A stretch of 64,000 nucleotides of DNA, taken from contig LVBG01000020.1 of the NCBI GenBank assembly GCA_001603115.1, positions 24,482 to 88,481 on the forward strand, read 5' to 3'. The stretch is from Spirochaetales bacterium Spiro_05 (GTDB lineage Bacteria; Spirochaetota; Spirochaetia; Sphaerochaetales; Sphaerochaetaceae). Shown here piece by piece: positions 1-64,000 of the stretch (positions within the stretch are counted from its first letter, which is position 1; each line of letters opens with the position of its first letter). The notes beneath the pieces were generated by a model. That model saw only the letters and a list, made by a program, of their open reading frames with translations. It was not told the origin of the DNA and did no database searches. Both the position numbers and the translations under genes were made by a program.

Positions 1-479
1 CAGTTGCCGGCATGGTTCAGACCATTCCTGGTCTGGTAATGCTTGGCTTTGCCTTGATTCTGATGGGTATCGGGACCCTTCCGGCGCTTGCCGTACTTTC
101 GGTCTACTCGATCCTGCCCATCCTGCGCAATACCTATACCGGCATCATCGAGGTGCTTCCTTCCTATAAGGATGCAGCAAAAGGCATCGGCATGACCAAG
201 AGCCAGGTGCTCTTCAAGGTCGAGCTTCCCTTGGCCCTGCCCGCCATTGTCAGCGGGATCCGCATCAGCGCCGTCTACATCGTCAGCTGGGCTACCCTTG
301 CCGGCATGATTGGAGCCGGAGGCCTCGGAGACTGGATCTGGACCGGACTTGCCACCTACAACACCGACTATATCCTGGCAGGGGCCATACCCTCAGCCAT
401 ACTAGCCTTTGCGTTCAGCGCCCTCATCGGCCTGGTGCAAAAACTCATCACCCCGAAGGGGCTTAGGAGGAATGCATGA
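1..479 (+). CDS. Osmoprotectant (glycine betaine/choline-type) ABC transporter permease, 5'-truncated by window edge
   Basis: Open frame continues upstream of the first ATG; permease motif (AAKGIGMTKSQVLFKVELPLALPAIVSGIR); overlaps the next permease by ATGA. Confidence 0.85.
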   Translation, partial: VAGMVQTIPGLVMLGFALILMGIGTLPALAVLSVYSILPILRNTYTGIIEVLPSYKDAAKGIGMTKSQVLFKVELPLALPAIVSGIRISAVYIVSWATLAGMIGAGGLGDWIWTGLATYNTDYILAGAIPSAILAFAFSALIGLVQKLITPKGLRRNA

Positions 480-1075
480 ACGAACTTATGAGTGCAATCG
501 CTGAACATCTAACCATCGTGGCCGTTTCCATGTTCTTTGCGGCCATTCTGGGCATCGCTCTCGGAGTCCTTGCCTACTGGAGAAGAAAGCTTGGTTCGGT
601 GATCATCAGTATCGCTGAACTTATCCAAACCATTCCCTCACTGGCACTTCTTGCCCTGTTGATGATCATCTTCGGGCTCGGAGACCTGACCATGGGAGTC
701 GCTCTGGTGCTCTATGCACTGCTTCCGATCATCCGCAACACCTATACCAGCCTGACCCAGCTGCCTCCCCATATCATCGATGCAGCACGGGGCATGGGCA
801 TGAGCAGAGGCCAACGGCTGCTCAAGGTGGAGATACCCCTCTCCATCCCGATGATCTTCTCAGGCTTCAAGGTAGCCTTGGTCAACTCCCTCTCCATCGC
901 CGTCATGGGAGTACTCATCGGCTCGGGAGGCTTGGGATACATCATCTATCGCGGAATCCAGCAACGGAATATGGACCGCATCCTGCTTGGAGCCATTCCG
1001 GTAGTGCTCATAGCCCTTCTCTTCGACTGGTTGATGGGCAAAGCAGAAAAACGACTACTCAAACACACACGTTAA
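476..1075 (+). CDS. Osmoprotectant ABC transporter permease
   Basis: ProW/OpuCB-like permease (DAARGMGMSRGQRLLKVEIPLSIPMIFSG); operonic. Confidence 0.87.
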   Translation: MNELMSAIAEHLTIVAVSMFFAAILGIALGVLAYWRRKLGSVIISIAELIQTIPSLALLALLMIIFGLGDLTMGVALVLYALLPIIRNTYTSLTQLPPHIIDAARGMGMSRGQRLLKVEIPLSIPMIFSGFKVALVNSLSIAVMGVLIGSGGLGYIIYRGIQQRNMDRILLGAIPVVLIALLFDWLMGKAEKRLLKHTR

Positions 1076-1089
1076 GGAGACTTACTTAT

Positions 1090-1983
1090 ATGCACAAGAA
1101 AAAATTCACTACCATCGCAGCACTGCTGCTGGCAACACTCGCACTTGTCTTTACCGGCTGCACCAAAAATGACACGATTACCATCGGAAGCAAAGACTTC
1201 GGAGAGAACATCGTCATCGGCGAAATGCTCGCCCAACTGGTGGAAGCCCATACAGACCTGAAGGTGAATCGCAAGCTGAACCTCGGTGGTACTTTCGTCA
1301 ACTTCAACGCAATCAAGAACAACCAGATCGACGTCTATCCCGAATATACCGGTACCGGCCTCTCTGCCCACCTGAAAATGGATGTGATCAACGATCCTGA
1401 AGAGTCATATCAGGTTGTCAAAGAAGAGTTTGCCAAACAGTTTGACATCGTTTGGCTTGGACCTCTCGGATTCAACAACACCTATACCCTTGCCGTAACA
1501 CCTGAAGTCTATGAAGCATTCGGAGTGGAGACCTATAGCGACCTTGTTCCCTATGCAAGTGACTTGGTCTTTGGTGCTGAACATGAGTTCTTCGACCGCC
1601 AGGACGGTTTCGACGGGCTGGTGGATCTGTACGGTATCTCCTTCAAGGGCGATCCGATGAAAATCAACGCCTCCTTGAAGTACCAGGCTATCGGACGTGG
1701 GGACATGGACGTGACCAACGCCTTCGCCACCGACGGTCCGATCAGGCAGTACAACCTCAGGATCCTCGAGGATGACCTTGGCTTCTTCCCTCCCTACCAT
1801 GCAGCACCAATTGTGCGCAAGGAAGTGTTGGACAAGCATCCCGAACTCAAGGATGTGCTGAATCTGCTTGAAGGCAAGCTGGATGACGCTACCATGACCG
1901 AGCTTAATTACCTGGTGGACGTGGAAGGAAAGGCAGTGGAACAGGTTGCCGCTGACTTTCTCAAGTCTCTGAACCTCGTGTAA
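1090..1983 (+). CDS. Osmoprotectant ABC transporter substrate-binding lipoprotein
   Basis: Lipobox LVFTGC; ITIGSKDFGENIVIGEMLAQL and YPEYTGTGL typical of OpuAC/ProX-type binding proteins. Confidence 0.87.
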   Translation: MHKKKFTTIAALLLATLALVFTGCTKNDTITIGSKDFGENIVIGEMLAQLVEAHTDLKVNRKLNLGGTFVNFNAIKNNQIDVYPEYTGTGLSAHLKMDVINDPEESYQVVKEEFAKQFDIVWLGPLGFNNTYTLAVTPEVYEAFGVETYSDLVPYASDLVFGAEHEFFDRQDGFDGLVDLYGISFKGDPMKINASLKYQAIGRGDMDVTNAFATDGPIRQYNLRILEDDLGFFPPYHAAPIVRKEVLDKHPELKDVLNLLEGKLDDATMTELNYLVDVEGKAVEQVAADFLKSLNLV

Positions 1984-2002
1984 CCACCCTATCAGGGAGC
2001 TC

Positions 2003-2044
2003 TCTCGGGAGCAGGGGCAATAGCCTCTGCTCCCGAGCTTTCTT
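2003..2044 (+). terminator. Rho-independent terminator
   Basis: CTCGGGAGCAGgGGC-aata-GCCtCTGCTCCCGAG followed by CTTTCTT. Confidence 0.8.
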
Positions 2045-2109
2045 GTAGCGGTTGCCGAAAAAGAAGAAAGTATCCATACTGTGCCTTCATATCATCCCAG
2101 GAGTCGTTC

Positions 2110-3459
2110 ATGCATCACGCCAAGGATACTGCATCCAGTATCCCCCACCTTTCACGAATTCCCTCCCTTCCCTTCTACTACGGTTGGATCATCCTCTTTG
2201 CCGGCTCGATCGGAGTGCTTGCATCCATCCCTGGCCAGACGATGGGAGTCTCTGTATTCACCGATCATCTTATGGAGGCCCTCGGCCTGAGCCGGGTGGG
2301 TATCTCCTCAGCCTATATGGCGGGAACACTCATCAGCAGCCTCATCATCCCCTATGCAGGGGTCTTGTTCGACCGCTATGGAGCTCGTATTGTTGCTGCC
2401 ATCGCCAGCGTCATGCTCAGCCTCTTTCTGCTTCTGCTCGCCTTTGCAGCACCGCTTTCCCAAGCCCTCTCATCCCTCGGCCTTCCCATGGGCATAGCAA
2501 CCCTTGCTGTTACCATACTGGGCTTCTTGGGAATACGCTTTTTTGGGCAGGGCGTCCTTACGCTGGTCTCCCGAGGCATGGTAGCCAAGTGGTTCGGCCC
2601 AAGGAGAGGACTGGCGGTGGGGCTGATGGGCGTCATCACCGCTTTCGGATTCTCCTATGCACCACAACCGCTCCAGTCCATGATCAATCAAATGGGTTGG
2701 CAACAATCCCTTGTGCAGCTCGCCTTCATCCTGGCTTTTCTCTTCCTCCCCTTTGTTCTGCTTGTCTTCCGTCCAGAGCCCGCAGTCTGTGGCATTGAAG
2801 TGGAACAGGGGATGAAAACGCTGTCCAGCAGCAAGGCCCATAAAGTTCCCGATGCGACAGTAGAAAAAGATTTGAAGCAAGCCAGAGGCGATCGTGCCTT
2901 CTACCTCATTCTTGCATCGCTCGGATTCTGGAGTCTTTTCAATACCGCTTTTACGTTCCACATCACCAGTCTCTACCAGGAAGTCGGTTTCGATGCAAAC
3001 CAAGCCGTGAGAATCTTTCTCCCCATTTCGGTGGTCTCGGTCCTCGCCCGCTTTCTGGGCAGTTACCTCACCGATCGAATCAGCATGAAATCCATCTATG
3101 CAGGTTTCATCGCATCTTTGGTCATTGCTTCGTTCTCGCTGTTCTTCTTGGGTTCCCTGCTGGGCGACCTTGTGGCGATACTGGGCTTCGGAGTTGGGGG
3201 AGGCATGTTCGGGATGCTCAACATCCTCACCTGGCCAAAGCTGTATGGGCGCAAGCACCTGGGACAGATCAGCGGATTTGCCATGTCTGTCAATGTGGCA
3301 GGAAGTGCCATAGGACCTTGGATTTTCAGCGTGATCCAGCGGTTTTTCGGCTCCTACAAAGGAGCTGGGATACTGGGCCTGATCTGGTGTATGCTTATGA
3401 TTATCATGCTGGTCCTCACACCTTTCAAACCAGCAAGCAGTCAAGGGGAACAATCATGA
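2110..3459 (+). CDS. MFS transporter (oxalate/formate antiporter-like)
   Basis: 12-TM-like hydrophobic protein; FYYGWIILFAGSIGVLASIPGQTMGVSVFTDHL N-terminus. Confidence 0.8.
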   Translation: MHHAKDTASSIPHLSRIPSLPFYYGWIILFAGSIGVLASIPGQTMGVSVFTDHLMEALGLSRVGISSAYMAGTLISSLIIPYAGVLFDRYGARIVAAIASVMLSLFLLLLAFAAPLSQALSSLGLPMGIATLAVTILGFLGIRFFGQGVLTLVSRGMVAKWFGPRRGLAVGLMGVITAFGFSYAPQPLQSMINQMGWQQSLVQLAFILAFLFLPFVLLVFRPEPAVCGIEVEQGMKTLSSSKAHKVPDATVEKDLKQARGDRAFYLILASLGFWSLFNTAFTFHITSLYQEVGFDANQAVRIFLPISVVSVLARFLGSYLTDRISMKSIYAGFIASLVIASFSLFFLGSLLGDLVAILGFGVGGGMFGMLNILTWPKLYGRKHLGQISGFAMSVNVAGSAIGPWIFSVIQRFFGSYKGAGILGLIWCMLMIIMLVLTPFKPASSQGEQS

Positions 3460-3803
3460 CACATGAAGCTTTGGCAAACCAAAAAGAGCTGATCGAGGCA
3501 CTCATCGCTTCACTTCGGGAGACTGATGAATATCTTACCGAACAGACACAGGTGATTGAGCCCTCAGTAAGCTTAGGGCGCCTTACACGCATGGAAGCAA
3601 TAGGAGAGAAAGCGGTGCAGGAACATGTGCAGGCGCTCAATCAGAAAAGGATCATCCGATTGGAGCATGCGCTTGACCGCATTGAGGCAGGAAACTATGG
3701 CCTCTGTCCTGTCTGCAACGAGGAAATCTCAGCAGAGAGGCTCTCCTCAGTCCCTGAGGCAGTTATGTGTGTAGCGTGTATGGAAAAGCGAGCTAAGAGC
3801 TGA
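3456..3803 (+). CDS. TraR/DksA-type zinc finger protein
   Basis: ATGA overlap with the MFS gene; IEAGNYGLCPVCNEEISAERLSSVPEAVMCVACMEKR. Start trimmed from ORF-track start 3318. Confidence 0.8.
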   Translation: MTHEALANQKELIEALIASLRETDEYLTEQTQVIEPSVSLGRLTRMEAIGEKAVQEHVQALNQKRIIRLEHALDRIEAGNYGLCPVCNEEISAERLSSVPEAVMCVACMEKRAKS

Positions 3804-4614
3804 CCACCTTCAGATTCCTCCCTTCCAACTCGTAGGAAACAAAGGAAAGTCCAGCATCAGAAGCAAAGCTGAAACACTCCTTCCTGCCGACGTTCACTTC
3901 AAAGGGAGCATGGGCATCGCTGTTGGTTACCACCTTCAACGGATAGGTTTTTGCTATCTGCCAAAACTCTGAGATGGGATAGGAGTAACGTTGCCCGAGG
4001 GGGGTATCTACCTTTCGCTTGCGCATACCGTTTGCGTTGATCTCCAAGGGAACATCCATGGCGACAGCACACTCAATGATAGCCCTGCTGCACGCTTCAG
4101 CTTCCTTATCCCACGTGTGGTAGTTGTAGGCAAACACATCAGGATGAGCCCCAAAGAGGAAAAGGCCGGAGGAGAGCGCCTGACAGTAGAGGTCGGCATA
4201 GCGATGCAGATCATCCTTGGTCAGGGTATTCCAAAAGAGCGAATACTCCCTTTCCAGTTCCAAGGAGAGGTCGTGGATGGCACAAATGAGATAATCCACA
4301 CGCGCCCCGATTTCTTGATAATAAGAGCGGTACTGGGGAAGATAGTCGCACTCATAGCCGGTAAGGATGGGAAGCGAGGCTTCCGCTCTTGCGTTGGCAA
4401 TATCATCTTCATAGATGCTCATCTGCTCAAGAGCCATCCTACTGCGGTTCCACCGATTATCTTCAACCGGGCAGTGCTCACTGAAACCAAGCAATTTCAG
4501 TCCCTGCTTCTGGGCTTCCGCGACATATTCGGCTATGGTTCCTGTTCCGTGTCCACAAAAATAACTGTGGGTATGCAGGTTGGTTTCCTGCTGTATATAG
4601 TGCTGTGTGTTCAT
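3793..4614 (-). CDS. PHP-domain histidinol-phosphatase family protein
   Basis: NLHTHSYFCGHGTGTIAEYVAEAQKQGLKLLGFSEHCP, NSDAHAP motifs. Confidence 0.82.
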   Translation of the reverse strand: MNTQHYIQQETNLHTHSYFCGHGTGTIAEYVAEAQKQGLKLLGFSEHCPVEDNRWNRSRMALEQMSIYEDDIANARAEASLPILTGYECDYLPQYRSYYQEIGARVDYLICAIHDLSLELEREYSLFWNTLTKDDLHRYADLYCQALSSGLFLFGAHPDVFAYNYHTWDKEAEACSRAIIECAVAMDVPLEINANGMRKRKVDTPLGQRYSYPISEFWQIAKTYPLKVVTNSDAHAPFEVNVGRKECFSFASDAGLSFVSYELEGRNLKVVSS

Positions 4615-4770
4615 GGTCGTTTTCTCGCAAGTATCGACGATATCTAGAGTTTAGGCAACACCAAATGGCAAGCATAAAAAAATCTTGCCAATTTGTTGTT
4701 TTCCCCCTTCAGGTGATTGACTCACTCTCCAAAATACCCAATTATGGGGCTGATTCAACAGGAGAAACCG

Positions 4771-4824
4771 ATGAACACCATCATGAACGGACACTACACT
4801 TTTCTCCTCTCCACCCCAGCCTAG
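4771..4824 (+). other. Candidate 17-aa leader ORF (MNTIMNGHYTFLLSTPA) upstream of the polyamine-type binding protein
   Basis: AGGAGA six nt before ATG, short ORF ending in TAG; below the ORF-track cutoff. Confidence 0.35.
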
Positions 4825-4930
4825 AATCGTATGCTGTGCCTTGGCTCCAAGGCTTCATTTCTACCACCGATCCAGGGAATGGCGTATGTTGACCTGGACG
4901 GGCAGATACCATTTTCACAGGAGGTTTCGC

Positions 4931-6013
4931 ATGAGCAAACCTACCACCAAGCACTTCATCCTGGCCCTGGGCCTGGTTGTCCTGGCCTCGTCTCTCTTCC
5001 TCGGCTGCTCCAAGGGCTCTGACGCCGATTCGAAGAACACCACCGGCAGCAAGAAATTGTATGTCTACAACTGGTCCTACTACACCCCTGACTCTGTCGT
5101 CGAAGCTTTTGAGAAAGAGTACAACGTTGATGTGGTGCTCGACTACTTCGCCTCGAACGAGGAGATGTTCGCCAAGCTGATGGCAAGCGGCAATGCAGGC
5201 TACGATGTCATCTTCCCCTCCGGTGACTATGTCTCGATCATGAAGAACTTGGGAATGCTGCAGAAGCTGGACACCTCAAAGATGCCCAACCTGCAATACA
5301 TCACCGAGTTTGCCCGTGACAAGGCATACTACGATCCTGATATGGAGTACTCGGTCCCCTACTACATCGGGGCCACTGGTATTGCTGTCAATACCAAGAT
5401 GGTCAAAGAGTATGAGAAGACCTGGAACATCTTTGGTGATACCCGCCTCAAAGGGCGCATGGTCATGATGGATGATATGCGCGAGGTCATGGGCGATGCC
5501 CTTTCCTACCTCGGTTACTCGGTCAACACCTCCAATGCCAAAGAGCTGGAAGAAGCTCGCGTATTGGTCAACACCAAGTGGAAACCGAACTTGGTCAAGT
5601 TCGATGCCGAGGGTTTTGCCAAGGCGTTCGCCTCCGGTGAGTATTGGGTTTCACACGGATATGCAGAAGCTATCTTTGAGGAAATTCCAGAGAACCAGTG
5701 GAAGGACATCGACTTCTTCCTGCCTGAGAATGGGGGGCCGATGTACATCGATTCGATGAGCATCCCCAAGGGAGCACGCAACTACGAGCTCGCCCTTGAG
5801 TTCATCAACTACATCCACAAGCCGGAAAACTATGCCCAGTTCCTCGATCGTTTCCACTTCCCCGCCTCGGTGAATACCGAAGCCGAGAAGTACCGCACCA
5901 CCACCCCGTTCTACACGGTGGAGATGCTCACCAACTACGAGCTGAAGGATGACTTGGGTCCCAATCTGGAGATGTACAACAAGGCATGGGAGACAATCCG
6001 TTACGTCAATTGA
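4931..6013 (+). CDS. Spermidine/putrescine-type ABC substrate-binding lipoprotein (PotD family)
   Basis: LYVYNWSYYTPDSVVEAFEKEYNVDVVLDYFASNEEMFAKL; start trimmed to ATG after AGGAGGT; no PotABC adjacent. Confidence 0.85.
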   Translation: MSKPTTKHFILALGLVVLASSLFLGCSKGSDADSKNTTGSKKLYVYNWSYYTPDSVVEAFEKEYNVDVVLDYFASNEEMFAKLMASGNAGYDVIFPSGDYVSIMKNLGMLQKLDTSKMPNLQYITEFARDKAYYDPDMEYSVPYYIGATGIAVNTKMVKEYEKTWNIFGDTRLKGRMVMMDDMREVMGDALSYLGYSVNTSNAKELEEARVLVNTKWKPNLVKFDAEGFAKAFASGEYWVSHGYAEAIFEEIPENQWKDIDFFLPENGGPMYIDSMSIPKGARNYELALEFINYIHKPENYAQFLDRFHFPASVNTEAEKYRTTTPFYTVEMLTNYELKDDLGPNLEMYNKAWETIRYVN

Positions 6014-6060
6014 CGCAGCCTTGCCTTAGAAGGTACAGTCATGGGTAAGCGGAGGTCTGT

Positions 6061-7464
6061 ATGCAAAGCTTTACCCATGACACCTACATCTCACCCCTTA
6101 CGTGGCGCTATGGCAGTGAGCCTATGCGCTTTCTTTTTAGTGAGACACACAAACGAAGATTGCTCAGACGTGTCTGGATAGCTCTTGCTTCTGCCCAGAT
6201 GGAAGCTGGCTTGGTCACCGAACAACAGGTCAGCGAGCTCAAAGCCCATCAAAACAGCGTCGATATCGACCGTGCAATGGCCATTGAAGCGGAAATCCAT
6301 CATGACCTGATGGCCGAGATCAAGACGTATGCAGAGCAGTGCCCCAATGCCGCACCCATTATCCATCTTGGTGCCACCAGCATGGATATCCTGGACAATA
6401 TGGATGCTCTTCGCCTCAAAGAAGCGCTTGCTCTTCTCATTGAGCAAACCAAGCAGCTTTTGAAAGCTTTTGTTGAGAAAATGGAAGCCTTTGCAGACAC
6501 TCCCTGCATGGCCTTCACCCATATCCAACCTGCAGAACCCACCACCGTCGGCTATCGTTTTGCCCAGACTGCCCAGGATCTGAAGGAAGATCTTCAACAC
6601 TTGATTGCAGTGCACGACTCAATCCGCGGAAAGGGAATGAAAGGGGCTGTGGGAACGAGTGCCAGTTATGCCGAATTGCTCATGGGAACGGCGTTCACTG
6701 CCCGTGAGCTGGAGCAGAAGGTGATGGAAAACTTGGGCATCGAGGCTTATACGGCGGCAACCCAGATCTACACGAGAAAGCAGGACCTACGCATCGGCCA
6801 GACCATCTCCTCGCTGTGCTGCACCCTTTCCAAGTTCTTCTTTGACTTCCGGCTCCTCCAAACCCCTCCCATCGGCGAGTGGAGCGAACCCTTTGGCAGC
6901 AAGCAGGTGGGCTCCTCAGCCATGCCTTTCAAGCGAAACCCGATCAACAGCGAGAAAATTGACAGCCTGTGTCGCTATGTGGAGGGCCAGGTTTCTGCAC
7001 TGTGGCAGAACGCCGCCTCCACATTGCTGGAGAGAACCCTCGACGACAGTGCAAACCGCCGCATGATCCTTCCCGACCTCTTCCTTACCACCGATGAGAT
7101 TCTCAGCACTGCCTTGAAGGTAGTAACCGGTATGCAGATCCACAGCAAGGGCATCGAGCGCAACCTTGCAGCCTACGGCATCTTTGCCGCCAGCGAGCGC
7201 CTGCTCATGGAGCTTGGCAAGCGGGGGGCAAATCGACAGGAGATGCATGAGTTGATCCGCTCCCACAGTCTCAAGGCTTGGGCTGAGGTGCAGGATGGCC
7301 AGCCGAACACGCTCAAGGAGATGCTCAAGCAGGATCCCGAAGTGCGCTCGTTCCTCTCAGAGTCTGAGATCGAGACGGTACTCGATGCACGCGGTTACAC
7401 AGGCGATGCAGCCCTGCGCACCCGCTTGGTCATTGATGAGGTGCAGGCTGTGCTCAGCCGATGA
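6061..7464 (+). CDS. purB: Adenylosuccinate lyase
   Basis: Fumarase/aspartase signature GSSAMPFKRNPINSEKI; full-length. Confidence 0.92.
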   Translation: MQSFTHDTYISPLTWRYGSEPMRFLFSETHKRRLLRRVWIALASAQMEAGLVTEQQVSELKAHQNSVDIDRAMAIEAEIHHDLMAEIKTYAEQCPNAAPIIHLGATSMDILDNMDALRLKEALALLIEQTKQLLKAFVEKMEAFADTPCMAFTHIQPAEPTTVGYRFAQTAQDLKEDLQHLIAVHDSIRGKGMKGAVGTSASYAELLMGTAFTARELEQKVMENLGIEAYTAATQIYTRKQDLRIGQTISSLCCTLSKFFFDFRLLQTPPIGEWSEPFGSKQVGSSAMPFKRNPINSEKIDSLCRYVEGQVSALWQNAASTLLERTLDDSANRRMILPDLFLTTDEILSTALKVVTGMQIHSKGIERNLAAYGIFAASERLLMELGKRGANRQEMHELIRSHSLKAWAEVQDGQPNTLKEMLKQDPEVRSFLSESEIETVLDARGYTGDAALRTRLVIDEVQAVLSR

Positions 7465-8080
7465 CGATCAGGCCAGCGAAGATAAGATAGTAGATGCCCA
7501 TCCGAACGTAGCGAATCAGTGAGGAGAGCAGGACATGGTGGACTTTCAGTTCCACGATGCCTGCCACCGTGCAGATGGTGGAGAACGGCAGCGGCGTCAG
7601 CCCGCTGATGACGATTGCCCAGATACCATATTTGGTGATCAGGGTTTCGGTATGGGTCCCCGACTGTTTGAGCACCCACTTGCGGAAGACCGGGATCAAG
7701 CCTACAAGCCTGCCGAAGAGGTAGGCGCAGAAGGCTCCAGCCACACTGGCTGTTCCCATGACTGTGATGATCATAAACGGATGCCACTCCAGGACGAACG
7801 GCCACATCAGGTCCACCGAAAGCGGAAGCACAAACAGGTCAACAATGAAGACATACAGGGCTACACCCCACACCCCAAAATTCTCAATGAAGGTACGCAC
7901 CACCACATTCTGATCCCATCCGAAACCGGTGTATATCCGGTACCCAAAGAAATACAGGGTGAAGATGAAGAGCATGGCGATGAATGTGCGGAAGAGCAGC
8001 TTTCTTACATGAAACGAACCATCCTCACGCAGATAGCTTTTCTTGGAGAACAGTGCGTCCACCCAATGAGGCTTTTTCAT
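7454..8080 (-). CDS. VTT/DedA-family (SNARE-associated) membrane protein
   Basis: Hydrophobic protein with FGRLVGLIPVFRKW and ISGLTPLPFSTICTVAG. Confidence 0.7.
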   Translation of the reverse strand: MKKPHWVDALFSKKSYLREDGSFHVRKLLFRTFIAMLFIFTLYFFGYRIYTGFGWDQNVVVRTFIENFGVWGVALYVFIVDLFVLPLSVDLMWPFVLEWHPFMIITVMGTASVAGAFCAYLFGRLVGLIPVFRKWVLKQSGTHTETLITKYGIWAIVISGLTPLPFSTICTVAGIVELKVHHVLLSSLIRYVRMGIYYLIFAGLIVIG

Positions 8081-9276
8081 GCCAAGCGCTCCCGAAAGGC
8101 AGAGAAAAGGGCCTCAGGATCTCCGGTTCCAGCCCCTTGGTAGAGAGGGCTCTTCCCCCCACCCTTTGCGTTGATGGTGGCAAGCAAAGCCTGCTTGGCC
8201 TGTGGAAAATCAAGCAGTTCGCTCGCTCGTCCCTGCAAGGCGATGAGCCAGAGTACCCGCTGTCCGTCCTGCTTGGCCGCACAGAGGGCAAGATCAGGAT
8301 AGGAGAGCACGGCTAGACCGATGTCCTTGAGAGAGAGATCTGCATCCACATCCCAGACCACGACCGGCACACCGTCCTTCATTGCCGCCTTCTGTACGCG
8401 CTTGTCAAGTTCAAGAGAAGCAATGCGCTCTTGCGCCTTCTGCAGGTCGCGCTTGTCCGAAGCAGCCTGCTCTACTGCTTGGGTGGCCACCGTCACCAAC
8501 TCCTCCAAGGGAGCGGAAAAGAGTGTTCCCAACTCAGCGGCTACCGCCTCAGCTGTCCGTATCATCTTCCGTGCTGTCTCTCCGACAGCGAAGATAAGCC
8601 TGATATGGGAACGGATCTTCTCCTGCCCTGCATAGTGGAAGAGCCCGATCTCACGGGTATTGGCCACATGCAGGCCACCACAGGCGATGGTGTCCACATC
8701 CTCTACAACCACCAAGCGCACGCCATCCCCTTCCACCTTGATGGATCTTCTCAATCCGAGCTCCTGTGCCGAAGCCTGGGTGTGCACCTCATAGTGCACC
8801 GCATGAGAAGCAAGGATCTGCTCATTGACCAGGTCTTCCAATAGATGACAGGTTTCCAAAGGAATCTGTAGGGCATCCGTCTCGATGGTAAGGATGCTTT
8901 GTCCTTGGTGGACGCTCACCGTCTGAATGCCAAACTCAGAGAAGAGCAGTCCGCTTGCCACATGTTGGGCAGTATGCATCTGCATGAAGTGGTAGCGGTG
9001 CTTCCAGTCCAATTCGATGAGCACCTTCTCACCCTCTTTGAAGGTGGGATTCTCAACATGGTGGTAGATGGTGTGTTCATCATCCTTGGTGGTGTCCACC
9101 AGCGTGCAACCACCGACCAACCCTATGTCGCCGCTCTGCCCTCCCCCTTCAGGGTAACAGATGGTACGGTCGAGGATGACCCCTTTGGAGGAGAGAGAGA
9201 CGACGGTTGCTTCCAAGCTGGTAAGATAGGGTTGTTCATAGTACACGGGATATGAGAGCATAGGCCTTCCGATCAT
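8077..9276 (-). CDS. Alanyl-tRNA editing protein (AlaX-type, AlaRS editing domain)
   Basis: CYPEGGGQSGDIG, HTAQHVASG, DTIACGGLHVANTREIG motifs. Confidence 0.85.
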   Translation of the reverse strand: MIGRPMLSYPVYYEQPYLTSLEATVVSLSSKGVILDRTICYPEGGGQSGDIGLVGGCTLVDTTKDDEHTIYHHVENPTFKEGEKVLIELDWKHRYHFMQMHTAQHVASGLLFSEFGIQTVSVHQGQSILTIETDALQIPLETCHLLEDLVNEQILASHAVHYEVHTQASAQELGLRRSIKVEGDGVRLVVVEDVDTIACGGLHVANTREIGLFHYAGQEKIRSHIRLIFAVGETARKMIRTAEAVAAELGTLFSAPLEELVTVATQAVEQAASDKRDLQKAQERIASLELDKRVQKAAMKDGVPVVVWDVDADLSLKDIGLAVLSYPDLALCAAKQDGQRVLWLIALQGRASELLDFPQAKQALLATINAKGGGKSPLYQGAGTGDPEALFSAFRERLA

Positions 9277-9926
9277 TTCTGGAGATTGAGATAGTCATCC
9301 ACCGGCAGTGCCGTATCGGCAACCGGGAGATGAAAGCGATACTTGATCGCAATCAGACGGATGATGAACACCGTGCTGCTTGCAATCATGAACTTACCGA
9401 AGAGTCCGAGGCTGGTCATTTCCAGCAAAAGATAGACGATACCACCCAAGAGGGAGGCAGTTGCGTAGAAATCCGTGGTCAGTACGGTAGGGACGGAACG
9501 GCTCATGATATCGCGAACCACCCCTCCTCCAACTGCAGAAAAAACTCCGCAGAGCACCTGGCCGACCGGCCCGATGCCATACATGGCTCCCTTGGCCACC
9601 CCAAGAGCAGTGAAGACGCCCAGACCCAGGGAGTCGGCAAAAAGAATGACACGCCACTTGCCAACGAACTTGGGAGCAAGAAAGAAGACAGCCAGCCCGG
9701 TCCCAACACAAATCAGAATGTAGGAGCTGTTGGTGAACGCGGCAACCGGGGTTGCCCCAAGCAGCATGTCGCGGAACATTCCCCCACCACAGCCGACAGT
9801 GGCGGCAAAGACCACCACTCCCAGGATGTCGAGTTTCAGGCGCACCCCTTTCACAGCTCCGGTTATGGCAAAGATAAAGGTGCCGAAGAGGTCAAAGAGA
9901 TAGATGATCGTCAGTTCCAGTTCCAT
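9273..9926 (-). CDS. TRIC-type (UPF0126) cation channel family membrane protein
   Basis: Repeated glycine-rich modules GCGGGMFRDMLLG and VGGGVVRDIMSRSVP. Confidence 0.85.
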   Translation of the reverse strand: MELELTIIYLFDLFGTFIFAITGAVKGVRLKLDILGVVVFAATVGCGGGMFRDMLLGATPVAAFTNSSYILICVGTGLAVFFLAPKFVGKWRVILFADSLGLGVFTALGVAKGAMYGIGPVGQVLCGVFSAVGGGVVRDIMSRSVPTVLTTDFYATASLLGGIVYLLLEMTSLGLFGKFMIASSTVFIIRLIAIKYRFHLPVADTALPVDDYLNLQK

Positions 9927-10006
9927 AGGTCGAGCCTACCACCAAACCAAGACTTGTCCAAGACGGAGAACTGTACTATCTTTGAGAAAGTCAACAGGAG
10001 TGAGAA

Positions 10007-10606
10007 ATGGCAATAATCAAATCAGCATGGGAATTGGCGCTGGAGAAGACCGAAGCGCTCCAGGTCGACCCGGTTAAGATCAAGCATGACCTCAAGGTCA
10101 AGGAAGGGAGGCAGCTTGCTGCAACCTTTCTCAACGATATAGATGCAACGAAGGAAGCAACGGATAAGCAGTTTGCCCAGTATGCAGGCGAGGACAAGCA
10201 GTTGGTAAAGGAGGGCATGGCCCTCACACTGCTCTCCAACCTCTCCTTGCCACGCTCTGCCGCGTTCAAGGAATCTTTTGCCAAGGTAGTCCAGCTCGGC
10301 CTCATTGTGGCTGAAGGCAACGAGCAGGCAGGAGAGCTCATCAGTCAGCTGGAAGGGTTCTTCAGCCAGTATCTGGAGAACCAGGATGAATTGGTGGAGC
10401 GGATGAAACAGCAGTTCGCCCCCCATCTGGAGCAGAAGCAGGCACAGCTGCGCAAGCAGTACGGCCCGAACTTCATCCTCCGTCCTGAGCAGGATCCGGA
10501 GTTCATGAAACTCCTGGACAAACAGCTTGCTCAGTTGGATGAGCAGTACACCAACATCCTGAGCCAAGCCAAGGAACAGCTCAAGCAGATGCTCGGCATC
10601 GAATGA
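10007..10606 (+). CDS. Uncharacterised cytoplasmic protein, coiled-coil rich
   Basis: Single ORF with plausible upstream region and a downstream terminator; charged, Gln-rich; family not recognised with certainty. Confidence 0.7.
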   Translation: MAIIKSAWELALEKTEALQVDPVKIKHDLKVKEGRQLAATFLNDIDATKEATDKQFAQYAGEDKQLVKEGMALTLLSNLSLPRSAAFKESFAKVVQLGLIVAEGNEQAGELISQLEGFFSQYLENQDELVERMKQQFAPHLEQKQAQLRKQYGPNFILRPEQDPEFMKLLDKQLAQLDEQYTNILSQAKEQLKQMLGIE

Positions 10607-10616
10607 CAGAGACAAA

Positions 10617-10646
10617 GAAGCCTGCCGCCTGGCAGGTTTCCTTTTT
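10617..10646 (+). terminator. Rho-independent terminator
   Basis: AAGCCTGCCgcctGGCAGGTTTCCTTTTT. Confidence 0.8.
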
Positions 10647-10673
10647 CTCCTCAGATCCCAATAATCCGAAACG

Positions 10674-11201
10674 TCAGACTCTCTCCGATTCCAGCAGCAA
10701 TTGGTAAAGCACCAGATCCAGATAACGGTTGAACTTGTACCCGACTTCCCGCAGATGCCCGCACTTGCTGAAACCGAACCCCTCATGGAGGGCAATGGAA
10801 GCACTGTTATCGGCATCAATGACTGCAAGCAGGCAATGGCCGCCTGATGAGCGTGCATAGCCTATAAGCTCTGAAAGCAAGTAATGTGCATACCCTTTTC
10901 TGCGTTGCTCCTTTGCCACATAGATGGAGTGCTCATAGGTAAAGCGATACCCCTTCTTGGGTCTCCAAGGGCCATAGGTTGCAAATCCCGCTAGAAAGCC
11001 ATACTCATCAAGCACGCCCAACACGGGGTATCCATCATCCTGCTTCTGTTTCAGCCACTGGCGCAACTCATGCTCGCTTTTCGGCTCATAGTCATAGTTG
11101 CTGGTGGTATGTTCTATCACCTCATTGAGGATGGACAGCATTTGGTGCAGGTGTTCTTCGGTACAGGTAATGATCTGCATGATAGGTACTCCTGTTCCCA
11201 T
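10674..11201 (-). CDS. GNAT family N-acetyltransferase (phosphinothricin acetyltransferase-like)
   Basis: EHSIYVAKEQRRKGYAHYLLSELIGYA; LAVIDADNSASIALHEGFGF. Confidence 0.83.
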   Translation of the reverse strand: MGTGVPIMQIITCTEEHLHQMLSILNEVIEHTTSNYDYEPKSEHELRQWLKQKQDDGYPVLGVLDEYGFLAGFATYGPWRPKKGYRFTYEHSIYVAKEQRRKGYAHYLLSELIGYARSSGGHCLLAVIDADNSASIALHEGFGFSKCGHLREVGYKFNRYLDLVLYQLLLESERV

Positions 11202-11227
11202 CGTACAAGAACAAAAGCACCCAAGAC

Positions 11228-11258
11228 AAGAACAGAGCCGCCCCTTTCGGGACGGCTC
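11228..11258 (-). terminator. Rho-independent terminator of malic enzyme gene
   Basis: Minus strand GAGCCGTCCCGAAAGGGGCGGCTCTGTTCTT. Confidence 0.7.
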
Positions 11259-11280
11259 GGTGATGTACTCTGAAAGATTC

Positions 11281-12570
11281 TCAGTTCCAGTACTTCTCCA
11301 TCCGCTTCACCAAGGAAACACGATATGCTTCCCAATCGGTGATGGGCTTCTGGGCAAGACCTTCCTCACACGCAGCCTTTGCTACGGCAACAGCTTCCCA
11401 TTCGATGACACGGGGGTCGAACGGCTTGGGAACGATGTAGTTGCGGCCGAAGCTGAACTTCTGCCCACCATAGGCTTTCTCAACCGAAGCAGGAACCGGT
11501 TCCTTGGCCAGAGCTGCAAGAGCCTTGGCAGCCGCCATCTTCATGCCTTCGCTGATGATGACCGAACGGACATCAAGTGCGCCGCGGAAGATGAAGGGGA
11601 AGCCGAGCACGTTGTTGATCTGGTTGGGATAGTCGCTTCTTCCCGTTGCCATGATGAGGTCGCTTCGGGTGGCCATTGCCAGCTCGTAGCCAATCTCAGG
11701 ATTCGGGTTGGACATGGCGAAAACCACAGGGTCCTTGGCCATGGAGAGCAACATCTCCGGAGTCACACAGTCTGCAACCGAAAGGCCCATCAGGACATCG
11801 GCACCGACCAAGGCTTCTGCGAGGGTGCGGGCTTTGTCCGAGGTGGCAAACTCCTCTTTCTCTGGCGTCATGCCAACCGTTCTGCCTTGGTAGATGACTC
11901 CCTTGCTGTCCGCCATGATGATGTGCTCGCGCTTCACCCCTGCTGCTACAAACATCTTGGCACAGGAGATACCGGCAGCACCTGCTCCGTTGACCACTAC
12001 CTTGATGTCCTCAAGCTTCTTGCCCACAATTTCACAGCTGTTCATCAAGCCTGCAGTGGCGATGATGGCAGTTCCGTGCTGGTCATCATGGAAGATGGGA
12101 ATATTGCATTGCTTGATCAGTTCCTGTTCGATCCTGAAGCACTCGGGTCCCTTGATGTCCTCAAGGTTTACTCCACCGAAGGTCGGGCTCATCGCCTTCA
12201 CCATCTCGATGATCTTGTCCGGATCCTTCTCGTCAAGCTCGATATCGAACACATCGATGTCGGCAAATCTCTTGAAGAGAACACCCTTTCCTTCCATAAC
12301 AGGCTTGCTGGCCAAAGCCCCACGGTCGCCAAGACCGAGGATGGCTGTCCCATTGGAAATGACTGCCACCAAGTTCCCCTTTGAGGTGTACTTGTAGGCA
12401 TCCTCAGGGTTGTCGGCAATGGCGAGCACCGGCTTTGCAACACCGGGGGTGTAGGCAAGGCCCAGATCGGCTGCCGTCTGGCAGGGCTTGGAGGGTACTA
12501 CCGAGACCTTGCCCGGAACACCGTCCATCATGTGATACTCAAGCGCACGCTTGGTCAAATCATCTTGCAT
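11281..12570 (-). CDS. NAD(P)-dependent malic enzyme
   Basis: LGLAYTPGVAKPVLAI, FHDDQHGTAIIATAGL, VVNGAGAAGISCAK; start taken at MQDDLTKR. Confidence 0.9.
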   Translation of the reverse strand: MQDDLTKRALEYHMMDGVPGKVSVVPSKPCQTAADLGLAYTPGVAKPVLAIADNPEDAYKYTSKGNLVAVISNGTAILGLGDRGALASKPVMEGKGVLFKRFADIDVFDIELDEKDPDKIIEMVKAMSPTFGGVNLEDIKGPECFRIEQELIKQCNIPIFHDDQHGTAIIATAGLMNSCEIVGKKLEDIKVVVNGAGAAGISCAKMFVAAGVKREHIIMADSKGVIYQGRTVGMTPEKEEFATSDKARTLAEALVGADVLMGLSVADCVTPEMLLSMAKDPVVFAMSNPNPEIGYELAMATRSDLIMATGRSDYPNQINNVLGFPFIFRGALDVRSVIISEGMKMAAAKALAALAKEPVPASVEKAYGGQKFSFGRNYIVPKPFDPRVIEWEAVAVAKAACEEGLAQKPITDWEAYRVSLVKRMEKYWN

Positions 12571-12589
12571 TATCGTAGCTCCTTTTCCC

Positions 12590-13732
12590 TTATTTCTTCT
12601 CAAAATCCCAATTGTAGTTCATTTTGTAGCGGTCGCGGAGTGTGACCATCACCTTCTGCAAGGACGGAGGAACGGGGCACCCATGTTCTTTTCGGAACTG
12701 GTAGGCCAAATGCTCCTTCTCGCCTGCGGTGAAGATGTAGTCTTCGCCCGGAGCCTTCTTGCTCTCCCTCAGTTCACGGCAGATGGTGCCTGCGATGCGC
12801 TTGAAGGTATCCAGACCCATGAAGTGCTCAGGGTCGATGGCGATGAAGAAGTGCCCAAGCGGGTATGGAATGGCCTTGTGATCATCATCAAAGCCATTGA
12901 GGGCCTTCATCCAGGAACCGTCCTGCAAGGCTGCAGAGAGAATCTCCACCACGGTTGCATAGCCAAAACCCTTGTAGCCACCGGTCACCTCGCCGATGCC
13001 CCCGAGCGGGGTTAGGGCTGCCTTGCCGGTGGTGAGGTCTTCAAGCACCTGCTGCGTATCGGTACGGGTCTTTCCCTCATGGTCGAGTACCCAACCTGCA
13101 GGGAGGGCCTTTCCAGCTCGTCCGTACACCTCAATCTTGCCACGCTGGGTGACACTGGTTGCACAGTCAAGCACAAAGGGGAACTCCTCATCGGTCGGGA
13201 AGCCGAACGTGAGGGGGTTGGTTCCCAGCATGTTCTCCACCCCGTGGGTGGGAGCGATGGAGGGCCTTGCATTGGTACCGGTAATACCAAGCATACCTTT
13301 TTCGGTAGCCATGGTGGCGAAGTAGCCGGCAATACCGTAGTGGTTCGAGTTGCGTACCACAACCATGCCCAGACCATACTTCTTTGCCTTCTCGATAGCC
13401 ATTTCCATCGCCTTGTATCCGGCGACGTGGCCCATGCCGTTGTGGGCGTCCAGGACTGCGGTTGCATCCTTGTCCTTGATCACCTCAATCTCGGTGACCG
13501 GATTCATGATGCCCATGTCGATGCGGTCGATGTAGATCGGCTTGAGTCTTCCGATGCCATGGCTGTCGATGCCACGCTTATCACTCTCAATGAGGACATC
13601 ACCGATGATCTTTGCGTCGGCAGCGGGAACCCCGGCATGCACCAACGCCTCTTCCATGAACGACTCCAGGTCCTCGAACGGGATCCAGGCACAATCGTGA
13701 TACTGCTCGGCATACGTATCCATATACTTCAT
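12590..13732 (-). CDS. Malate/L-lactate dehydrogenase (Ldh2 family)
   Basis: ESDKRGIDSHGIGRL, VVVRNSNHYGIAGYFA, ATSVTQRGKIEVY. Confidence 0.87.
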   Translation of the reverse strand: MKYMDTYAEQYHDCAWIPFEDLESFMEEALVHAGVPAADAKIIGDVLIESDKRGIDSHGIGRLKPIYIDRIDMGIMNPVTEIEVIKDKDATAVLDAHNGMGHVAGYKAMEMAIEKAKKYGLGMVVVRNSNHYGIAGYFATMATEKGMLGITGTNARPSIAPTHGVENMLGTNPLTFGFPTDEEFPFVLDCATSVTQRGKIEVYGRAGKALPAGWVLDHEGKTRTDTQQVLEDLTTGKAALTPLGGIGEVTGGYKGFGYATVVEILSAALQDGSWMKALNGFDDDHKAIPYPLGHFFIAIDPEHFMGLDTFKRIAGTICRELRESKKAPGEDYIFTAGEKEHLAYQFRKEHGCPVPPSLQKVMVTLRDRYKMNYNWDFEKK

Positions 13733-13744
13733 TCGGTTCTCCTC

Positions 13745-14530
13745 CTACACCTCTGTAGTTGCTACGATTATCTGAAGATCCTCCGGGATCTCCATCTGTT
13801 TCACCAAATCAGCTCCCCGCTCGTCGGTGACCAATGCATCGACCAAGTCCAGGGAGACAGTCTTGAAATTCGAAACCACCCCAATCTTGTTGCTTGAGGC
13901 AACAACGATGACCCTCCCTACCGTATGTTCGATCATGGCGCGGGTGGTGTCGGCTTCCTCAAGAATGGGAGTGGTAAGTCCGGCCGACGGACTGAAGCCG
14001 TCGACTCCGATGATTGCCTTATTGGCATGTATCTGGCTGATGAGCATCGAGGCCAAGGAACCCGATACGGAGTGGCTGCGGCTGCGGTACACGCCGCCTG
14101 CAAGGATGAGACGGATGTGTTCGCTTTCCTTGCACAGCCAGATGGCATCGATGTTGTTGGTGACGATGGTCACTTTCTTCTGAAGATCCACCACCGCACG
14201 AATAACCTCGAAGGTGGTGGAACCGCTGTTGATGTAGAGTGTGTCACCCTCCTCGACCAGCTTTGCAACGGCTTTGCCGATAGCTTCCTTCTCCTTGGGA
14301 TACTCACTTGCTTTCTGCAGGTAATCGGGCTCAACCGGCAAGTTGCGCCGCATGGTTGCCCCACCGTGGGTGCGCTCCACCAGACCCTTGGTGGCCAGCT
14401 GGTCCAGATCGCGGCGGATGGTAAGTTCACTGACCCCAAGTTGCTCGGCAAGAGAACCCACATTGACCGAACCCTGGGTTTTCACCAGGGAGAGGATGAA
14501 CTGTTGTCTGCCGGCAGGAATGGTTGACAT
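13745..14530 (-). CDS. DeoR/GlpR-family transcriptional regulator
   Basis: N-terminal HTH (RQQFILSLVKTQGSVNVGSLAEQLGVSELTIRRDLDQLATKGLVERTHGGA) and sugar-phosphate sensor domain. Confidence 0.88.
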   Translation of the reverse strand: MSTIPAGRQQFILSLVKTQGSVNVGSLAEQLGVSELTIRRDLDQLATKGLVERTHGGATMRRNLPVEPDYLQKASEYPKEKEAIGKAVAKLVEEGDTLYINSGSTTFEVIRAVVDLQKKVTIVTNNIDAIWLCKESEHIRLILAGGVYRSRSHSVSGSLASMLISQIHANKAIIGVDGFSPSAGLTTPILEEADTTRAMIEHTVGRVIVVASSNKIGVVSNFKTVSLDLVDALVTDERGADLVKQMEIPEDLQIIVATTEV

Positions 14531-14764
14531 GAACGTTTCCTTGAATGTTTTTGTACTTTTTTACCAATACAACCCCATGATACAATCAAAAACATTCAAC
14601 TGTCAAGAAAAATACCTTCACCTCACTCATGTTGATGAAATACTCCGTAAAAAGTTCACCAACCATCAATTAGGGTTTTCCAACCACGACTTTCAACGCA
14701 ATCAGCACAATCCCCCCTTGATTATCACTCGGAAACCTGCTATGTTCATCAATGCCTATCGCAT

Positions 14765-14836
14765 GGTGCCATACCCAAGTGGTAAGGGAAAGGTCTGCAA
14801 AACCTTGATGCATCGGTTCGAATCCGATTGGCACCT
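14765..14836 (+). tRNA. tRNA-Cys (GCA anticodon)
   Basis: GGTGCCA/TGGCACC acceptor stem, AAGGT-CTGCAAA-ACCTT anticodon arm, ATCGG-TTCGAAT-CCGAT T-arm; CCA not encoded. Confidence 0.93.
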
Positions 14837-14841
14837 CTTGA

Positions 14842-14873
14842 AAGAGCCGCTGAGATCCAGCGGCTCTTTCTCT
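14842..14873 (+). terminator. Terminator of tRNA-Cys
   Basis: AGAGCCGCTG-agatc-CAGCGGCTCTTTCTCTG. Confidence 0.8.
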
Positions 14874-14886
14874 GTTCAGCGATAGA

Positions 14887-15107
14887 CTATACCTCGGGGA
14901 ACGAGATATCCACGGTTCTCTTCTTTTTCACACAGTCAGCCAGATACAGATTGATGATGGTCTGGTAAGCTATCCCCGTATTCTGTGCAAGTTGCTTGAA
15001 ATAAGAAACAGTTTCAGAGTCCAGTCTGATGGTCACTTGTTGTTTCGGTAGCTTATGAATATACGGGTTTTTGATCCCTTTTGAAAAATCATATTCTGCT
15101 TTCATTG

Positions 15108-15111
<4 letters not shown>
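14887..15111 (-). CDS. BrnA/CopG-like antitoxin
   Basis: KQQVTIRLDSETVSYFKQLAQNTGIAYQTIINLYLADCVKK; overlaps the end of brnT. Confidence 0.8.
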
Positions 15112-15422
<311 letters not shown>

Positions 15423-15627
15423 TTATCCGTCAATATATGCTGCTTGCAAAACAGTGCAATCGGTACTTTCAGCTACAGACAACGCCATGCCAGTATCTTG
15501 CATCTATGTATCCAACAAATAATCTCTTCGGTACAGCCTAAAGAGTTACTGACCATGATTGGGATCCCATTACTCCTAATCCAGATTATGTCAAATTCCA
15601 AAATCATCAGATGCATCCAATTATTGG

Positions 15628-17124
15628 CTACCTGTATGAATCATGTGTCCTAAACGTTTGCAGCGAGCTTTTGGGGTGCTGCGGATCGCTCATGACCAAC
15701 AAGTTTTTCGCCACAAGCGGAAACACGTAGTTCTTCGTGAAATAGGCAACCGATTTGAATCCGAAATACTCAGCAAGTTCTTTCCTGGTTTTCGGAGTCT
15801 TGCAAAAGGCCAGAATCATTATTTCAGATTCTGAAAGATTCTCTACGTCCGCTTGCTCAAATCCTGTACGCTTATACAGCGTTACGGTAAAGAGTCCTCG
15901 TGATGATTCAAATACTGGATCTGGGTTTCCTGCCTCTCGCATGACCCGATAGATGGTAGGAATACCCGAATACCGGTTTTCAGTAAGTGACAAGAGCTCC
16001 ATGGAAGTGGCAAGAACGGGATTCCGTGTATCAGGCTGTATTTTGCCCAGTTGATCGAGTGTAATTCGACCGTATAAACCTCCGGGATTTTTTACCTCCA
16101 TCCGATTTTCATACATGATCAGCTGGATAGGCATACCTTCTGCATGAATGCTGTAGTCCCTATGGATGAGGGCATTCAGGATTACTTCCCTTATTGCAAC
16201 CATTGGGTAATCGGTAGTATCAGTCCGTATTCCAGTGTTTGCATCGACAATGGTGCGTACTTTCATATTATTCTTAATGAAAACAAGTGCATTGGTAAGC
16301 ATATCTTCCAGTGTACCTTCAATACGTTTGTTGTCGGTGAATCGCTCATTATGTGCACCGATATCACCGATACGGACACCTGGAATGGAAATGGCATTGA
16401 TGGTAAGCTGCGGAAAGTATGCCTGGGGATACGGACAAAACAAGAGAACTGCACTCATGGTGGGGCGTCCGTCCACAATCATACTCATCAGACCCAATAT
16501 CTGTTGATAATCCAGCTTGGCTAGGTTGGGCTTGTTGGATCGAAGCCTCAGAATATAACGTTGCAGGGCATCCTTATCCAGCGAAGTTTCTTGCGCACCC
16601 TCAATGGGGCGAATATCATCCCGGTATTTTTTTCTATACGCTTCATAACTGAAAACTTCATACTCTGACATCGGTTCATCAGACTGCCCTACACGGATAT
16701 AAGAACCCTTGAGTCGCCCCTTACCACCGTAATGACAAGGACGATCGACAATATCTACTGCTGGGATTTCTGCAGACAGGAAGAACATCCCATCTTCCTC
16801 GCAGACTGTAATAAGGGGCCTGATTTTTGGAACCATTTCGTTGCACTGCTCTACAATCTTATTCTGTAAATCTGCTGGATCGTACACTCCTACTTTCTGA
16901 AAACCTTTCTTCTCATCGATGCCAAAGAGAATGACACCCCCCTCATCCTGATTTGAAAAGCTGGACAAAGTATCATAGAGTCGCTTTGGATTACCATCAT
17001 GTACTGCTTTGATCTCCAAAGTCTGGCCTTCCATCCGTCGACTCGTTACATCATTGATGATCGCTTTCAGTTCATCTGTTGTCATGCAGAATATGTCCTC
17101 CCACTCGTATGGTACATTCAGCAC
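15628..17124 (-). CDS. AlbA_2-type (Schlafen AlbA) DNA-binding/ATP-binding transcriptional regulator
   Basis: LEIKAVHDGNPKRLYDTLSSFSNQDEGGVILFGIDEKKGF; YPMVAIREVILNALIHRDYSIHAEGMPIQL; C-terminal HTH-like region. Confidence 0.82.
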   Translation of the reverse strand: MLNVPYEWEDIFCMTTDELKAIINDVTSRRMEGQTLEIKAVHDGNPKRLYDTLSSFSNQDEGGVILFGIDEKKGFQKVGVYDPADLQNKIVEQCNEMVPKIRPLITVCEEDGMFFLSAEIPAVDIVDRPCHYGGKGRLKGSYIRVGQSDEPMSEYEVFSYEAYRKKYRDDIRPIEGAQETSLDKDALQRYILRLRSNKPNLAKLDYQQILGLMSMIVDGRPTMSAVLLFCPYPQAYFPQLTINAISIPGVRIGDIGAHNERFTDNKRIEGTLEDMLTNALVFIKNNMKVRTIVDANTGIRTDTTDYPMVAIREVILNALIHRDYSIHAEGMPIQLIMYENRMEVKNPGGLYGRITLDQLGKIQPDTRNPVLATSMELLSLTENRYSGIPTIYRVMREAGNPDPVFESSRGLFTVTLYKRTGFEQADVENLSESEIMILAFCKTPKTRKELAEYFGFKSVAYFTKNYVFPLVAKNLLVMSDPQHPKSSLQTFRTHDSYR

Positions 17125-17150
17125 ACCACAATTTCACTTGATTCCAAGTA

Positions 17151-17228
17151 TTTTTAACTTGTTTTTCCAGTTTTTACAAATTTTTCACTTGTTTTCACTA
17201 ATTTTTAAGATTTTTTCTCTCATTTTTT
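17151..17228. promoter_or_regulatory. Phased T-tract (intrinsically curved) DNA
   Basis: Eight T4-T6 tracts starting at 17151, 17162, 17171, 17181, 17192, 17202, 17211, 17223; mean spacing about 10.3 bp. Confidence 0.7.
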
Positions 17229-17241
17229 CCTTCAGCAAAGG

Positions 17242-17272
17242 CAAAATAGAAAGGAGGGGTTTCCCCCTCCCC
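17242..17272 (-). terminator. Terminator of liv operon
   Basis: Minus strand GGGGAGGGGGAAACCCCTCCTTTCTATTTT. Confidence 0.75.
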
Positions 17273-17301
17273 AAGCGTTCAATAGTTGAACAACCTTTTG
17301 C

Positions 17302-18015
17302 TTACTTGGATTTGCCCAGGTATGCGAACTTGATCTCCTCATTCTCCAGCAGTTCCCTGCCGGGTCCGGTGAGAGTGATGTTCCCTGTCTCCATGACATA
17401 GCCGGTATGCGCAGTGCGCAAGGCGACGTTGGCGTTCTGCTCGATCAGGAGCACCGTAACACCCGCCTCGTTGATGCGCTTGATGATGGAGAAGATGTCT
17501 TTCACCACTAAGGGGGCAAGCCCCAGGGAGGGCTCATCCATCATGATCATCTTCGGGTTGGCCATCAGTGCGCGGCCTACAGCCAGCATCTGCTGCTCAC
17601 CACCGGAGAGCGTGCCGGCCAGCTGCCAGTGACGCTCCTTGAGGCGGGGGAAAAGCTCATAGACACGTTCCAGGCTCTGCTGCTCGTGGGCTTTGTCCTG
17701 AAGGTACCCCCCGATCTTGAGGTTCTCCAAGGTGGTAAGGTTCGGGAACACCCTGCGTCCTTCGGGAACGAGCACAAGGCCCATTTCCACAATCTTGCGG
17801 GTATCCATGCCGTTGAGCTTCACACCATTGTAGGTGATCGTGCCGCTGGTGATGGGTACCAGCCCCATGATCGAGCGCAAGGTGGTGGACTTACCCGCCC
17901 CATTGGCACCGATGAGGGTGATGATCTTTCCTTCATCCACGGCAAACGTAATTCCATTCAGGGCGACAATGCCGCCATAGCAGACCTTAAGGTCCTGTAT
18001 TTCCAGTAAACTCAT
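17302..18015 (-). CDS. livF: Branched-chain amino acid ABC transporter ATPase LivF
   Basis: Walker A GANGAGKSTTLRSIMG; LSGGEQQMLAVGRALMANPKMIMMDEPSLGLAP. Confidence 0.92.
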   Translation of the reverse strand: MSLLEIQDLKVCYGGIVALNGITFAVDEGKIITLIGANGAGKSTTLRSIMGLVPITSGTITYNGVKLNGMDTRKIVEMGLVLVPEGRRVFPNLTTLENLKIGGYLQDKAHEQQSLERVYELFPRLKERHWQLAGTLSGGEQQMLAVGRALMANPKMIMMDEPSLGLAPLVVKDIFSIIKRINEAGVTVLLIEQNANVALRTAHTGYVMETGNITLTGPGRELLENEEIKFAYLGKSK

Positions 18016-18851
18016 GCTTCATCCACCCCCAAGTATGCCCTGATGACTGCAGGATCGTTCTGGACCTCCGCAGGAGTTCCCTGAGCGATGGTCTTTCCAT
18101 AATCCAGGACATAGATGGTGTCCGAGATATCCATGACCAGGTTCATGTGATGCTCGATCAGGAAAACGGTCAGGTTGAACGACTCCTTGATCTCCTTGAT
18201 GAACAGGGACAACTCCTCGGTCTCCTTCGGGTTCATGCCTGCGGCAGGCTCGTCAAGCAGGAGCAGCTTCGGTCCGGTTGCCAAGGCGCGTGCTATCTCA
18301 AGCCTTCTTTGCTTGCCGTACGGCAAGGAGGATGACTTCTCATCCCGGTTGGCCAGAAGCCCTACCCGTTCCAACAACGCCTCGGTGTCCTCAAGCATCT
18401 TCGCTTCCTCCTCCCTGTTGAGCATGAAGGTGGAACGGAAGAGCCCTGCCTTGATGTGGCAGTGCTTGGCAATGAGCACATTCTCAAAGACCGTCAGGTC
18501 CTTGAACAGGCGGATGTTCTGGAAGGTGCGGGCCATACCAAGGCGTGTGATCTTATCAGGGGTGTTGACCACCTGCTTCTCAAACGGGGTCTTGTAGGTC
18601 CCGTTGTAGATCTTCTTCATCTTGGAGCGCGGGTAGTTCTCCCCTATCACCAGATCGTCAAAGGTAACCCTGCCGTTTGACGGCTGGTACCCACCGGTGA
18701 TGACGTTGAAGGCCGTCGTCTTGCCGGCTCCGTTGGGGCCGATGAGAGCGGTAATCCTGTCCTTCTCGATTTCGATGTTCAAATCGTCGACGGCAACAAC
18801 ACCGCCGAATTGCATCGTGATGTGTTCGGTTTTCAGGAGGATCTCTTTCAT
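18012..18851 (-). CDS. livG: Branched-chain amino acid ABC transporter ATPase LivG
   Basis: GPNGAGKTTAFNVITGGYQP; LEIARALATGPKLLLLDEPAAGMNPKET. Confidence 0.92.
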   Translation of the reverse strand: MKEILLKTEHITMQFGGVVAVDDLNIEIEKDRITALIGPNGAGKTTAFNVITGGYQPSNGRVTFDDLVIGENYPRSKMKKIYNGTYKTPFEKQVVNTPDKITRLGMARTFQNIRLFKDLTVFENVLIAKHCHIKAGLFRSTFMLNREEEAKMLEDTEALLERVGLLANRDEKSSSLPYGKQRRLEIARALATGPKLLLLDEPAAGMNPKETEELSLFIKEIKESFNLTVFLIEHHMNLVMDISDTIYVLDYGKTIAQGTPAEVQNDPAVIRAYLGVDEA

Positions 18852-19984
18852 TTCTTGCCTCCTTCTTTCGAACGCTTGAACTTCAAGCGTTTGAGTATCC
18901 TATCCCAGCTGAACTCATTGGTTCCCATGATGCCTCTGCGGTAGATGAGGACGACGATCATCAGGAGGATGGAGAAGATGACCATTCTGAAGCCGGTGCG
19001 GAAAAGCGGCACCTGCCACGATCCTATCAGAAGCGGCTGGTCGAAGAACCGCAGCCACCACTCTTTTGCCGCAGTGACCAGGAAAGCACTGAGCACAGAG
19101 CCTGTGACGCTGCCGATACCACCGATGACGACGATGAGCAGGATGTCATAGGTAAGGGTGATGGAGAAGGTCTTTGCTTCGATGGAGCGCATGTACATGG
19201 CAAGCAAGCCGCCTGCAATGGCAGAGAAGAAAGAGCTGATGATAAAGCTCATCGACTTGTGCTTGAAGAGGTTAATTCCCATGGCTTCGGCTGCAATCTC
19301 ATCCTCGCGGATGGCCTTGAAGGCCCGCCCATAGGAGCTCTTGATCAGAAAGACGATGAAGACGATGCAGATGGACACCACAATGAAGGGGGTGATGAGC
19401 GAGGGAATGGCTCCCCAGAGCATGGGTGGGAAGTTGGGGATCTTGTTCAGCCCATAGGACCCGTTGGTGACCTGGTCGAACTGTGGGGAGGAGAAGATTG
19501 CCCTGACAATCTCAGAAAGACCCAAGGTCGCGATGGCCAGGTAGTCACTCTTCAGCCTGAGGACGGCGATACCGACTATCGCTGCTGCGAACGCTGCCAA
19601 AAGACCGCCGAGCAGAAGGGCTATGAAGGGGAAGATGATCTGGATGAACTCAGGAGAGGATGCAACCATCATCTTGAACGCCCTGATCGCAGGGTGTACC
19701 CCGTTCATATAGTAGACGCCATCCAGGTTCTGTACCGGGATGAGCAGGATGGCAGTGGTATAGGCTCCGATGGACATGAAGCCGGCTTGTCCGAGACTGA
19801 AGAGTCCGGTAAACCCGTTGAGCAGGTTCATGGAGACGGCAACCAGGGCAAGGATGACGCCCTTCTGCAAAACAGAAACGAGCATGCCATTCTGGAGCCG
19901 GTTTGCATTGAGCCAATAGAGGAAGACCATCAGCAAGGTCAAGACGATGATACTGTAGAGGTGGTTTCGCTTGATCTTCAACAT
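18848..19984 (-). CDS. livM: Branched-chain amino acid ABC transporter permease LivM
   Basis: NLLNGFTGLFSLGQAGFMSIGAYTTAIL; start trimmed to MLKIKRNH. Confidence 0.9.
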   Translation of the reverse strand: MLKIKRNHLYSIIVLTLLMVFLYWLNANRLQNGMLVSVLQKGVILALVAVSMNLLNGFTGLFSLGQAGFMSIGAYTTAILLIPVQNLDGVYYMNGVHPAIRAFKMMVASSPEFIQIIFPFIALLLGGLLAAFAAAIVGIAVLRLKSDYLAIATLGLSEIVRAIFSSPQFDQVTNGSYGLNKIPNFPPMLWGAIPSLITPFIVVSICIVFIVFLIKSSYGRAFKAIREDEIAAEAMGINLFKHKSMSFIISSFFSAIAGGLLAMYMRSIEAKTFSITLTYDILLIVVIGGIGSVTGSVLSAFLVTAAKEWWLRFFDQPLLIGSWQVPLFRTGFRMVIFSILLMIVVLIYRRGIMGTNEFSWDRILKRLKFKRSKEGGKK

Positions 19985-20865
19985 CACACTTTCTCCACTG
20001 TTTTTTCGCCGAAGAGTCCGGTCGGTCGTACGAGCAACATCACGATCAGGAGGAAGAAGGTGAAGGCGTCGGAGAAGGTCGAGTAGCCGAGGGCTACGAG
20101 CAGGGTTTCGACGATGCCGATGAAAAAGCCTCCGACCACAGCACCGGGTATGTTCCCGATACCACCGAAGACGGCAGCGACGAAGCATTTGAGACCCGGC
20201 AGGGTGCCGGAGAACGGGGTTACCGACATGCGGTCGGTGAAATAGAGGATGGAACCTACACCGGCAAGGAAGGAGCCTATGGCAAAGGTTACCGAGATGA
20301 CACGGTTGATGTTGATGCCCATCAGCTTGGCTGTTTCAAAGTCCTTGCTGACTGCTCGCATTGCCATGCCTGTCTTGGTCTTGTTGACCAGGATCATCAG
20401 GATGACAACCAGTATGATGGTAAGGATCGGGGTCAGGATGGTGACGAAGGAGGCCGAGAGCTCTCCCATCTGGAAGATTTTCTTGAGGAAGGGAATCTCA
20501 GGATAGCCGCGGGGGATGGCGGTGAAGAGATAGGTGGAAAGGTTTTGCAAGAGATAGGAGACACCTATGGCACTGATCATGATGGACATGCGGGGGGCCG
20601 AGCGAAGCGGCTTGTACGCGGCACGCTCTATGCCGATGCCCATGAGGGTGGTGACCACCAGCGTGATGAGGATGGCAATGGGCCAAGGGAAGCTGGTAAG
20701 TGCGAAGATCATGAAATACCCTGCCATCATGAAGATATCGCCATGAGCGAAGTTGATCAGCCTCAGGATGCCGTATACCAACGTATAGCCGATGGCTATC
20801 AAGGCATACGCCCCTCCTAGGGATATTCCTGTCAGACAGTGCTGCAGGATGGTTGTCATACTCAT
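19984..20865 (-). CDS. livH: Branched-chain amino acid ABC transporter permease LivH
   Basis: GISLGGAYALIAIGYTLVYGILRLINFAHGDIFMMAGY; start trimmed, exact Met uncertain. Confidence 0.9.
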   Translation of the reverse strand: MSMTTILQHCLTGISLGGAYALIAIGYTLVYGILRLINFAHGDIFMMAGYFMIFALTSFPWPIAILITLVVTTLMGIGIERAAYKPLRSAPRMSIMISAIGVSYLLQNLSTYLFTAIPRGYPEIPFLKKIFQMGELSASFVTILTPILTIILVVILMILVNKTKTGMAMRAVSKDFETAKLMGININRVISVTFAIGSFLAGVGSILYFTDRMSVTPFSGTLPGLKCFVAAVFGGIGNIPGAVVGGFFIGIVETLLVALGYSTFSDAFTFFLLIVMLLVRPTGLFGEKTVEKV

Positions 20866-20902
20866 CAGTAGTTCTCCATACCCAAGTGCATTGAACCAGG
20901 GA

Positions 20903-20950
20903 AACAAAAAAAAGAGGAGGTGGGGCCGGGACACAGTCCCAGCCCTTCCT
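20903..20950 (-). terminator. Terminator/attenuator between livK and livH
   Basis: Minus strand AAGAGGAAGGGCTGGGACtgtGTCCCGGCCCCACCTCCTCTTTTTTTT. Confidence 0.8.
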
Positions 20951-20959
20951 CTTACCGAA

Positions 20960-22123
20960 TTACATAACGCTGACGGTCTTCAGGAACTTGAACTGGCCAT
21001 TCTCAACAACCTTGATGAACGCCATGTCCTTGTTCGCATCACCGTTTGCATCAAATACGATACGACCGGTTACGCCTTCCAGATCAACTTTTGCCAGGGC
21101 GTCGCGGATTGCGGGACCCTTGGTGGAGTTTGCAAGCTCAATCGCCTTGAGGGCGGTGATGTAGGCATCGTAGCCGAGTGCGGAGACTGCGGGGATGATG
21201 TCCGGCTGCTTGTTCTCAACCAGATACTTCTTGAAGCCTTCGATGAACTTTGCTGCTTCAGCGGTGGCGGGATCGGCATCGTCAAAGAATGTTGAGAGGA
21301 CAACGCCTTCTGCGCTGATTCCTGCGTTCTCGATGATGGAGGAGTTCTCCCAGGTGTCACCAGCCATGATCTTAGCGGTAATGCCCAGCTCGCGAGCCTG
21401 CTTGATGATCAAGGGGGCGGTGGCGATGGAGGACGGAGCGAAGATTACATCGGGGTTCGCAGCCTTGATGTTGGTCAGGATCGACTTGAAGTCGGTGGTG
21501 TTGGTCTGGAAGCGCTGCTCACTGACAACGCTGCCGCCCAATCCCTGGAAAGCCCTGCTGAAGAAGTTGCCCAAACCTGAGGAGTAGTCGTCACCAAGCT
21601 GGGTGATGACTGCTGCCTTCTTGGCGCCTTCCTGCCAAGCGTAGTTGGCCATGACGGTGCCCTGGAAGGGGTCAAGGAAGCATACTCTATAATAGTAGTC
21701 GTTTCCGAGAGTAACCTGGGGGTTGGTGCAGGATGCGCCGATGGCGGGCACCTTGTTGTCCAGGAAGATGTCTCCGGCTGCGATGGATACACCAGAGCCG
21801 TAGGAGCCGAGGATGACGGATGCGCCGCTGGAGATCAGGCTCTGTGCAGCGGTGACTGCTTCGGTCTTGTCAGACTTATTGTCGGCTTCGACGAGTCTGA
21901 CGTTGTAAGTCTCCCCATTGATTTTTACCGTGGGATAGACTTTGTTGGCGTAGCGCATGCCCAGGACTTCCTGGTAACCGCCACCACCATTTTCACCGGT
22001 GAGAGGTTCGAATACCCCAATGACAACCTCTTTCACCCCACTCTTCTGTTCAGTGCCGCCTGCGGCAAAGAGTACGGAAGAGGCCAGCAAGAATACCAAC
22101 AAGCAAACAGTTAGTTTCTTCAT
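20960..22123 (-). CDS. livK: Branched-chain amino acid ABC transporter substrate-binding protein
   Basis: Signal peptide MKKLTVCLLVFLLASSVLFAAGG; VVIGVFEPLTGENGGGGYQEVLGMRYA. Confidence 0.9.
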   Translation of the reverse strand: MKKLTVCLLVFLLASSVLFAAGGTEQKSGVKEVVIGVFEPLTGENGGGGYQEVLGMRYANKVYPTVKINGETYNVRLVEADNKSDKTEAVTAAQSLISSGASVILGSYGSGVSIAAGDIFLDNKVPAIGASCTNPQVTLGNDYYYRVCFLDPFQGTVMANYAWQEGAKKAAVITQLGDDYSSGLGNFFSRAFQGLGGSVVSEQRFQTNTTDFKSILTNIKAANPDVIFAPSSIATAPLIIKQARELGITAKIMAGDTWENSSIIENAGISAEGVVLSTFFDDADPATAEAAKFIEGFKKYLVENKQPDIIPAVSALGYDAYITALKAIELANSTKGPAIRDALAKVDLEGVTGRIVFDANGDANKDMAFIKVVENGQFKFLKTVSVM

Positions 22124-22551
22124 ACAAGCCCTCCAAATAGACATAGATGCACACATTATTACGTAGGGGTGTGTTTCTATACAAGAGAAATATGCATAGC
22201 TACTCACAATTTTCAGAAAAACCAGTTCAATTCTTCTCTCTTTTTGCGTAAAGATGAATACTTTTGCGTCCCAAACCCGACTTTTCTCACCCTAAGTGAA
22301 TAAAGATACGGAATCATGGAATGTACACACTTCTGCTTCTGCTCAACTTCGCACGTATGTTGCTCTTTGTACCTCTCTTTTTCTACCAAAAATTGAGCAG
22401 AAAATAGTACAGCCTCCCATTAAGCCCTACTATGTACAACCTGTTGTCATAAGTACGGGACATACAAAAAAATGCTAAATTCTTTAAATGCATCAACTTA
22501 ATTAATTCCCAAAAAAATTCAAACTTTTTTTCAACTTTTTTTTATTTAGTA

Positions 22552-22658
22552 TTGACATAAGTCTCTTTTGTTCCTATTATACAGGTGTGCTCAGGGAAAG
22601 AGCCAAAACGAAACTTGCACAGGAGCCCAACAAAAGGAAGCTCCTAAAGGATGAAAAA
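22552..22658 (+). promoter_or_regulatory. Sigma70-like promoter plus conserved 5' leader (copy A)
   Basis: TTGACA-17-TATTAT, then GTGTGCTcaGGGAAAG, TTGCAC, hairpin AGGAGC...GCTCCT, AAAGGA. Confidence 0.7.
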
Positions 22659-23210
22659 ATGAAAAAGACAATTGCTATCCTGTTGGTCCTGGTAATCGCA
22701 ATGGCTGGTGTGTTTGCTGACATAGCAGGAGCTGCAAGCTCAACTCTTAATCTCACAACTCAAAGAACTGGAATTCAATATCTTGCAATTACTGCATCAG
22801 AATTCGAAGGCAATACCCTTGCTCTGTGGAATACTGCTAATGCAACTAGTAACCTCCTAACAGCTGATGTTCCTGTTGCTGATGGAACCCTTGCTTGGTT
22901 GAATCTGATTAATAACAATAGAGCTGGTGTTGACGTATATGTTTCTGCCACACAAATGGCCTCTACAGACACTACAGATACCTCAAACACCTATAAAATT
23001 GACTATGCAGTTTCTGTAGGAGAAGGTTCCTTCAACACGGCTTCCAATACAGAAGAGGTAAAAATCCTTTCGGCTGCTAATACCAAGGCTGTGGCTGGAC
23101 TCTTTATGGAATCATATGCGATAACTGCGGTAGTTGATTCAGATGATTTTGAACAAGCACCTGCCGATACTTATAGAGGCATTGTAACTTTTAACTTCGC
23201 CTCAATCTAA
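22659..23210 (+). CDS. Small exported protein of unknown function (copy A)
   Basis: Signal peptide MKKTIAILLVLVIAMAGVFA; resembles 33361..33912 in overall layout, NNRxG motif and C-terminal YxGxxTFNF. Confidence 0.75.
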   Translation: MKKTIAILLVLVIAMAGVFADIAGAASSTLNLTTQRTGIQYLAITASEFEGNTLALWNTANATSNLLTADVPVADGTLAWLNLINNNRAGVDVYVSATQMASTDTTDTSNTYKIDYAVSVGEGSFNTASNTEEVKILSAANTKAVAGLFMESYAITAVVDSDDFEQAPADTYRGIVTFNFASI

Positions 23211-23245
23211 TAATCTCATTAATTAGCACTTTTGTAGATTTTGAA

Positions 23246-23401
23246 ATGGCTGATCAGCAATGGTCAGCCTTTAATTTTAATCACCATTGGTACCAGGTAC
23301 AACTTCCACAATTACCGCAGAAATCGCAGAATGGCGGTCTTAATCAAGGATTTCGGGGAATAGGGTACCAGTTAGAAAGTCCAATAAATCCACAAGGCTG
23401 A
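23246..23401 (+). other. Candidate 51-aa ORF (MADQQWSAFNFNHHWYQVQLPQLPQKSQNGGLNQGFRGIGYQLESPINPQG)
   Basis: Below the ORF-track cutoff; frame retained in the second tandem copy. Confidence 0.35.
23248..23269 (+). repeat. GNRA-tetraloop hairpin element, copy 1
   Basis: GGCTGATCA-GCAA-TGGTCAGCC, followed by TTTAATTTT. Confidence 0.75.
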
Positions 23402-23525
23402 TTGCTATGCGGACATCGGTACCAGGTACAACTTCCACCGCAGGAATCGCAGAATGGCGGTCTGAATCAAAGATTTCGGGGAAGAGGGTACCAGTTAGGA
23501 AGTCCAATAAATCCACAAGGCTGAT
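23289..23525 (+). repeat. Tandem direct repeat, two units of about 110 bp (23289-23402 and 23418-23525)
   Basis: GGTACCAGGTACAACTTCCA...GGGTACCAGTTAG(A/G)AAGTCCAATAAATCCACAAGGCTGAT in both units; 6-bp indel and few substitutions. Confidence 0.9.
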
Positions 23526-23540
23526 CAGAAATGGTCAGCC
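23519..23540 (+). repeat. GNRA-tetraloop hairpin element, copy 2
   Basis: GGCTGATCA-GAAA-TGGTCAGCC. Confidence 0.8.
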
Positions 23541-23664
23541 TTCAGTTTGCTGTGCGTACGTTTTGGTAGACACTTATCGATGGACAGGAGCTCGATTTGG
23601 AGACACTTTTCCAATGACTGCGACCATATTTGTTTACAACTTCATTCAAACTTATAGCCTTACT

Positions 23665-24582
23665 TTACCAATATAAATTACTTTTAAGCTTATCGACTAT
23701 ACGTCGTCTCTGGAGTGCATCAATCAGGGCGAGATTATGCATCTTCCATTTGATGGCAGGAAGGTCTTGGATGTGAGGAACACTAAAGTACGACCAATCG
23801 GGATGGCCTTCCTTAAAATCAAACAGGAACTGCTTGTCCCGTTCGTCAAATAGGGTATGTACAATCCGAATCAATTCGGCTCTTGCCTCTATCAGATCCG
23901 TCAGTGCAATCGGATCTGTCGTCATACCAACAAAGTCGGTTTCATAGATTTGCTTGATATCAAGCAAGTTTGGATTGAGAATTTCAACAATCCTCCGATT
24001 ATGCGAGAGTAAATACACGATGAAGGCTTCCTTCATTCTGGCAGAGACTCCCTCACGCTCGAGTAACCCCTTGATGTCATAGAGGTCCCTTGGATGCTGT
24101 CTATCCAGCGCAGCCATCATTTTACCTGCGAACAAATCCTCAAACGAAACCACCGGCATTTCGGCGAACCCAAAGACTTCTTCAGCAGTTTTGGTCATTC
24201 TCATAACGGTGGGTTCAAATACCGTCCCCCGCAATACCGGTGACAATTCTACTTTGACAACTGCTCGCCCAGCTTCGATGAACAATCGGTTTATATATTC
24301 AGTATGGTTCAATGAAGCGTATGTAATCTTGGCACCGGGAATCCGTGCAATTACCGTATCACCTACGCCCTTGAGATTCCGGGTGATCGACTCAAGCGAT
24401 GGTATCCGCTCGCCAATCGGCACGTACACCAGATCGATATCAACAGAAAGGCGTGGCATATCTTTGTAGAACAAATTGATTGCCGTTCCCCCTTTCAGAG
24501 CGAAACATGGATGCTCTCCTACCAAAGGCAGAATACGAACCAATAGTTCAACTTGCCTAAAATAGGGGTTCTTGCTGTCCAT
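23665..24582 (-). CDS. AbiEii-type nucleotidyltransferase toxin (type IV TA)
   Basis: FALKGGTAINLFYKDMPRLSVDIDLVYVP; FEDLFAGKMMAALDRQHPRDLYDIKGLLE. Confidence 0.85.
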   Translation of the reverse strand: MDSKNPYFRQVELLVRILPLVGEHPCFALKGGTAINLFYKDMPRLSVDIDLVYVPIGERIPSLESITRNLKGVGDTVIARIPGAKITYASLNHTEYINRLFIEAGRAVVKVELSPVLRGTVFEPTVMRMTKTAEEVFGFAEMPVVSFEDLFAGKMMAALDRQHPRDLYDIKGLLEREGVSARMKEAFIVYLLSHNRRIVEILNPNLLDIKQIYETDFVGMTTDPIALTDLIEARAELIRIVHTLFDERDKQFLFDFKEGHPDWSYFSVPHIQDLPAIKWKMHNLALIDALQRRRIVDKLKSNLYW

Positions 24583-25321
24583 CTTCGTCCTCCTTGGGTA
24601 CGGTGATCAAAAACTGTGCATCAAAAATCCCCCCGCTTACTATCTGACGTTTTCCAGCCCCTAGGTTGATCCGGGATATATCGATATGCTTATACCAAGG
24701 GTGGCCTATGGTCCTGGCAAGCCAAAGAAACAATCGCTTCGCTTGGATATTCCCACAAGCTTCCAACAGTGACTGCAATAGCATAGGCCGCAGACTTGCA
24801 GCCCCTTCCAACATCAATTTTGCCTGCAGGATGTCTTCGCGAGTCACAAGAGTACTTGCCAACTCGATAAACGCACGTTCAGCAGTGGAATATGGTAAAG
24901 GCCAATCCCATGTCCCAAATGGGACATCAACCAGACCAATCGAACCATTCGAGAACGGATTACGTTTCATCTTGATGAAGCCAGGACTGATATCCACCTT
25001 TTCCACCCATGATGGAAGACTCTGGGCACTGTACAATCTGATGCTCTGTGCAACACCAAGCTTCAAGGTATGCTCGTACCCGTGATAACTCAAGGCAGTC
25101 AAGTGCCCGACATGAACATCAGACCCGAGCACTATCAGCGAGTACACAACCTGTTGCCATTTCAACGGCGGTCCTGGTTTTCTGTAGAGACCATGCACCA
25201 AAGCTTCAATCTTGCCGGAACGGAGGTAATAATCCACAGCAGTAGATTCTATCCCATGTCTGCCAAACCATGCTCTATCAACGAGCAATCCTTCCTGCAT
25301 AATTGAATCCAGTACAGCCAT
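24557..25321 (-). CDS. AbiEi-type antitoxin
   Basis: N-terminal wHTH (LVDRAWFGRHGIESTAVDYYLRSGKIEALVHGLYRKPG); overlaps the downstream AbiEii gene. Confidence 0.8.
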   Translation of the reverse strand: MAVLDSIMQEGLLVDRAWFGRHGIESTAVDYYLRSGKIEALVHGLYRKPGPPLKWQQVVYSLIVLGSDVHVGHLTALSYHGYEHTLKLGVAQSIRLYSAQSLPSWVEKVDISPGFIKMKRNPFSNGSIGLVDVPFGTWDWPLPYSTAERAFIELASTLVTREDILQAKLMLEGAASLRPMLLQSLLEACGNIQAKRLFLWLARTIGHPWYKHIDISRINLGAGKRQIVSGGIFDAQFLITVPKEDEDGQQEPLF

Positions 25322-25530
25322 AAAGCCTCCAGTTCGTTATATGCAATATTTCCATACATATACTCTGTATTATGTTCAATATATAAACTGTAGTCAAGTT
25401 TGATTTTCTATAGTTTCACATATCTTATGTATGTATATTTCCATTTTATTGAACCTTATCAACAAATCACAGCGTTATTCAGATGAGATAAGAACCGTCG
25501 GCAACAGGAAGAAAACCAATTATTCCATAA

Positions 25531-25552
25531 GGCTGATCAGAAATGGTCAGCT
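25531..25552 (+). repeat. GNRA-tetraloop hairpin element, copy 3
   Basis: GGCTGATCA-GAAA-TGGTCAGCT; preceded by a decayed repeat tail CCAATTATTCCATAAG. Confidence 0.75.
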
Positions 25553-25578
25553 ACTTTCGCTAAACGCGGGAAACCTGA

Positions 25579-25890
25579 TACCTTCTTGAATATATCGGTG
25601 CCATTAGCATCATCTACAATGCAGAAATCGATCAGATTTGGCAATTATTAAGCATTTACGACCATTGCAATGTCGGTATGAACGTCGGTATGAATGTCGT
25701 TTTAAACAAAACAGAGCAAAAAATTCTGGAATTACTTATAGAAGATCCAAAACAAACAGCTGAAAATCTAAGCAAGAGAATCAATTCCACAATCCGTACA
25801 GCAGAAAGAACGCTTAAATCACTACAAGAAAAGAATTACCTTACAAGAATCGGTTCAAGAAGAGACGGCTACTGGATTGTGAAGCGATAA
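25579..25890 (+). pseudogene. C-terminal winged-HTH remnant of a larger regulator
   Basis: Open frame without an early start, ...NVGMNVGMNVVLNKTEQKILELLIEDPKQTAENLSKRINSTIRTAERTLKSLQEKNYLTRIGSRRDGYWIVKR. Confidence 0.6.
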
Positions 25891-26022
25891 AACCAACGAA
25901 TCAGGGTGAAGCCATCGGCTTAGTCTCCGCATAATCCTTAGGTAGCCACCTAATAGAACTCTGGATAGTGGATTCAAGGATGGTGATTACCTGGAACAGA
26001 CTCCAATAAAACCACAAGACAA

Positions 26023-26044
26023 GACTGATCAGAAATGGTCAGCC
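26023..26044 (+). repeat. GNRA-tetraloop hairpin element, copy 4 (one mismatch)
   Basis: GACTGATCA-GAAA-TGGTCAGCC preceded by CTCCAATAAAACCACAAG. Confidence 0.75.
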
Positions 26045-26199
26045 TTTAGTTTTGCTTAGGGATCTGCCTCCTACCTTGTTCTTACCCAACTCAAAGCAGT
26101 GCCCCGGTCTTCACCGGGGCACTACCACTACTCTACATAAAACGCTGATAGCTCTCAGCCTTGCCTCTTGTTTGATGTTTGTATCAAACAATCCTTCGC

Positions 26200-27381
26200 C
26201 TACAGCGCAAGCCTATAGATCTTCTCCACATCGTCAGCAGACAACTTCTTGAAGTTCCCAAGATGAGATTTCTCACCCACAAACGCATTCTCTGCCATGA
26301 ACCTGAGCTTATCATCTTTGATATCTGCATCAGCCAACGTAGTCGGCATCCCGATTCTCTTGTAGAAAGCCTGCAACCGTTGGATAGCTTCTTCCACGAT
26401 GCCTTCCTTGTCGCTCAGAGGCAGATCCACATTCCAGACACGCACTGCATACTGCACAAACCTGTCGATATCCACCTTGTGTACATATCTCATCCATGCC
26501 GGGAAGAGAATTGCCAGGCCTGCACCATGGGCAATGTCATACAAGGCGCTCAGCTCATGCTCAATATCATGCGTTGCCCAATCGCCTACCCTACCTCTAT
26601 CAAGAAGGTTGTTGTGGGCGATGGTACCTGTCCACATCAGTTCTGCACGATATCGATATTCACTGGGATTCTGCAAAGCCAAAGGAGCATTGGTGATGAC
26701 ATTGCGCATACAAGCTTCCAGCAAGCGATCAGAAAGGTCATTGTGTTCGACGGTGGTGAAATACCGTTCCTGAAGATGTGCCAGAATATCCGAGGCACCG
26801 CAAGCAGTCTGGTAAGCAGGCAAAGAGTAGTTAGTCTCAGGATCCATCACCGCAAACTTTGCCACAATGGTCTCGCTGTTGACTGCACGCTTCAAACCAT
26901 GCTCCGCATCGGTGATGACCGATCCAGTGGAACTTTCAGAACCTGCAGCTGGAATGGTCAGCACAACACCAAGAGGAAGCGATTCACGGATCGTGTACTC
27001 AGCTTTCGCGTAGTAATCATTCCAGACATCCTCAGAAGACGGCAGCTTTGCACCAAACGAAATCGCCTTGGCAGAATCAATGACGCTTCCGCCTCCAACT
27101 GCGAGAATGAAATCAATCTTCTCTTTCTTGCAAAGCGCTATCCCTTCCCTTACCAGGGAAAGATGCGGATTGGGAACCACTCCTCCAAGGTAGACAATTT
27201 CAAGACCAGCAGCTTTCAGAGAAGCTGTCACAGTATCATACACACCATTCTTCTTGATCGAACCACCACCGAAATGGAACAACACTTTCTTGCCCCAGGC
27301 AGCAGCTTCCTTGCCGACTTCCGACATGGTTCCCTTGCCGAAGATGATTCGTGTGGGATTGTAGTACGAGAAATTCTGCAT
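26200..27381 (-). CDS. Iron-containing alcohol dehydrogenase
   Basis: NPTRIIFGKGTMSEVGKE; AVGGGSVIDSAKAISFGA; AHGAGLAILFPAWM. Confidence 0.9.
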   Translation of the reverse strand: MQNFSYYNPTRIIFGKGTMSEVGKEAAAWGKKVLFHFGGGSIKKNGVYDTVTASLKAAGLEIVYLGGVVPNPHLSLVREGIALCKKEKIDFILAVGGGSVIDSAKAISFGAKLPSSEDVWNDYYAKAEYTIRESLPLGVVLTIPAAGSESSTGSVITDAEHGLKRAVNSETIVAKFAVMDPETNYSLPAYQTACGASDILAHLQERYFTTVEHNDLSDRLLEACMRNVITNAPLALQNPSEYRYRAELMWTGTIAHNNLLDRGRVGDWATHDIEHELSALYDIAHGAGLAILFPAWMRYVHKVDIDRFVQYAVRVWNVDLPLSDKEGIVEEAIQRLQAFYKRIGMPTTLADADIKDDKLRFMAENAFVGEKSHLGNFKKLSADDVEKIYRLAL

Positions 27382-27571
27382 ATATAACCTCCGTTAACAT
27401 TGTAGGAATAAAAATTTGCCTATGAACTAGTATACTGCTAATACGAGTGAAAACCCACCCATATCATACTTAATCGCTCACAATTCTTGGCTATCAGCAG
27501 AATTTGTACTCATTGTGCTTCCAAATCTTCATGCATTTAGCATTCATAAAGCTCTCATAGCAAGTTTCTAT

Positions 27572-27634
27572 TTGAAATTTCTTATATTCAGCCATATACT
27601 AGTGAGAGAGAAGCAAGAAAGAAAGAAAGAAAGA
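27572..27634 (+). promoter_or_regulatory. Promoter TTGAAA-17-TATACT followed by an (AAGA)5 microsatellite (27615-27634)
   Basis: Direct reading; the repeat ends 7 nt before the start codon at 27642, next to GAGGGGAG. Confidence 0.6.
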
Positions 27635-27641
27635 GGGGAGA

Positions 27642-28991
27642 ATGCAAAAAACTGAGAAAACTGATATTGAATTCAAGGAGCTGGAAAAAGAAACAAAACG
27701 AATTCCTGATTCAGCAATCAAAACCCTGATTGCCTTTCTAAATACTGAAGGAGGCGAACTTTATATCGGAGTATGTGACGATGGTAGTGTTTGTGGACTT
27801 GCAGATCCTGATGACACTTCCAAACGACTCTCAAGCAGTATTCATGATGCAATTCGGCCTGATGCATCTCCCTTCATATCCATCAGAATTGAGGAGAAAG
27901 AAGGAAAGCATGTCGTGAAAGCCTCTGTGGCGGTGGGAACTGAACGTCCCTACTACCTTGCTAAGGCTGGGCTCAAACCAGGTGGCGTTTATGCCAAGCT
28001 TGGCAATGCATGTATACCTATGAGTGAAGCAGGCATACGAAGCCTCATGCTGGAAACCTCAGGGACTTCCTTTGAGCAAAGCAGAAGTATGGAACAAGAG
28101 TTGTCATTCTCAACATTGCAGGAAGCATTGGCCAAACAACACCTCGAATTTGGACAGGCACAGATGGAAACACTGCAATTGATCGGAAGGGATACACTCT
28201 TCACCAACGCTGCATTGTTGCTATCAGACCAATGTACCCATACATGCAAGGTTGCAGTATTTCAAGGCAAAGACACTACCCTGTTTCGGGATAGAAGAGA
28301 ATTCTCCGGTTCAGTTCTTAAACAACTTGCTGAGGTCTACGAGTTCCTGGATACCTACAACAAGACAAAAGCGAGTATCAAAGGTCTGTATCGAGAAGAC
28401 ACAACTGACTATCCCAAGGAAGCAATCCGTGAGGCATTGCTCAATAGCCTCATCCATCGTGACTATCTCTTCTCAGGCAGCAACATCGTCAATGTCTATG
28501 ATGACCATATCGAGTTCATCTCACTTGGAGGGTTGGTCAGGGGACTTTCGATGGAAGCAATACAACTGGGAGTCTCCCAATCGAGAAACCCAATTCTGGC
28601 TTCAATCTTCTATCGCCTACGTCTTGTCGAAAGCTATGGCACAGGTATCCGCAAGATACTTCTCCTCTATGGGGATTGCGCGAGAAAACCTTTATTCAAA
28701 GCTGCTGAAGGTGCTTTTTCCTGTATCCTTCCTAACAGGAACGAGGAAGTACAGTATGTCCAAACGCAAGAAGGTGTCATGAGTGTGGCGAAGGATGCTT
28801 TCGGCTCAGAGAAGTCATCAATCCTTGCACTAGCCAAAGAAAGAGGCTCCATCTCAAGAAAAGAAGTAGAAGACCTGGTGGGATTGAAGACAACCAAAGC
28901 CTTCAGATTGATCAAAGAACTCTGTGATGAGGGAAAGCTGCTGCAACAAGTGAGCGGGAAATATACACGGTATGTGCCAAGAATGAGTTGA
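27642..28991 (+). CDS. AlbA_2-type ATP-binding/DNA-binding regulator
   Basis: IEFKELEKETKRIPDSAIKTLIAFLNTEGGELYIGVCDDGSVCG; YPKEAIREALLNSLIHRDYLFSGS; C-terminal HTH. Confidence 0.85.
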   Translation: MQKTEKTDIEFKELEKETKRIPDSAIKTLIAFLNTEGGELYIGVCDDGSVCGLADPDDTSKRLSSSIHDAIRPDASPFISIRIEEKEGKHVVKASVAVGTERPYYLAKAGLKPGGVYAKLGNACIPMSEAGIRSLMLETSGTSFEQSRSMEQELSFSTLQEALAKQHLEFGQAQMETLQLIGRDTLFTNAALLLSDQCTHTCKVAVFQGKDTTLFRDRREFSGSVLKQLAEVYEFLDTYNKTKASIKGLYREDTTDYPKEAIREALLNSLIHRDYLFSGSNIVNVYDDHIEFISLGGLVRGLSMEAIQLGVSQSRNPILASIFYRLRLVESYGTGIRKILLLYGDCARKPLFKAAEGAFSCILPNRNEEVQYVQTQEGVMSVAKDAFGSEKSSILALAKERGSISRKEVEDLVGLKTTKAFRLIKELCDEGKLLQQVSGKYTRYVPRMS

Positions 28992-29064
28992 ATCCTAATC
29001 AGGATCGTTAGCTTACACCCCACCCTTGACCACCCACCCCGCTTCCTCTACGATGAGCTCAGCT

Positions 29065-29210
29065 GGATTTGGAAAAACGGAACGGGGTGTGATTCCCCGG
29101 CGGTCCCGCCACTGTAATCGACGATGAACACAGATATGCCATTGTCCAAGAAGGATGAGAAGGCCTGTCAGTAAGTTGACTCGTAAGCCAGGAGACGTTT
29201 CCAGATGACA
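29065..29210 (+). ncRNA. Cobalamin riboswitch
   Basis: GGGTGTGATTCCCCGGCGGTCCCGCCACTGTAATCG ... GTAAGCCAGGAGAC B12-box-like pattern, upstream of a TonB-dependent receptor. Confidence 0.9.
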
Positions 29211-29318
29211 ATTCTTCGTGGAAAAAGAGACAGCGCCCAGGACACGGGTATACCTTAGGTATATTCTCATCCCTTCCATGAAGCATTGCATCCAGACTAC
29301 ACACCCTGGAGGCCCTTC

Positions 29319-31214
29319 ATGAAGAAGCGCGGAATCTTCTCTCTGGTCCTGTTGCTTGCCCTCTCTCCCCTCTTTGCAGCACAAGACATCACCGACCTTG
29401 GCACAGCCTTTGAGCTTGTCGTAGCAGAAAGCTCACTTGCTGAAGCCCAGACAAACACAGCATCCTCAGTCTCCGTAATCGGCAAAGAGGAAATCGCATC
29501 CTACAACGCACAAACTACCGCAGAACTCGTCGGCAAAGCCATCGGCACATCCTTCAACTCCTACGGAGGCCTTGGCGCACTGCAAACCGTTGTCATCCGA
29601 GGAGCAACATCTTCCAAGAACCTCATCTATCTTGATGGCGTTCTTCTTTCCTCTGCCCACAACGGCTCTGTCGACCTCTCCATCATTCCCATCGATATCA
29701 TTGAAAGTATTGAGATCATCAAGAGCGGCCCGGGAAACCTTGGCAGAACCAATGCCATCGGGGGCATGGTGAACATCATCACCAAGAAAGGACAGAAAAG
29801 TGACACACCCTTCTCCCTCACCGTGGAGAACGGCTCCTTCCTTCCCCTTCCCTACGGAACCAGCAATGAGCGCAACTGGGCTTCCCTGGTGGACAGCCAG
29901 AAACTCGACCTCTCCTACACCAACGAAAATCTGGTGGCAAGTTTCGGGGGCCTCATTGCCCAGAACGCCTACACCTATGAGAATGCAGGCACCCAACTCA
30001 GAGACAATGCCCAAGTCCAGGAAGTACATGGATCGGTCAACTACAAGCAGGGACTCTCCGACCTTGCCTCGTTCAACACCCAGAACCTGGTGAGCTACAA
30101 GAACCTGGGATTACCTGGTGGTTATGTAATTAGTGGAGGTTACGGAGGTCTTACACCCAACGACTATGAGCAAGATCTTCTTGTGAACACCCATAATACA
30201 TTTGAACTTGCCGAGCTTACCCCCACCATGGAAAAACTCACCACCCAACTGAACTACAGCTTTGCAAGAACCTTCTACCATGATGACGACTATCAGGACA
30301 GCACCCACAACAAACACAAGGCAGCTGCCCAAGCCGAAGCAACCTGGAATGTTGGAGAGAACTACACCCTTACCACCGACGTTCTCTACTCGCTCGACTA
30401 CGTTGATAGTACTGATGTAGGTAAAAATACCCGCAATACCATCTCCAGTGCTGCCAATGCCAGCCTGTATTTCCAGGAAGGCAAACTCTCCCTGCACCCT
30501 AGCATCAACGTGGCCTTCATCAGTGACCTCAAGGTACTCTCTCCGAATGCTTCCCTGGGATTCATCTATCTCATCAATCCTTCCGTGGACCTCAGTGCAA
30601 CACTTAGCTATGCAGAAAACGTACCCACCTTCTCCGACCTCTATTGGCCTTCCTCCGGGAACCCCAACCTCAAGACGGAAAAGGGCTTGAATGCTGATAT
30701 CGGTCTTACCACAACCATTGGAAATTTCACCTACGAAGGCAGTCTGTTCGGGAGAAACATCTACAATGCAATCGCCTACTCATCAACGACCTATCTTCCG
30801 GACAACATCGCCCACAGTGTCTACCTTGGAACCGAACAGAGTGCAGAATTCACGCTCAACGACATTGCCTCTCTCCAGGCAAACTACCAGTACAACAAAA
30901 GCTATGACCTCTCCAACGGCAAGACCTTTGCCGACAACGTAGAGGTTTCGAGCATCAGAAAGCACACTGCAAAAGGCTCTCTCTTCCTTGCCTCCGGCAA
31001 GTTTGATTCAGCACTCAGTGCAGAGTATTTGGGCAAGACAAGTTCACTCGAAAGTGTGTTCCTGATCAATCTCAGTGTCGGTATGCAAGTGACCGAAGCT
31101 CTGAATGCCTATGTGGCGATAGACAACCTGCTCAATACATCCTACGAGCTTACCAGCGGTGGCTACCCCATGCCTGGCACAAAGATCCGCCTCGGCGGAA
31201 AACTGAGGTTCTAG
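29319..31214 (+). CDS. TonB-dependent outer-membrane receptor, BtuB-like
   Basis: Signal peptide, TonB-box/plug region SSVSVIGKEEIASYNAQTTAELV, beta-barrel, terminal F; riboswitch context. Confidence 0.87.
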   Translation: MKKRGIFSLVLLLALSPLFAAQDITDLGTAFELVVAESSLAEAQTNTASSVSVIGKEEIASYNAQTTAELVGKAIGTSFNSYGGLGALQTVVIRGATSSKNLIYLDGVLLSSAHNGSVDLSIIPIDIIESIEIIKSGPGNLGRTNAIGGMVNIITKKGQKSDTPFSLTVENGSFLPLPYGTSNERNWASLVDSQKLDLSYTNENLVASFGGLIAQNAYTYENAGTQLRDNAQVQEVHGSVNYKQGLSDLASFNTQNLVSYKNLGLPGGYVISGGYGGLTPNDYEQDLLVNTHNTFELAELTPTMEKLTTQLNYSFARTFYHDDDYQDSTHNKHKAAAQAEATWNVGENYTLTTDVLYSLDYVDSTDVGKNTRNTISSAANASLYFQEGKLSLHPSINVAFISDLKVLSPNASLGFIYLINPSVDLSATLSYAENVPTFSDLYWPSSGNPNLKTEKGLNADIGLTTTIGNFTYEGSLFGRNIYNAIAYSSTTYLPDNIAHSVYLGTEQSAEFTLNDIASLQANYQYNKSYDLSNGKTFADNVEVSSIRKHTAKGSLFLASGKFDSALSAEYLGKTSSLESVFLINLSVGMQVTEALNAYVAIDNLLNTSYELTSGGYPMPGTKIRLGGKLRF

Positions 31215-31217
31215 CCT

Positions 31218-31637
31218 ATGGAGTTCACCAACCTCATCTCCATCATGCACAAGGGAGGAGCGGTCATGTGGCCGCTCTATGCCCTCTTGGTCGTAACGAT
31301 AGTGCTGAGCATCGAGCGAACCATCACGCTCATCGTACTGTGGAAGAAACAGGAACCCATGGTCAAGGAGAGCCTGGAAAAGCCACTTTCCATCCTCGAC
31401 CTCATTGCCATGATAGCCCCGGTACTCGGATTCCTCGGAACCGTAACCGGCATGATCAACGCCTTCAAGTCGGTATCGGAAGCATCATCAGTCCAGCTGC
31501 AAGTCGTTGCAGCAGGACTGTATGAAGCCCTCTTCACCACCGCCTTCGGCCTGATCATCTCCATCCTGGCTACCGTGTTTTCCTTCTTCCTCGACCTAGC
31601 CATTGAGAGCCTATGCGAAAAAAGCGAAGAGACCTAG
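31218..31637 (+). CDS. ExbB/TolQ/MotA-family proton channel protein
   Basis: MAPVLGFLGTVTGMINAF; AAGLYEALFTTAFGLIISI. Confidence 0.85.
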   Translation: MEFTNLISIMHKGGAVMWPLYALLVVTIVLSIERTITLIVLWKKQEPMVKESLEKPLSILDLIAMIAPVLGFLGTVTGMINAFKSVSEASSVQLQVVAAGLYEALFTTAFGLIISILATVFSFFLDLAIESLCEKSEET

Positions 31638-31975
31638 GCCAAGCCAGCGACATAGCATTCCTCCTCATCATCTTTTTCCTGCTTCTCTCAGGCATCTCCT
31701 CTTCCCACAGCCTCTCCCTGCAACTCCCATCAAACACAACGACCAGCGCTTCTTCAGAAGAACCTAGCTTGCTGACGCTCACCCTCACACGAAATGGAGC
31801 ACTTTCTCTCAACAACCAAACAACCTCTCTCTCCCAGCTTCCCAGCCTCGTATACCGTACGACTGACCTTATATTGGAAGTGGAAGCCGCAACAGCATGG
31901 CAAGAGGTAGTTTCCATCCTCTCTGTCCTCCAGCAGCTGCAACCTGCTTCTCTGGAATTGGAGATGATGCCATGA
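31613..31975 (+). CDS. ExbD/TolR-family protein
   Basis: ASDIAFLLIIFFLLLSG TM segment; operonic overlap. Confidence 0.75.
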   Translation: MRKKRRDLGQASDIAFLLIIFFLLLSGISSSHSLSLQLPSNTTTSASSEEPSLLTLTLTRNGALSLNNQTTSLSQLPSLVYRTTDLILEVEAATAWQEVVSILSVLQQLQPASLELEMMP

Positions 31976-32325
31976 GGAAGAAGAGAACTACCCCACCCTC
32001 CGCCCTTACGGACATTGCCTTTCTTCTCTTGCACTTCTTCCTCATCATGGCCATCACAAGCCACCAGAGCCCTGTGCCTCTGAATCCTGCACAAACCTCA
32101 GCCCAGAAGATGGATCTGAAGGACATCGCTACACTCTTGGTTTCCCAGGATGGACAACTCTTCCTCGATGGGAATCCCGTCATCCTTGAAACCCTTCCAT
32201 CCGAAAGCACCTATGCCCTGCTTGCTGACAAGAACACCCCGTTCTCCGTCCTTTTTCCCATTATTGAGTATCTGCGAGAACAAGGTACAGAAACCCTGCA
32301 CTGCCTTGTGGAGGAGACTCCATGA
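31972..32325 (+). CDS. Second ExbD/TolR-family protein
   Basis: MRKKRTTPPSALTDIAFLLLHFFLIMAI; ATGA overlap; start trimmed. Confidence 0.75.
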   Translation: MRKKRTTPPSALTDIAFLLLHFFLIMAITSHQSPVPLNPAQTSAQKMDLKDIATLLVSQDGQLFLDGNPVILETLPSESTYALLADKNTPFSVLFPIIEYLREQGTETLHCLVEETP

Positions 32326-32957
32326 ACAGACTGCAAACACTGCTTCTTGGTTTGGTCCTTACCATGCTTATGACAGCCCTGCTCTTTCTGCCTCTTCGCA
32401 TGAAAGAAAATAAGAAGTCCTCTGTTACTCCAGCAACCGCAGCAACCCTGTCTCTGGTCAGAAGAGTTTCAGTTCAACCGACACCACAGCATCAAGAACC
32501 AAAAGCAGAAGAGCCAGTCCAAGAAATCCAAACACCCAAAGAACAGAAGCCACTGGAAGAGATATCTCCTCAAGAGCAGCTCCCGTCCCCTGCTGCAGTT
32601 TTGCCAGAACCTGCAATGGTATTGGCACAAGACGAACCTTTGCCTTCTCTCATAGAGGGCTACTACCCGATCGAAAGCGTGACCGAGGCCCCTGTCTTTG
32701 ACAGAAAGCAACTTGCCCTGCGTATCGTCTACCCACCCCTTGCCAAACGACAAGGCAAGGAGGGCTTGGTCATGCTCAGGCTCTTCCTCTCCGATACCGG
32801 CTTTGTAGAACGCATCCTCATCGAGGAAGATCCCGGCTATGGCCTTGCCCAAGCCGCAGTTTCCGCCTTCACCGGCTTCCAAGCACAACCGGCAATGAAA
32901 AACGGCACTGCCGTACCTGTAACGTTGCGTTATCCAGTCCGCTTCTCACTTAATTAG
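32322..32957 (+). CDS. TonB-family energy transducer
   Basis: N-terminal TM, Pro/Glu-rich spacer, C-terminal YPPLAKRQGKEGLVMLRLFLSDTGFVERI. Confidence 0.85.
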   Translation: MNRLQTLLLGLVLTMLMTALLFLPLRMKENKKSSVTPATAATLSLVRRVSVQPTPQHQEPKAEEPVQEIQTPKEQKPLEEISPQEQLPSPAAVLPEPAMVLAQDEPLPSLIEGYYPIESVTEAPVFDRKQLALRIVYPPLAKRQGKEGLVMLRLFLSDTGFVERILIEEDPGYGLAQAAVSAFTGFQAQPAMKNGTAVPVTLRYPVRFSLN

Positions 32958-33197
32958 GAACACTTCTTACATCCTAGTAATCTGCTAGGCTATTTTTGTC
33001 TACAAATTGTACAAATCATTCAGACAAACAGCAGTAGTTGTGACACAGTTCTTACTTTTTTCGATGTTTCATGCAAATACATAGGTACAAAGCAAAACAT
33101 TCTTCTTACAACACACATAAACATACAGCATTGTTGTCACAAGTTAGGCAAACGTTTTACGGCTACTTATTTTGTTATATTATATTAATTTATTTAC

Positions 33198-33219
33198 TTT
33201 CATTATAATTATAATGAAA
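33198..33219. promoter_or_regulatory. Perfect 22-bp palindrome, possible operator
   Basis: TTTCATTATAATTATAATGAAA, 36 bp upstream of the -35 of copy B promoter. Confidence 0.55.
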
Positions 33220-33255
33220 AATAATCGTTTTTATTAAAGATTTTTTATCTTCCTG

Positions 33256-33360
33256 TTGACATAAGTCGCTTCTTTTACTATAGTACAAGTGTGCTTTGGG
33301 AAAGGCACTGGAACATAGAACATCTTGCACCGGGGCCGAAGCCCTGAAAGGAACTACATC
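33256..33360 (+). promoter_or_regulatory. Sigma70-like promoter plus conserved 5' leader (copy B)
   Basis: TTGACA-17-TATAGT, then GTGTGCTttGGGAAAG, CTTGCAC, hairpin GGGGCcgaaGCCCTG, AAAGGA. Confidence 0.7.
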
Positions 33361-33912
33361 ATGAAAAAGAACATCTTAGCCGTACTTCTGGTAATCACCG
33401 TTTCCACCTTCGCAGCATTCGCTGTAGTAACCGATTCTGGAACTCTCAATGTCGCAACCGCCGTACAGGGTGTAAACCTCATTGGCGTATTTGCAACTGG
33501 CACCGCAGCACCTACAGGTAATGCTGCAGCAAACTGGACTGGTTCATATACTGCACCAACCGTAAACTCTGCAACCGAAACTGCCGTTGGAGTTGTCCAT
33601 ACCAGAAGCAACAATCGTACCGGATATAGCGTAACCATGGCTGCAGGACCGCTGTCCAGCACAGGTACCACTACTGTTTACTTGGGCTATGTTGCCAAAG
33701 CATACGATGGCGCAACGCTCTCTGGAACTTCCACCTACGATGCAACTGGCACGACTACTTCGGGAACCGCTGCCACCATCATCAGCACCGGCAATCTCAA
33801 TGGAATCACCACCACCTCGCGTGATATCAAGATTGAAATTCCGAACTATGCAACCGCACTGGAAGGTAGCTACACTGGTACCATTACCTTCAACTACACT
33901 TCCAACAACTAA
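33361..33912 (+). CDS. Small exported protein of unknown function (copy B)
   Basis: MKKNILAVLLVITVSTFAAFA signal; Thr/Ser/Ala-rich beta-like sequence ending GSYTGTITFNYTSNN. Confidence 0.78.
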   Translation: MKKNILAVLLVITVSTFAAFAVVTDSGTLNVATAVQGVNLIGVFATGTAAPTGNAAANWTGSYTAPTVNSATETAVGVVHTRSNNRTGYSVTMAAGPLSSTGTTTVYLGYVAKAYDGATLSGTSTYDATGTTTSGTAATIISTGNLNGITTTSRDIKIEIPNYATALEGSYTGTITFNYTSNN

Positions 33913-33936
33913 GAACCATCACTAGCTTGTCTGTCC

Positions 33937-33971
33937 AAGGCCACCTCTCCCGCAGGTGGCCTTCTCTTTTG
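33937..33971 (+). terminator. Rho-independent terminator
   Basis: AAGGCCACCT-ctcccgc-AGGTGGCCTTCTCTTTT. Confidence 0.85.
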
Positions 33972-34040
33972 CCTGGATACAGGAAGAGGGCCTTTCGGCC
34001 CCCTCTGTCTTTCTAGATTTCTTCATTGTTCTGCGTTCGG

Positions 34041-35285
34041 TCACTCCGAAGTGAGCAAACGCTTGCTGAGTGTTCTCAGACAGTGGAAGGTGGAGTCTGC
34101 AGGGATGAAGGCATAGCTCTTGGTCCGCTTGAGCACCAAGCCCTCCACCACCTGCTCCACCGTGTAGAAGTTGCCTCCGATGCGGTTGTTGTCATAGGGG
34201 GCGAAGGCTGTGGCGTAGAAGAGGCTTCTTGTCTCCCCGCTCTTGATCGTAACCGTAGTTTCGGCTCCCATGATGGCATCACTCGCCAGTGCATTGTTGA
34301 TGCCTGTGTAGAGGTTATTGGTCCCAGAACCACAGTTGAGCGAGTACTGCTGGCTCATGCCACCTGTATAAAAGGCCCAGGGCGTCTCGCTCCTACCCCC
34401 GAAATCAAAGAGGAAGTTGTTGAAGTTCAGCCCTATCTCATCTTCTGAAAGGGCGGCAGGACCGGGGAAGAAGTTGAAGTAGACCATCTGTTGGCGTGGA
34501 TTGATCACACTCGACCAACCCAGGTTTGCCGAACGGGGAATGACGCCGCTTATCAGATCCGTCTTTCCGATCGGAGGAGGAACCTCGGTCAGGTCGACCG
34601 ATCCTCCTTCTTTGAGCGGAGCCTTCTTCCAGTCCTCAAACTGGGTCGCAGGCTGAAGACGGGAGGCAGCACCATGAAGCTGCAGTTCAGGGGCGGAAGT
34701 CCAGAGCTCGGCTGATGCATTGAGCACACACCCAGACTCCAGGAAAGGAGACCCCACCTCGTTGTTCCAGGTGGTGTTGGCAACCAAAGGATCCGGGGCA
34801 TTGTTGGTGATGAAAATGACCGTGTAGTGTATCGGTTGGTTGGGTAGCAGCATATCAATCTTGCGCACCAGCCACTTTGCCTTTCTGTTGCGCACCATAC
34901 TCATGAGCCACACGCCCCCAAACTCGGGGTCCGTGCCATACCGCTCCACCATCCAGTAGGAAGAAGCGGTGAACCCACTCTGCTCCTGCAGACCCTGGTC
35001 GGACTCATAGGCTGGGCCGAAGTTGGGGAAGCTGAAGTAGGAACCGGCTTTCTGGTAGAGATAGGGGCTGTTTTTCCAGTAGTCAGCGTTCTCATCGCTG
35101 AACACAGAGGTACCGGTACCGCGGTAGTGCGGGATCAGATGGGCATTGAGCCTTCCCCCTTGGGGGGAAATGGAACTCAGTTCGAGCACCATGCCGCCCT
35201 GGTCCTCAACTACCGTCCTGATCAGGTCGTTGGTAAGCACTGTGGCATTTCGACTTTCCCACAATCGCAGACGACGGATATCCAT
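34041..35285 (-). CDS. Uncharacterised protein, possibly carbohydrate-related
   Basis: MDIRRLRLWESRNATVLTNDLIRTVVEDQGGMVLELSSISPQGG; divergent from alpha-galactosidase; no confident family. Confidence 0.65.
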   Translation of the reverse strand: MDIRRLRLWESRNATVLTNDLIRTVVEDQGGMVLELSSISPQGGRLNAHLIPHYRGTGTSVFSDENADYWKNSPYLYQKAGSYFSFPNFGPAYESDQGLQEQSGFTASSYWMVERYGTDPEFGGVWLMSMVRNRKAKWLVRKIDMLLPNQPIHYTVIFITNNAPDPLVANTTWNNEVGSPFLESGCVLNASAELWTSAPELQLHGAASRLQPATQFEDWKKAPLKEGGSVDLTEVPPPIGKTDLISGVIPRSANLGWSSVINPRQQMVYFNFFPGPAALSEDEIGLNFNNFLFDFGGRSETPWAFYTGGMSQQYSLNCGSGTNNLYTGINNALASDAIMGAETTVTIKSGETRSLFYATAFAPYDNNRIGGNFYTVEQVVEGLVLKRTKSYAFIPADSTFHCLRTLSKRLLTSE

Positions 35286-35378
35286 CTCGTTTCTCCTCAT
35301 TCATGGTGTTAAAAACCGCTTATTGACAGTATACTACTCCTACCAGATACTGTCCCATTGTGCAAGGAGTGCAGATTC

Positions 35379-37721
35379 ATGATTTCCAAGAAGGACCGAC
35401 TGTTCAATCTCTCCACCAACCATACCACCTATCTGTTCGCCATCACCGAGACTGGCCACCTTGAACATCTTTACTACGGGCCTCATCTCTCAAACCAGGC
35501 GATCAGCGTTGACGCCCTTGCAGAGAAGCGCAGTCTGAACATAGGAACCGGCACCGCTTACGACAGCGACCACCCCACCCTGTTCATGACCAACCTCTGC
35601 ATGGAGTATTCTACCATGGGAAAGGGAGACTATCGAGAGTGCTCGGTCGATATTGAATACCAGAGAGGTATGCAAACCCTCGATTTCCTCGTAAAGAGCT
35701 ATAGGATCCTGCCCGGAAAGCCCAGGACCTTTGCCGGACTTCCCGAATCGTACGGCACCAAGGAGGTTTGCACCACCTTGGAGATCACCCTCAAGGAGGC
35801 CCTGCTTCCCATCCGTCTGCTGCTCACCTACACCGTTTTCGAGGACAGCAATGTCATTACCAGAAGAGCCACCATCCACAACGACGGCACCTCATCGGTA
35901 CGCATCAAGAACCTTGCCTCGGCACAGCTCGATCTGGACAGTGATGACTGGAAGCTACTCACCTTCGACGGAACCTGGGCACGTGAACGATACATGCAGG
36001 AACGAACCTTGGGTCCTGGCATCATCATCAGCGACAGCAAGAGCGGAGCAAGCTCTGCAGAACACAACCCCTGCATCTTCCTGACCAAGGAGGATGGGGA
36101 GTGCATCGGCATGAACCTCATCTACAGCGGCAACCACCGCGAGCTGGTCGAAACCTCCCCCTTTGGAAAAATCCGATTGCTTACCGGCATCAACCCAGCC
36201 ACCTTCAGTTGGGACCTGAGCCCCCAGGACCGCTTCCAGACGCCTGAGGCTGTCCTCACCTACTCAAACAAGGGCCTGAACGGAGCGAGCGCCAACTTCC
36301 ACCACTTTGTGAACAACCACATTATCAGGGGACCTTGGAAGTTCAGGGAACGGCCGGTGCTCATCAACAACTGGGAAGCGACCTACTTCAACTTCACCGA
36401 GGACAAGCTGCTCAACCTCGCAAAGGAGAGTGCCGAGCTCGGCATGGAGCTCTTCGTCCTGGACGACGGCTGGTTCGGCCTGCGCAACGACGACACCACC
36501 AGCCTTGGCGACTGGACGGTGAACCCCAAGAAACTCTCCTCGGGCCTTGGTGGCCTTGCCTTGGAAGTCCATCGCCTGGGCATGATGTTCGGCCTTTGGG
36601 TAGAGCCTGAGATGGTGAGCATCGAAAGCCAGCTCTACCGAAAACACCCCGAGTGGATGATCGCCATCCCAGGGCGCAGACCCAGTGTCGGGCGCAACCA
36701 GTATCTGCTCGACCTCACCCGTGAGGACGTCCGTTCCTACCTCTTCAAGACGCTCAGTGAAACCTGGCATCTTGCGGATGTAAACTACATCAAGTGGGAT
36801 ATGAACCGCGTCTTCAGCGACCTGTACAGTGCAAACGCCGAACTTCGCAACCATGGGGAGTTCCTCCACCGCTATGTGCTGGGACTCTACGACCTTCTGG
36901 GCAAGCTTACCCAAGCCTTCCCGAATGTGCTCTTTGAGTCATGCGCAAGCGGTGGCAACCGCTTCGACCTTGGGATGCTCTGCTACATGCCCCAGACCTG
37001 GACCAGTGACAATACCGACGAACACTGCCGCCTCTACATCCAGGAAGGAACCAGCTGCGGGTATCCCCTCTCCACCATGGGCTGTCATGTAAGTGCATCG
37101 CCCAACCACCAGACCCTGCGCAAGACCGACATCGAGTCGAGGTTCAACGTCGCAGCCTTCGGCGTGCTCGGCTATGAGCTGGACATCACCAAGCTCAACC
37201 GACAGCAGAAAGAGGCGATCAGGGCACAAATCGCCTTCTACAAAGCCCATCGCTCACTCTTGCAGTATGGGAATTTCACCAGGATCAAGCTGGCAAACAG
37301 CGACTCCAACCACGTCGTTTGGGCCGTGGCAAAGGAGGACAAGAGCGAGTTGCTCGTCCTCTTTGCCCAGAAGCTGAATCCAGCCAACCCCGGCAGTGAC
37401 AAGCTGAGAGTACAGGGTGTGGACCATGACGCAATCTATGAGGTCTTCCCCCGCCAGCAGAAAATCGATATCAAGATGTTCGGAGACCTGGTAAACCGCA
37501 TCAGCCCGGTACCCATCACCGAAGGAGGTCTTGCCCAGGACACCATCAGCAAGAACATCTCGCTGGACAGTGAAGTGGAGCATTACCGGGTGACAGGCGA
37601 GCAGGTGGCATACGCCGGCATCAAGCTGAACCAGCAGTTTGGCGGCACAGGCTACGATGCCATGACGCGGGTATTGGGCGACTTCGGCTCGAGGATCTAC
37701 ATCTTCAAGAAGATCAACTGA
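35379..37721 (+). CDS. Alpha-galactosidase, GH36
   Basis: ELFVLDDGWFGLRNDDTTSLGDWTVNPKKL; YIKWDMNR; FESCASGGNRFDLGML. Confidence 0.92.
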   Translation: MISKKDRLFNLSTNHTTYLFAITETGHLEHLYYGPHLSNQAISVDALAEKRSLNIGTGTAYDSDHPTLFMTNLCMEYSTMGKGDYRECSVDIEYQRGMQTLDFLVKSYRILPGKPRTFAGLPESYGTKEVCTTLEITLKEALLPIRLLLTYTVFEDSNVITRRATIHNDGTSSVRIKNLASAQLDLDSDDWKLLTFDGTWARERYMQERTLGPGIIISDSKSGASSAEHNPCIFLTKEDGECIGMNLIYSGNHRELVETSPFGKIRLLTGINPATFSWDLSPQDRFQTPEAVLTYSNKGLNGASANFHHFVNNHIIRGPWKFRERPVLINNWEATYFNFTEDKLLNLAKESAELGMELFVLDDGWFGLRNDDTTSLGDWTVNPKKLSSGLGGLALEVHRLGMMFGLWVEPEMVSIESQLYRKHPEWMIAIPGRRPSVGRNQYLLDLTREDVRSYLFKTLSETWHLADVNYIKWDMNRVFSDLYSANAELRNHGEFLHRYVLGLYDLLGKLTQAFPNVLFESCASGGNRFDLGMLCYMPQTWTSDNTDEHCRLYIQEGTSCGYPLSTMGCHVSASPNHQTLRKTDIESRFNVAAFGVLGYELDITKLNRQQKEAIRAQIAFYKAHRSLLQYGNFTRIKLANSDSNHVVWAVAKEDKSELLVLFAQKLNPANPGSDKLRVQGVDHDAIYEVFPRQQKIDIKMFGDLVNRISPVPITEGGLAQDTISKNISLDSEVEHYRVTGEQVAYAGIKLNQQFGGTGYDAMTRVLGDFGSRIYIFKKIN

Positions 37722-37759
37722 ATCGAGCGCTCTTGCCTGCCTGCGGGCTCTTCGCTATT

Positions 37760-38251
37760 ATGGACAGAATGGAACAGACTGTAATCCATCTCGATGCCCA
37801 AGCGGCATCACTTGCAACCAACCAAGCCTACCTTGCACTCTGCCAGCAGGTTCGCCGCTCTGTCTTCGTACAGGAGCAGGGGGTGAGCGAGGCGATCGAC
37901 TTCGACGGCAAAGATCGCAGTTGTGGTCACCTCCTCCTCATGCTTGGCGATGAGGCGGTAGGAACGCTGCGCATCCGTCGCACCGAGGAAGGCACCAAGC
38001 TTGAACGCATCGCCGTACTCTCCTCCTGCCGTGGCCAGGGATTTGGAGAACTTTTGGTGCGCTGTGCCCTTTCGCTGGTCGAAGGAAACGTCTATATCCA
38101 TGCCCAGGTCCACAGCCAAGGCTTCTATGAGAAGCTCGGCTTTGTCGTAGAGGACCCAACCATCTACTATGAAGCAAACATCCCCCACCGAACCATGATC
38201 TGGCCTCACGGCCGAGGAGCATCACCGTGTATCGTCACAAGACCATCGTAA
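37760..38251 (+). CDS. GNAT family N-acetyltransferase
   Basis: VRRSVFVQEQGVSEAIDFDGKD; KLERIAVLSSCRGQGFGELLVRCAL; exact start uncertain. Confidence 0.82.
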   Translation: MDRMEQTVIHLDAQAASLATNQAYLALCQQVRRSVFVQEQGVSEAIDFDGKDRSCGHLLLMLGDEAVGTLRIRRTEEGTKLERIAVLSSCRGQGFGELLVRCALSLVEGNVYIHAQVHSQGFYEKLGFVVEDPTIYYEANIPHRTMIWPHGRGASPCIVTRPS

Positions 38252-39195
38252 TTGCAGGAGCAGGCGTTTTTGGCACAGCCATGGCCGAACGGCTCTCCTG
38301 GAACACCACCAACACCGTCATTCTCTGGTCCATAGAAGAGGATGTGGTGGAGGACATCAACAAGAACCATCGCAACACAAAATATTTCCCCACCCACTTT
38401 CTGAATACCAGCATCAGGGCAACGACGGACAAGCAGATCTTCAGCAATGCCGATGCCATCATGCTCGTCATCCCCTCCAAGGCCATTGTTTCCTTCACCG
38501 AGGAGATCAGGCCCCTGACCAAGGAAGACTGCATGGTGATCAACCTGGCAAAGGGGATGAGCGACGACGGGGCCTTCATCACCGAGCAGATCCCTTTCCC
38601 CCGCACGGCGAGCATGAAGGGACCTACCTTCGCCATCGAGGTATTGCATGGGCTCCCCTCATCCTTCACCTTCGGGGGGAAACGGGAAGACTACCTCATC
38701 CTCAAGGAGAACATCCTCAAGGATACCGGCTTGTACCTTGACTACACCAGCGACATCCGCTCGGTGGAGTTGATGAGCATTCTCAAGAACATGTATGCCA
38801 TCGCCATAGGGCTTGTCAGCGGTCGCTTCAACTCGCCCAATGTTGACTTTCTCATCTACACCAAGGCAGTGGCTGAGATGAGGCGCTTCCTCTCCCTCTT
38901 CGGTTGCACCACCGAGACCATCTTCTGCTACTGCGGTATCGGTGACCTTGGGCTGACCAGTCTCAACGACCTCTCACGCAACCGCACCCTCGGTCTTCTG
39001 ATGGGCAAGGGCTTTTCCATCGACAACAGCGGAACCAGCGCTACGGTCATTGAGGGAAGCCGGACGGTGAAGCTGATGGGAGAGATGACCCGGAACAAGG
39101 GCGTCGAAGAGGAGTTTCCCTTGGTGCAGGCCCTCTACCGTCTCATGTACGAGGGGGAGACCCTCAACGACTACATGGCAGCTGTCTTCGCCTAG
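38227..39195 (+). CDS. gpsA: NAD(P)H-dependent glycerol-3-phosphate dehydrogenase
   Basis: IVIAGAGVFGTAMAERLS; ELMSILKNMYAIAIGL; GIGDLGLTSLNDLSRNRTLG. Confidence 0.87.
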   Translation: MYRHKTIVIAGAGVFGTAMAERLSWNTTNTVILWSIEEDVVEDINKNHRNTKYFPTHFLNTSIRATTDKQIFSNADAIMLVIPSKAIVSFTEEIRPLTKEDCMVINLAKGMSDDGAFITEQIPFPRTASMKGPTFAIEVLHGLPSSFTFGGKREDYLILKENILKDTGLYLDYTSDIRSVELMSILKNMYAIAIGLVSGRFNSPNVDFLIYTKAVAEMRRFLSLFGCTTETIFCYCGIGDLGLTSLNDLSRNRTLGLLMGKGFSIDNSGTSATVIEGSRTVKLMGEMTRNKGVEEEFPLVQALYRLMYEGETLNDYMAAVFA

Positions 39196-39238
39196 CGAAA
39201 AACGGCCCCACTCAACAAGAGAGGGGCCGCATTTCGCA
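39195..39238. terminator. Hairpin terminator between convergent genes
   Basis: GCGAAAaaCGGCCCC...GGGGCCGcaTTTCGC. Confidence 0.7.
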
Positions 39239-39254
39239 CTGGAAATCCTGTTTC

Positions 39255-40181
39255 TTACAAGTTCTCCAGGACCTGTACACCTTCAATGCCATAGTGTGCC
39301 TTGATTGCTGCAAGCTCTGACTTCAGTGCTGCTTCCTCTGCGCTTCCCAGCGAGGAGAAAGGACTGCGGACAAAGCCGCCGTCAAGGCCGATCCAGGAGA
39401 GCATCCGCTTCATGCTGGCATGCATCGGGTGCTTGAGTACGGCAAAGATGATGGCATCGGCCTGGGTCTGAAGCCGTTTTGCCTCAGCCCAGTCTCCCCT
39501 GCCATACGCTGCATAGAGACCGGTGAAGAGCTCGGGAATGACATTGTAGAAGGAACCGATCAGGCCATCAGAACCGTAGGAAAGCCCGGAAAGAGCCATC
39601 TCATCACTGCCTGAATAAACTTTGAACGAGGAGCCGATCTCCTCCTTGATCCTGAGGATCTCATGATGGGTACTCGCCGTGTACTTGATGCCTTCCACCT
39701 GAGGGAGGGCTGCCAACCTCTTGATCGTGGAAAAATCCACCGTTGCCGCAAGGGCTACGTTGTAGACGATCATGGGAATGGGCACAGACTCACTGAGCTC
39801 GGCATAGTAGCGCACAATCTCATCAGAGCTGAACTTCCAGTAGAAGGGAGGAACCGAGGAGATGGCTGCAGATCCTGCCTGGTAGGCATGCTTTGCCAGT
39901 TCGATGGACTTCTTCGTGCCGATATCTCCGACATGCACCATGAGGGGAATCTTTCCGCCCACCTCATCGGCAACGACCTCAACCACCTTCTGGCGTTCTT
40001 GCCCATCCATCAGGAAGGTCTCGCCGGTGCTCCCGGTCAGGTAGAGCCCATCCACCTTCTGTGAGAGGAGAAAGCGCACCAGCTGACGCTGACGCTTCTC
40101 ATCGAAGGCCTGATGCTCATCAAAACACGTTAAAAGTGCGGGGATCACCCCGACGATCTTGTCCAAACGCATGGTTTTCAT
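39255..40181 (-). CDS. Dihydrodipicolinate synthase/N-acetylneuraminate lyase family aldolase
   Basis: VDGLYLTGSTGETFLMDGQERQKVVEVV; PMIVYNVALAA; GIKYTAS. Confidence 0.87.
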   Translation of the reverse strand: MKTMRLDKIVGVIPALLTCFDEHQAFDEKRQRQLVRFLLSQKVDGLYLTGSTGETFLMDGQERQKVVEVVADEVGGKIPLMVHVGDIGTKKSIELAKHAYQAGSAAISSVPPFYWKFSSDEIVRYYAELSESVPIPMIVYNVALAATVDFSTIKRLAALPQVEGIKYTASTHHEILRIKEEIGSSFKVYSGSDEMALSGLSYGSDGLIGSFYNVIPELFTGLYAAYGRGDWAEAKRLQTQADAIIFAVLKHPMHASMKRMLSWIGLDGGFVRSPFSSLGSAEEAALKSELAAIKAHYGIEGVQVLENL

Positions 40182-40224
40182 AGTTGCACACCCTTTTGGC
40201 ACCGATCAGCGATGCCACGCTGAC

Positions 40225-41058
40225 TTATCCCTTCACGGCACCCATCGTGATGCCACTTGCGAAATATTTCTGGAAAAGGAGGAAGATGGTGACGATGGGC
40301 AAGGCTCCAAGGGCTGCCCCTGCCATGATCACCCCGTAGTTGGTTGCCATCTCGGCCTGCAAGGTTGCAACGCCAAGGGCAATGGTGAGTTTTGAACGGC
40401 TTTGCAGCATGACCAACTGCAGGAAGTAGTCGTTCCAGGTGGAGATGAAGGTGAAAATTGCCAAGGCTCCATAGGCGGGCTTGATGATCGGGGTGACGAT
40501 CCGAACAAAGGTCATCCACTCATTCGAACCATCGATGCGTGCAGCATCAAGGATTTCGGTCGGAACGGTCTGGGCGAACTGTTTCATCAAGAACACCCCG
40601 AACGGCCAGCCCACTGCCGGTAGTATTACTGCCCAGGCTGTATTGTACATCCCGATTGAGTTCATGATACGTACCAGGGGAACCAGGACAACCTGTTTGG
40701 GCAGGGCCATGGCTGCGATGATGACGGCAAACACGATAGCTCGGCCGGAGAACTGCTTCTTGGCAAGCACATACCCTGCCATGGCGCTGGTCAGACAGAC
40801 CAGGAGCATGGAAGCTAGGGACATGAAGACACTGTTGAGAAACCAGGCCAAGGCCGGGTTGAGAAACAGCTCGGTGAAGTTGGCGAACGTCGGCTCGGTG
40901 GGAAACCACTGTGGAGGCATCTGGATTGCCACCTTCTGAATCTTGAATGCTCCGGTGATGATCCAGTAGAACGGGAAGATGAAGAGCAGGGAGATGATGA
41001 TGAGCACAAGCATCATGATAGCGCGATACAGGTTGAGTCGTTGTTTCAGCATGACCAT
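40225..41058 (-). CDS. Sugar ABC transporter permease (MalG-like)
   Basis: EILDAARIDGSNEWMTFVRIVTPIIKPAYGALAIFTFISTWNDY. Confidence 0.88.
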   Translation of the reverse strand: MVMLKQRLNLYRAIMMLVLIIISLLFIFPFYWIITGAFKIQKVAIQMPPQWFPTEPTFANFTELFLNPALAWFLNSVFMSLASMLLVCLTSAMAGYVLAKKQFSGRAIVFAVIIAAMALPKQVVLVPLVRIMNSIGMYNTAWAVILPAVGWPFGVFLMKQFAQTVPTEILDAARIDGSNEWMTFVRIVTPIIKPAYGALAIFTFISTWNDYFLQLVMLQSRSKLTIALGVATLQAEMATNYGVIMAGAALGALPIVTIFLLFQKYFASGITMGAVKG

Positions 41059-41064
41059 CCCTCC

Positions 41065-41976
41065 TTAATACTCAACGTTCGATTTGATCGACTTGAACTG
41101 CAGGATGCTGAACAGGCCGATGACAATTGCCAGCAGCACTCCCATCGCATTGGCATAGCCGTAGCGGTAGAGGCTGAACGCGTTGTCGTAGAGGTAGTAC
41201 ATGATGGTGCTCGTCGAGTAGACCGGACCACCACTGGTAAGCAGCTGGATCAGGGCGAAGCACTGGAAGCTGTTGATCGTGGTTATGACCACCACATAGA
41301 GGGTCGTCGGCAGGATGGACGGCCACTTGATCTGCCAGAACGTGCGCAGATTGCTCGCCCCGTCCACCTCGGCCGCTTCCAGCATCGAGTTGTCGATATT
41401 GGCTAGCGAGGAGATGTAGAGCACGATCGGCTGGCCGATGCTGGTGGTAAAAAGGATGACCAGAATGCACCAGATGGCCGTATCCTTGTTTCCCAGCCAG
41501 GCAATGTTCTTCTCGATCACGCCCAGGCTCACCAGCACGTAGTTGAGAATGCCTGCATACTTGTCAAAGATCCACTTCCAGACCACAACCACCGGCACGG
41601 TACCGGTGACCACCGGAAGATAGAACACCCCTCTGAACGTGGAAGTCACCCAAGCATTCTTGTCATAGATGAGCGAGGCCACCCAGAGACTGAAGATGGT
41701 GACGCTCGGAACCGAGACCACCACGATCACAAAGGTGTTCCAAAACGAACGAAGGAACTTCGGGTCGCTGAAGAGGTCGAGATAGTTCTTCAGGCCGATG
41801 AAGCGGAAACTGCTCATGGTGTAGTCGAAGAAGCTGGTGAAAATCCCCATACCCATCGGGATGATGACGAAGCCGAGAAAAAAGATCAGCATCGGGAGGA
41901 GAAACAAATAGCTTGTCCTGTCGATCTGTCTCTGGATTGCATGGCTTACACCATACTTGTTGGTCTTGCTTTCCAT
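41065..41976 (-). CDS. Sugar ABC transporter permease (MalF-like)
   Basis: MLEAAEVDGASNLRTFWQIKWPSILPT EAA-loop motif. Confidence 0.88.
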   Translation of the reverse strand: MESKTNKYGVSHAIQRQIDRTSYLFLLPMLIFFLGFVIIPMGMGIFTSFFDYTMSSFRFIGLKNYLDLFSDPKFLRSFWNTFVIVVVSVPSVTIFSLWVASLIYDKNAWVTSTFRGVFYLPVVTGTVPVVVVWKWIFDKYAGILNYVLVSLGVIEKNIAWLGNKDTAIWCILVILFTTSIGQPIVLYISSLANIDNSMLEAAEVDGASNLRTFWQIKWPSILPTTLYVVVITTINSFQCFALIQLLTSGGPVYSTSTIMYYLYDNAFSLYRYGYANAMGVLLAIVIGLFSILQFKSIKSNVEY

Positions 41977-42003
41977 ACGTACACCTTGAACCGTTTGAAG
42001 TGT

Positions 42004-42025
42004 CCCCCCTACCGCGGTAGGGAGG
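42004..42025 (-). other. Intercistronic stem-loop between the binding-protein and permease genes
   Basis: CCcCCCTACCGCGGTAGGGaGG with a perfect 16-bp core; no U-tract, possible mRNA processing/stability element. Confidence 0.6.
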
Positions 42026-42044
42026 ACCTGAATGCTACTCTACC

Positions 42045-43349
42045 TTATTTGGCGAATACTGCGTTGGCGTTCTTGTCATAATCGGCAAGAGCCTTGGCCA
42101 CAGTCTTCTCTCCGGTGAACACATACTGGAGCATGTTCCACCATTCGGTTCTCATGGCTGCGAAGCCGGGCATGGTGTTGTAGTAGCCACCATAGTACTT
42201 CGTCCAGGAAGCGAGCAGGTTGTATTCGGGGTTGCCCGGATACAGATCGCCAAAGGAGGAACGTACCGGGAATGCACCAGTCTGCACCACGTTCTTCGGA
42301 CCCCAGACAGCATCATCGCTGATGAATGTGATGAACTTCTTGGCAGCCTCAGCGCGAGCGGCATCCTTGTTGTCGAATACGCAGAAGCCGTTTACGAGGT
42401 ACTCAAGGCTGGGAACGCCGTCGTTGCTCGGGAAGGGTACGGAAACCTGGGTAAAGGCGTTGGTTGCATAGTTCTTGGCATTGGATGTTCCCCAGCAGAT
42501 GGTTGCGCTGATCTGCTGCTGAGCGAAGAGCTGGAGCTCTTCAGCAGCAGCAATGCTCAGACCTGCATCGATGTACTCCTTGTCAGCCAGATCCTTGAGC
42601 AACTGCAGAGCCTTTGCGCCCTCAGTGCTGTTCATGGTATAGCGGGTATTTTCCTTATTGGCAATCGTCGCACCGTAGAGGTTGCTTACCAGAGCACGCG
42701 TTCCCTGGTCACCACCCTGTCCACCACAGTAGACCGAGATCCCGATGTTACCGGCTTTGCCCAATGCTTCCATTGCCTTGATGAAGTCGTCGGTGGTCCA
42801 GGTGCGGTCCCCTTCGAGATTCACATACTGCAGCGCCCCAGCTTTTTCCCACATCTCTTTGTTGATGCCCATATAGAAGGGAGATGCGCTGATGGGATAC
42901 ATCCAGTAGCTTGCGCCATCACTGCAGGCTGCCAGCAGATCTGCATTGCCTACATCGCTTTTATAGGAGGCGGTGAAGAGGTCGTCAAGCTTTACCAGCT
43001 TGCCGTTCCTTCCGTATTCAATGATTCTTCCCGGTGCGTCGAACAGTACATCAGGGGCTGTGCCACCCTCGATGGCTGCGGTGAGTTTCTGCGGCCCACT
43101 GGTAAAATCGATGGTCTCAAGCTTCACCTTGATGGTGGGGTTTGCTGCCTCGAACGCTTTGACAAGCTCAGCCTCATAACTGCCGGCAGGCTTTCCGGGA
43201 TCCTGGCCGAAGGTGGGAAATGCCCACCAAGTGATGGTGACCGTTCCATCCGATGCAGCAGGTGCAGCTTCCTTGCTTCCTGAGCCAAATAGGGGACTTG
43301 CAAAGAGGACGAGCAAGAGAGACAGCGCGATTGCCGTAAACTTTTTCAT
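42045..43349 (-). CDS. Sugar ABC transporter substrate-binding protein
   Basis: Signal MKKFTAIALSLLLVLFASPLFGSGSKEAA; extracellular binding protein family 1 pattern. Confidence 0.9.
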   Translation of the reverse strand: MKKFTAIALSLLLVLFASPLFGSGSKEAAPAASDGTVTITWWAFPTFGQDPGKPAGSYEAELVKAFEAANPTIKVKLETIDFTSGPQKLTAAIEGGTAPDVLFDAPGRIIEYGRNGKLVKLDDLFTASYKSDVGNADLLAACSDGASYWMYPISASPFYMGINKEMWEKAGALQYVNLEGDRTWTTDDFIKAMEALGKAGNIGISVYCGGQGGDQGTRALVSNLYGATIANKENTRYTMNSTEGAKALQLLKDLADKEYIDAGLSIAAAEELQLFAQQQISATICWGTSNAKNYATNAFTQVSVPFPSNDGVPSLEYLVNGFCVFDNKDAARAEAAKKFITFISDDAVWGPKNVVQTGAFPVRSSFGDLYPGNPEYNLLASWTKYYGGYYNTMPGFAAMRTEWWNMLQYVFTGEKTVAKALADYDKNANAVFAK

Positions 43350-43652
43350 GATCTTCTCCTTTTGTACACGTGTAATCATTGCTAATTCACTGATACTTGT
43401 ATGCTAGTTTGTGTTTTGTAGTTTGTCAATGAATTTTTTTAAACGAGTTTCTCGAGATAGATATTTCTCATTATTTGTTTAAATAATCTTCATTTATAAA
43501 CCAATTTTATCATTTCTCCTATTCTCTCAATACTGTATAACAACTATTTTTTGACTTTTCTGGTATTCTAGTTTAAGATATGAACAATATAACTGATTCT
43601 TCGGGAAAGACTCTTTGAGAAGTCTTCGGAAGAGTGATAGAATGGGGACGCC

Positions 43653-44294
43653 ATGGCAACAAGAACTGCGATCATTGAGCAAATCTACGACGACATTCGG
43701 GATAAGATCCTGAAGAACGAATACGCCCCCGGGAGTAAGCTGAGTGAGAACTCCCTCTCATCCGACTACAACTGCAGTCGTACCCCCGTGCGTGAAGCGA
43801 TCAAGCGCTTGGAGCAGGACGGTTTTGTCACCGTACTCCCCCAAAGCGGCAGCTACGTCAAGGAACTCACCCTCAAGGACTACCAGCACATTGCCGAAGT
43901 ACGCACCTACCTCGAAAGCCTCGCCTTTCGCCTGAATTGCGAGAACGAAGTTGATATCGGCCCGTTCAGCGCCATCCTTGATGCAATGGACAGCTGCGAC
44001 ATGGAAAATCCCAACGAGGTCATGACCTTCAGCGATTTGCACTTCCAGTTCCACTTGGAGATGGTGAAAGCCTCGGGCAACGAGATCTTGCTTACCACCT
44101 TCAACAGGCTGAACCTGAACACCAACAGCCTGCTCTTCTACCAGCGCCTCTCCACCCAAGGCAAGATACAGACACAGGAAGAACACCGCAAGATCCTGGA
44201 CTTCCTGGAAAAACGCGATGCAACGCGCGGGGAGAAGTTCATGTTCGCCCACTTATGGAGAAAACGCAACGCGTATAAGCGCAGCAGGGTTTGA
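43653..44294 (+). CDS. GntR-family regulator with FCD domain
   Basis: IYDDIRDKILKNEYAPGSKLSENSLSSDYNCSRTPVREAIKRLEQDGFVTVLPQSGSYV. Confidence 0.9.
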   Translation: MATRTAIIEQIYDDIRDKILKNEYAPGSKLSENSLSSDYNCSRTPVREAIKRLEQDGFVTVLPQSGSYVKELTLKDYQHIAEVRTYLESLAFRLNCENEVDIGPFSAILDAMDSCDMENPNEVMTFSDLHFQFHLEMVKASGNEILLTTFNRLNLNTNSLLFYQRLSTQGKIQTQEEHRKILDFLEKRDATRGEKFMFAHLWRKRNAYKRSRV

Positions 44295-44474
44295 ATCTAC
44301 ACTTTCTCCACCTTTTTTCCCTTCCTACAGACCAATAGTTCGATGAAAGCCAATTCGTCAACCGTACTTGGCCAGTATGCATGAGAAGCATGGTGTGTTC
44401 CACGAGATACAAACACGTGTCCAAACACCACCATCAGATGATGGCAGTTGCTTGAGCCAGCTCCAAACCAGTTG

Positions 44475-44633
44475 AAAAAAGTCAAAAAAAACTCCCTCAA
44501 GCTTGCACCCTTGAAGGAGTTCCGCTATAGCGCGGGAGTTGTACCAACCGTTACCTCAGATCTGAGGGGGAAAAAACGGAGGCACAAACGGTGGGGTATT
44601 CATGACATAAGTCAAACGCCCACACGTTCGGAC
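44475..44633 (-). ncRNA. Candidate intergenic small RNA of about 155-160 nt
   Basis: Minus-strand promoter TTAACA-17-TATAGT (44640-44668), internal palindromes CCTCAGATCTGAGG and CGCTATAGCG, terminator AACTCCTTCAAG...CTTGAGGGAGTTTTTTTT. Confidence 0.5.
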
Positions 44634-44734
44634 ACGTACACTATAGCAGGTAATAATACGTCTGTTAAGCCTTTTCTCCAAATTTTTCAAAAAGCTTACA
44701 AAAATGCTAGGTACAGTCTCCCTATGCCTTTATT

Positions 44735-45445
44735 TCAATACATCTCCAGCACCATGGAGACTGTTGAGGAGAGTTTCATTGTACCGGCAGGAATCTCCGT
44801 AGCCATGTCATAGGCTGCCTCGCTGGCCATGGCAAGCTTCATCCGCGGATTGTAGGGATTGGAAACAGAAGCGTACTCACTGATGGTGATCGGCTTTCCG
44901 GCTTGCATTCCTGCTTCCTTGGCATAGAGATCCGCCTTCTGCAGCGCATTGGCCACTGCAAGGGCACGGGCCTGGGCTTGCCCTTCGCTCTTGTCTTCCT
45001 TGTCCAGCATCACCGAATTGAGCATGATTCCACTCACCTCACCAAGCTGGTCGATGACCGTTCCCAAGAGGGAAAGATTGCGCAAGGTAACTGCGACACT
45101 CTGGCTGGCGACCTGTCCTTCCAAGTACTGCTTGCCCTCCAGCCACTGGTAGCTGGGTCTCAGGTTGATGCTGGTGGTCCTGATATCCTCTTCGGCAATC
45201 TTGTTCCCTCTCAATACAGAGAGAATCATGGCCATCTTCTCGTTGGCAAAGTGTTGGGCATCGCTGGTGGTCTTTCCCAACTCACTGACCTGGATGGAGA
45301 ACGAAGCGATATCGGGGGTAAGCGTTACCTCCGAAGTGCCGGTCACTTCGATGGTGCGAACAAGATCCTTGCTCGAAAGACAGGAAGAAAGAAGGAACAG
45401 TGCCACCAGTACGAGCGAAAGTGCTGCGATTCGTTTCAGGTTCAT
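44735..45445 (-). CDS. SIMPL-domain (DUF541) lipoprotein
   Basis: Lipobox LLSSC; IEVTGTSEVTLTPDIASFSIQVSELG; C-terminal STVSMVLEM. Confidence 0.85.
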   Translation of the reverse strand: MNLKRIAALSLVLVALFLLSSCLSSKDLVRTIEVTGTSEVTLTPDIASFSIQVSELGKTTSDAQHFANEKMAMILSVLRGNKIAEEDIRTTSINLRPSYQWLEGKQYLEGQVASQSVAVTLRNLSLLGTVIDQLGEVSGIMLNSVMLDKEDKSEGQAQARALAVANALQKADLYAKEAGMQAGKPITISEYASVSNPYNPRMKLAMASEAAYDMATEIPAGTMKLSSTVSMVLEMY

Positions 45446-45463
45446 GGAAAGACTCCTTGTCTG

Positions 45464-46072
45464 TTACTGCATCAGCTGCGGTCGCTTTCCTGCTTCCCGC
45501 AAAAAGAAGAAGAGAGCGATGCACATGATGCCATTGTCATAGATGCCTGTACCCAAGTCCCGCAGCACATCAGCCACAGGAACAGCGTACACTTCCAACT
45601 GCTCATTCGGGTCAAGTTCCTGGCCACTGGTATGGCTGGCTTGCTCCACCAGATAGAAATAGGAACGATTGTTCATGAATGCCGAGTTGGGACTCACGTC
45701 GCCCAGGGCTGTGACCTTCCCACCTTCCAGGCCGGTCTCCTCCTTCAGCTCACGCAGGGCAGCAACCATCGGGTCCTCACCTTTCTCAACCACACCGGCA
45801 GGAAACTCTCGGGTGACGGTTGCTGAGCCATGGCGGAACTGGTCCACCATGACAAAACGTGCCACCCCATCCTCACCCCTGAACCAAGGGACGACGGTGA
45901 CCCACAAGGGGGCATCGACTTCGATGAAGGTGGCGATGCGTCCGTCGCTGCTCTCCCGCCTAACCGTGCAGATGTCGAAGATGGGGCCTTTGAAGACCCG
46001 CTGTCGCTCCCCTGACTTCCATACCAGATGGCTGGTTGTCTTCCCTTCATCATGGGCAAACGGATCAAACAT
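45464..46072 (-). CDS. NUDIX hydrolase
   Basis: EFPAGVVEKGEDPMVAALRELKEETGLEGG Nudix box. Confidence 0.88.
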   Translation of the reverse strand: MFDPFAHDEGKTTSHLVWKSGERQRVFKGPIFDICTVRRESSDGRIATFIEVDAPLWVTVVPWFRGEDGVARFVMVDQFRHGSATVTREFPAGVVEKGEDPMVAALRELKEETGLEGGKVTALGDVSPNSAFMNNRSYFYLVEQASHTSGQELDPNEQLEVYAVPVADVLRDLGTGIYDNGIMCIALFFFLREAGKRPQLMQ

Positions 46073-46075
46073 ACA

Positions 46076-47005
46076 TCACACTCCTTTCTTCGAGGGACAA
46101 TTGCTGGAACATGTTGCGCACGCAGACGGAGCGCACGACGCTGTTCCGACAAAGTCGGTTGAGCGATGCGAGGAAACCGCAGTACCGCTGTTGATCAATA
46201 TGGCTATGTCACGGATGGCTTTTGAAGAGGGGCTGTCAGGTTTCTTGCTCAGATAGCTCTCCCCGGCATCCTCGGCTTCCATGAGGGGCACTTCCAAGGG
46301 CACCCTGCCCAGAAAAGGAACACTCATCTGCTCGGCCATCTTCTTGCCTCCTCCAATACCAAAGATGGGAATCTCGGTCTGGCAGCCGGGGCAAATGAGG
46401 CCGCTCATGTTCTCTACTACCCCAAGTATGGCAACACCCATCTTGCGTGAGAAGTTCACGCTGCGCCGTGCATCAAGGATTGCCACCTCCTGAGGGGTGG
46501 TTACGATGATGGTTCCGGTGAGCTCGGGGATGGTCTGGCAAACCGTAAGTTGCTCGTCACCGGTTCCCGGAGGGGAGTCGATCAAAAGATAGTCAAGCTC
46601 TCCCCAGTCCGCCTGGGCAAGGAACTGACGAATGGCGGCAATTTTCATGGGGCCACGCCACACAATGGGGCTGTCACGGTCAGGAATGGCAAACGCGAGG
46701 CTCATCACCTTCAGGTTCGGCCGTGCCTGCACAGGATAGAAGGTCTCTCCCCCATCTTCGGTGGTAAGGATGCCCGCTTCACAGCCAAGCATCTTCGCCA
46801 CATTCGGACCGTGCAGGTCGGTGTCGAGAATGCCTACGGTGCATCCGCTGTCCACCAGGGCATTGGCCAGGTTGACTGTTACCGTGGTCTTTCCTACACC
46901 GCCCTTTCCGCTCATGATCAGGATTTTTCTCCCGATTTTATCCAAATGCCCCCGGATTGCCTTGTCCTCTGCAATCCGCTCTGCAAAATCCACACCTTCT
47001 GCCAT
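46076..47005 (-). CDS. Mrp/NBP35-type Fe-S carrier P-loop ATPase
   Basis: MSGKGGVGKTTVTVNLANAL; DSPPGTGDEQLTV; C-terminal Cys-rich tail. Confidence 0.9.
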   Translation of the reverse strand: MAEGVDFAERIAEDKAIRGHLDKIGRKILIMSGKGGVGKTTVTVNLANALVDSGCTVGILDTDLHGPNVAKMLGCEAGILTTEDGGETFYPVQARPNLKVMSLAFAIPDRDSPIVWRGPMKIAAIRQFLAQADWGELDYLLIDSPPGTGDEQLTVCQTIPELTGTIIVTTPQEVAILDARRSVNFSRKMGVAILGVVENMSGLICPGCQTEIPIFGIGGGKKMAEQMSVPFLGRVPLEVPLMEAEDAGESYLSKKPDSPSSKAIRDIAILINSGTAVSSHRSTDFVGTASCAPSACATCSSNCPSKKGV

Positions 47006-47427
47006 GTTCTGTACCTGCTCCTTGCGTACGCTACGCCTTGGATAACCTTACGACAAAGCGGAAAAACAGACAAGAGAAAAGGGGCGTTGTCATGCTTTCA
47101 GTACAATTTTTCTTGCCGCTATACCCAACACCTATAAATACTTAGAATATTTTCCCAAGGCATACAAAGTGTAAGAAAACCGATGGGTGTATTGTTGTCC
47201 TTACGATGCAAATGGTTAACAGGGCAGAAAAAAAGCCCATATTTGTGACTGTAGGTATCGATTGAAAAACCAACAAGCGCATTCCAAAGGTACCAGGAAA
47301 GTGATGGCTGACTAACCATTTATACTACCTTTACTTGAAACGCTCCCATTGATTCCGCTATACTTGAGCGAGTGTGCAATTCGTAGTCATTGGCTACGGT
47401 CACGATAAACCGAAATCAGGAGTTCGT

Positions 47428-47706
47428 ATGGTATTCTTAGCGCAACTACCGAAAGAGCAGCTAATTGCCCAGCTCGAAAATGGGGTGATCCTCATGGTTC
47501 TGGGTATCGCTACGGTGTTTGTGTTTCTCACGTTGCTGGTCTTCCTTACCAAGGGCATGAGCGCCTTTGCAAAGAAGATCGCTCCCCAGAAGAAACCCGC
47601 TGCCGTTGTGAGCAGTCCCGCCGCCGCCACCCTCTCTGTAAGTCCTGCAAGTGATGCAGACATTGCAGCAGCAATCGTGGCCGCATTCGCCAAGTCGAAA
47701 GAATAA
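47428..47706 (+). CDS. oadG: Oxaloacetate decarboxylase gamma-like subunit
   Basis: Single TM VILMVLGIATVFVFLTLLVFLTKGMS, first in an oadGAB-like operon. Confidence 0.8.
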   Translation: MVFLAQLPKEQLIAQLENGVILMVLGIATVFVFLTLLVFLTKGMSAFAKKIAPQKKPAAVVSSPAAATLSVSPASDADIAAAIVAAFAKSKE

Positions 47707-47729
47707 GTTAACCCGGAGGACATTTCCAA

Positions 47730-49556
47730 ATGAAAAAGCAAGTTAAGTTCATGTGCACCGCGTTCCGTGACGGATTCCAGTCTGTGTATGGTGCCCGTGT
47801 ATTCACCAAGGATTTCATGCCCGCAGTAGCTGCCGCCCGCGAGGCTGGCATCTCCCACTTCGAAGCCGGTGGTGGTGCTCGTTTCCAGTCACCCTACTTC
47901 TACTCCAATGAGGACGCCTTCGAGATGATGGACGAGTTCCGCAAGGTCGCAGGACCTGATGCAGACCTGCAGACCCTTTCCCGCGGTGTCAACGTCGTCG
48001 GACTTGACTCCTACCCCAGGGACATCATCGACCTGCATGCAAAACTCTTCAAGAAGCATGGCATCTCCACCATCCGCAACTTCGATGCACTCAATGACGT
48101 CAACAACCTGATCGACAGCGGTCGGTCCATCGTCAACGCCGGTCTTCGCCACGAAGTGGTTGTGACCATGATGAGCCTTCCCCCGAATACCATTGGGGCA
48201 CACGATCCCGACTTCTATGAAGCTACCCTCAAGCAGATCCTCGAAGCAGGCATCGAGTTCCACTCAGTCTGTTTCAAGGACGCCAGCGGCACTTCCACCC
48301 CTGCGTATGTGTATGAGACCGTCAAGCGCGCACGCAAGCTCTTGGGCAAGGACATGAACATTGTCTTCCACAGCCATGACACCGCTGGTGTCTGTATCCA
48401 GCAGTACATGAGCGCCCTTGAAGGCGGAGCCAACCAGGTCGACCTGTCCATGATGCCCGTCTCCGGCGGCACCTGCCAGCCCGACATCATCACCATGTGG
48501 CATGCACTGCGCAATACTGACTACGATCTGGGCATCGACATCAAGAAAATCCGCGAAGCCGAGGCTGTATTCCAGGATTGCATGAAAGATTATGTCATCC
48601 CCCCCGAAGCCATGACCGTCACTCCCGAGATTACCTTCTCACCGCTTCCGGGTGGAGCACTCACTGCAAACACCCAGATGCTGCGTGACAACAACCTGAT
48701 GGACAAGTATCCCGCCATCGTCGAAGCAATGGCTGAAACCGTAGCAAAGGGTGGCTTCGGCACCTCTGTTACCCCGGTTTCCCAGTTCTACTTCCAGCAG
48801 GCATTCAACAATGTCATGTTTGGACCCTGGAAGAAGATTGCTGAAGGTTATGGCAAGATGGTACTCGGCTACTTCGGCAAGACCCCCGTTGCTCCGGACC
48901 CGGAAGTTGTGAAGGCTTGTGCTGATGCACTCGGTCTCGCCCCTACCACCGAGAAAGTTGTGGACATCAATGAAAAGGATCCCAAGAAGGGTGTAAAGGC
49001 TGCAAAGGCCATGCTCGAGAAAGAGGGACTGCCTCTCACTGATGAGAACATCTTCATCGCCGCATCCTGTAAGGAGAAGGGTATCCTCTTCCTCACCGGC
49101 AAAGCCCAGGTGAACGGCATGTACAAGATCAACCGCGAAGAAGAAGCTGCCAAGAAGAAGGGTGAGTACACCGTCACCGTCAACGGCAAGGCTTATGGCG
49201 TAAAAATCGGCAAGGACAGCGCAACCGTCAATGGTTCCAACTATCCGCTCAACGTTGCCTTCGGCATCGATGAGAAGGCAATTGAAGCCACAAAGGCGGT
49301 AGCCTCTGATGCTCCTGCTGCTGCAGCCGCCCCCTCGCACGAAGCTGTCTCGGTCAAGGCCCCGATGCCCGGCCTGATCCTCCGCATTGAGGTGAAGGAA
49401 GGACAGAAGGTCACCAAGAACCAGGTGGTCATGATCATGGAAGCCATGAAGATGGAGAACGAGATCTTCGCACCCTGTGACGGCGTTGTGACCAAGATTT
49501 CTGTGAGCCAAGGCCAGCAGATGCAGAGCGACGACGAATTGCTCGTGATCGCTTAA
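47730..49556 (+). CDS. oadA: Oxaloacetate decarboxylase alpha subunit with C-terminal biotinyl domain
   Basis: Carboxyltransferase domain; [37 protein letters not shown]. Confidence 0.92.
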
Positions 49557-49569
49557 AGGAGACTCTGAG

Positions 49570-50760
49570 ATGATTGGTTCTGCGTTTAATCAACTCTGGC
49601 AGTCCACAGGACTGTTCGGATTCATGGGGATGGTGGAAGGCTTCGGGATCGGCAATCTTGTCATGATCATCGTTGGCTTCATCCTCCTCTACCTTGCCAT
49701 CGCCAAGGGCTTCGAGCCCTTGCTGCTGGTGACCATTGGTTTTGGATGTATCCTATCGAACGTACCGATGGGCTACATCGCAAGTATCGACCCCAACTCT
49801 GGAAATCCCGGGTTCATCAAGATGCTCTTTGACATGGGCATCGACACCGGCCTTTTCCCGATCCTTATCTTCATGGGCGTTGGTGCCATGACGGACTTCG
49901 GTCCGCTCATCGCCAACCCCAAGACCCTGTTGCTCGGAGCAGCTGCCCAGGTCGGTATCTTCATCGCCCTGCTCGGTGCTCTTGCTCTGAGTTTCATCCC
50001 CGGGATCAGTTTTGACCTCTATGCTGCCGCTTCCATCGGTATCATCGGTGGTGCTGACGGTCCTACGGCCATCTATGTTACCGGCCGTCTGGCTCCGAAC
50101 CTGCTGGGCCCCATCGCCGTAGCTGCTTACAGCTACATGGCCTTGGTTCCCATCATCCAGCCCCCGATCATGCGCGCTCTCACCACCAAGGAAGAGCGGT
50201 TGATCAAGATGCAGCAGCTCAGACCCGTCTCAAAGCTTGAGAAGATCCTCTTCCCGCTTACCGTTCTGACCGCTTGTGCCATCCTGCTTCCCTCCGCTAC
50301 TCCGCTTGTTGGAAGCCTGATGTTCGGTAACCTGGTCAAGGAGTGTGGTGTTGCCAACCGTCTCTCTGATACCATGCAGAATGCCCTGATGAATATCGTT
50401 ACGATCTTCCTCGGACTCTCTGTTGGTTCGAAGATGGAAGCTTCCCACTTCCTGAACCTCAACACCCTGGGCATCCTGCTCTTGGGTATGGTTGCCTTCG
50501 CCTTTGGTACCGGTACTGGTGTTCTGATGGCCAAGCTGATGAATAAGCTAGACCCGAAGCACCCGGTCAACCCGCTCATCGGAAGTGCAGGTGTATCTGC
50601 AGTTCCCATGGCAGCTCGTGTTTCGAGCAAGGTTGGCCAGGAGTCTGATCCCCAGAACTTCCTGCTCATGCACGCCATGGGCCCGAACGTAGCCGGTGTC
50701 ATCGGTTCTGCGGTTGCTGCAGGTGTCCTGCTCGCAGTCGTACCGTTCATGATGGCCTAG
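49570..50760 (+). CDS. oadB: Na+-translocating decarboxylase beta subunit
   Basis: [39 protein letters not shown]. Confidence 0.92.
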
Positions 50761-50780
50761 CATTCGTCCATCGACCTATT

Positions 50781-50809
50781 GGGCTGCCTCGCAAGGGGCA
50801 GCCTTTTCC
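50781..50809 (+). terminator. Terminator of oad operon
   Basis: GGCTGCCtcgcaagGGGCAGCCTTTTCC. Confidence 0.8.
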
Positions 50810-50854
50810 ATCCCTTCAGATTTGGCCTTTTCTTGCCTCCCTCTCTAGGGTATA

Positions 50855-51796
50855 GTGTGGAGTATGTGGATCACCTTCCTTGCAGTACTCATACTCTTTA
50901 TCCTGTGGAATACCACCCTCATAGGCTACAGGGACAGGAATGTCGAACCACTTGGGGTTGATGAGTCCAAGGTATGTTGCCCGGAAGCTACCAGCATCAT
51001 GCTCAAGCAGGGTTCAAACACTGCAATCCTTTTGGTCCATGGTTTTCCTTCCACCCCCTCAGTCTACCACTACAGCGCCAAGCGCTTTTCTGATGAAGGC
51101 ATGGATGTGTACGCTCCCCTGCTTCCCGGTTTTGGAACCGATCCCAAAACCTTCTCTCACACTACCTTCACCCAGTGGTTCTCCTATCTCTCTTCCTATT
51201 ACGAGCAATTGAGAGCAAGCTACGACACCTTGCATGTGTTGGGTATCAGCATGGGTGGCATGATGACACTCAAGTTGGGGGAGACCTACTGCTCTTCAGA
51301 ACTTGCTCCCGATTCGCTTACCAGCATTGCAGCTCCTGTGGTCTACAACAGCATCCGGGACGGGGTGTTTACCGACCCCAAGCAGTACCTTGCCCGCACC
51401 TTCGCCCTCTTCACAGCCTCCATCAAGCCTCATGTGGTCAACGGATATCCCAATGGTGAGGATGGCAGCGAACTATGGTATGGCTACGGAGGCACATTCG
51501 TCCGACCCGGTCTGAGCCTGGTATATGCCATGAGAGAGGTGAGAAAGAATCTGGGCAAGATCACCTGCCCGCTCTTCGCCATCCATGACAAGGGTGATCG
51601 CACCGTGCCCTTCAAGAACCTGGCAATCATCACAAATGAGAACAAGAGCTCTGACTTCAGGAAGCTCGAGACCCAGATGGGATCATTCTCTCACTCACGC
51701 CATGCCCTCTTGCTCTACCGATCGATCCAAGAGGAACTGACCACCACCATCATAGAATTTCTGCACGACAAGGAGAACCGATATGCCCAAGCGTAA
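50855..51796 (+). CDS. Alpha/beta hydrolase (carboxylesterase-like)
   Basis: ILLVHGFPSTPSVYHYSAKRF; LGISMGGMMTLKLGE. Confidence 0.83.
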   Translation: MWSMWITFLAVLILFILWNTTLIGYRDRNVEPLGVDESKVCCPEATSIMLKQGSNTAILLVHGFPSTPSVYHYSAKRFSDEGMDVYAPLLPGFGTDPKTFSHTTFTQWFSYLSSYYEQLRASYDTLHVLGISMGGMMTLKLGETYCSSELAPDSLTSIAAPVVYNSIRDGVFTDPKQYLARTFALFTASIKPHVVNGYPNGEDGSELWYGYGGTFVRPGLSLVYAMREVRKNLGKITCPLFAIHDKGDRTVPFKNLAIITNENKSSDFRKLETQMGSFSHSRHALLLYRSIQEELTTTIIEFLHDKENRYAQA

Positions 51797-52268
51797 GGAT
51801 TACATCAGTTGGGACGAGTATTTCATGGGCGTTGCCGTCCTCTCGTCCATGCGCAGCAAGGACCCGAACACCCAGGTGGGAGCCTGCATCGTCAATCCCG
51901 ACCACAAGATTGTCGGAGTCGGCTACAACGGCTTTCCCATCGGTGTCAGCGATGACAATGTTCCTTGGGAACGCGACGGTGATTGGCTCGAAACCAAATA
52001 CCCCTATGTCTGCCATGCAGAGCTCAATGCCATCCTCAATGCCATCAGCAGCAGTCTGAAGGGCTGTACGCTCTACGTAGGGCTTTTCCCTTGCAATGAG
52101 TGTGCGAAGGCTATCATCCAGTCGGGTATCAAGGAGGTGGTTTATCTCTCGGACAAGTATGCAGAAGCTGACAACACCAAGGCTTCCAAATGGATGTTCG
52201 ACCAGAGTGGTGTAAGCTACCGCAAGCTTGAGGCTGAGCACACGTCCCTTTCGGTAGCCCTCCAATGA
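51783..52268 (+). CDS. dCMP deaminase family protein
   Basis: DPNTQVGACIVNPDHKIVGVGYNG; CHAELNAILNA; LFPCNECAKAIIQSGI. Confidence 0.9.
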   Translation: MPKRKDYISWDEYFMGVAVLSSMRSKDPNTQVGACIVNPDHKIVGVGYNGFPIGVSDDNVPWERDGDWLETKYPYVCHAELNAILNAISSSLKGCTLYVGLFPCNECAKAIIQSGIKEVVYLSDKYAEADNTKASKWMFDQSGVSYRKLEAEHTSLSVALQ

Positions 52269-53164
52269 AAACACTGGTTGTCTGCCTGAACCCGACCTTT
52301 CAGCATACGCTGGTCTTCAGCTCTTTTTCGCTGGGAGAGGTGAACCGTGCCCAACAGCACTACCTCGATGCCTCGGGAAAGGGAATGAATGCGGCCCGCA
52401 TCCTCACCCAGCTTGGGCACAAAGCCATCCTGCTCACCCATCTGGGGGGAGAGAGGAAAGGCGAGATGCTCATGCTCTGTGAAAAGGATGGGGTTGAAGT
52501 ACGTTGGGCGGACAGCCACAGTGACATCCGAACCTGCACTACCATACTGTGCCAGGGACAGGCGACTGAATTGGTGGAAGAGCCACACCCCGTCGACGCA
52601 TCCGTCGAGCCTGTGATCCGTACACTGTTCACCCAGGCTCTTGATGAGGTGGATGCACTCATCATCACCGGTACCAGAGCCCCGGGTTATGCACCTTCCT
52701 TGTATGCAGATTTTGTCAGGGAAGCAAAAGAGAAGAATCTGTTTGTCCTGCTCGATCTGAAGGGTGACGATCTGAAGGCCTGTCTTCCTTTCCGACCCGA
52801 TGTGATCAAGCCGAACCTCAGCGAGGCAGTGCAAACCTTCCTTGGTCTTTCCGTGGGAGAACAGGAGGAAACCGAGCATCTCCAGGCAACGATCCGCTTC
52901 AAACTTGAAGAAATTCATCGCACCTATGGGACAGTCACCTTTCTCTCCCGGGGCAAGCAGGAGATGTGGGTGCAAGGTCCATCGTTTTTCACCGTGCCGA
53001 TCGAGAGAGTTGAGATCGCGAACACCATCGGTTGCGGGGACTCGCTCGGTGCGGCCCTCACAGCCTCCCTATACACAAGTACAAATCTGCAACATGCTGC
53101 AAAGTATGCAACAAAGATTGCAACAATGAACGCAAAAACTATACATCCCGGAAGTATTGTCTAA
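52265..53164 (+). CDS. PfkB-family sugar kinase (1-phosphofructokinase-like)
   Basis: CLNPTFQHTL; ASGKGMNAARILTQLG; NTIGCGDSLGAALTASL. Confidence 0.85.
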   Translation: MKTLVVCLNPTFQHTLVFSSFSLGEVNRAQQHYLDASGKGMNAARILTQLGHKAILLTHLGGERKGEMLMLCEKDGVEVRWADSHSDIRTCTTILCQGQATELVEEPHPVDASVEPVIRTLFTQALDEVDALIITGTRAPGYAPSLYADFVREAKEKNLFVLLDLKGDDLKACLPFRPDVIKPNLSEAVQTFLGLSVGEQEETEHLQATIRFKLEEIHRTYGTVTFLSRGKQEMWVQGPSFFTVPIERVEIANTIGCGDSLGAALTASLYTSTNLQHAAKYATKIATMNAKTIHPGSIV

Positions 53165-53329
53165 TGAAAAGCCTTTGTTTCATGGTGCAAGAAAGAATTC
53201 ATAGATTGCGCAATATATAAATCTGCAACACGAAATCATCATTTTTCTCAAATTTATCGAAGAAAAATCACAAATAGCGCAATTCATTGGATAGAATTTT
53301 ATCATATTGCTCTTGATTTCTTTTGACAG

Positions 53330-53399
53330 TCCTACAGTTCTCCCCCTATACTGATTCCAGTAAAACCCCACCTAGGTGGGGAGACACCCTAGAGGAGAA
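53330..53399 (+). promoter_or_regulatory. Promoter and 5' hairpin of the bmp-type operon
   Basis: TTGACA-18-TATACT, then perfect palindrome CCCCACCTAGGTGGGG at 53366-53381, RBS GAGGAGA. Confidence 0.65.
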
Positions 53400-53404
53400 C
53401 TTGT

Positions 53405-54439
53405 ATGAAAAAATTTCTGACAATCGTGCTCTGTTTCGCGCTGGTAAGTTCTGCAGTCTTTGCAGCAGGTGCAAAAGAAGCAGCTCCCGCAGCCAAGGCT
53501 GACTCAAACGTAGTCAAGATTGCTCTGATCATCGAGAACACCATCGACGACAAGGGTTGGTGCCAGGCCATGCATGACGGCATCATTTCCGCCCAAGCAC
53601 AGCTTCCCGGCCGCATCGAGTACAGCTACACCGAGAAGATGAAGCCCGTTGATGCTGGTTCTGCTGCTCGTCAGTATGTTGCCCAGGGATATCACATCAT
53701 CATCGCCCATGGTGCACAGTACAAGAACCTCATCCTCGAGATGGCTGAAGAGTATCCCCAGGTAACCTTCGCTTTCGGTACCAGTGCTGAGATCGGTCCG
53801 AAGAACGTGTTCACCTACATGCCCGAAAGTGAAGAGACCGGCTATCTCTCCGGCCTCATTGCCGGCATGACCACCAAGAAGAACATCATCGGTCTGGTCG
53901 GCCCCGTCGACGCTGGTGATGCTGCCCGCTACAACCGCGGTTTCGTCCTTGGCGTACAGGCTGTGAATCCTGCTGCCAAGATCATGGTTGCCCACAGTGG
54001 TTCCTTCAGCGACTTCGTAAAGGCTGGCGAAATTGCCCAGTCCCAGATCAGAAGTGGTGCTGACGTACTCACCGGTTCCAGCCAGCAGGCTCTTGGTGCA
54101 CTGCGCGCAGTCGCCGACTACCGCACCCAGGATATCTGGTGGGTTGGTCAGGATATTGCCCAGATCCGCATCACCGAAGGCTACAAGGTCATCGCAGCTT
54201 CCTCCTACAACTACGCTTCGGTCATCGTCGGCCTGGTTGAGAAGCTGGACAAGGGAGTCAAGGGTGGCGAAGTCATTCCTTTGAACTTCAACAATGGTGG
54301 ATTCGTATTCGAGTTCAACACTGCCCTCAAGGACAAGTACACCGGCGCCATCGAGACCAAGGTCAATGAGGCCATTGCTTCCTTCAAGGCAAAGAGTGGT
54401 ACCGTCGCTTACACCGCAGTCGACTATTCCAAGCTCTGA
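53405..54439 (+). CDS. BMP-family nucleoside/purine ABC substrate-binding protein
   Basis: Signal peptide; IALIIENTIDDKGWCQAMHDGI; VGPVDAGDAARYNRGFVLGVQAVNP. Confidence 0.9.
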   Translation: MKKFLTIVLCFALVSSAVFAAGAKEAAPAAKADSNVVKIALIIENTIDDKGWCQAMHDGIISAQAQLPGRIEYSYTEKMKPVDAGSAARQYVAQGYHIIIAHGAQYKNLILEMAEEYPQVTFAFGTSAEIGPKNVFTYMPESEETGYLSGLIAGMTTKKNIIGLVGPVDAGDAARYNRGFVLGVQAVNPAAKIMVAHSGSFSDFVKAGEIAQSQIRSGADVLTGSSQQALGALRAVADYRTQDIWWVGQDIAQIRITEGYKVIAASSYNYASVIVGLVEKLDKGVKGGEVIPLNFNNGGFVFEFNTALKDKYTGAIETKVNEAIASFKAKSGTVAYTAVDYSKL

Positions 54440-54450
54440 TAAGTGTTTCT

Positions 54451-54490
54451 CCGGTCATGCAGGGCAAATCCTGCATGACTGGATTTTTTT
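54451..54490 (+). terminator. Attenuator/terminator after the binding-protein gene
   Basis: CCGGTCATGCAGGgcaaatCCTGCATGACTGGATTTTTTTT. Confidence 0.85.
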
Positions 54491-54514
54491 TGATTTCGTA
54501 CGGAGGATTCCCCC

Positions 54515-56053
54515 ATGGAAGTCACACATAAGAAGATTACCAGCCTCAGGATGGAGCACATCACCAAGCGCTTTCCCGGAGTGCTTGCCAGTGATGACAT
54601 CACCCTCACCGTAGAAGAGGGAGAAGTCCTGGCTCTGGTTGGCGAGAACGGTGCTGGAAAGACAACCCTGATGAACATCCTGATGGGTCTCTACCAGCCA
54701 GATGAAGGAAGGATCCTCATCAACGGGGAGGAAGTTCACTTCAAATCCCCCAACGACGCCTTTGACGCAGGATTGGGCATGGTCCACCAGCAGTATATGC
54801 TGGTTCCCAATATGACCGTGCTGGAGAACATTGCACTCGGCTACAAGCAAGCTTGGTCGCCGATCAAGCTGGACCTGGGTATGGTTCGCGAGCGCATCAA
54901 TGAAATATCGAAAAAATACGGGCTCTTTGTTGATCCCGACGCGTATATCTGGCAGCTCTCCGTTGGCGAGCAACAACGGGTCGAGCTGGTGAAAACCCTC
55001 TGCCTCGGTGCACGCTTCCTCATCCTTGATGAGCCCACCAGCGCACTCACCCCCCAGGAGACTGATGAGCTGATCGTACTGTTGAAGCGGATGAGCAGCG
55101 AGCTCTCCATCATCTTCATCAGTCACAAGCTTCAGGAGGTAAAGGACCTCTCTGACAAGATTGCCATCCTCCGCCATGGAGCCATGGTTTTCGAAGGCAC
55201 TACGAAAGATCACTCCCCTTCCGATATCGCAGCCCTGATGACCGGACACGAGGTTGATCTGCCCCAGAATGATGCCCCTTCCTGCAACGGCACTCCTGTT
55301 CTGGATCTCAAGAACCTCAACGTCAAGAGCGACCGTGGCTTTTTGGCCCTCAAGGACCTGAACCTCACCATCCGTGGTGGTGAGATTGTCGGTCTTGCAG
55401 GGGTTTCGGGCAACGGCCAGCGCGAACTTGCCGAAGCCATAAACGGCCTGAGAAAGGTTGAAAGCGGTGAGATCCTGTTCTTTGGGGAGAACATTGCAAA
55501 CAAAACGCCATACCATATCATTGAAGCCGGAATGGGCTACATTCCCGAAGAACGGAATACCGAGGGAATCGTGCCATCCTTCTCCATGAAGGAGAATCTC
55601 ATTCTCAAGGACAGCGGCAGGGATGAGTTCTCCAAGCACTCGTTCCTGAAGAACAAGGCTATCGAGAAGAATGCCAATGACCTCAGGGTCAAGTTCGACA
55701 TCCGAAGTCCCAACATCCATGTTGCGGCAGGCTCGCTCTCTGGTGGAAACATCCAGAAGGTAATCCTTGCCCGTGAGATCTCACGCAAGCCCAAGTTCCT
55801 CATCGCCGTCTATCCTATCAGAGGTCTGGACCTCGGAGCCGCGGAGTTCATCCACAAGCAGCTTCTGGAGAAACGGAAAGAGGGAATCGGCATTCTGTTG
55901 GTGAGCGAGGAACTCGATGAGATCCTCGACCTCTCCGACCGCGTCGCCGTCATTTTCAAGGGACAGATACAGAAGGTCTTGGATCGAAAGGATGCCAACC
56001 GCAGAAGTCTCGGAATCCTTATGGCAGGAGTGAAAGATGACCAAACAGTTTAG
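54515..56053 (+). CDS. Nucleoside-type ABC transporter ATPase (duplicated ABC domains)
   Basis: GENGAGKTTLMNILMGLYQPDEG; second domain LSGGNIQKVILAREISRKPKFLIAVYPIRGLDLGA. Confidence 0.92.
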   Translation: MEVTHKKITSLRMEHITKRFPGVLASDDITLTVEEGEVLALVGENGAGKTTLMNILMGLYQPDEGRILINGEEVHFKSPNDAFDAGLGMVHQQYMLVPNMTVLENIALGYKQAWSPIKLDLGMVRERINEISKKYGLFVDPDAYIWQLSVGEQQRVELVKTLCLGARFLILDEPTSALTPQETDELIVLLKRMSSELSIIFISHKLQEVKDLSDKIAILRHGAMVFEGTTKDHSPSDIAALMTGHEVDLPQNDAPSCNGTPVLDLKNLNVKSDRGFLALKDLNLTIRGGEIVGLAGVSGNGQRELAEAINGLRKVESGEILFFGENIANKTPYHIIEAGMGYIPEERNTEGIVPSFSMKENLILKDSGRDEFSKHSFLKNKAIEKNANDLRVKFDIRSPNIHVAAGSLSGGNIQKVILAREISRKPKFLIAVYPIRGLDLGAAEFIHKQLLEKRKEGIGILLVSEELDEILDLSDRVAVIFKGQIQKVLDRKDANRRSLGILMAGVKDDQTV

Positions 56054-57140
56054 GATACTCTATAAGGTTTCCATCATCATCTTGGCCATTTTGGCCGCGA
56101 TGCTGATCGGATCGATCATCCTGATGACCATCGGGGCGGATGTCTTCAAGACCTACCTGGTCATCTTGTTTGAACCGTTGAAAACAACGCTTCAGCTCAG
56201 TGAGGTTCTGCTCAGGGCAATCCCGCTGACCATCATCGCCCTCGGCATCTCGGTGGCGTACCGCAGCGGCATCATCAACATCGGTGCTGAAGGCCAGATG
56301 GCCATGGGAATCCTTGGAACCACCGCGGTGGCTCTCGCATTCCCTGAGCTCCCCAAACCGGTTCTCTTGCCGATGGCAGTGCTGGCAGGGGCGATCAGCG
56401 GCGGTGTCTGGGGCTTCATCCCCGGTTTTCTCAAGGCAAAACTGCAGGTCAGCGAGCTGCTCTCCACCGTGATGCTCAACTACATTGCCGCACAGTTCTA
56501 CACCTTCCTGCTCCGTGGCCCGATGCTCGACCCGGCTGAGCTCACCATGGGAAGTGGAACCCCGCAGTCGATGCGCCTTTCGCGCAATCTCTGGCTGGAC
56601 CGCTTCCTTCCGGGAACGAGGCTCCATACCGGTCTCTTCTTCGCCCTCATCCTTGCCCTCCTGATCTATTTCCTCCTCTGGAAGACCAAGTACGGCTACA
56701 AGATGCGTGCTGCCGGGGCCAGTGCCCGGGCTGCACGGTACGGCGGTATCAGCGTGACCTGGTATCTGGTCATCGCCATGGTCATCAGCGGTGCCTTCGC
56801 AGGCATGGCAGGAGCTATTGAGATCGCAGGTGTCCATCGGAGGGCCATCGAAGGCATCACCGGCGGCTACGGCTTCTCCGGTATTGTCGTCGCCCTTTTC
56901 GGCGGCTTGCACCCAGCAGGCATCATCCCCGCCTCCTTCTTCTTCGGTCTTCTCATCGTGGGTGCTGACATGACCCAGCGCATGGTCGGAGTCCCGGCGA
57001 ATATGGTCAACGTACTGCAGGGTATCATCATCCTGGTCATCGTCGCCACGAAGATGATCCTTGCCGACCCCTATCTGATGGAGAAGGTCTGGCGCAAGGT
57101 GCAAGGTCTGGGAAAGAAGACCAAGGAGGTAACAGCATGA
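56037..57140 (+). CDS. Nucleoside-type ABC transporter permease
   Basis: YRSGIINIGAEGQMAMGILGTTAVAL. Confidence 0.9.
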   Translation: MTKQFRILYKVSIIILAILAAMLIGSIILMTIGADVFKTYLVILFEPLKTTLQLSEVLLRAIPLTIIALGISVAYRSGIINIGAEGQMAMGILGTTAVALAFPELPKPVLLPMAVLAGAISGGVWGFIPGFLKAKLQVSELLSTVMLNYIAAQFYTFLLRGPMLDPAELTMGSGTPQSMRLSRNLWLDRFLPGTRLHTGLFFALILALLIYFLLWKTKYGYKMRAAGASARAARYGGISVTWYLVIAMVISGAFAGMAGAIEIAGVHRRAIEGITGGYGFSGIVVALFGGLHPAGIIPASFFFGLLIVGADMTQRMVGVPANMVNVLQGIIILVIVATKMILADPYLMEKVWRKVQGLGKKTKEVTA

Positions 57141-58081
57141 ACTTCATCGTAAACATCCTGAGTCTGGGAATCCCCTTCTCGGTAGCCCTCCTGATCGCCT
57201 CTCTCGGGGAGATGTTCAACCAACGAGCCGGCGTCTTCAACCTCGGTTGTGAAGGCATCATGGCAATGGGGGCCTTCCTTGGCATGCTCGTTCCCTACAG
57301 CATCGGCCAAGGCGGACCTACCCCAGGCATCTACAACGTTCTGGGCCTAGCCCTTGCCATGGGTGTGGGAGCACTGTTCGGCATGCTTTTCGGCTTTGTG
57401 GTGGTCACCTTCCGTGCCCCCCAAGGCATTGCAGGCATCGGGCTGCAGATGTTCGGGGTCGGAACTGCAGGAACCCTGTTCCGCCACTTCGTCGGAGGAA
57501 CCCAGTCTGTTCCCGGCATCGGCAACCTTCCCATCCCCTTTCTTTCGAAGATTCCCATCCTCGGTCCGATCTTCTTCTCACACAACATCTTGGTATACCT
57601 TGCCTTCCTCTTTGTCCCCACCGCTTGGTACATCCTCTTCAAGACTCCCTGGGGGTTGAGGGTACGAGCTGTGGGCACCAACCCCCGCGCTGCCGACTCC
57701 ATCGGCATCCAGGTGAACAAGGTGCGCTACCAGGCTCTGGCTGTAGGCGGAGCCCTGGCAGGTCTTGCCGGTGCATACCTCAGTCTCTGCCAGGCAAAGA
57801 TGTTCAGCGACGAAATCATTGCAGGACGCGGCTTCATTGCCGTTGCCTTGGTTTACTTCGGGCACTGGCATCCGGTGAAGATCATGGGAGGAGCCCTGCT
57901 CTTCAGTCTGGCACAAGCATTGCAGCTTGCCATTCAGGGTCAGGGAATCAACTTCCCCTACGAATTTGCCGTCATGCTCCCGTATGTCATGGTCATCGTC
58001 GTCCTTGCTTTCAGCAGGGAGAGCCAGCTGTTGGGCCCCACCGCCCTCGGCCAGCCCTTCAACCGGGAGAAGCGTATTTAG
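57137..58081 (+). CDS. Nucleoside-type ABC transporter permease
   Basis: FNQRAGVFNLGCEGIMAMGAFLGML; RVRAVGTNPRAADSIGI. Confidence 0.9.
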   Translation: MNFIVNILSLGIPFSVALLIASLGEMFNQRAGVFNLGCEGIMAMGAFLGMLVPYSIGQGGPTPGIYNVLGLALAMGVGALFGMLFGFVVVTFRAPQGIAGIGLQMFGVGTAGTLFRHFVGGTQSVPGIGNLPIPFLSKIPILGPIFFSHNILVYLAFLFVPTAWYILFKTPWGLRVRAVGTNPRAADSIGIQVNKVRYQALAVGGALAGLAGAYLSLCQAKMFSDEIIAGRGFIAVALVYFGHWHPVKIMGGALLFSLAQALQLAIQGQGINFPYEFAVMLPYVMVIVVLAFSRESQLLGPTALGQPFNREKRI

Positions 58082-58086
58082 GATTC

Positions 58087-58134
58087 TGAACCAAAGGCAG
58101 GAACATGTGTTGCAGTTTCCTGCCTCTTGGTTCT
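58087..58134 (+). terminator. Terminator-like hairpin after the nucleoside transporter operon
   Basis: GAACCAAaGGCAGGAA...TTTCCTGCctcTTGGTTC; weak U-tract. Confidence 0.55.
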
Positions 58135-58324
58135 CCCTAACCGCCAATTTTAATTTCTGCAACATGAAGTGTCGCAAAAAGCTATACAATGCAACAAGAT
58201 GTTGACTTTTTGCAAGCACTTCGAAACAATGTGGATGGATAGCATCACAGACCGACGTATCCACTTCTGGATACCGACGCTAAGCGGCTAGCACCTGTTC
58301 CCACCGTATCCAAGGAGCACAGCT

Positions 58325-60889
58325 ATGTATGCATTCAGCGTAAATGGAAACCCCATCACCTATGACGGGAACGACAAGAAACTGCTGCGATTTCTCCGTG
58401 AGGATCTGAACCTCACCGGTACCAAGGATGGATGCAGCGAAGGTGCTTGCGGCACCTGCACCCTCCTCGTTGATGGGGTGAAGATGAAGGCTTGCGCCAT
58501 CCCCCTCTCCCGTCTTGAGGGCAAGTCGGTCATTACCATTGAAGGGTTGAGCCAACGCGAACAAGATGTCTACTCCTACTGCTTTGCCGAAGCGGGAGCC
58601 GTTCAGTGCGGCTACTGCACCCCCGGTATGATCATCAGTGCCAAAAGCCTGCTCGACAAGAATCCAGACCCATCCTTGGATGAGGTACGCAAGGCCATCA
58701 AGGGGAACATCTGCCGCTGTACCGGATACAAGAAGATAGAGGAGGCCATCCTGATGGCTGCCACATTCTTCAGGGAATCTCTTGAGGTTCCCCACCAGGA
58801 AGAAGAACCCAAGCTTGATATGCGCTATCAGCGTGTCGATGCCAAGGCAAAAGCCTTGGGCAAAGGCCTCTATGCAGATGACCTGCGAGTGGAAGGCCTG
58901 CTGCATGGCAAGGCGGTTCGCTCTGCTTTCCCAAGGGCAAAGGTGGTGAACATCGATAGCAGCGAAGCTGAAAAGCATCCCGATTTCGTGCACCTCTTCA
59001 CCAGCGACGATGTTCCGCACAACATCATCGGACACATCAAGCAGGATTGGCCGGTCTTCATCCCAGTGGGCAGCATCACCCGCTATACAGGCGATGCCAT
59101 CTGCTTGGTGGTGGGAAAAAGCGTAGAGACACTCGAAGAGCTGGCTTCCCTGGTAAAAGTCTCCTACGAAGTCCTCCCCCCAGTTCTTACCATGAGCGCA
59201 GCCTTGCAAGAGGATGCACCCCAGATCCACGAGAGCGGCAACATCCTCAGCATAGAGCATATCCACCGCGGAAACGTGGAGAAAGCCATCAAAGAGAGCA
59301 AACACGTCATCACACGCACCTACTCAACCCCATACACCGAGCATGCCTTCATGGAGCCAGAGTGTGCAGTAGCCCTGCCTGAGGGCGAGGATGGAGTGCT
59401 TGTCCATACCTCGGGCCAGTCCATCTACGATGAACAGCATGAGATCTGCCATATGCTGCAGTTGCCTCCTGAGAAGGTTCACTGCCACAGCATGCTCGTT
59501 GGCGGAGGCTTCGGCGGCAAAGAGGACATGAGTGTCCAGCACCATGCCGCACTCGCTGCCTGGATTCTCAAAAAACCGGTGAAAGTGAAGCTCACTCGCC
59601 AAGAGAGCCTTACGGTCCATCCCAAGCGCCATCCAATGGAGATCAAGCTCACCACTGCCTGTGATGAGAACGGCAAGCTGACTGCCATGAAGGCCATCAT
59701 CGATGCCAATACCGGCGCCTATGCCTCCCTTGGGGGACCTGTACTGCAGAGAGCCTGTACCCATGCATCAGGGCCCTACAACTTCCAGAACTTTGAGGTG
59801 GTGGGGCGAGCGATCTACACCAATCTTGTCCCCGCAGGGGCTTTCAGGGGCTTTGGGGTAACCCAGAGCTGTTTTGCCGTGGAATCCAATCTCAATCTGC
59901 TCGCCGAAGAACTGGGCCTGGATTACTATGAGATACGCAGGATCAATGCCCTCAAAAGCGGAGACACCATGCCCAATGGCCAGATCGCCAGTGAGGACAC
60001 CGGCATCATCGAATGCCTTGAGGCAGTGAAAGAAGCATATTACTCCTCCCCAAGAGCTGGGATTGCCTGCGGATTCAAGAACAGCGGTTTGGGAGTTGGC
60101 TTTCCCGATACCGGACGTTGCATCCTCTCAGTTGAGAAGGGAAAGGTGCATATCCGCACCAGCGCGGCGTGCATGGGCCAGGGAGTAGCCACCGTTTGCA
60201 CCCAGATTCTGGGCGAAACCTGCTCGCTGCGTTCCCACCAGATCGTCGTTGAGGACCCAGATACCCGCCGGACACCCGACTCGGGAACCAGTACGGCAAG
60301 CCGCCAATCGGTTTTTACCGGGGAAGCGGTCAAGCGTGCTGCCCTTCTGCTGAAAGAGGCTCTTGCAAACTCCTCCTTGGATGAGCTGGAAGGCCGTGAA
60401 TTCAATGGGGAGTACACCTCCATCACCGACCCGATCAACTCCAAGAAGGAGCATCCGGTAAGCCATGTCGCCTACAGCTACTCAGCACAGGTGGTCATCC
60501 TCGATGAGGGGGGCAAGCTGGAAAAGGTTGTCGCAGCATGTGACGTCGGGCAGGTGGTGAATCACCAAGCTCTCACCGGTCAGGTTGAAGGAGGGGTTGT
60601 CATGGGCTTGGGCTATGGCCTGACAGAGGACTTCCCCATCAAGGACGGCCAGCTGGCTGTCCGTTACGGGACACTGGGCTTGCTCCGCTCCACCGATGTC
60701 CCCCCGATAGAAGTGAAACTCGTTGAAGGCCCGGGCAAGCATCCCATCGCCTATGGGGTCAAGGGCGTAGGAGAACTGACCACCATTCCCACTGCCCCTG
60801 CATGCCAGAATGCCTACTACCGCTTTGACGGGAAGTTCCGCACCTCATTGCCGCTTGAGGAGACTGCATACCGCAAGAAAAAGCAGTGA
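58325..60889 (+). CDS. Fused [2Fe-2S]/molybdopterin xanthine dehydrogenase (selenium-dependent XDH type)
   Basis: GCSEGACGTCTLLVDG, QCGYCTPGMIISAKSLL, VGGGFGGKEDMSVQHHAAL; single chain without an FAD domain. Confidence 0.85.
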   Translation: MYAFSVNGNPITYDGNDKKLLRFLREDLNLTGTKDGCSEGACGTCTLLVDGVKMKACAIPLSRLEGKSVITIEGLSQREQDVYSYCFAEAGAVQCGYCTPGMIISAKSLLDKNPDPSLDEVRKAIKGNICRCTGYKKIEEAILMAATFFRESLEVPHQEEEPKLDMRYQRVDAKAKALGKGLYADDLRVEGLLHGKAVRSAFPRAKVVNIDSSEAEKHPDFVHLFTSDDVPHNIIGHIKQDWPVFIPVGSITRYTGDAICLVVGKSVETLEELASLVKVSYEVLPPVLTMSAALQEDAPQIHESGNILSIEHIHRGNVEKAIKESKHVITRTYSTPYTEHAFMEPECAVALPEGEDGVLVHTSGQSIYDEQHEICHMLQLPPEKVHCHSMLVGGGFGGKEDMSVQHHAALAAWILKKPVKVKLTRQESLTVHPKRHPMEIKLTTACDENGKLTAMKAIIDANTGAYASLGGPVLQRACTHASGPYNFQNFEVVGRAIYTNLVPAGAFRGFGVTQSCFAVESNLNLLAEELGLDYYEIRRINALKSGDTMPNGQIASEDTGIIECLEAVKEAYYSSPRAGIACGFKNSGLGVGFPDTGRCILSVEKGKVHIRTSAACMGQGVATVCTQILGETCSLRSHQIVVEDPDTRRTPDSGTSTASRQSVFTGEAVKRAALLLKEALANSSLDELEGREFNGEYTSITDPINSKKEHPVSHVAYSYSAQVVILDEGGKLEKVVAACDVGQVVNHQALTGQVEGGVVMGLGYGLTEDFPIKDGQLAVRYGTLGLLRSTDVPPIEVKLVEGPGKHPIAYGVKGVGELTTIPTAPACQNAYYRFDGKFRTSLPLEETAYRKKKQ

Positions 60890-60909
60890 TCGGGAAAGGA
60901 GGCCATGAT

Positions 60910-61554
60910 ATGTCGGATGGACCGGAAAGCACTGCCCTTTTCAATCGCATTTCTCCTATCTACGGCCTCTTCTTCAGTTACCAGAAAAAACGGTATGCAA
61001 AGACCTTGGAGAGCATGAAAGAGCTCTTGCTTCCCCACGTCCTCGATGTGGGGTGCGGGACCGGGGCCTTGTGCAGCGCTCTGGCAGAAAGAGGCCTTGG
61101 GGTTACCGGCGTAGAGCCTGCAGAGCGCATGCTTGCGGTAGCCAGAAGGAAAACCAAAGGCCAGAAGATCACGTTCATCAGAGCAGATGCGACAGAGCCG
61201 CTTCCCTTCCCTGACAAGAGCTTCGACTTGTCCATTGCAAGCTATGTTGCCCATGGGATGGAACAGGAGAAACGTTTTGCACTCTACCAACAGATGAGTC
61301 GGGTCACAAAACATCGGGTCATCATCCACGACTACAATGCAAGCCGCTCCCCTCTCACCACTCTCATCGAGTGGCTGGAAGGGGGAGATTACTTCCACTT
61401 CATCAAGCATGCACAGAAGGAGATGCAGCAGTGCATTTCCCAGTTGCAGCACTGCTTCTCAGAGGTTGAGGTGATACAGGTCGGGAAACGGGCAAACTGG
61501 TATCTATGCACCCCTATGCCAGAACAGGAAAAGAGGGGAGCATCGCAACCTTGA
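60910..61554 (+). CDS. Class I SAM-dependent methyltransferase
   Basis: VLDVGCGTGALCSALAERGLGVTGVEPAERML; start trimmed. Confidence 0.87.
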   Translation: MSDGPESTALFNRISPIYGLFFSYQKKRYAKTLESMKELLLPHVLDVGCGTGALCSALAERGLGVTGVEPAERMLAVARRKTKGQKITFIRADATEPLPFPDKSFDLSIASYVAHGMEQEKRFALYQQMSRVTKHRVIIHDYNASRSPLTTLIEWLEGGDYFHFIKHAQKEMQQCISQLQHCFSEVEVIQVGKRANWYLCTPMPEQEKRGASQP

Positions 61555-61633
61555 AAAGCTCGCAACATTGTGCATGAATAGAGAGGAACAGCAGATGCTT
61601 CTGCTGCATACTCCATCGTGAGGTCAGACACAA

Positions 61634-62485
61634 ATGCAATGGATTGAACGACTGAATGAGGCACTCATCTACATTGAGGAACATCTTGACGGAGAAATCT
61701 CCTATGAGAAAGCGGCCCGGTTGGCGAACTGCTCGACCTACCACTTCCAGAGGATGTTCACCTATGTAGCGGGCCTCACGCTCGGGGAGTATATCCGCCG
61801 AAGAAAGCTCACCAAGGCCGCCCTGGAACTGCAGCAAGGGAACAAGGTATTGGATGTTGCGCTTCGGTATGGGTACGACTCACCAACATCCTTCAACCGA
61901 GCTTTCCAGGTGGTGCATGGCATGACGCCATCGGATGCAAAGAAGGAAGGAGCAGTGCTCAAAGCGTTCCCCAAGATAAGCTTCAGTCTGACTATCAAAG
62001 GAGAACAAGAGATGGAGTATCGGATTGAACGCAAAGACGCGTTTCGCGTGGTAGGGGTGAGTTGCAAGATCAGCAAGGACATGGAAGAGAGCATGCGGGT
62101 AGTACCCCTCTTCTGGGCTGAGAAAGCCCAGGATGGGACGATTGCAAAGCTCTGCAGTCTTCTGAAAGAGGGAGAGGGCCTCTTCGGCCTCTGCACCAAC
62201 ACCGACGAGTTGGATCATTGGACCTACACCATCGGCATCGTGAAGCATGATCTGGAACTTGAGGGGATGGAGAGCCAGATGGTGGAGCCTTCTCTCTGGG
62301 CAATCTTTCCCGGAAGGGGCCCTATGCCCCAGACCATCCAGGAGGTGGAGCGAAGAATCGTCACCGACTGGCTCCCCTCCAGCGGATATGAGTTCGCCGA
62401 AGGGGTGGATGTGGAAGTCTATCTTGACAACGATCCTTCCAACCAGAGTTTCGAAGTCTGGATGCCGATCAGGAAATCACGCTGA
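61634..62485 (+). CDS. AraC-family regulator with GyrI-like effector-binding domain
   Basis: ERLNEALIYIEEHLDGEISYEKAARLANCSTYHFQRMF; C-terminal domain YRIERKDAFRVVGVSC. Confidence 0.88.
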   Translation: MQWIERLNEALIYIEEHLDGEISYEKAARLANCSTYHFQRMFTYVAGLTLGEYIRRRKLTKAALELQQGNKVLDVALRYGYDSPTSFNRAFQVVHGMTPSDAKKEGAVLKAFPKISFSLTIKGEQEMEYRIERKDAFRVVGVSCKISKDMEESMRVVPLFWAEKAQDGTIAKLCSLLKEGEGLFGLCTNTDELDHWTYTIGIVKHDLELEGMESQMVEPSLWAIFPGRGPMPQTIQEVERRIVTDWLPSSGYEFAEGVDVEVYLDNDPSNQSFEVWMPIRKSR

Positions 62486-62610
62486 GGTTTGGGATGAAAG
62501 GGGACGAAGGTGTCCCCTTTCTCTATTTCAGAGCATCATCACCATACAATGTGCTGACCTTTGCGTGAACACAAGTATGCAATGCAAAACCATCGTGGTA
62601 TGCTCAAGTC

Positions 62611-63891
62611 ATGTTATTGACCAACTGCCGCTATTTGGATGAAACCTTTCACCTCAAACATGCTGACATCAGGATTACCGATACCAAGATAGGAATGATA
62701 GAGCCACATCTCGCTCCTCTTGAAGGAGAAGAGGTGTTTGACTGCGCTTCCCATCTCCTCTACCCCGGCCTCATCGATGCCCATGTCCATACCCCCGACA
62801 CCCTGCTGCGCGGCCTCTTCTGCGATAAGAGCCTCCACCAGTGGTGTGACGCGAGTGAACAGGGCAAGCTGCAGCAACGACTTTTCGACTATCTTGATGA
62901 GTCGGTACCAAGCAAGGCGTTTTCCACCCTCGTCCAGTACGCATACCTGCAGTATCTGAAGACCGGGGTGGTCTGCATTGTCGAGACTGGGCAAGCCGAC
63001 TTCTCCTGCAAGGCACTGGAGCGGGCAGCACAAGAAACTGGGATCAAAGCGTTGGTTGATTGGTACGATGAAAAGCCAAGCGCGGCTCTCCTTTCAGATA
63101 CATTGAGGCGGGGCACTCACCTACCGGAAGAGGAAGACCTGGACCTAGCCGGCTTCAATGCCGCTAAAGAGCGTGTATCTGCAGGACAGGGGCCGCTGAT
63201 GACACACTGTCTGGAGACCACATTCCGCAGGCAGGAGATACTCAGGAAATTCGGCCTCTCAACGGTTGCGTTGCTTGCACGAGAGGGGATGCTCAATGCA
63301 AACACCATTCTCTTTCACTGCATTGAAACCGATGAAAAGGACAAGCACTTGCTGTGTGAAAGCCAGGCTTATGTGGTGCACTGTCCGGTGTCAAACCAGC
63401 TCTGCAGTGAAGGTTCAATGGCGCTCGAGCAGCTTTTGGAGGGTCAGGCACGCATTGGGTTGGGTACCGATTTCCTTACCCACGATATCTGGGAGGTCAT
63501 GCGGACCACGTATCGCGAATTGAAGATGAGCGGCCATCCACAGAGGTGGACTGCAGAGCATGTCTGGAAGTTGGCTACCGCCTCCCCGATCCCACAGCTG
63601 TACCAAGGAGCCATCAAGGTGGGAAACAGTGCTGACCTTCTTTTCATCAATGACTCACTGGATCTCTCGCCTTTGGTGGAACTACCCTCTTTCTCCAACG
63701 TAGCCTTCAATACACTCACCTACACCAGAGGCGAGCATATCAGAGAGGTGATGGTGAATGGCCAGTGGGTGATCCGGGACAGAAGAAGCTGTTTACTTGA
63801 TGAAAAAGCACTTGAGAAACAGTATCGTGCACTAGTTGCTGAGGTCTTTGCCCACGAGCCCATCCAAGAGAGCAAGCGCAAGCTCGATTGA
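62611..63891 (+). CDS. Amidohydrolase (guanine deaminase/SsnA/chlorohydrolase-like)
   Basis: YPGLIDAHVHTPDTLLRGL; LFHCIETDEKDKHLL; GLGTDFLTHDIWEVMRT. Confidence 0.85.
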   Translation: MLLTNCRYLDETFHLKHADIRITDTKIGMIEPHLAPLEGEEVFDCASHLLYPGLIDAHVHTPDTLLRGLFCDKSLHQWCDASEQGKLQQRLFDYLDESVPSKAFSTLVQYAYLQYLKTGVVCIVETGQADFSCKALERAAQETGIKALVDWYDEKPSAALLSDTLRRGTHLPEEEDLDLAGFNAAKERVSAGQGPLMTHCLETTFRRQEILRKFGLSTVALLAREGMLNANTILFHCIETDEKDKHLLCESQAYVVHCPVSNQLCSEGSMALEQLLEGQARIGLGTDFLTHDIWEVMRTTYRELKMSGHPQRWTAEHVWKLATASPIPQLYQGAIKVGNSADLLFINDSLDLSPLVELPSFSNVAFNTLTYTRGEHIREVMVNGQWVIRDRRSCLLDEKALEKQYRALVAEVFAHEPIQESKRKLD

Positions 63892-63914
63892 GTACATCGA
63901 AGGGTGCAGTCTCT

Positions 63915-63956
63915 AAGAAGGATCCCTTTCTGTTTTATCAGAACGGGATCCTTCTT
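63915..63956 (+). terminator. Rho-independent terminator
   Basis: AAGAAGGATCCC...GGGATCCTTCTT inverted repeat. Confidence 0.75.
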
Positions 63957-64000
63957 ATACATCGAATACACTGTTGACCCTGGAAAAGGCTCTTCATCAA

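Follow-up and report, generated by a model that had tools for sequence, protein, structure and literature searches.

The AbiE locus in the window (the whole 64,000-nucleotide stretch analysed here) belongs to a short cassette-like array punctuated by a repeat that we named EL, and this cassette reading of the locus is well supported. On balance, we lean towards the fuller view that the array is one of many in Sphaerochaeta, that EL is specific to this lineage, and that an EL-end-specific activity stockpiles the units. Comparison between genomes shows that joining, duplication and loss of units take place at EL and its hairpin, and that EL travels with units between loci. From this we infer that EL serves as a recombination or insertion site for stockpiling units. 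The array works like an integron cassette array, yet our tests say that it is not an integron. Toxin-antitoxin (TA) and defence genes stockpiled as cassettes are known chiefly from integrons, and if Sphaerochaeta builds its arrays with another repeat and without an integrase, the banking of genes as cassettes arose more than once. No earlier description of such arrays in Sphaerochaeta was found in the open-access literature.

Genes and hairpins of the AbiE locus

The left anchor of the locus is a gene for a small secreted protein (MKKTIAILLVLVIxMxGVxA...; 22659..23210, plus strand, in an ORF that opens at 22587), for which no Pfam family was found. This gene adjoins livK, and its 5' region is homologous genus-wide. 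The right anchor is an iron-containing alcohol dehydrogenase (ADH) gene (26200..27381, minus strand; PF00465, 1.7e-46), which is syntenic in the genomes G002, G005 and G008. Between the anchors lie a predicted abiEii toxin gene encoding a nucleotidyltransferase (23665..24582, minus strand; PF08843, 4.5e-39; PADLOC AbiEii, 3.6e-111) and, adjacent to it, a predicted abiEi antitoxin gene (24557..25321, minus strand; PF11459/PF17194; AbiEi_3, 1.3e-31; PADLOC AbiEi, 4e-67), which together make up a putative AbiE type IV toxin-antitoxin module. They are followed by a winged-HTH ORF of 70 aa (25678..25890, plus strand; HTH_24, 7.8e-08), the cargo of a 492-bp unit at 25553-26044. Beyond the right anchor, a cobalamin riboswitch (29047-29219, plus strand; Rfam RF00174, 90.9 bits) lies directly 5' of a TonB-receptor-like gene (29286-31214).

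The first-pass annotation of this DNA had described four hairpins in one orientation, and all four are present. The 22-mer GGCTGATCAGNAATGGTCAGCC occurs at 23248, 23519, 25531 and 26023, always on the plus strand and with 0, 0, 1 and 1 mismatches, against 0 matches expected in shuffled sequence. Hairpin 1 (23248..23269, GCAA loop) lies 37 bp past the stop codon with no EL core to its left, and hairpin 2 (23519..23540, GAAA loop) is the 3' end of an EL copy. Hairpin 3 (25531..25552) and hairpin 4 (26023..26044) are the left and right junctions of the 492-bp unit, which is missing from G002 and G008. As first reported, a variant of the lead-in 'CCAATAAAtCCACAAG' precedes hairpins 2-4, with 5 additional bases at hairpin 4, and family searches agreed that hairpins 2 and 3 bracket abiEi/abiEii and that hairpins 3 and 4 bracket the winged-HTH ORF.

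Each of the four hairpins folded better than its shuffled versions (z -3.0 to -4.6). The stem changes had been taken as a hint of selection on the fold, and this claim did not hold for the window: the change in hairpin 4 breaks a pair (A.C), that in hairpin 3 leaves a G.U wobble, and no compensatory change occurs among the four copies, so these copies alone do not justify it. When pairs were counted over 28 hairpins, 92% of cells were paired and double changes were found at 3 of 11 pairs; since shuffled controls come near by several of the measures and about three sequences account for the double changes, this covariation lends the structure modest support.

No further copy of the 22-mer was found in the draft genome with up to 3 mismatches allowed (2.3 Mb, 69 contigs, ~69% complete), and viral contigs gave no match. 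The same 22-mer is present in Sphaerochaeta halotolerans (L035) and in a Spirochaetales MAG (L036), two records that place the genome in the Sphaerochaeta group, and a version with 2 mismatches lies behind a tRNA in G032 (C8:1082), another genus of the family. An identical 22-mer also forms a lone intergenic terminator-like hairpin in five Bacteroidota records (L031, L032, L033, L034, L037), and the hairpin sequence by itself is therefore not diagnostic.

Structure of the EL repeat

Alignment of the flanks revealed that the 22-mer makes up just the 3' end of EL, a larger repeat of ~115-190 bp. Its conserved core of ~115 bp has a sharp 5' end, AYYATCGGTACC, and contains two GGTACCAGGTAnnA..TCCACA boxes with ~75 bp between them; the core starts with AYYATCGGTACCAGGTAnnAnnTTCCACAnnTTTCCACA, which is followed by a variable middle and the second box. 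In the lineage of the window, the core is followed by CCACAAGG and then by the GNRA hairpin. The place of the hairpin is taken in G015, G021 and G025 by GGTTGGCCAGAAACGGCCAACC or a near variant, whose stem shows some compensatory changes, and the GGCTGATC hairpin is missing from many related arrays, so that the upstream core alone is common to them. The first reading of the locus was supported in part; the tag is bigger than the hairpin, with a core that is common and a hairpin that is often absent. The consensus fold of 37 cores contained no pairs (RNAalifold), and folding within EL is confined to the 3' hairpin. No Rfam match reached the gathering threshold in the EL region, where only a chance match (E 1.3) was obtained. 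A coding role for EL was also considered, given that its reverse strand is open in many copies (..VENVxILPGTD..), and we rejected it because the frame is broken by indels of one base that distinguish subfamilies (A3 columns 43 and 55).

Two EL cores and two shortened copies lie in the window, along with hairpin 1, which lacks a core. Copy A (23282..23402, plus strand, boxes 1 and 2; nhmmer 4.7e-33; model R1 87.6 bits), absent from the first-pass annotation, is a hairpin-less relic whose hairpin is deleted after GGCTGAT, with CCAATAAATCCACAAGGCTGAT fused to TGCTATGCGG. Copy B (23413..23520, plus strand; nhmmer 1.2e-40; model R1 74 bits), which ends in hairpin 2, stands in tandem with copy A as a ~123-bp repeat (123 bp from box 2 to box 2). 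A shortened EL (AACCGTCGGCAACAGGAAGAAAACCAATTATTCCATAAG; 25489..25530, plus strand), recognised by a profile match and by comparison with relatives, precedes hairpin 3, and a shortened, degenerate one (25961..26022, plus strand; nhmmer 1.1e-12) precedes hairpin 4.

Two further elements accompany EL. A 'Tail' repeat, GCTGTGCGTACGTTTTGGTAGACACTT..GGAGACACTTTT.. (23547..23655, plus strand), recurs after EL in several congeners; it carries two AGACACTTT motifs ~35 bp apart, shares the orientation of EL in 11 of 11 cases (window, G005, G018, G017, G001, G013, G016), and is possibly an IS end or decayed cargo. Several EL copies have, to their left, short footprints of the EL terminus in tandem (TATCATCGG-TATCATCGGTACC; AACCATCGG repeats), for example in G008 (L036), G001 (array 7074), G017 (array 18052) and G018 (4698). 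In G005, a sub-module made up of the hairpin and 101 bp is present in up to 5 tandem copies.

Units are gained, lost and duplicated at EL

We aligned more than 80 left flanks on the EL 5' end and found them to be unrelated up to the terminus. Sixteen ends of inter-locus homology fell within 6 bp of an EL 5' end, against 0.8 expected (1000 circular shifts; mean 0.8, maximum 5). Several genes are cut exactly at EL, including a HEPN/MNT module in G005, an IS21 istA and a HigA-like gene in G001, a DUF6880 gene in G019, an IS3 ORF in G025, and a gene in G002 where homology ends at L041:5222 and EL runs from 5223.

The same units were found at more than one place. An EL+HigA-like unit occurs at 16132 and 22379 of one G001 array with 99.4% identity and differing left neighbours. 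At different loci, G001 shares an AbiE(DUF6088)+EL unit of 1.9 kb with S. halotolerans (93% identical) and a HEPN-MNT unit of 977 bp, which ends at EL, with G017 (96%). In G018, an MNT/HEPN unit lies between hairpin variants after the stop codon of a permease gene, the 3' end of which recurs at 96% identity from ~3 bp past the second hairpin. Tandem duplications that begin and end at EL are frequent (123, 446 and 463 bp). Units are bounded less regularly on the right than on the left, the left EL being part of some shared units and the right EL of others, and IS elements cause some of the array breakpoints. The earlier proposal that the hairpins are 3' tags of captured or shuffled cassettes is a good fit to the data, in that EL punctuates one-directional TA and defence arrays genus-wide and homology ends at EL.

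For the winged-HTH unit of the window, presence or absence is delimited exactly by hairpins, because in G002 and G008 the left (AbiEi-side) flank of hairpin 3 meets the right (ADH-side) flank of hairpin 4 at a single hairpin. An empty site, which had been suggested as a check, was thus obtained for the unit between hairpins 3 and 4 and not for AbiE: among the genomes compared, none without AbiE showed a clean hairpin-bounded empty site. G002 and G008 retain AbiEi without AbiEii, and the deletion breakpoint lies inside the Tail, not at a hairpin. The antitoxin gene without its toxin gene stands at the site syntenic with the window in both (L040:7394-8416 in G002; L036 in G008).

Distribution and orientation of EL

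A sequence model built on 37 cores detected EL in 18 of 26 genus genomes (one per species, several of them drafts, with no event seen between strains of one species) at 1 to 29 copies each. EL was also detected in one sister genus, and no copy was found among 146 further Spirochaetia genomes sampled with stricter filters than within the genus. The copies are clustered at two types of site, namely livK/small-secreted-protein sites (window, G002, G005, G008, G018) and a hotspot upstream of comM-dprA (G001, G003, G005, G011, G015, G016, G017, G019). In total, 131 EL copies had the orientation of their array and 2 the opposite one, a count that measures agreement inside clusters, each locus having first been oriented by the analyst.

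EL lies directly at or just past the small-secreted-protein stop codon in G008, G018, G015 and G003. The small secreted proteins form a family with a conserved signal peptide (MKKTIAILLVLVIxM) and a variable body, encoded at differing chromosomal sites, and EL is at or near the stop codon in many genomes (G015 C6, L130:652-1200; G008, L036; G018; G003; G025; G016). This family could be a cassette in its own right, or else a favoured anchor.

Comparison with known repeat systems

BOX repeats are modular, contain a sub-module in variable tandem number, and have a dispersed distribution unconnected with mobile gene units. EL is likewise modular with a variable tandem sub-module (G005); unlike BOX, it is tied to mobile gene units. 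Acinetobacter pdif modules (PMC6449649) resemble the EL arrays in that short sites bracket shuffled TA and accessory modules, whereas pdif are 28-bp XerC/XerD sites on plasmids and EL is a chromosomal repeat several times that length.

Integron cassette arrays and CALIN (PMC8618304, PMC8352920) share more features with the EL arrays: both are directional and carry a short repeat per unit and TA and defence cargo, the units recur across species, and a stop codon often abuts the repeat. The EL arrays are one-directional, with mobile units that each have one site. Unlike integrons (PMC8618304, PMC8352920), the genus has no IntI above the cut-off (0 of 26 genomes exceeded the TIGR02249 cut-off of 265 bits, the best scoring 102 bits), the EL core is not palindromic, the EL hairpin does not have the extrahelical bases of attC, and the arrays are rich in cut genes and IS elements, with the sharpest junction at the 5' rather than the 3' end of the repeat. 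The attC R'' (RYYYAAC) and R' (GTTRRRY) boxes were found in 0 of 115 EL windows on either strand. EL was rejected as an attC site, the box pattern and the fold both being negative.

The other proposal of the first-pass annotation, a dispersed REP-like element, failed by tag, copy number, orientation and flanking when judged by published REP/RAYT criteria (PMC2817692). EL resembles REP, BIME and REPIN elements (PMC2817692, PMC3733652) in having an extragenic palindrome and, near the largest arrays, a PF01797 protein. In contrast to REP/RAYT systems, EL is clustered in one orientation, reaches at most 29 copies and 13 hairpins in any one genome (REP usually exceeds 100 copies per genome), and has no GTAG/GGAG or CGTC head beside the palindrome (0 of 30 hairpins). 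No EL was found within 1.5 kb of any PF01797 match, no hairpin adjoins the RAYT genes, and the RAYT-like gene was not found in several EL carriers, namely G002, G006, G008, G018 and the draft genome of the window (G000). The RAYT-like genes that follow comM-dprA are located in G001 (L223/L224), G005 (L210), G011 (L230), G015 (L231), G016 (L211), G017 (L225) and G019 (L229).

Proposed mechanism and alternative explanations

We propose that new junctions would be made by an EL-end-specific activity, namely a recombinase or transposase whose gene lies elsewhere or has since disappeared, and that direct EL copies would then recombine homologously, or slip, so that units are duplicated and deleted. 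We infer such an activity from the fixed 5' end, since dozens of unrelated sequences are joined to it and recombination among copies already present cannot bring this about; the later duplication and loss within arrays could be ordinary recombination without a dedicated enzyme. More tentatively, the arrays may represent a non-integron cassette-stockpiling system of the Sphaerochaetaceae, in which an EL-end-specific enzyme inserts EL-led units directionally at existing EL 5' ends. Insertion of this kind would account for the shared orientation, for cargo that breaks off precisely at the following EL, and for the terminal footprints in tandem, and it would assemble TA and defence arrays with no integrase. 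The EL 5' end offers a concrete sequence handle for finding the enzyme.

EL could instead be a passive REP/BOX-like repeat that accumulated in island hotspots and recombined by RecA-dependent or slippage events, aided by the hairpin and without a dedicated enzyme. The EL-bounded tandem duplications, the position of the 492-bp unit between two near-identical hairpins, and the IS-rich, TA-rich hotspots, an ordinary setting for such recombination, are all consistent with this, yet it leaves unexplained the single orientation and the fusion of dozens of unrelated, even mid-gene, sequences at one precise EL 5' end, and we regard it as unlikely. We think it improbable that the driver is the HUH (Y1) RAYT-like protein (~270-300 aa, PF01797), mobilising EL units as single strands. 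Its gene is present in all the EL-richest genomes, and EL lies 3-14 kb upstream on the same strand in the eight genomes with the comM-dprA hotspot, yet this adjacency may be inherited because comM-dprA-RAYT is a conserved synteny; moreover, neither EL nor hairpin stands beside the RAYT genes, and the EL carriers G002, G006 and G018, as well as the window's draft genome, yielded no such protein. The protein is thus a candidate by position only.

Two further explanations fared worse. That the hairpin is nothing but a common intrinsic terminator lying between genes by happenstance is very improbable: terminator scoring was positive for two of the four window copies, hairpin 1, which is followed by TTTAATTTT, and hairpin 4, and the lone 22-mers in Bacteroidota and the copy after the G032 tRNA point the same way, while the 115-bp core, its sharp 5' end, the tandem copies, and the presence or absence of units at hairpins stay unexplained. 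Termination does not suffice alone, and it would fit as a secondary role of the hairpin, which probably also terminates transcription and so insulates units, and is possibly a recombination aid as well. If the arrays were a genuine integron remnant (CALIN) whose attC sites had diverged, this would account for their direction, the TA-rich cargo and the frequent start of EL at the stop codon of the left gene; with no integrase above the cut-off in the 26 genus genomes, no R-boxes, no core fold and no extrahelical bases in the hairpin, this reading is largely refuted and hardly credible.

Cargo of the EL arrays

The EL arrays offer a convenient source for mining candidate defence genes, several units having no known family. 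AbiE pairs of differing families are bracketed by EL in the window, G003, G016 and G001. Other EL-bracketed genes include PIN with MazE, MNT/HEPN (PF08780 with Polbeta), RES, SecB-like and DUF6880 genes, and DUF1413, which occurs twice in tandem. DUF4917 and AAA_14/DUF4143 cargo correspond to the PADLOC candidates PDC-S21 and PDC-S01, and HigBA-like genes were named by the look of their sequence alone. IS elements and polysaccharide genes are also numerous. EL-bracketed or EL-adjacent proteins without any Pfam match are encoded in G003 C13 (L127:8003-8659), G001 C1 (L135:1592-3324 and 4659-6113) and G018 (L039:7600-8217), and these units are candidates for new TA or defence genes.
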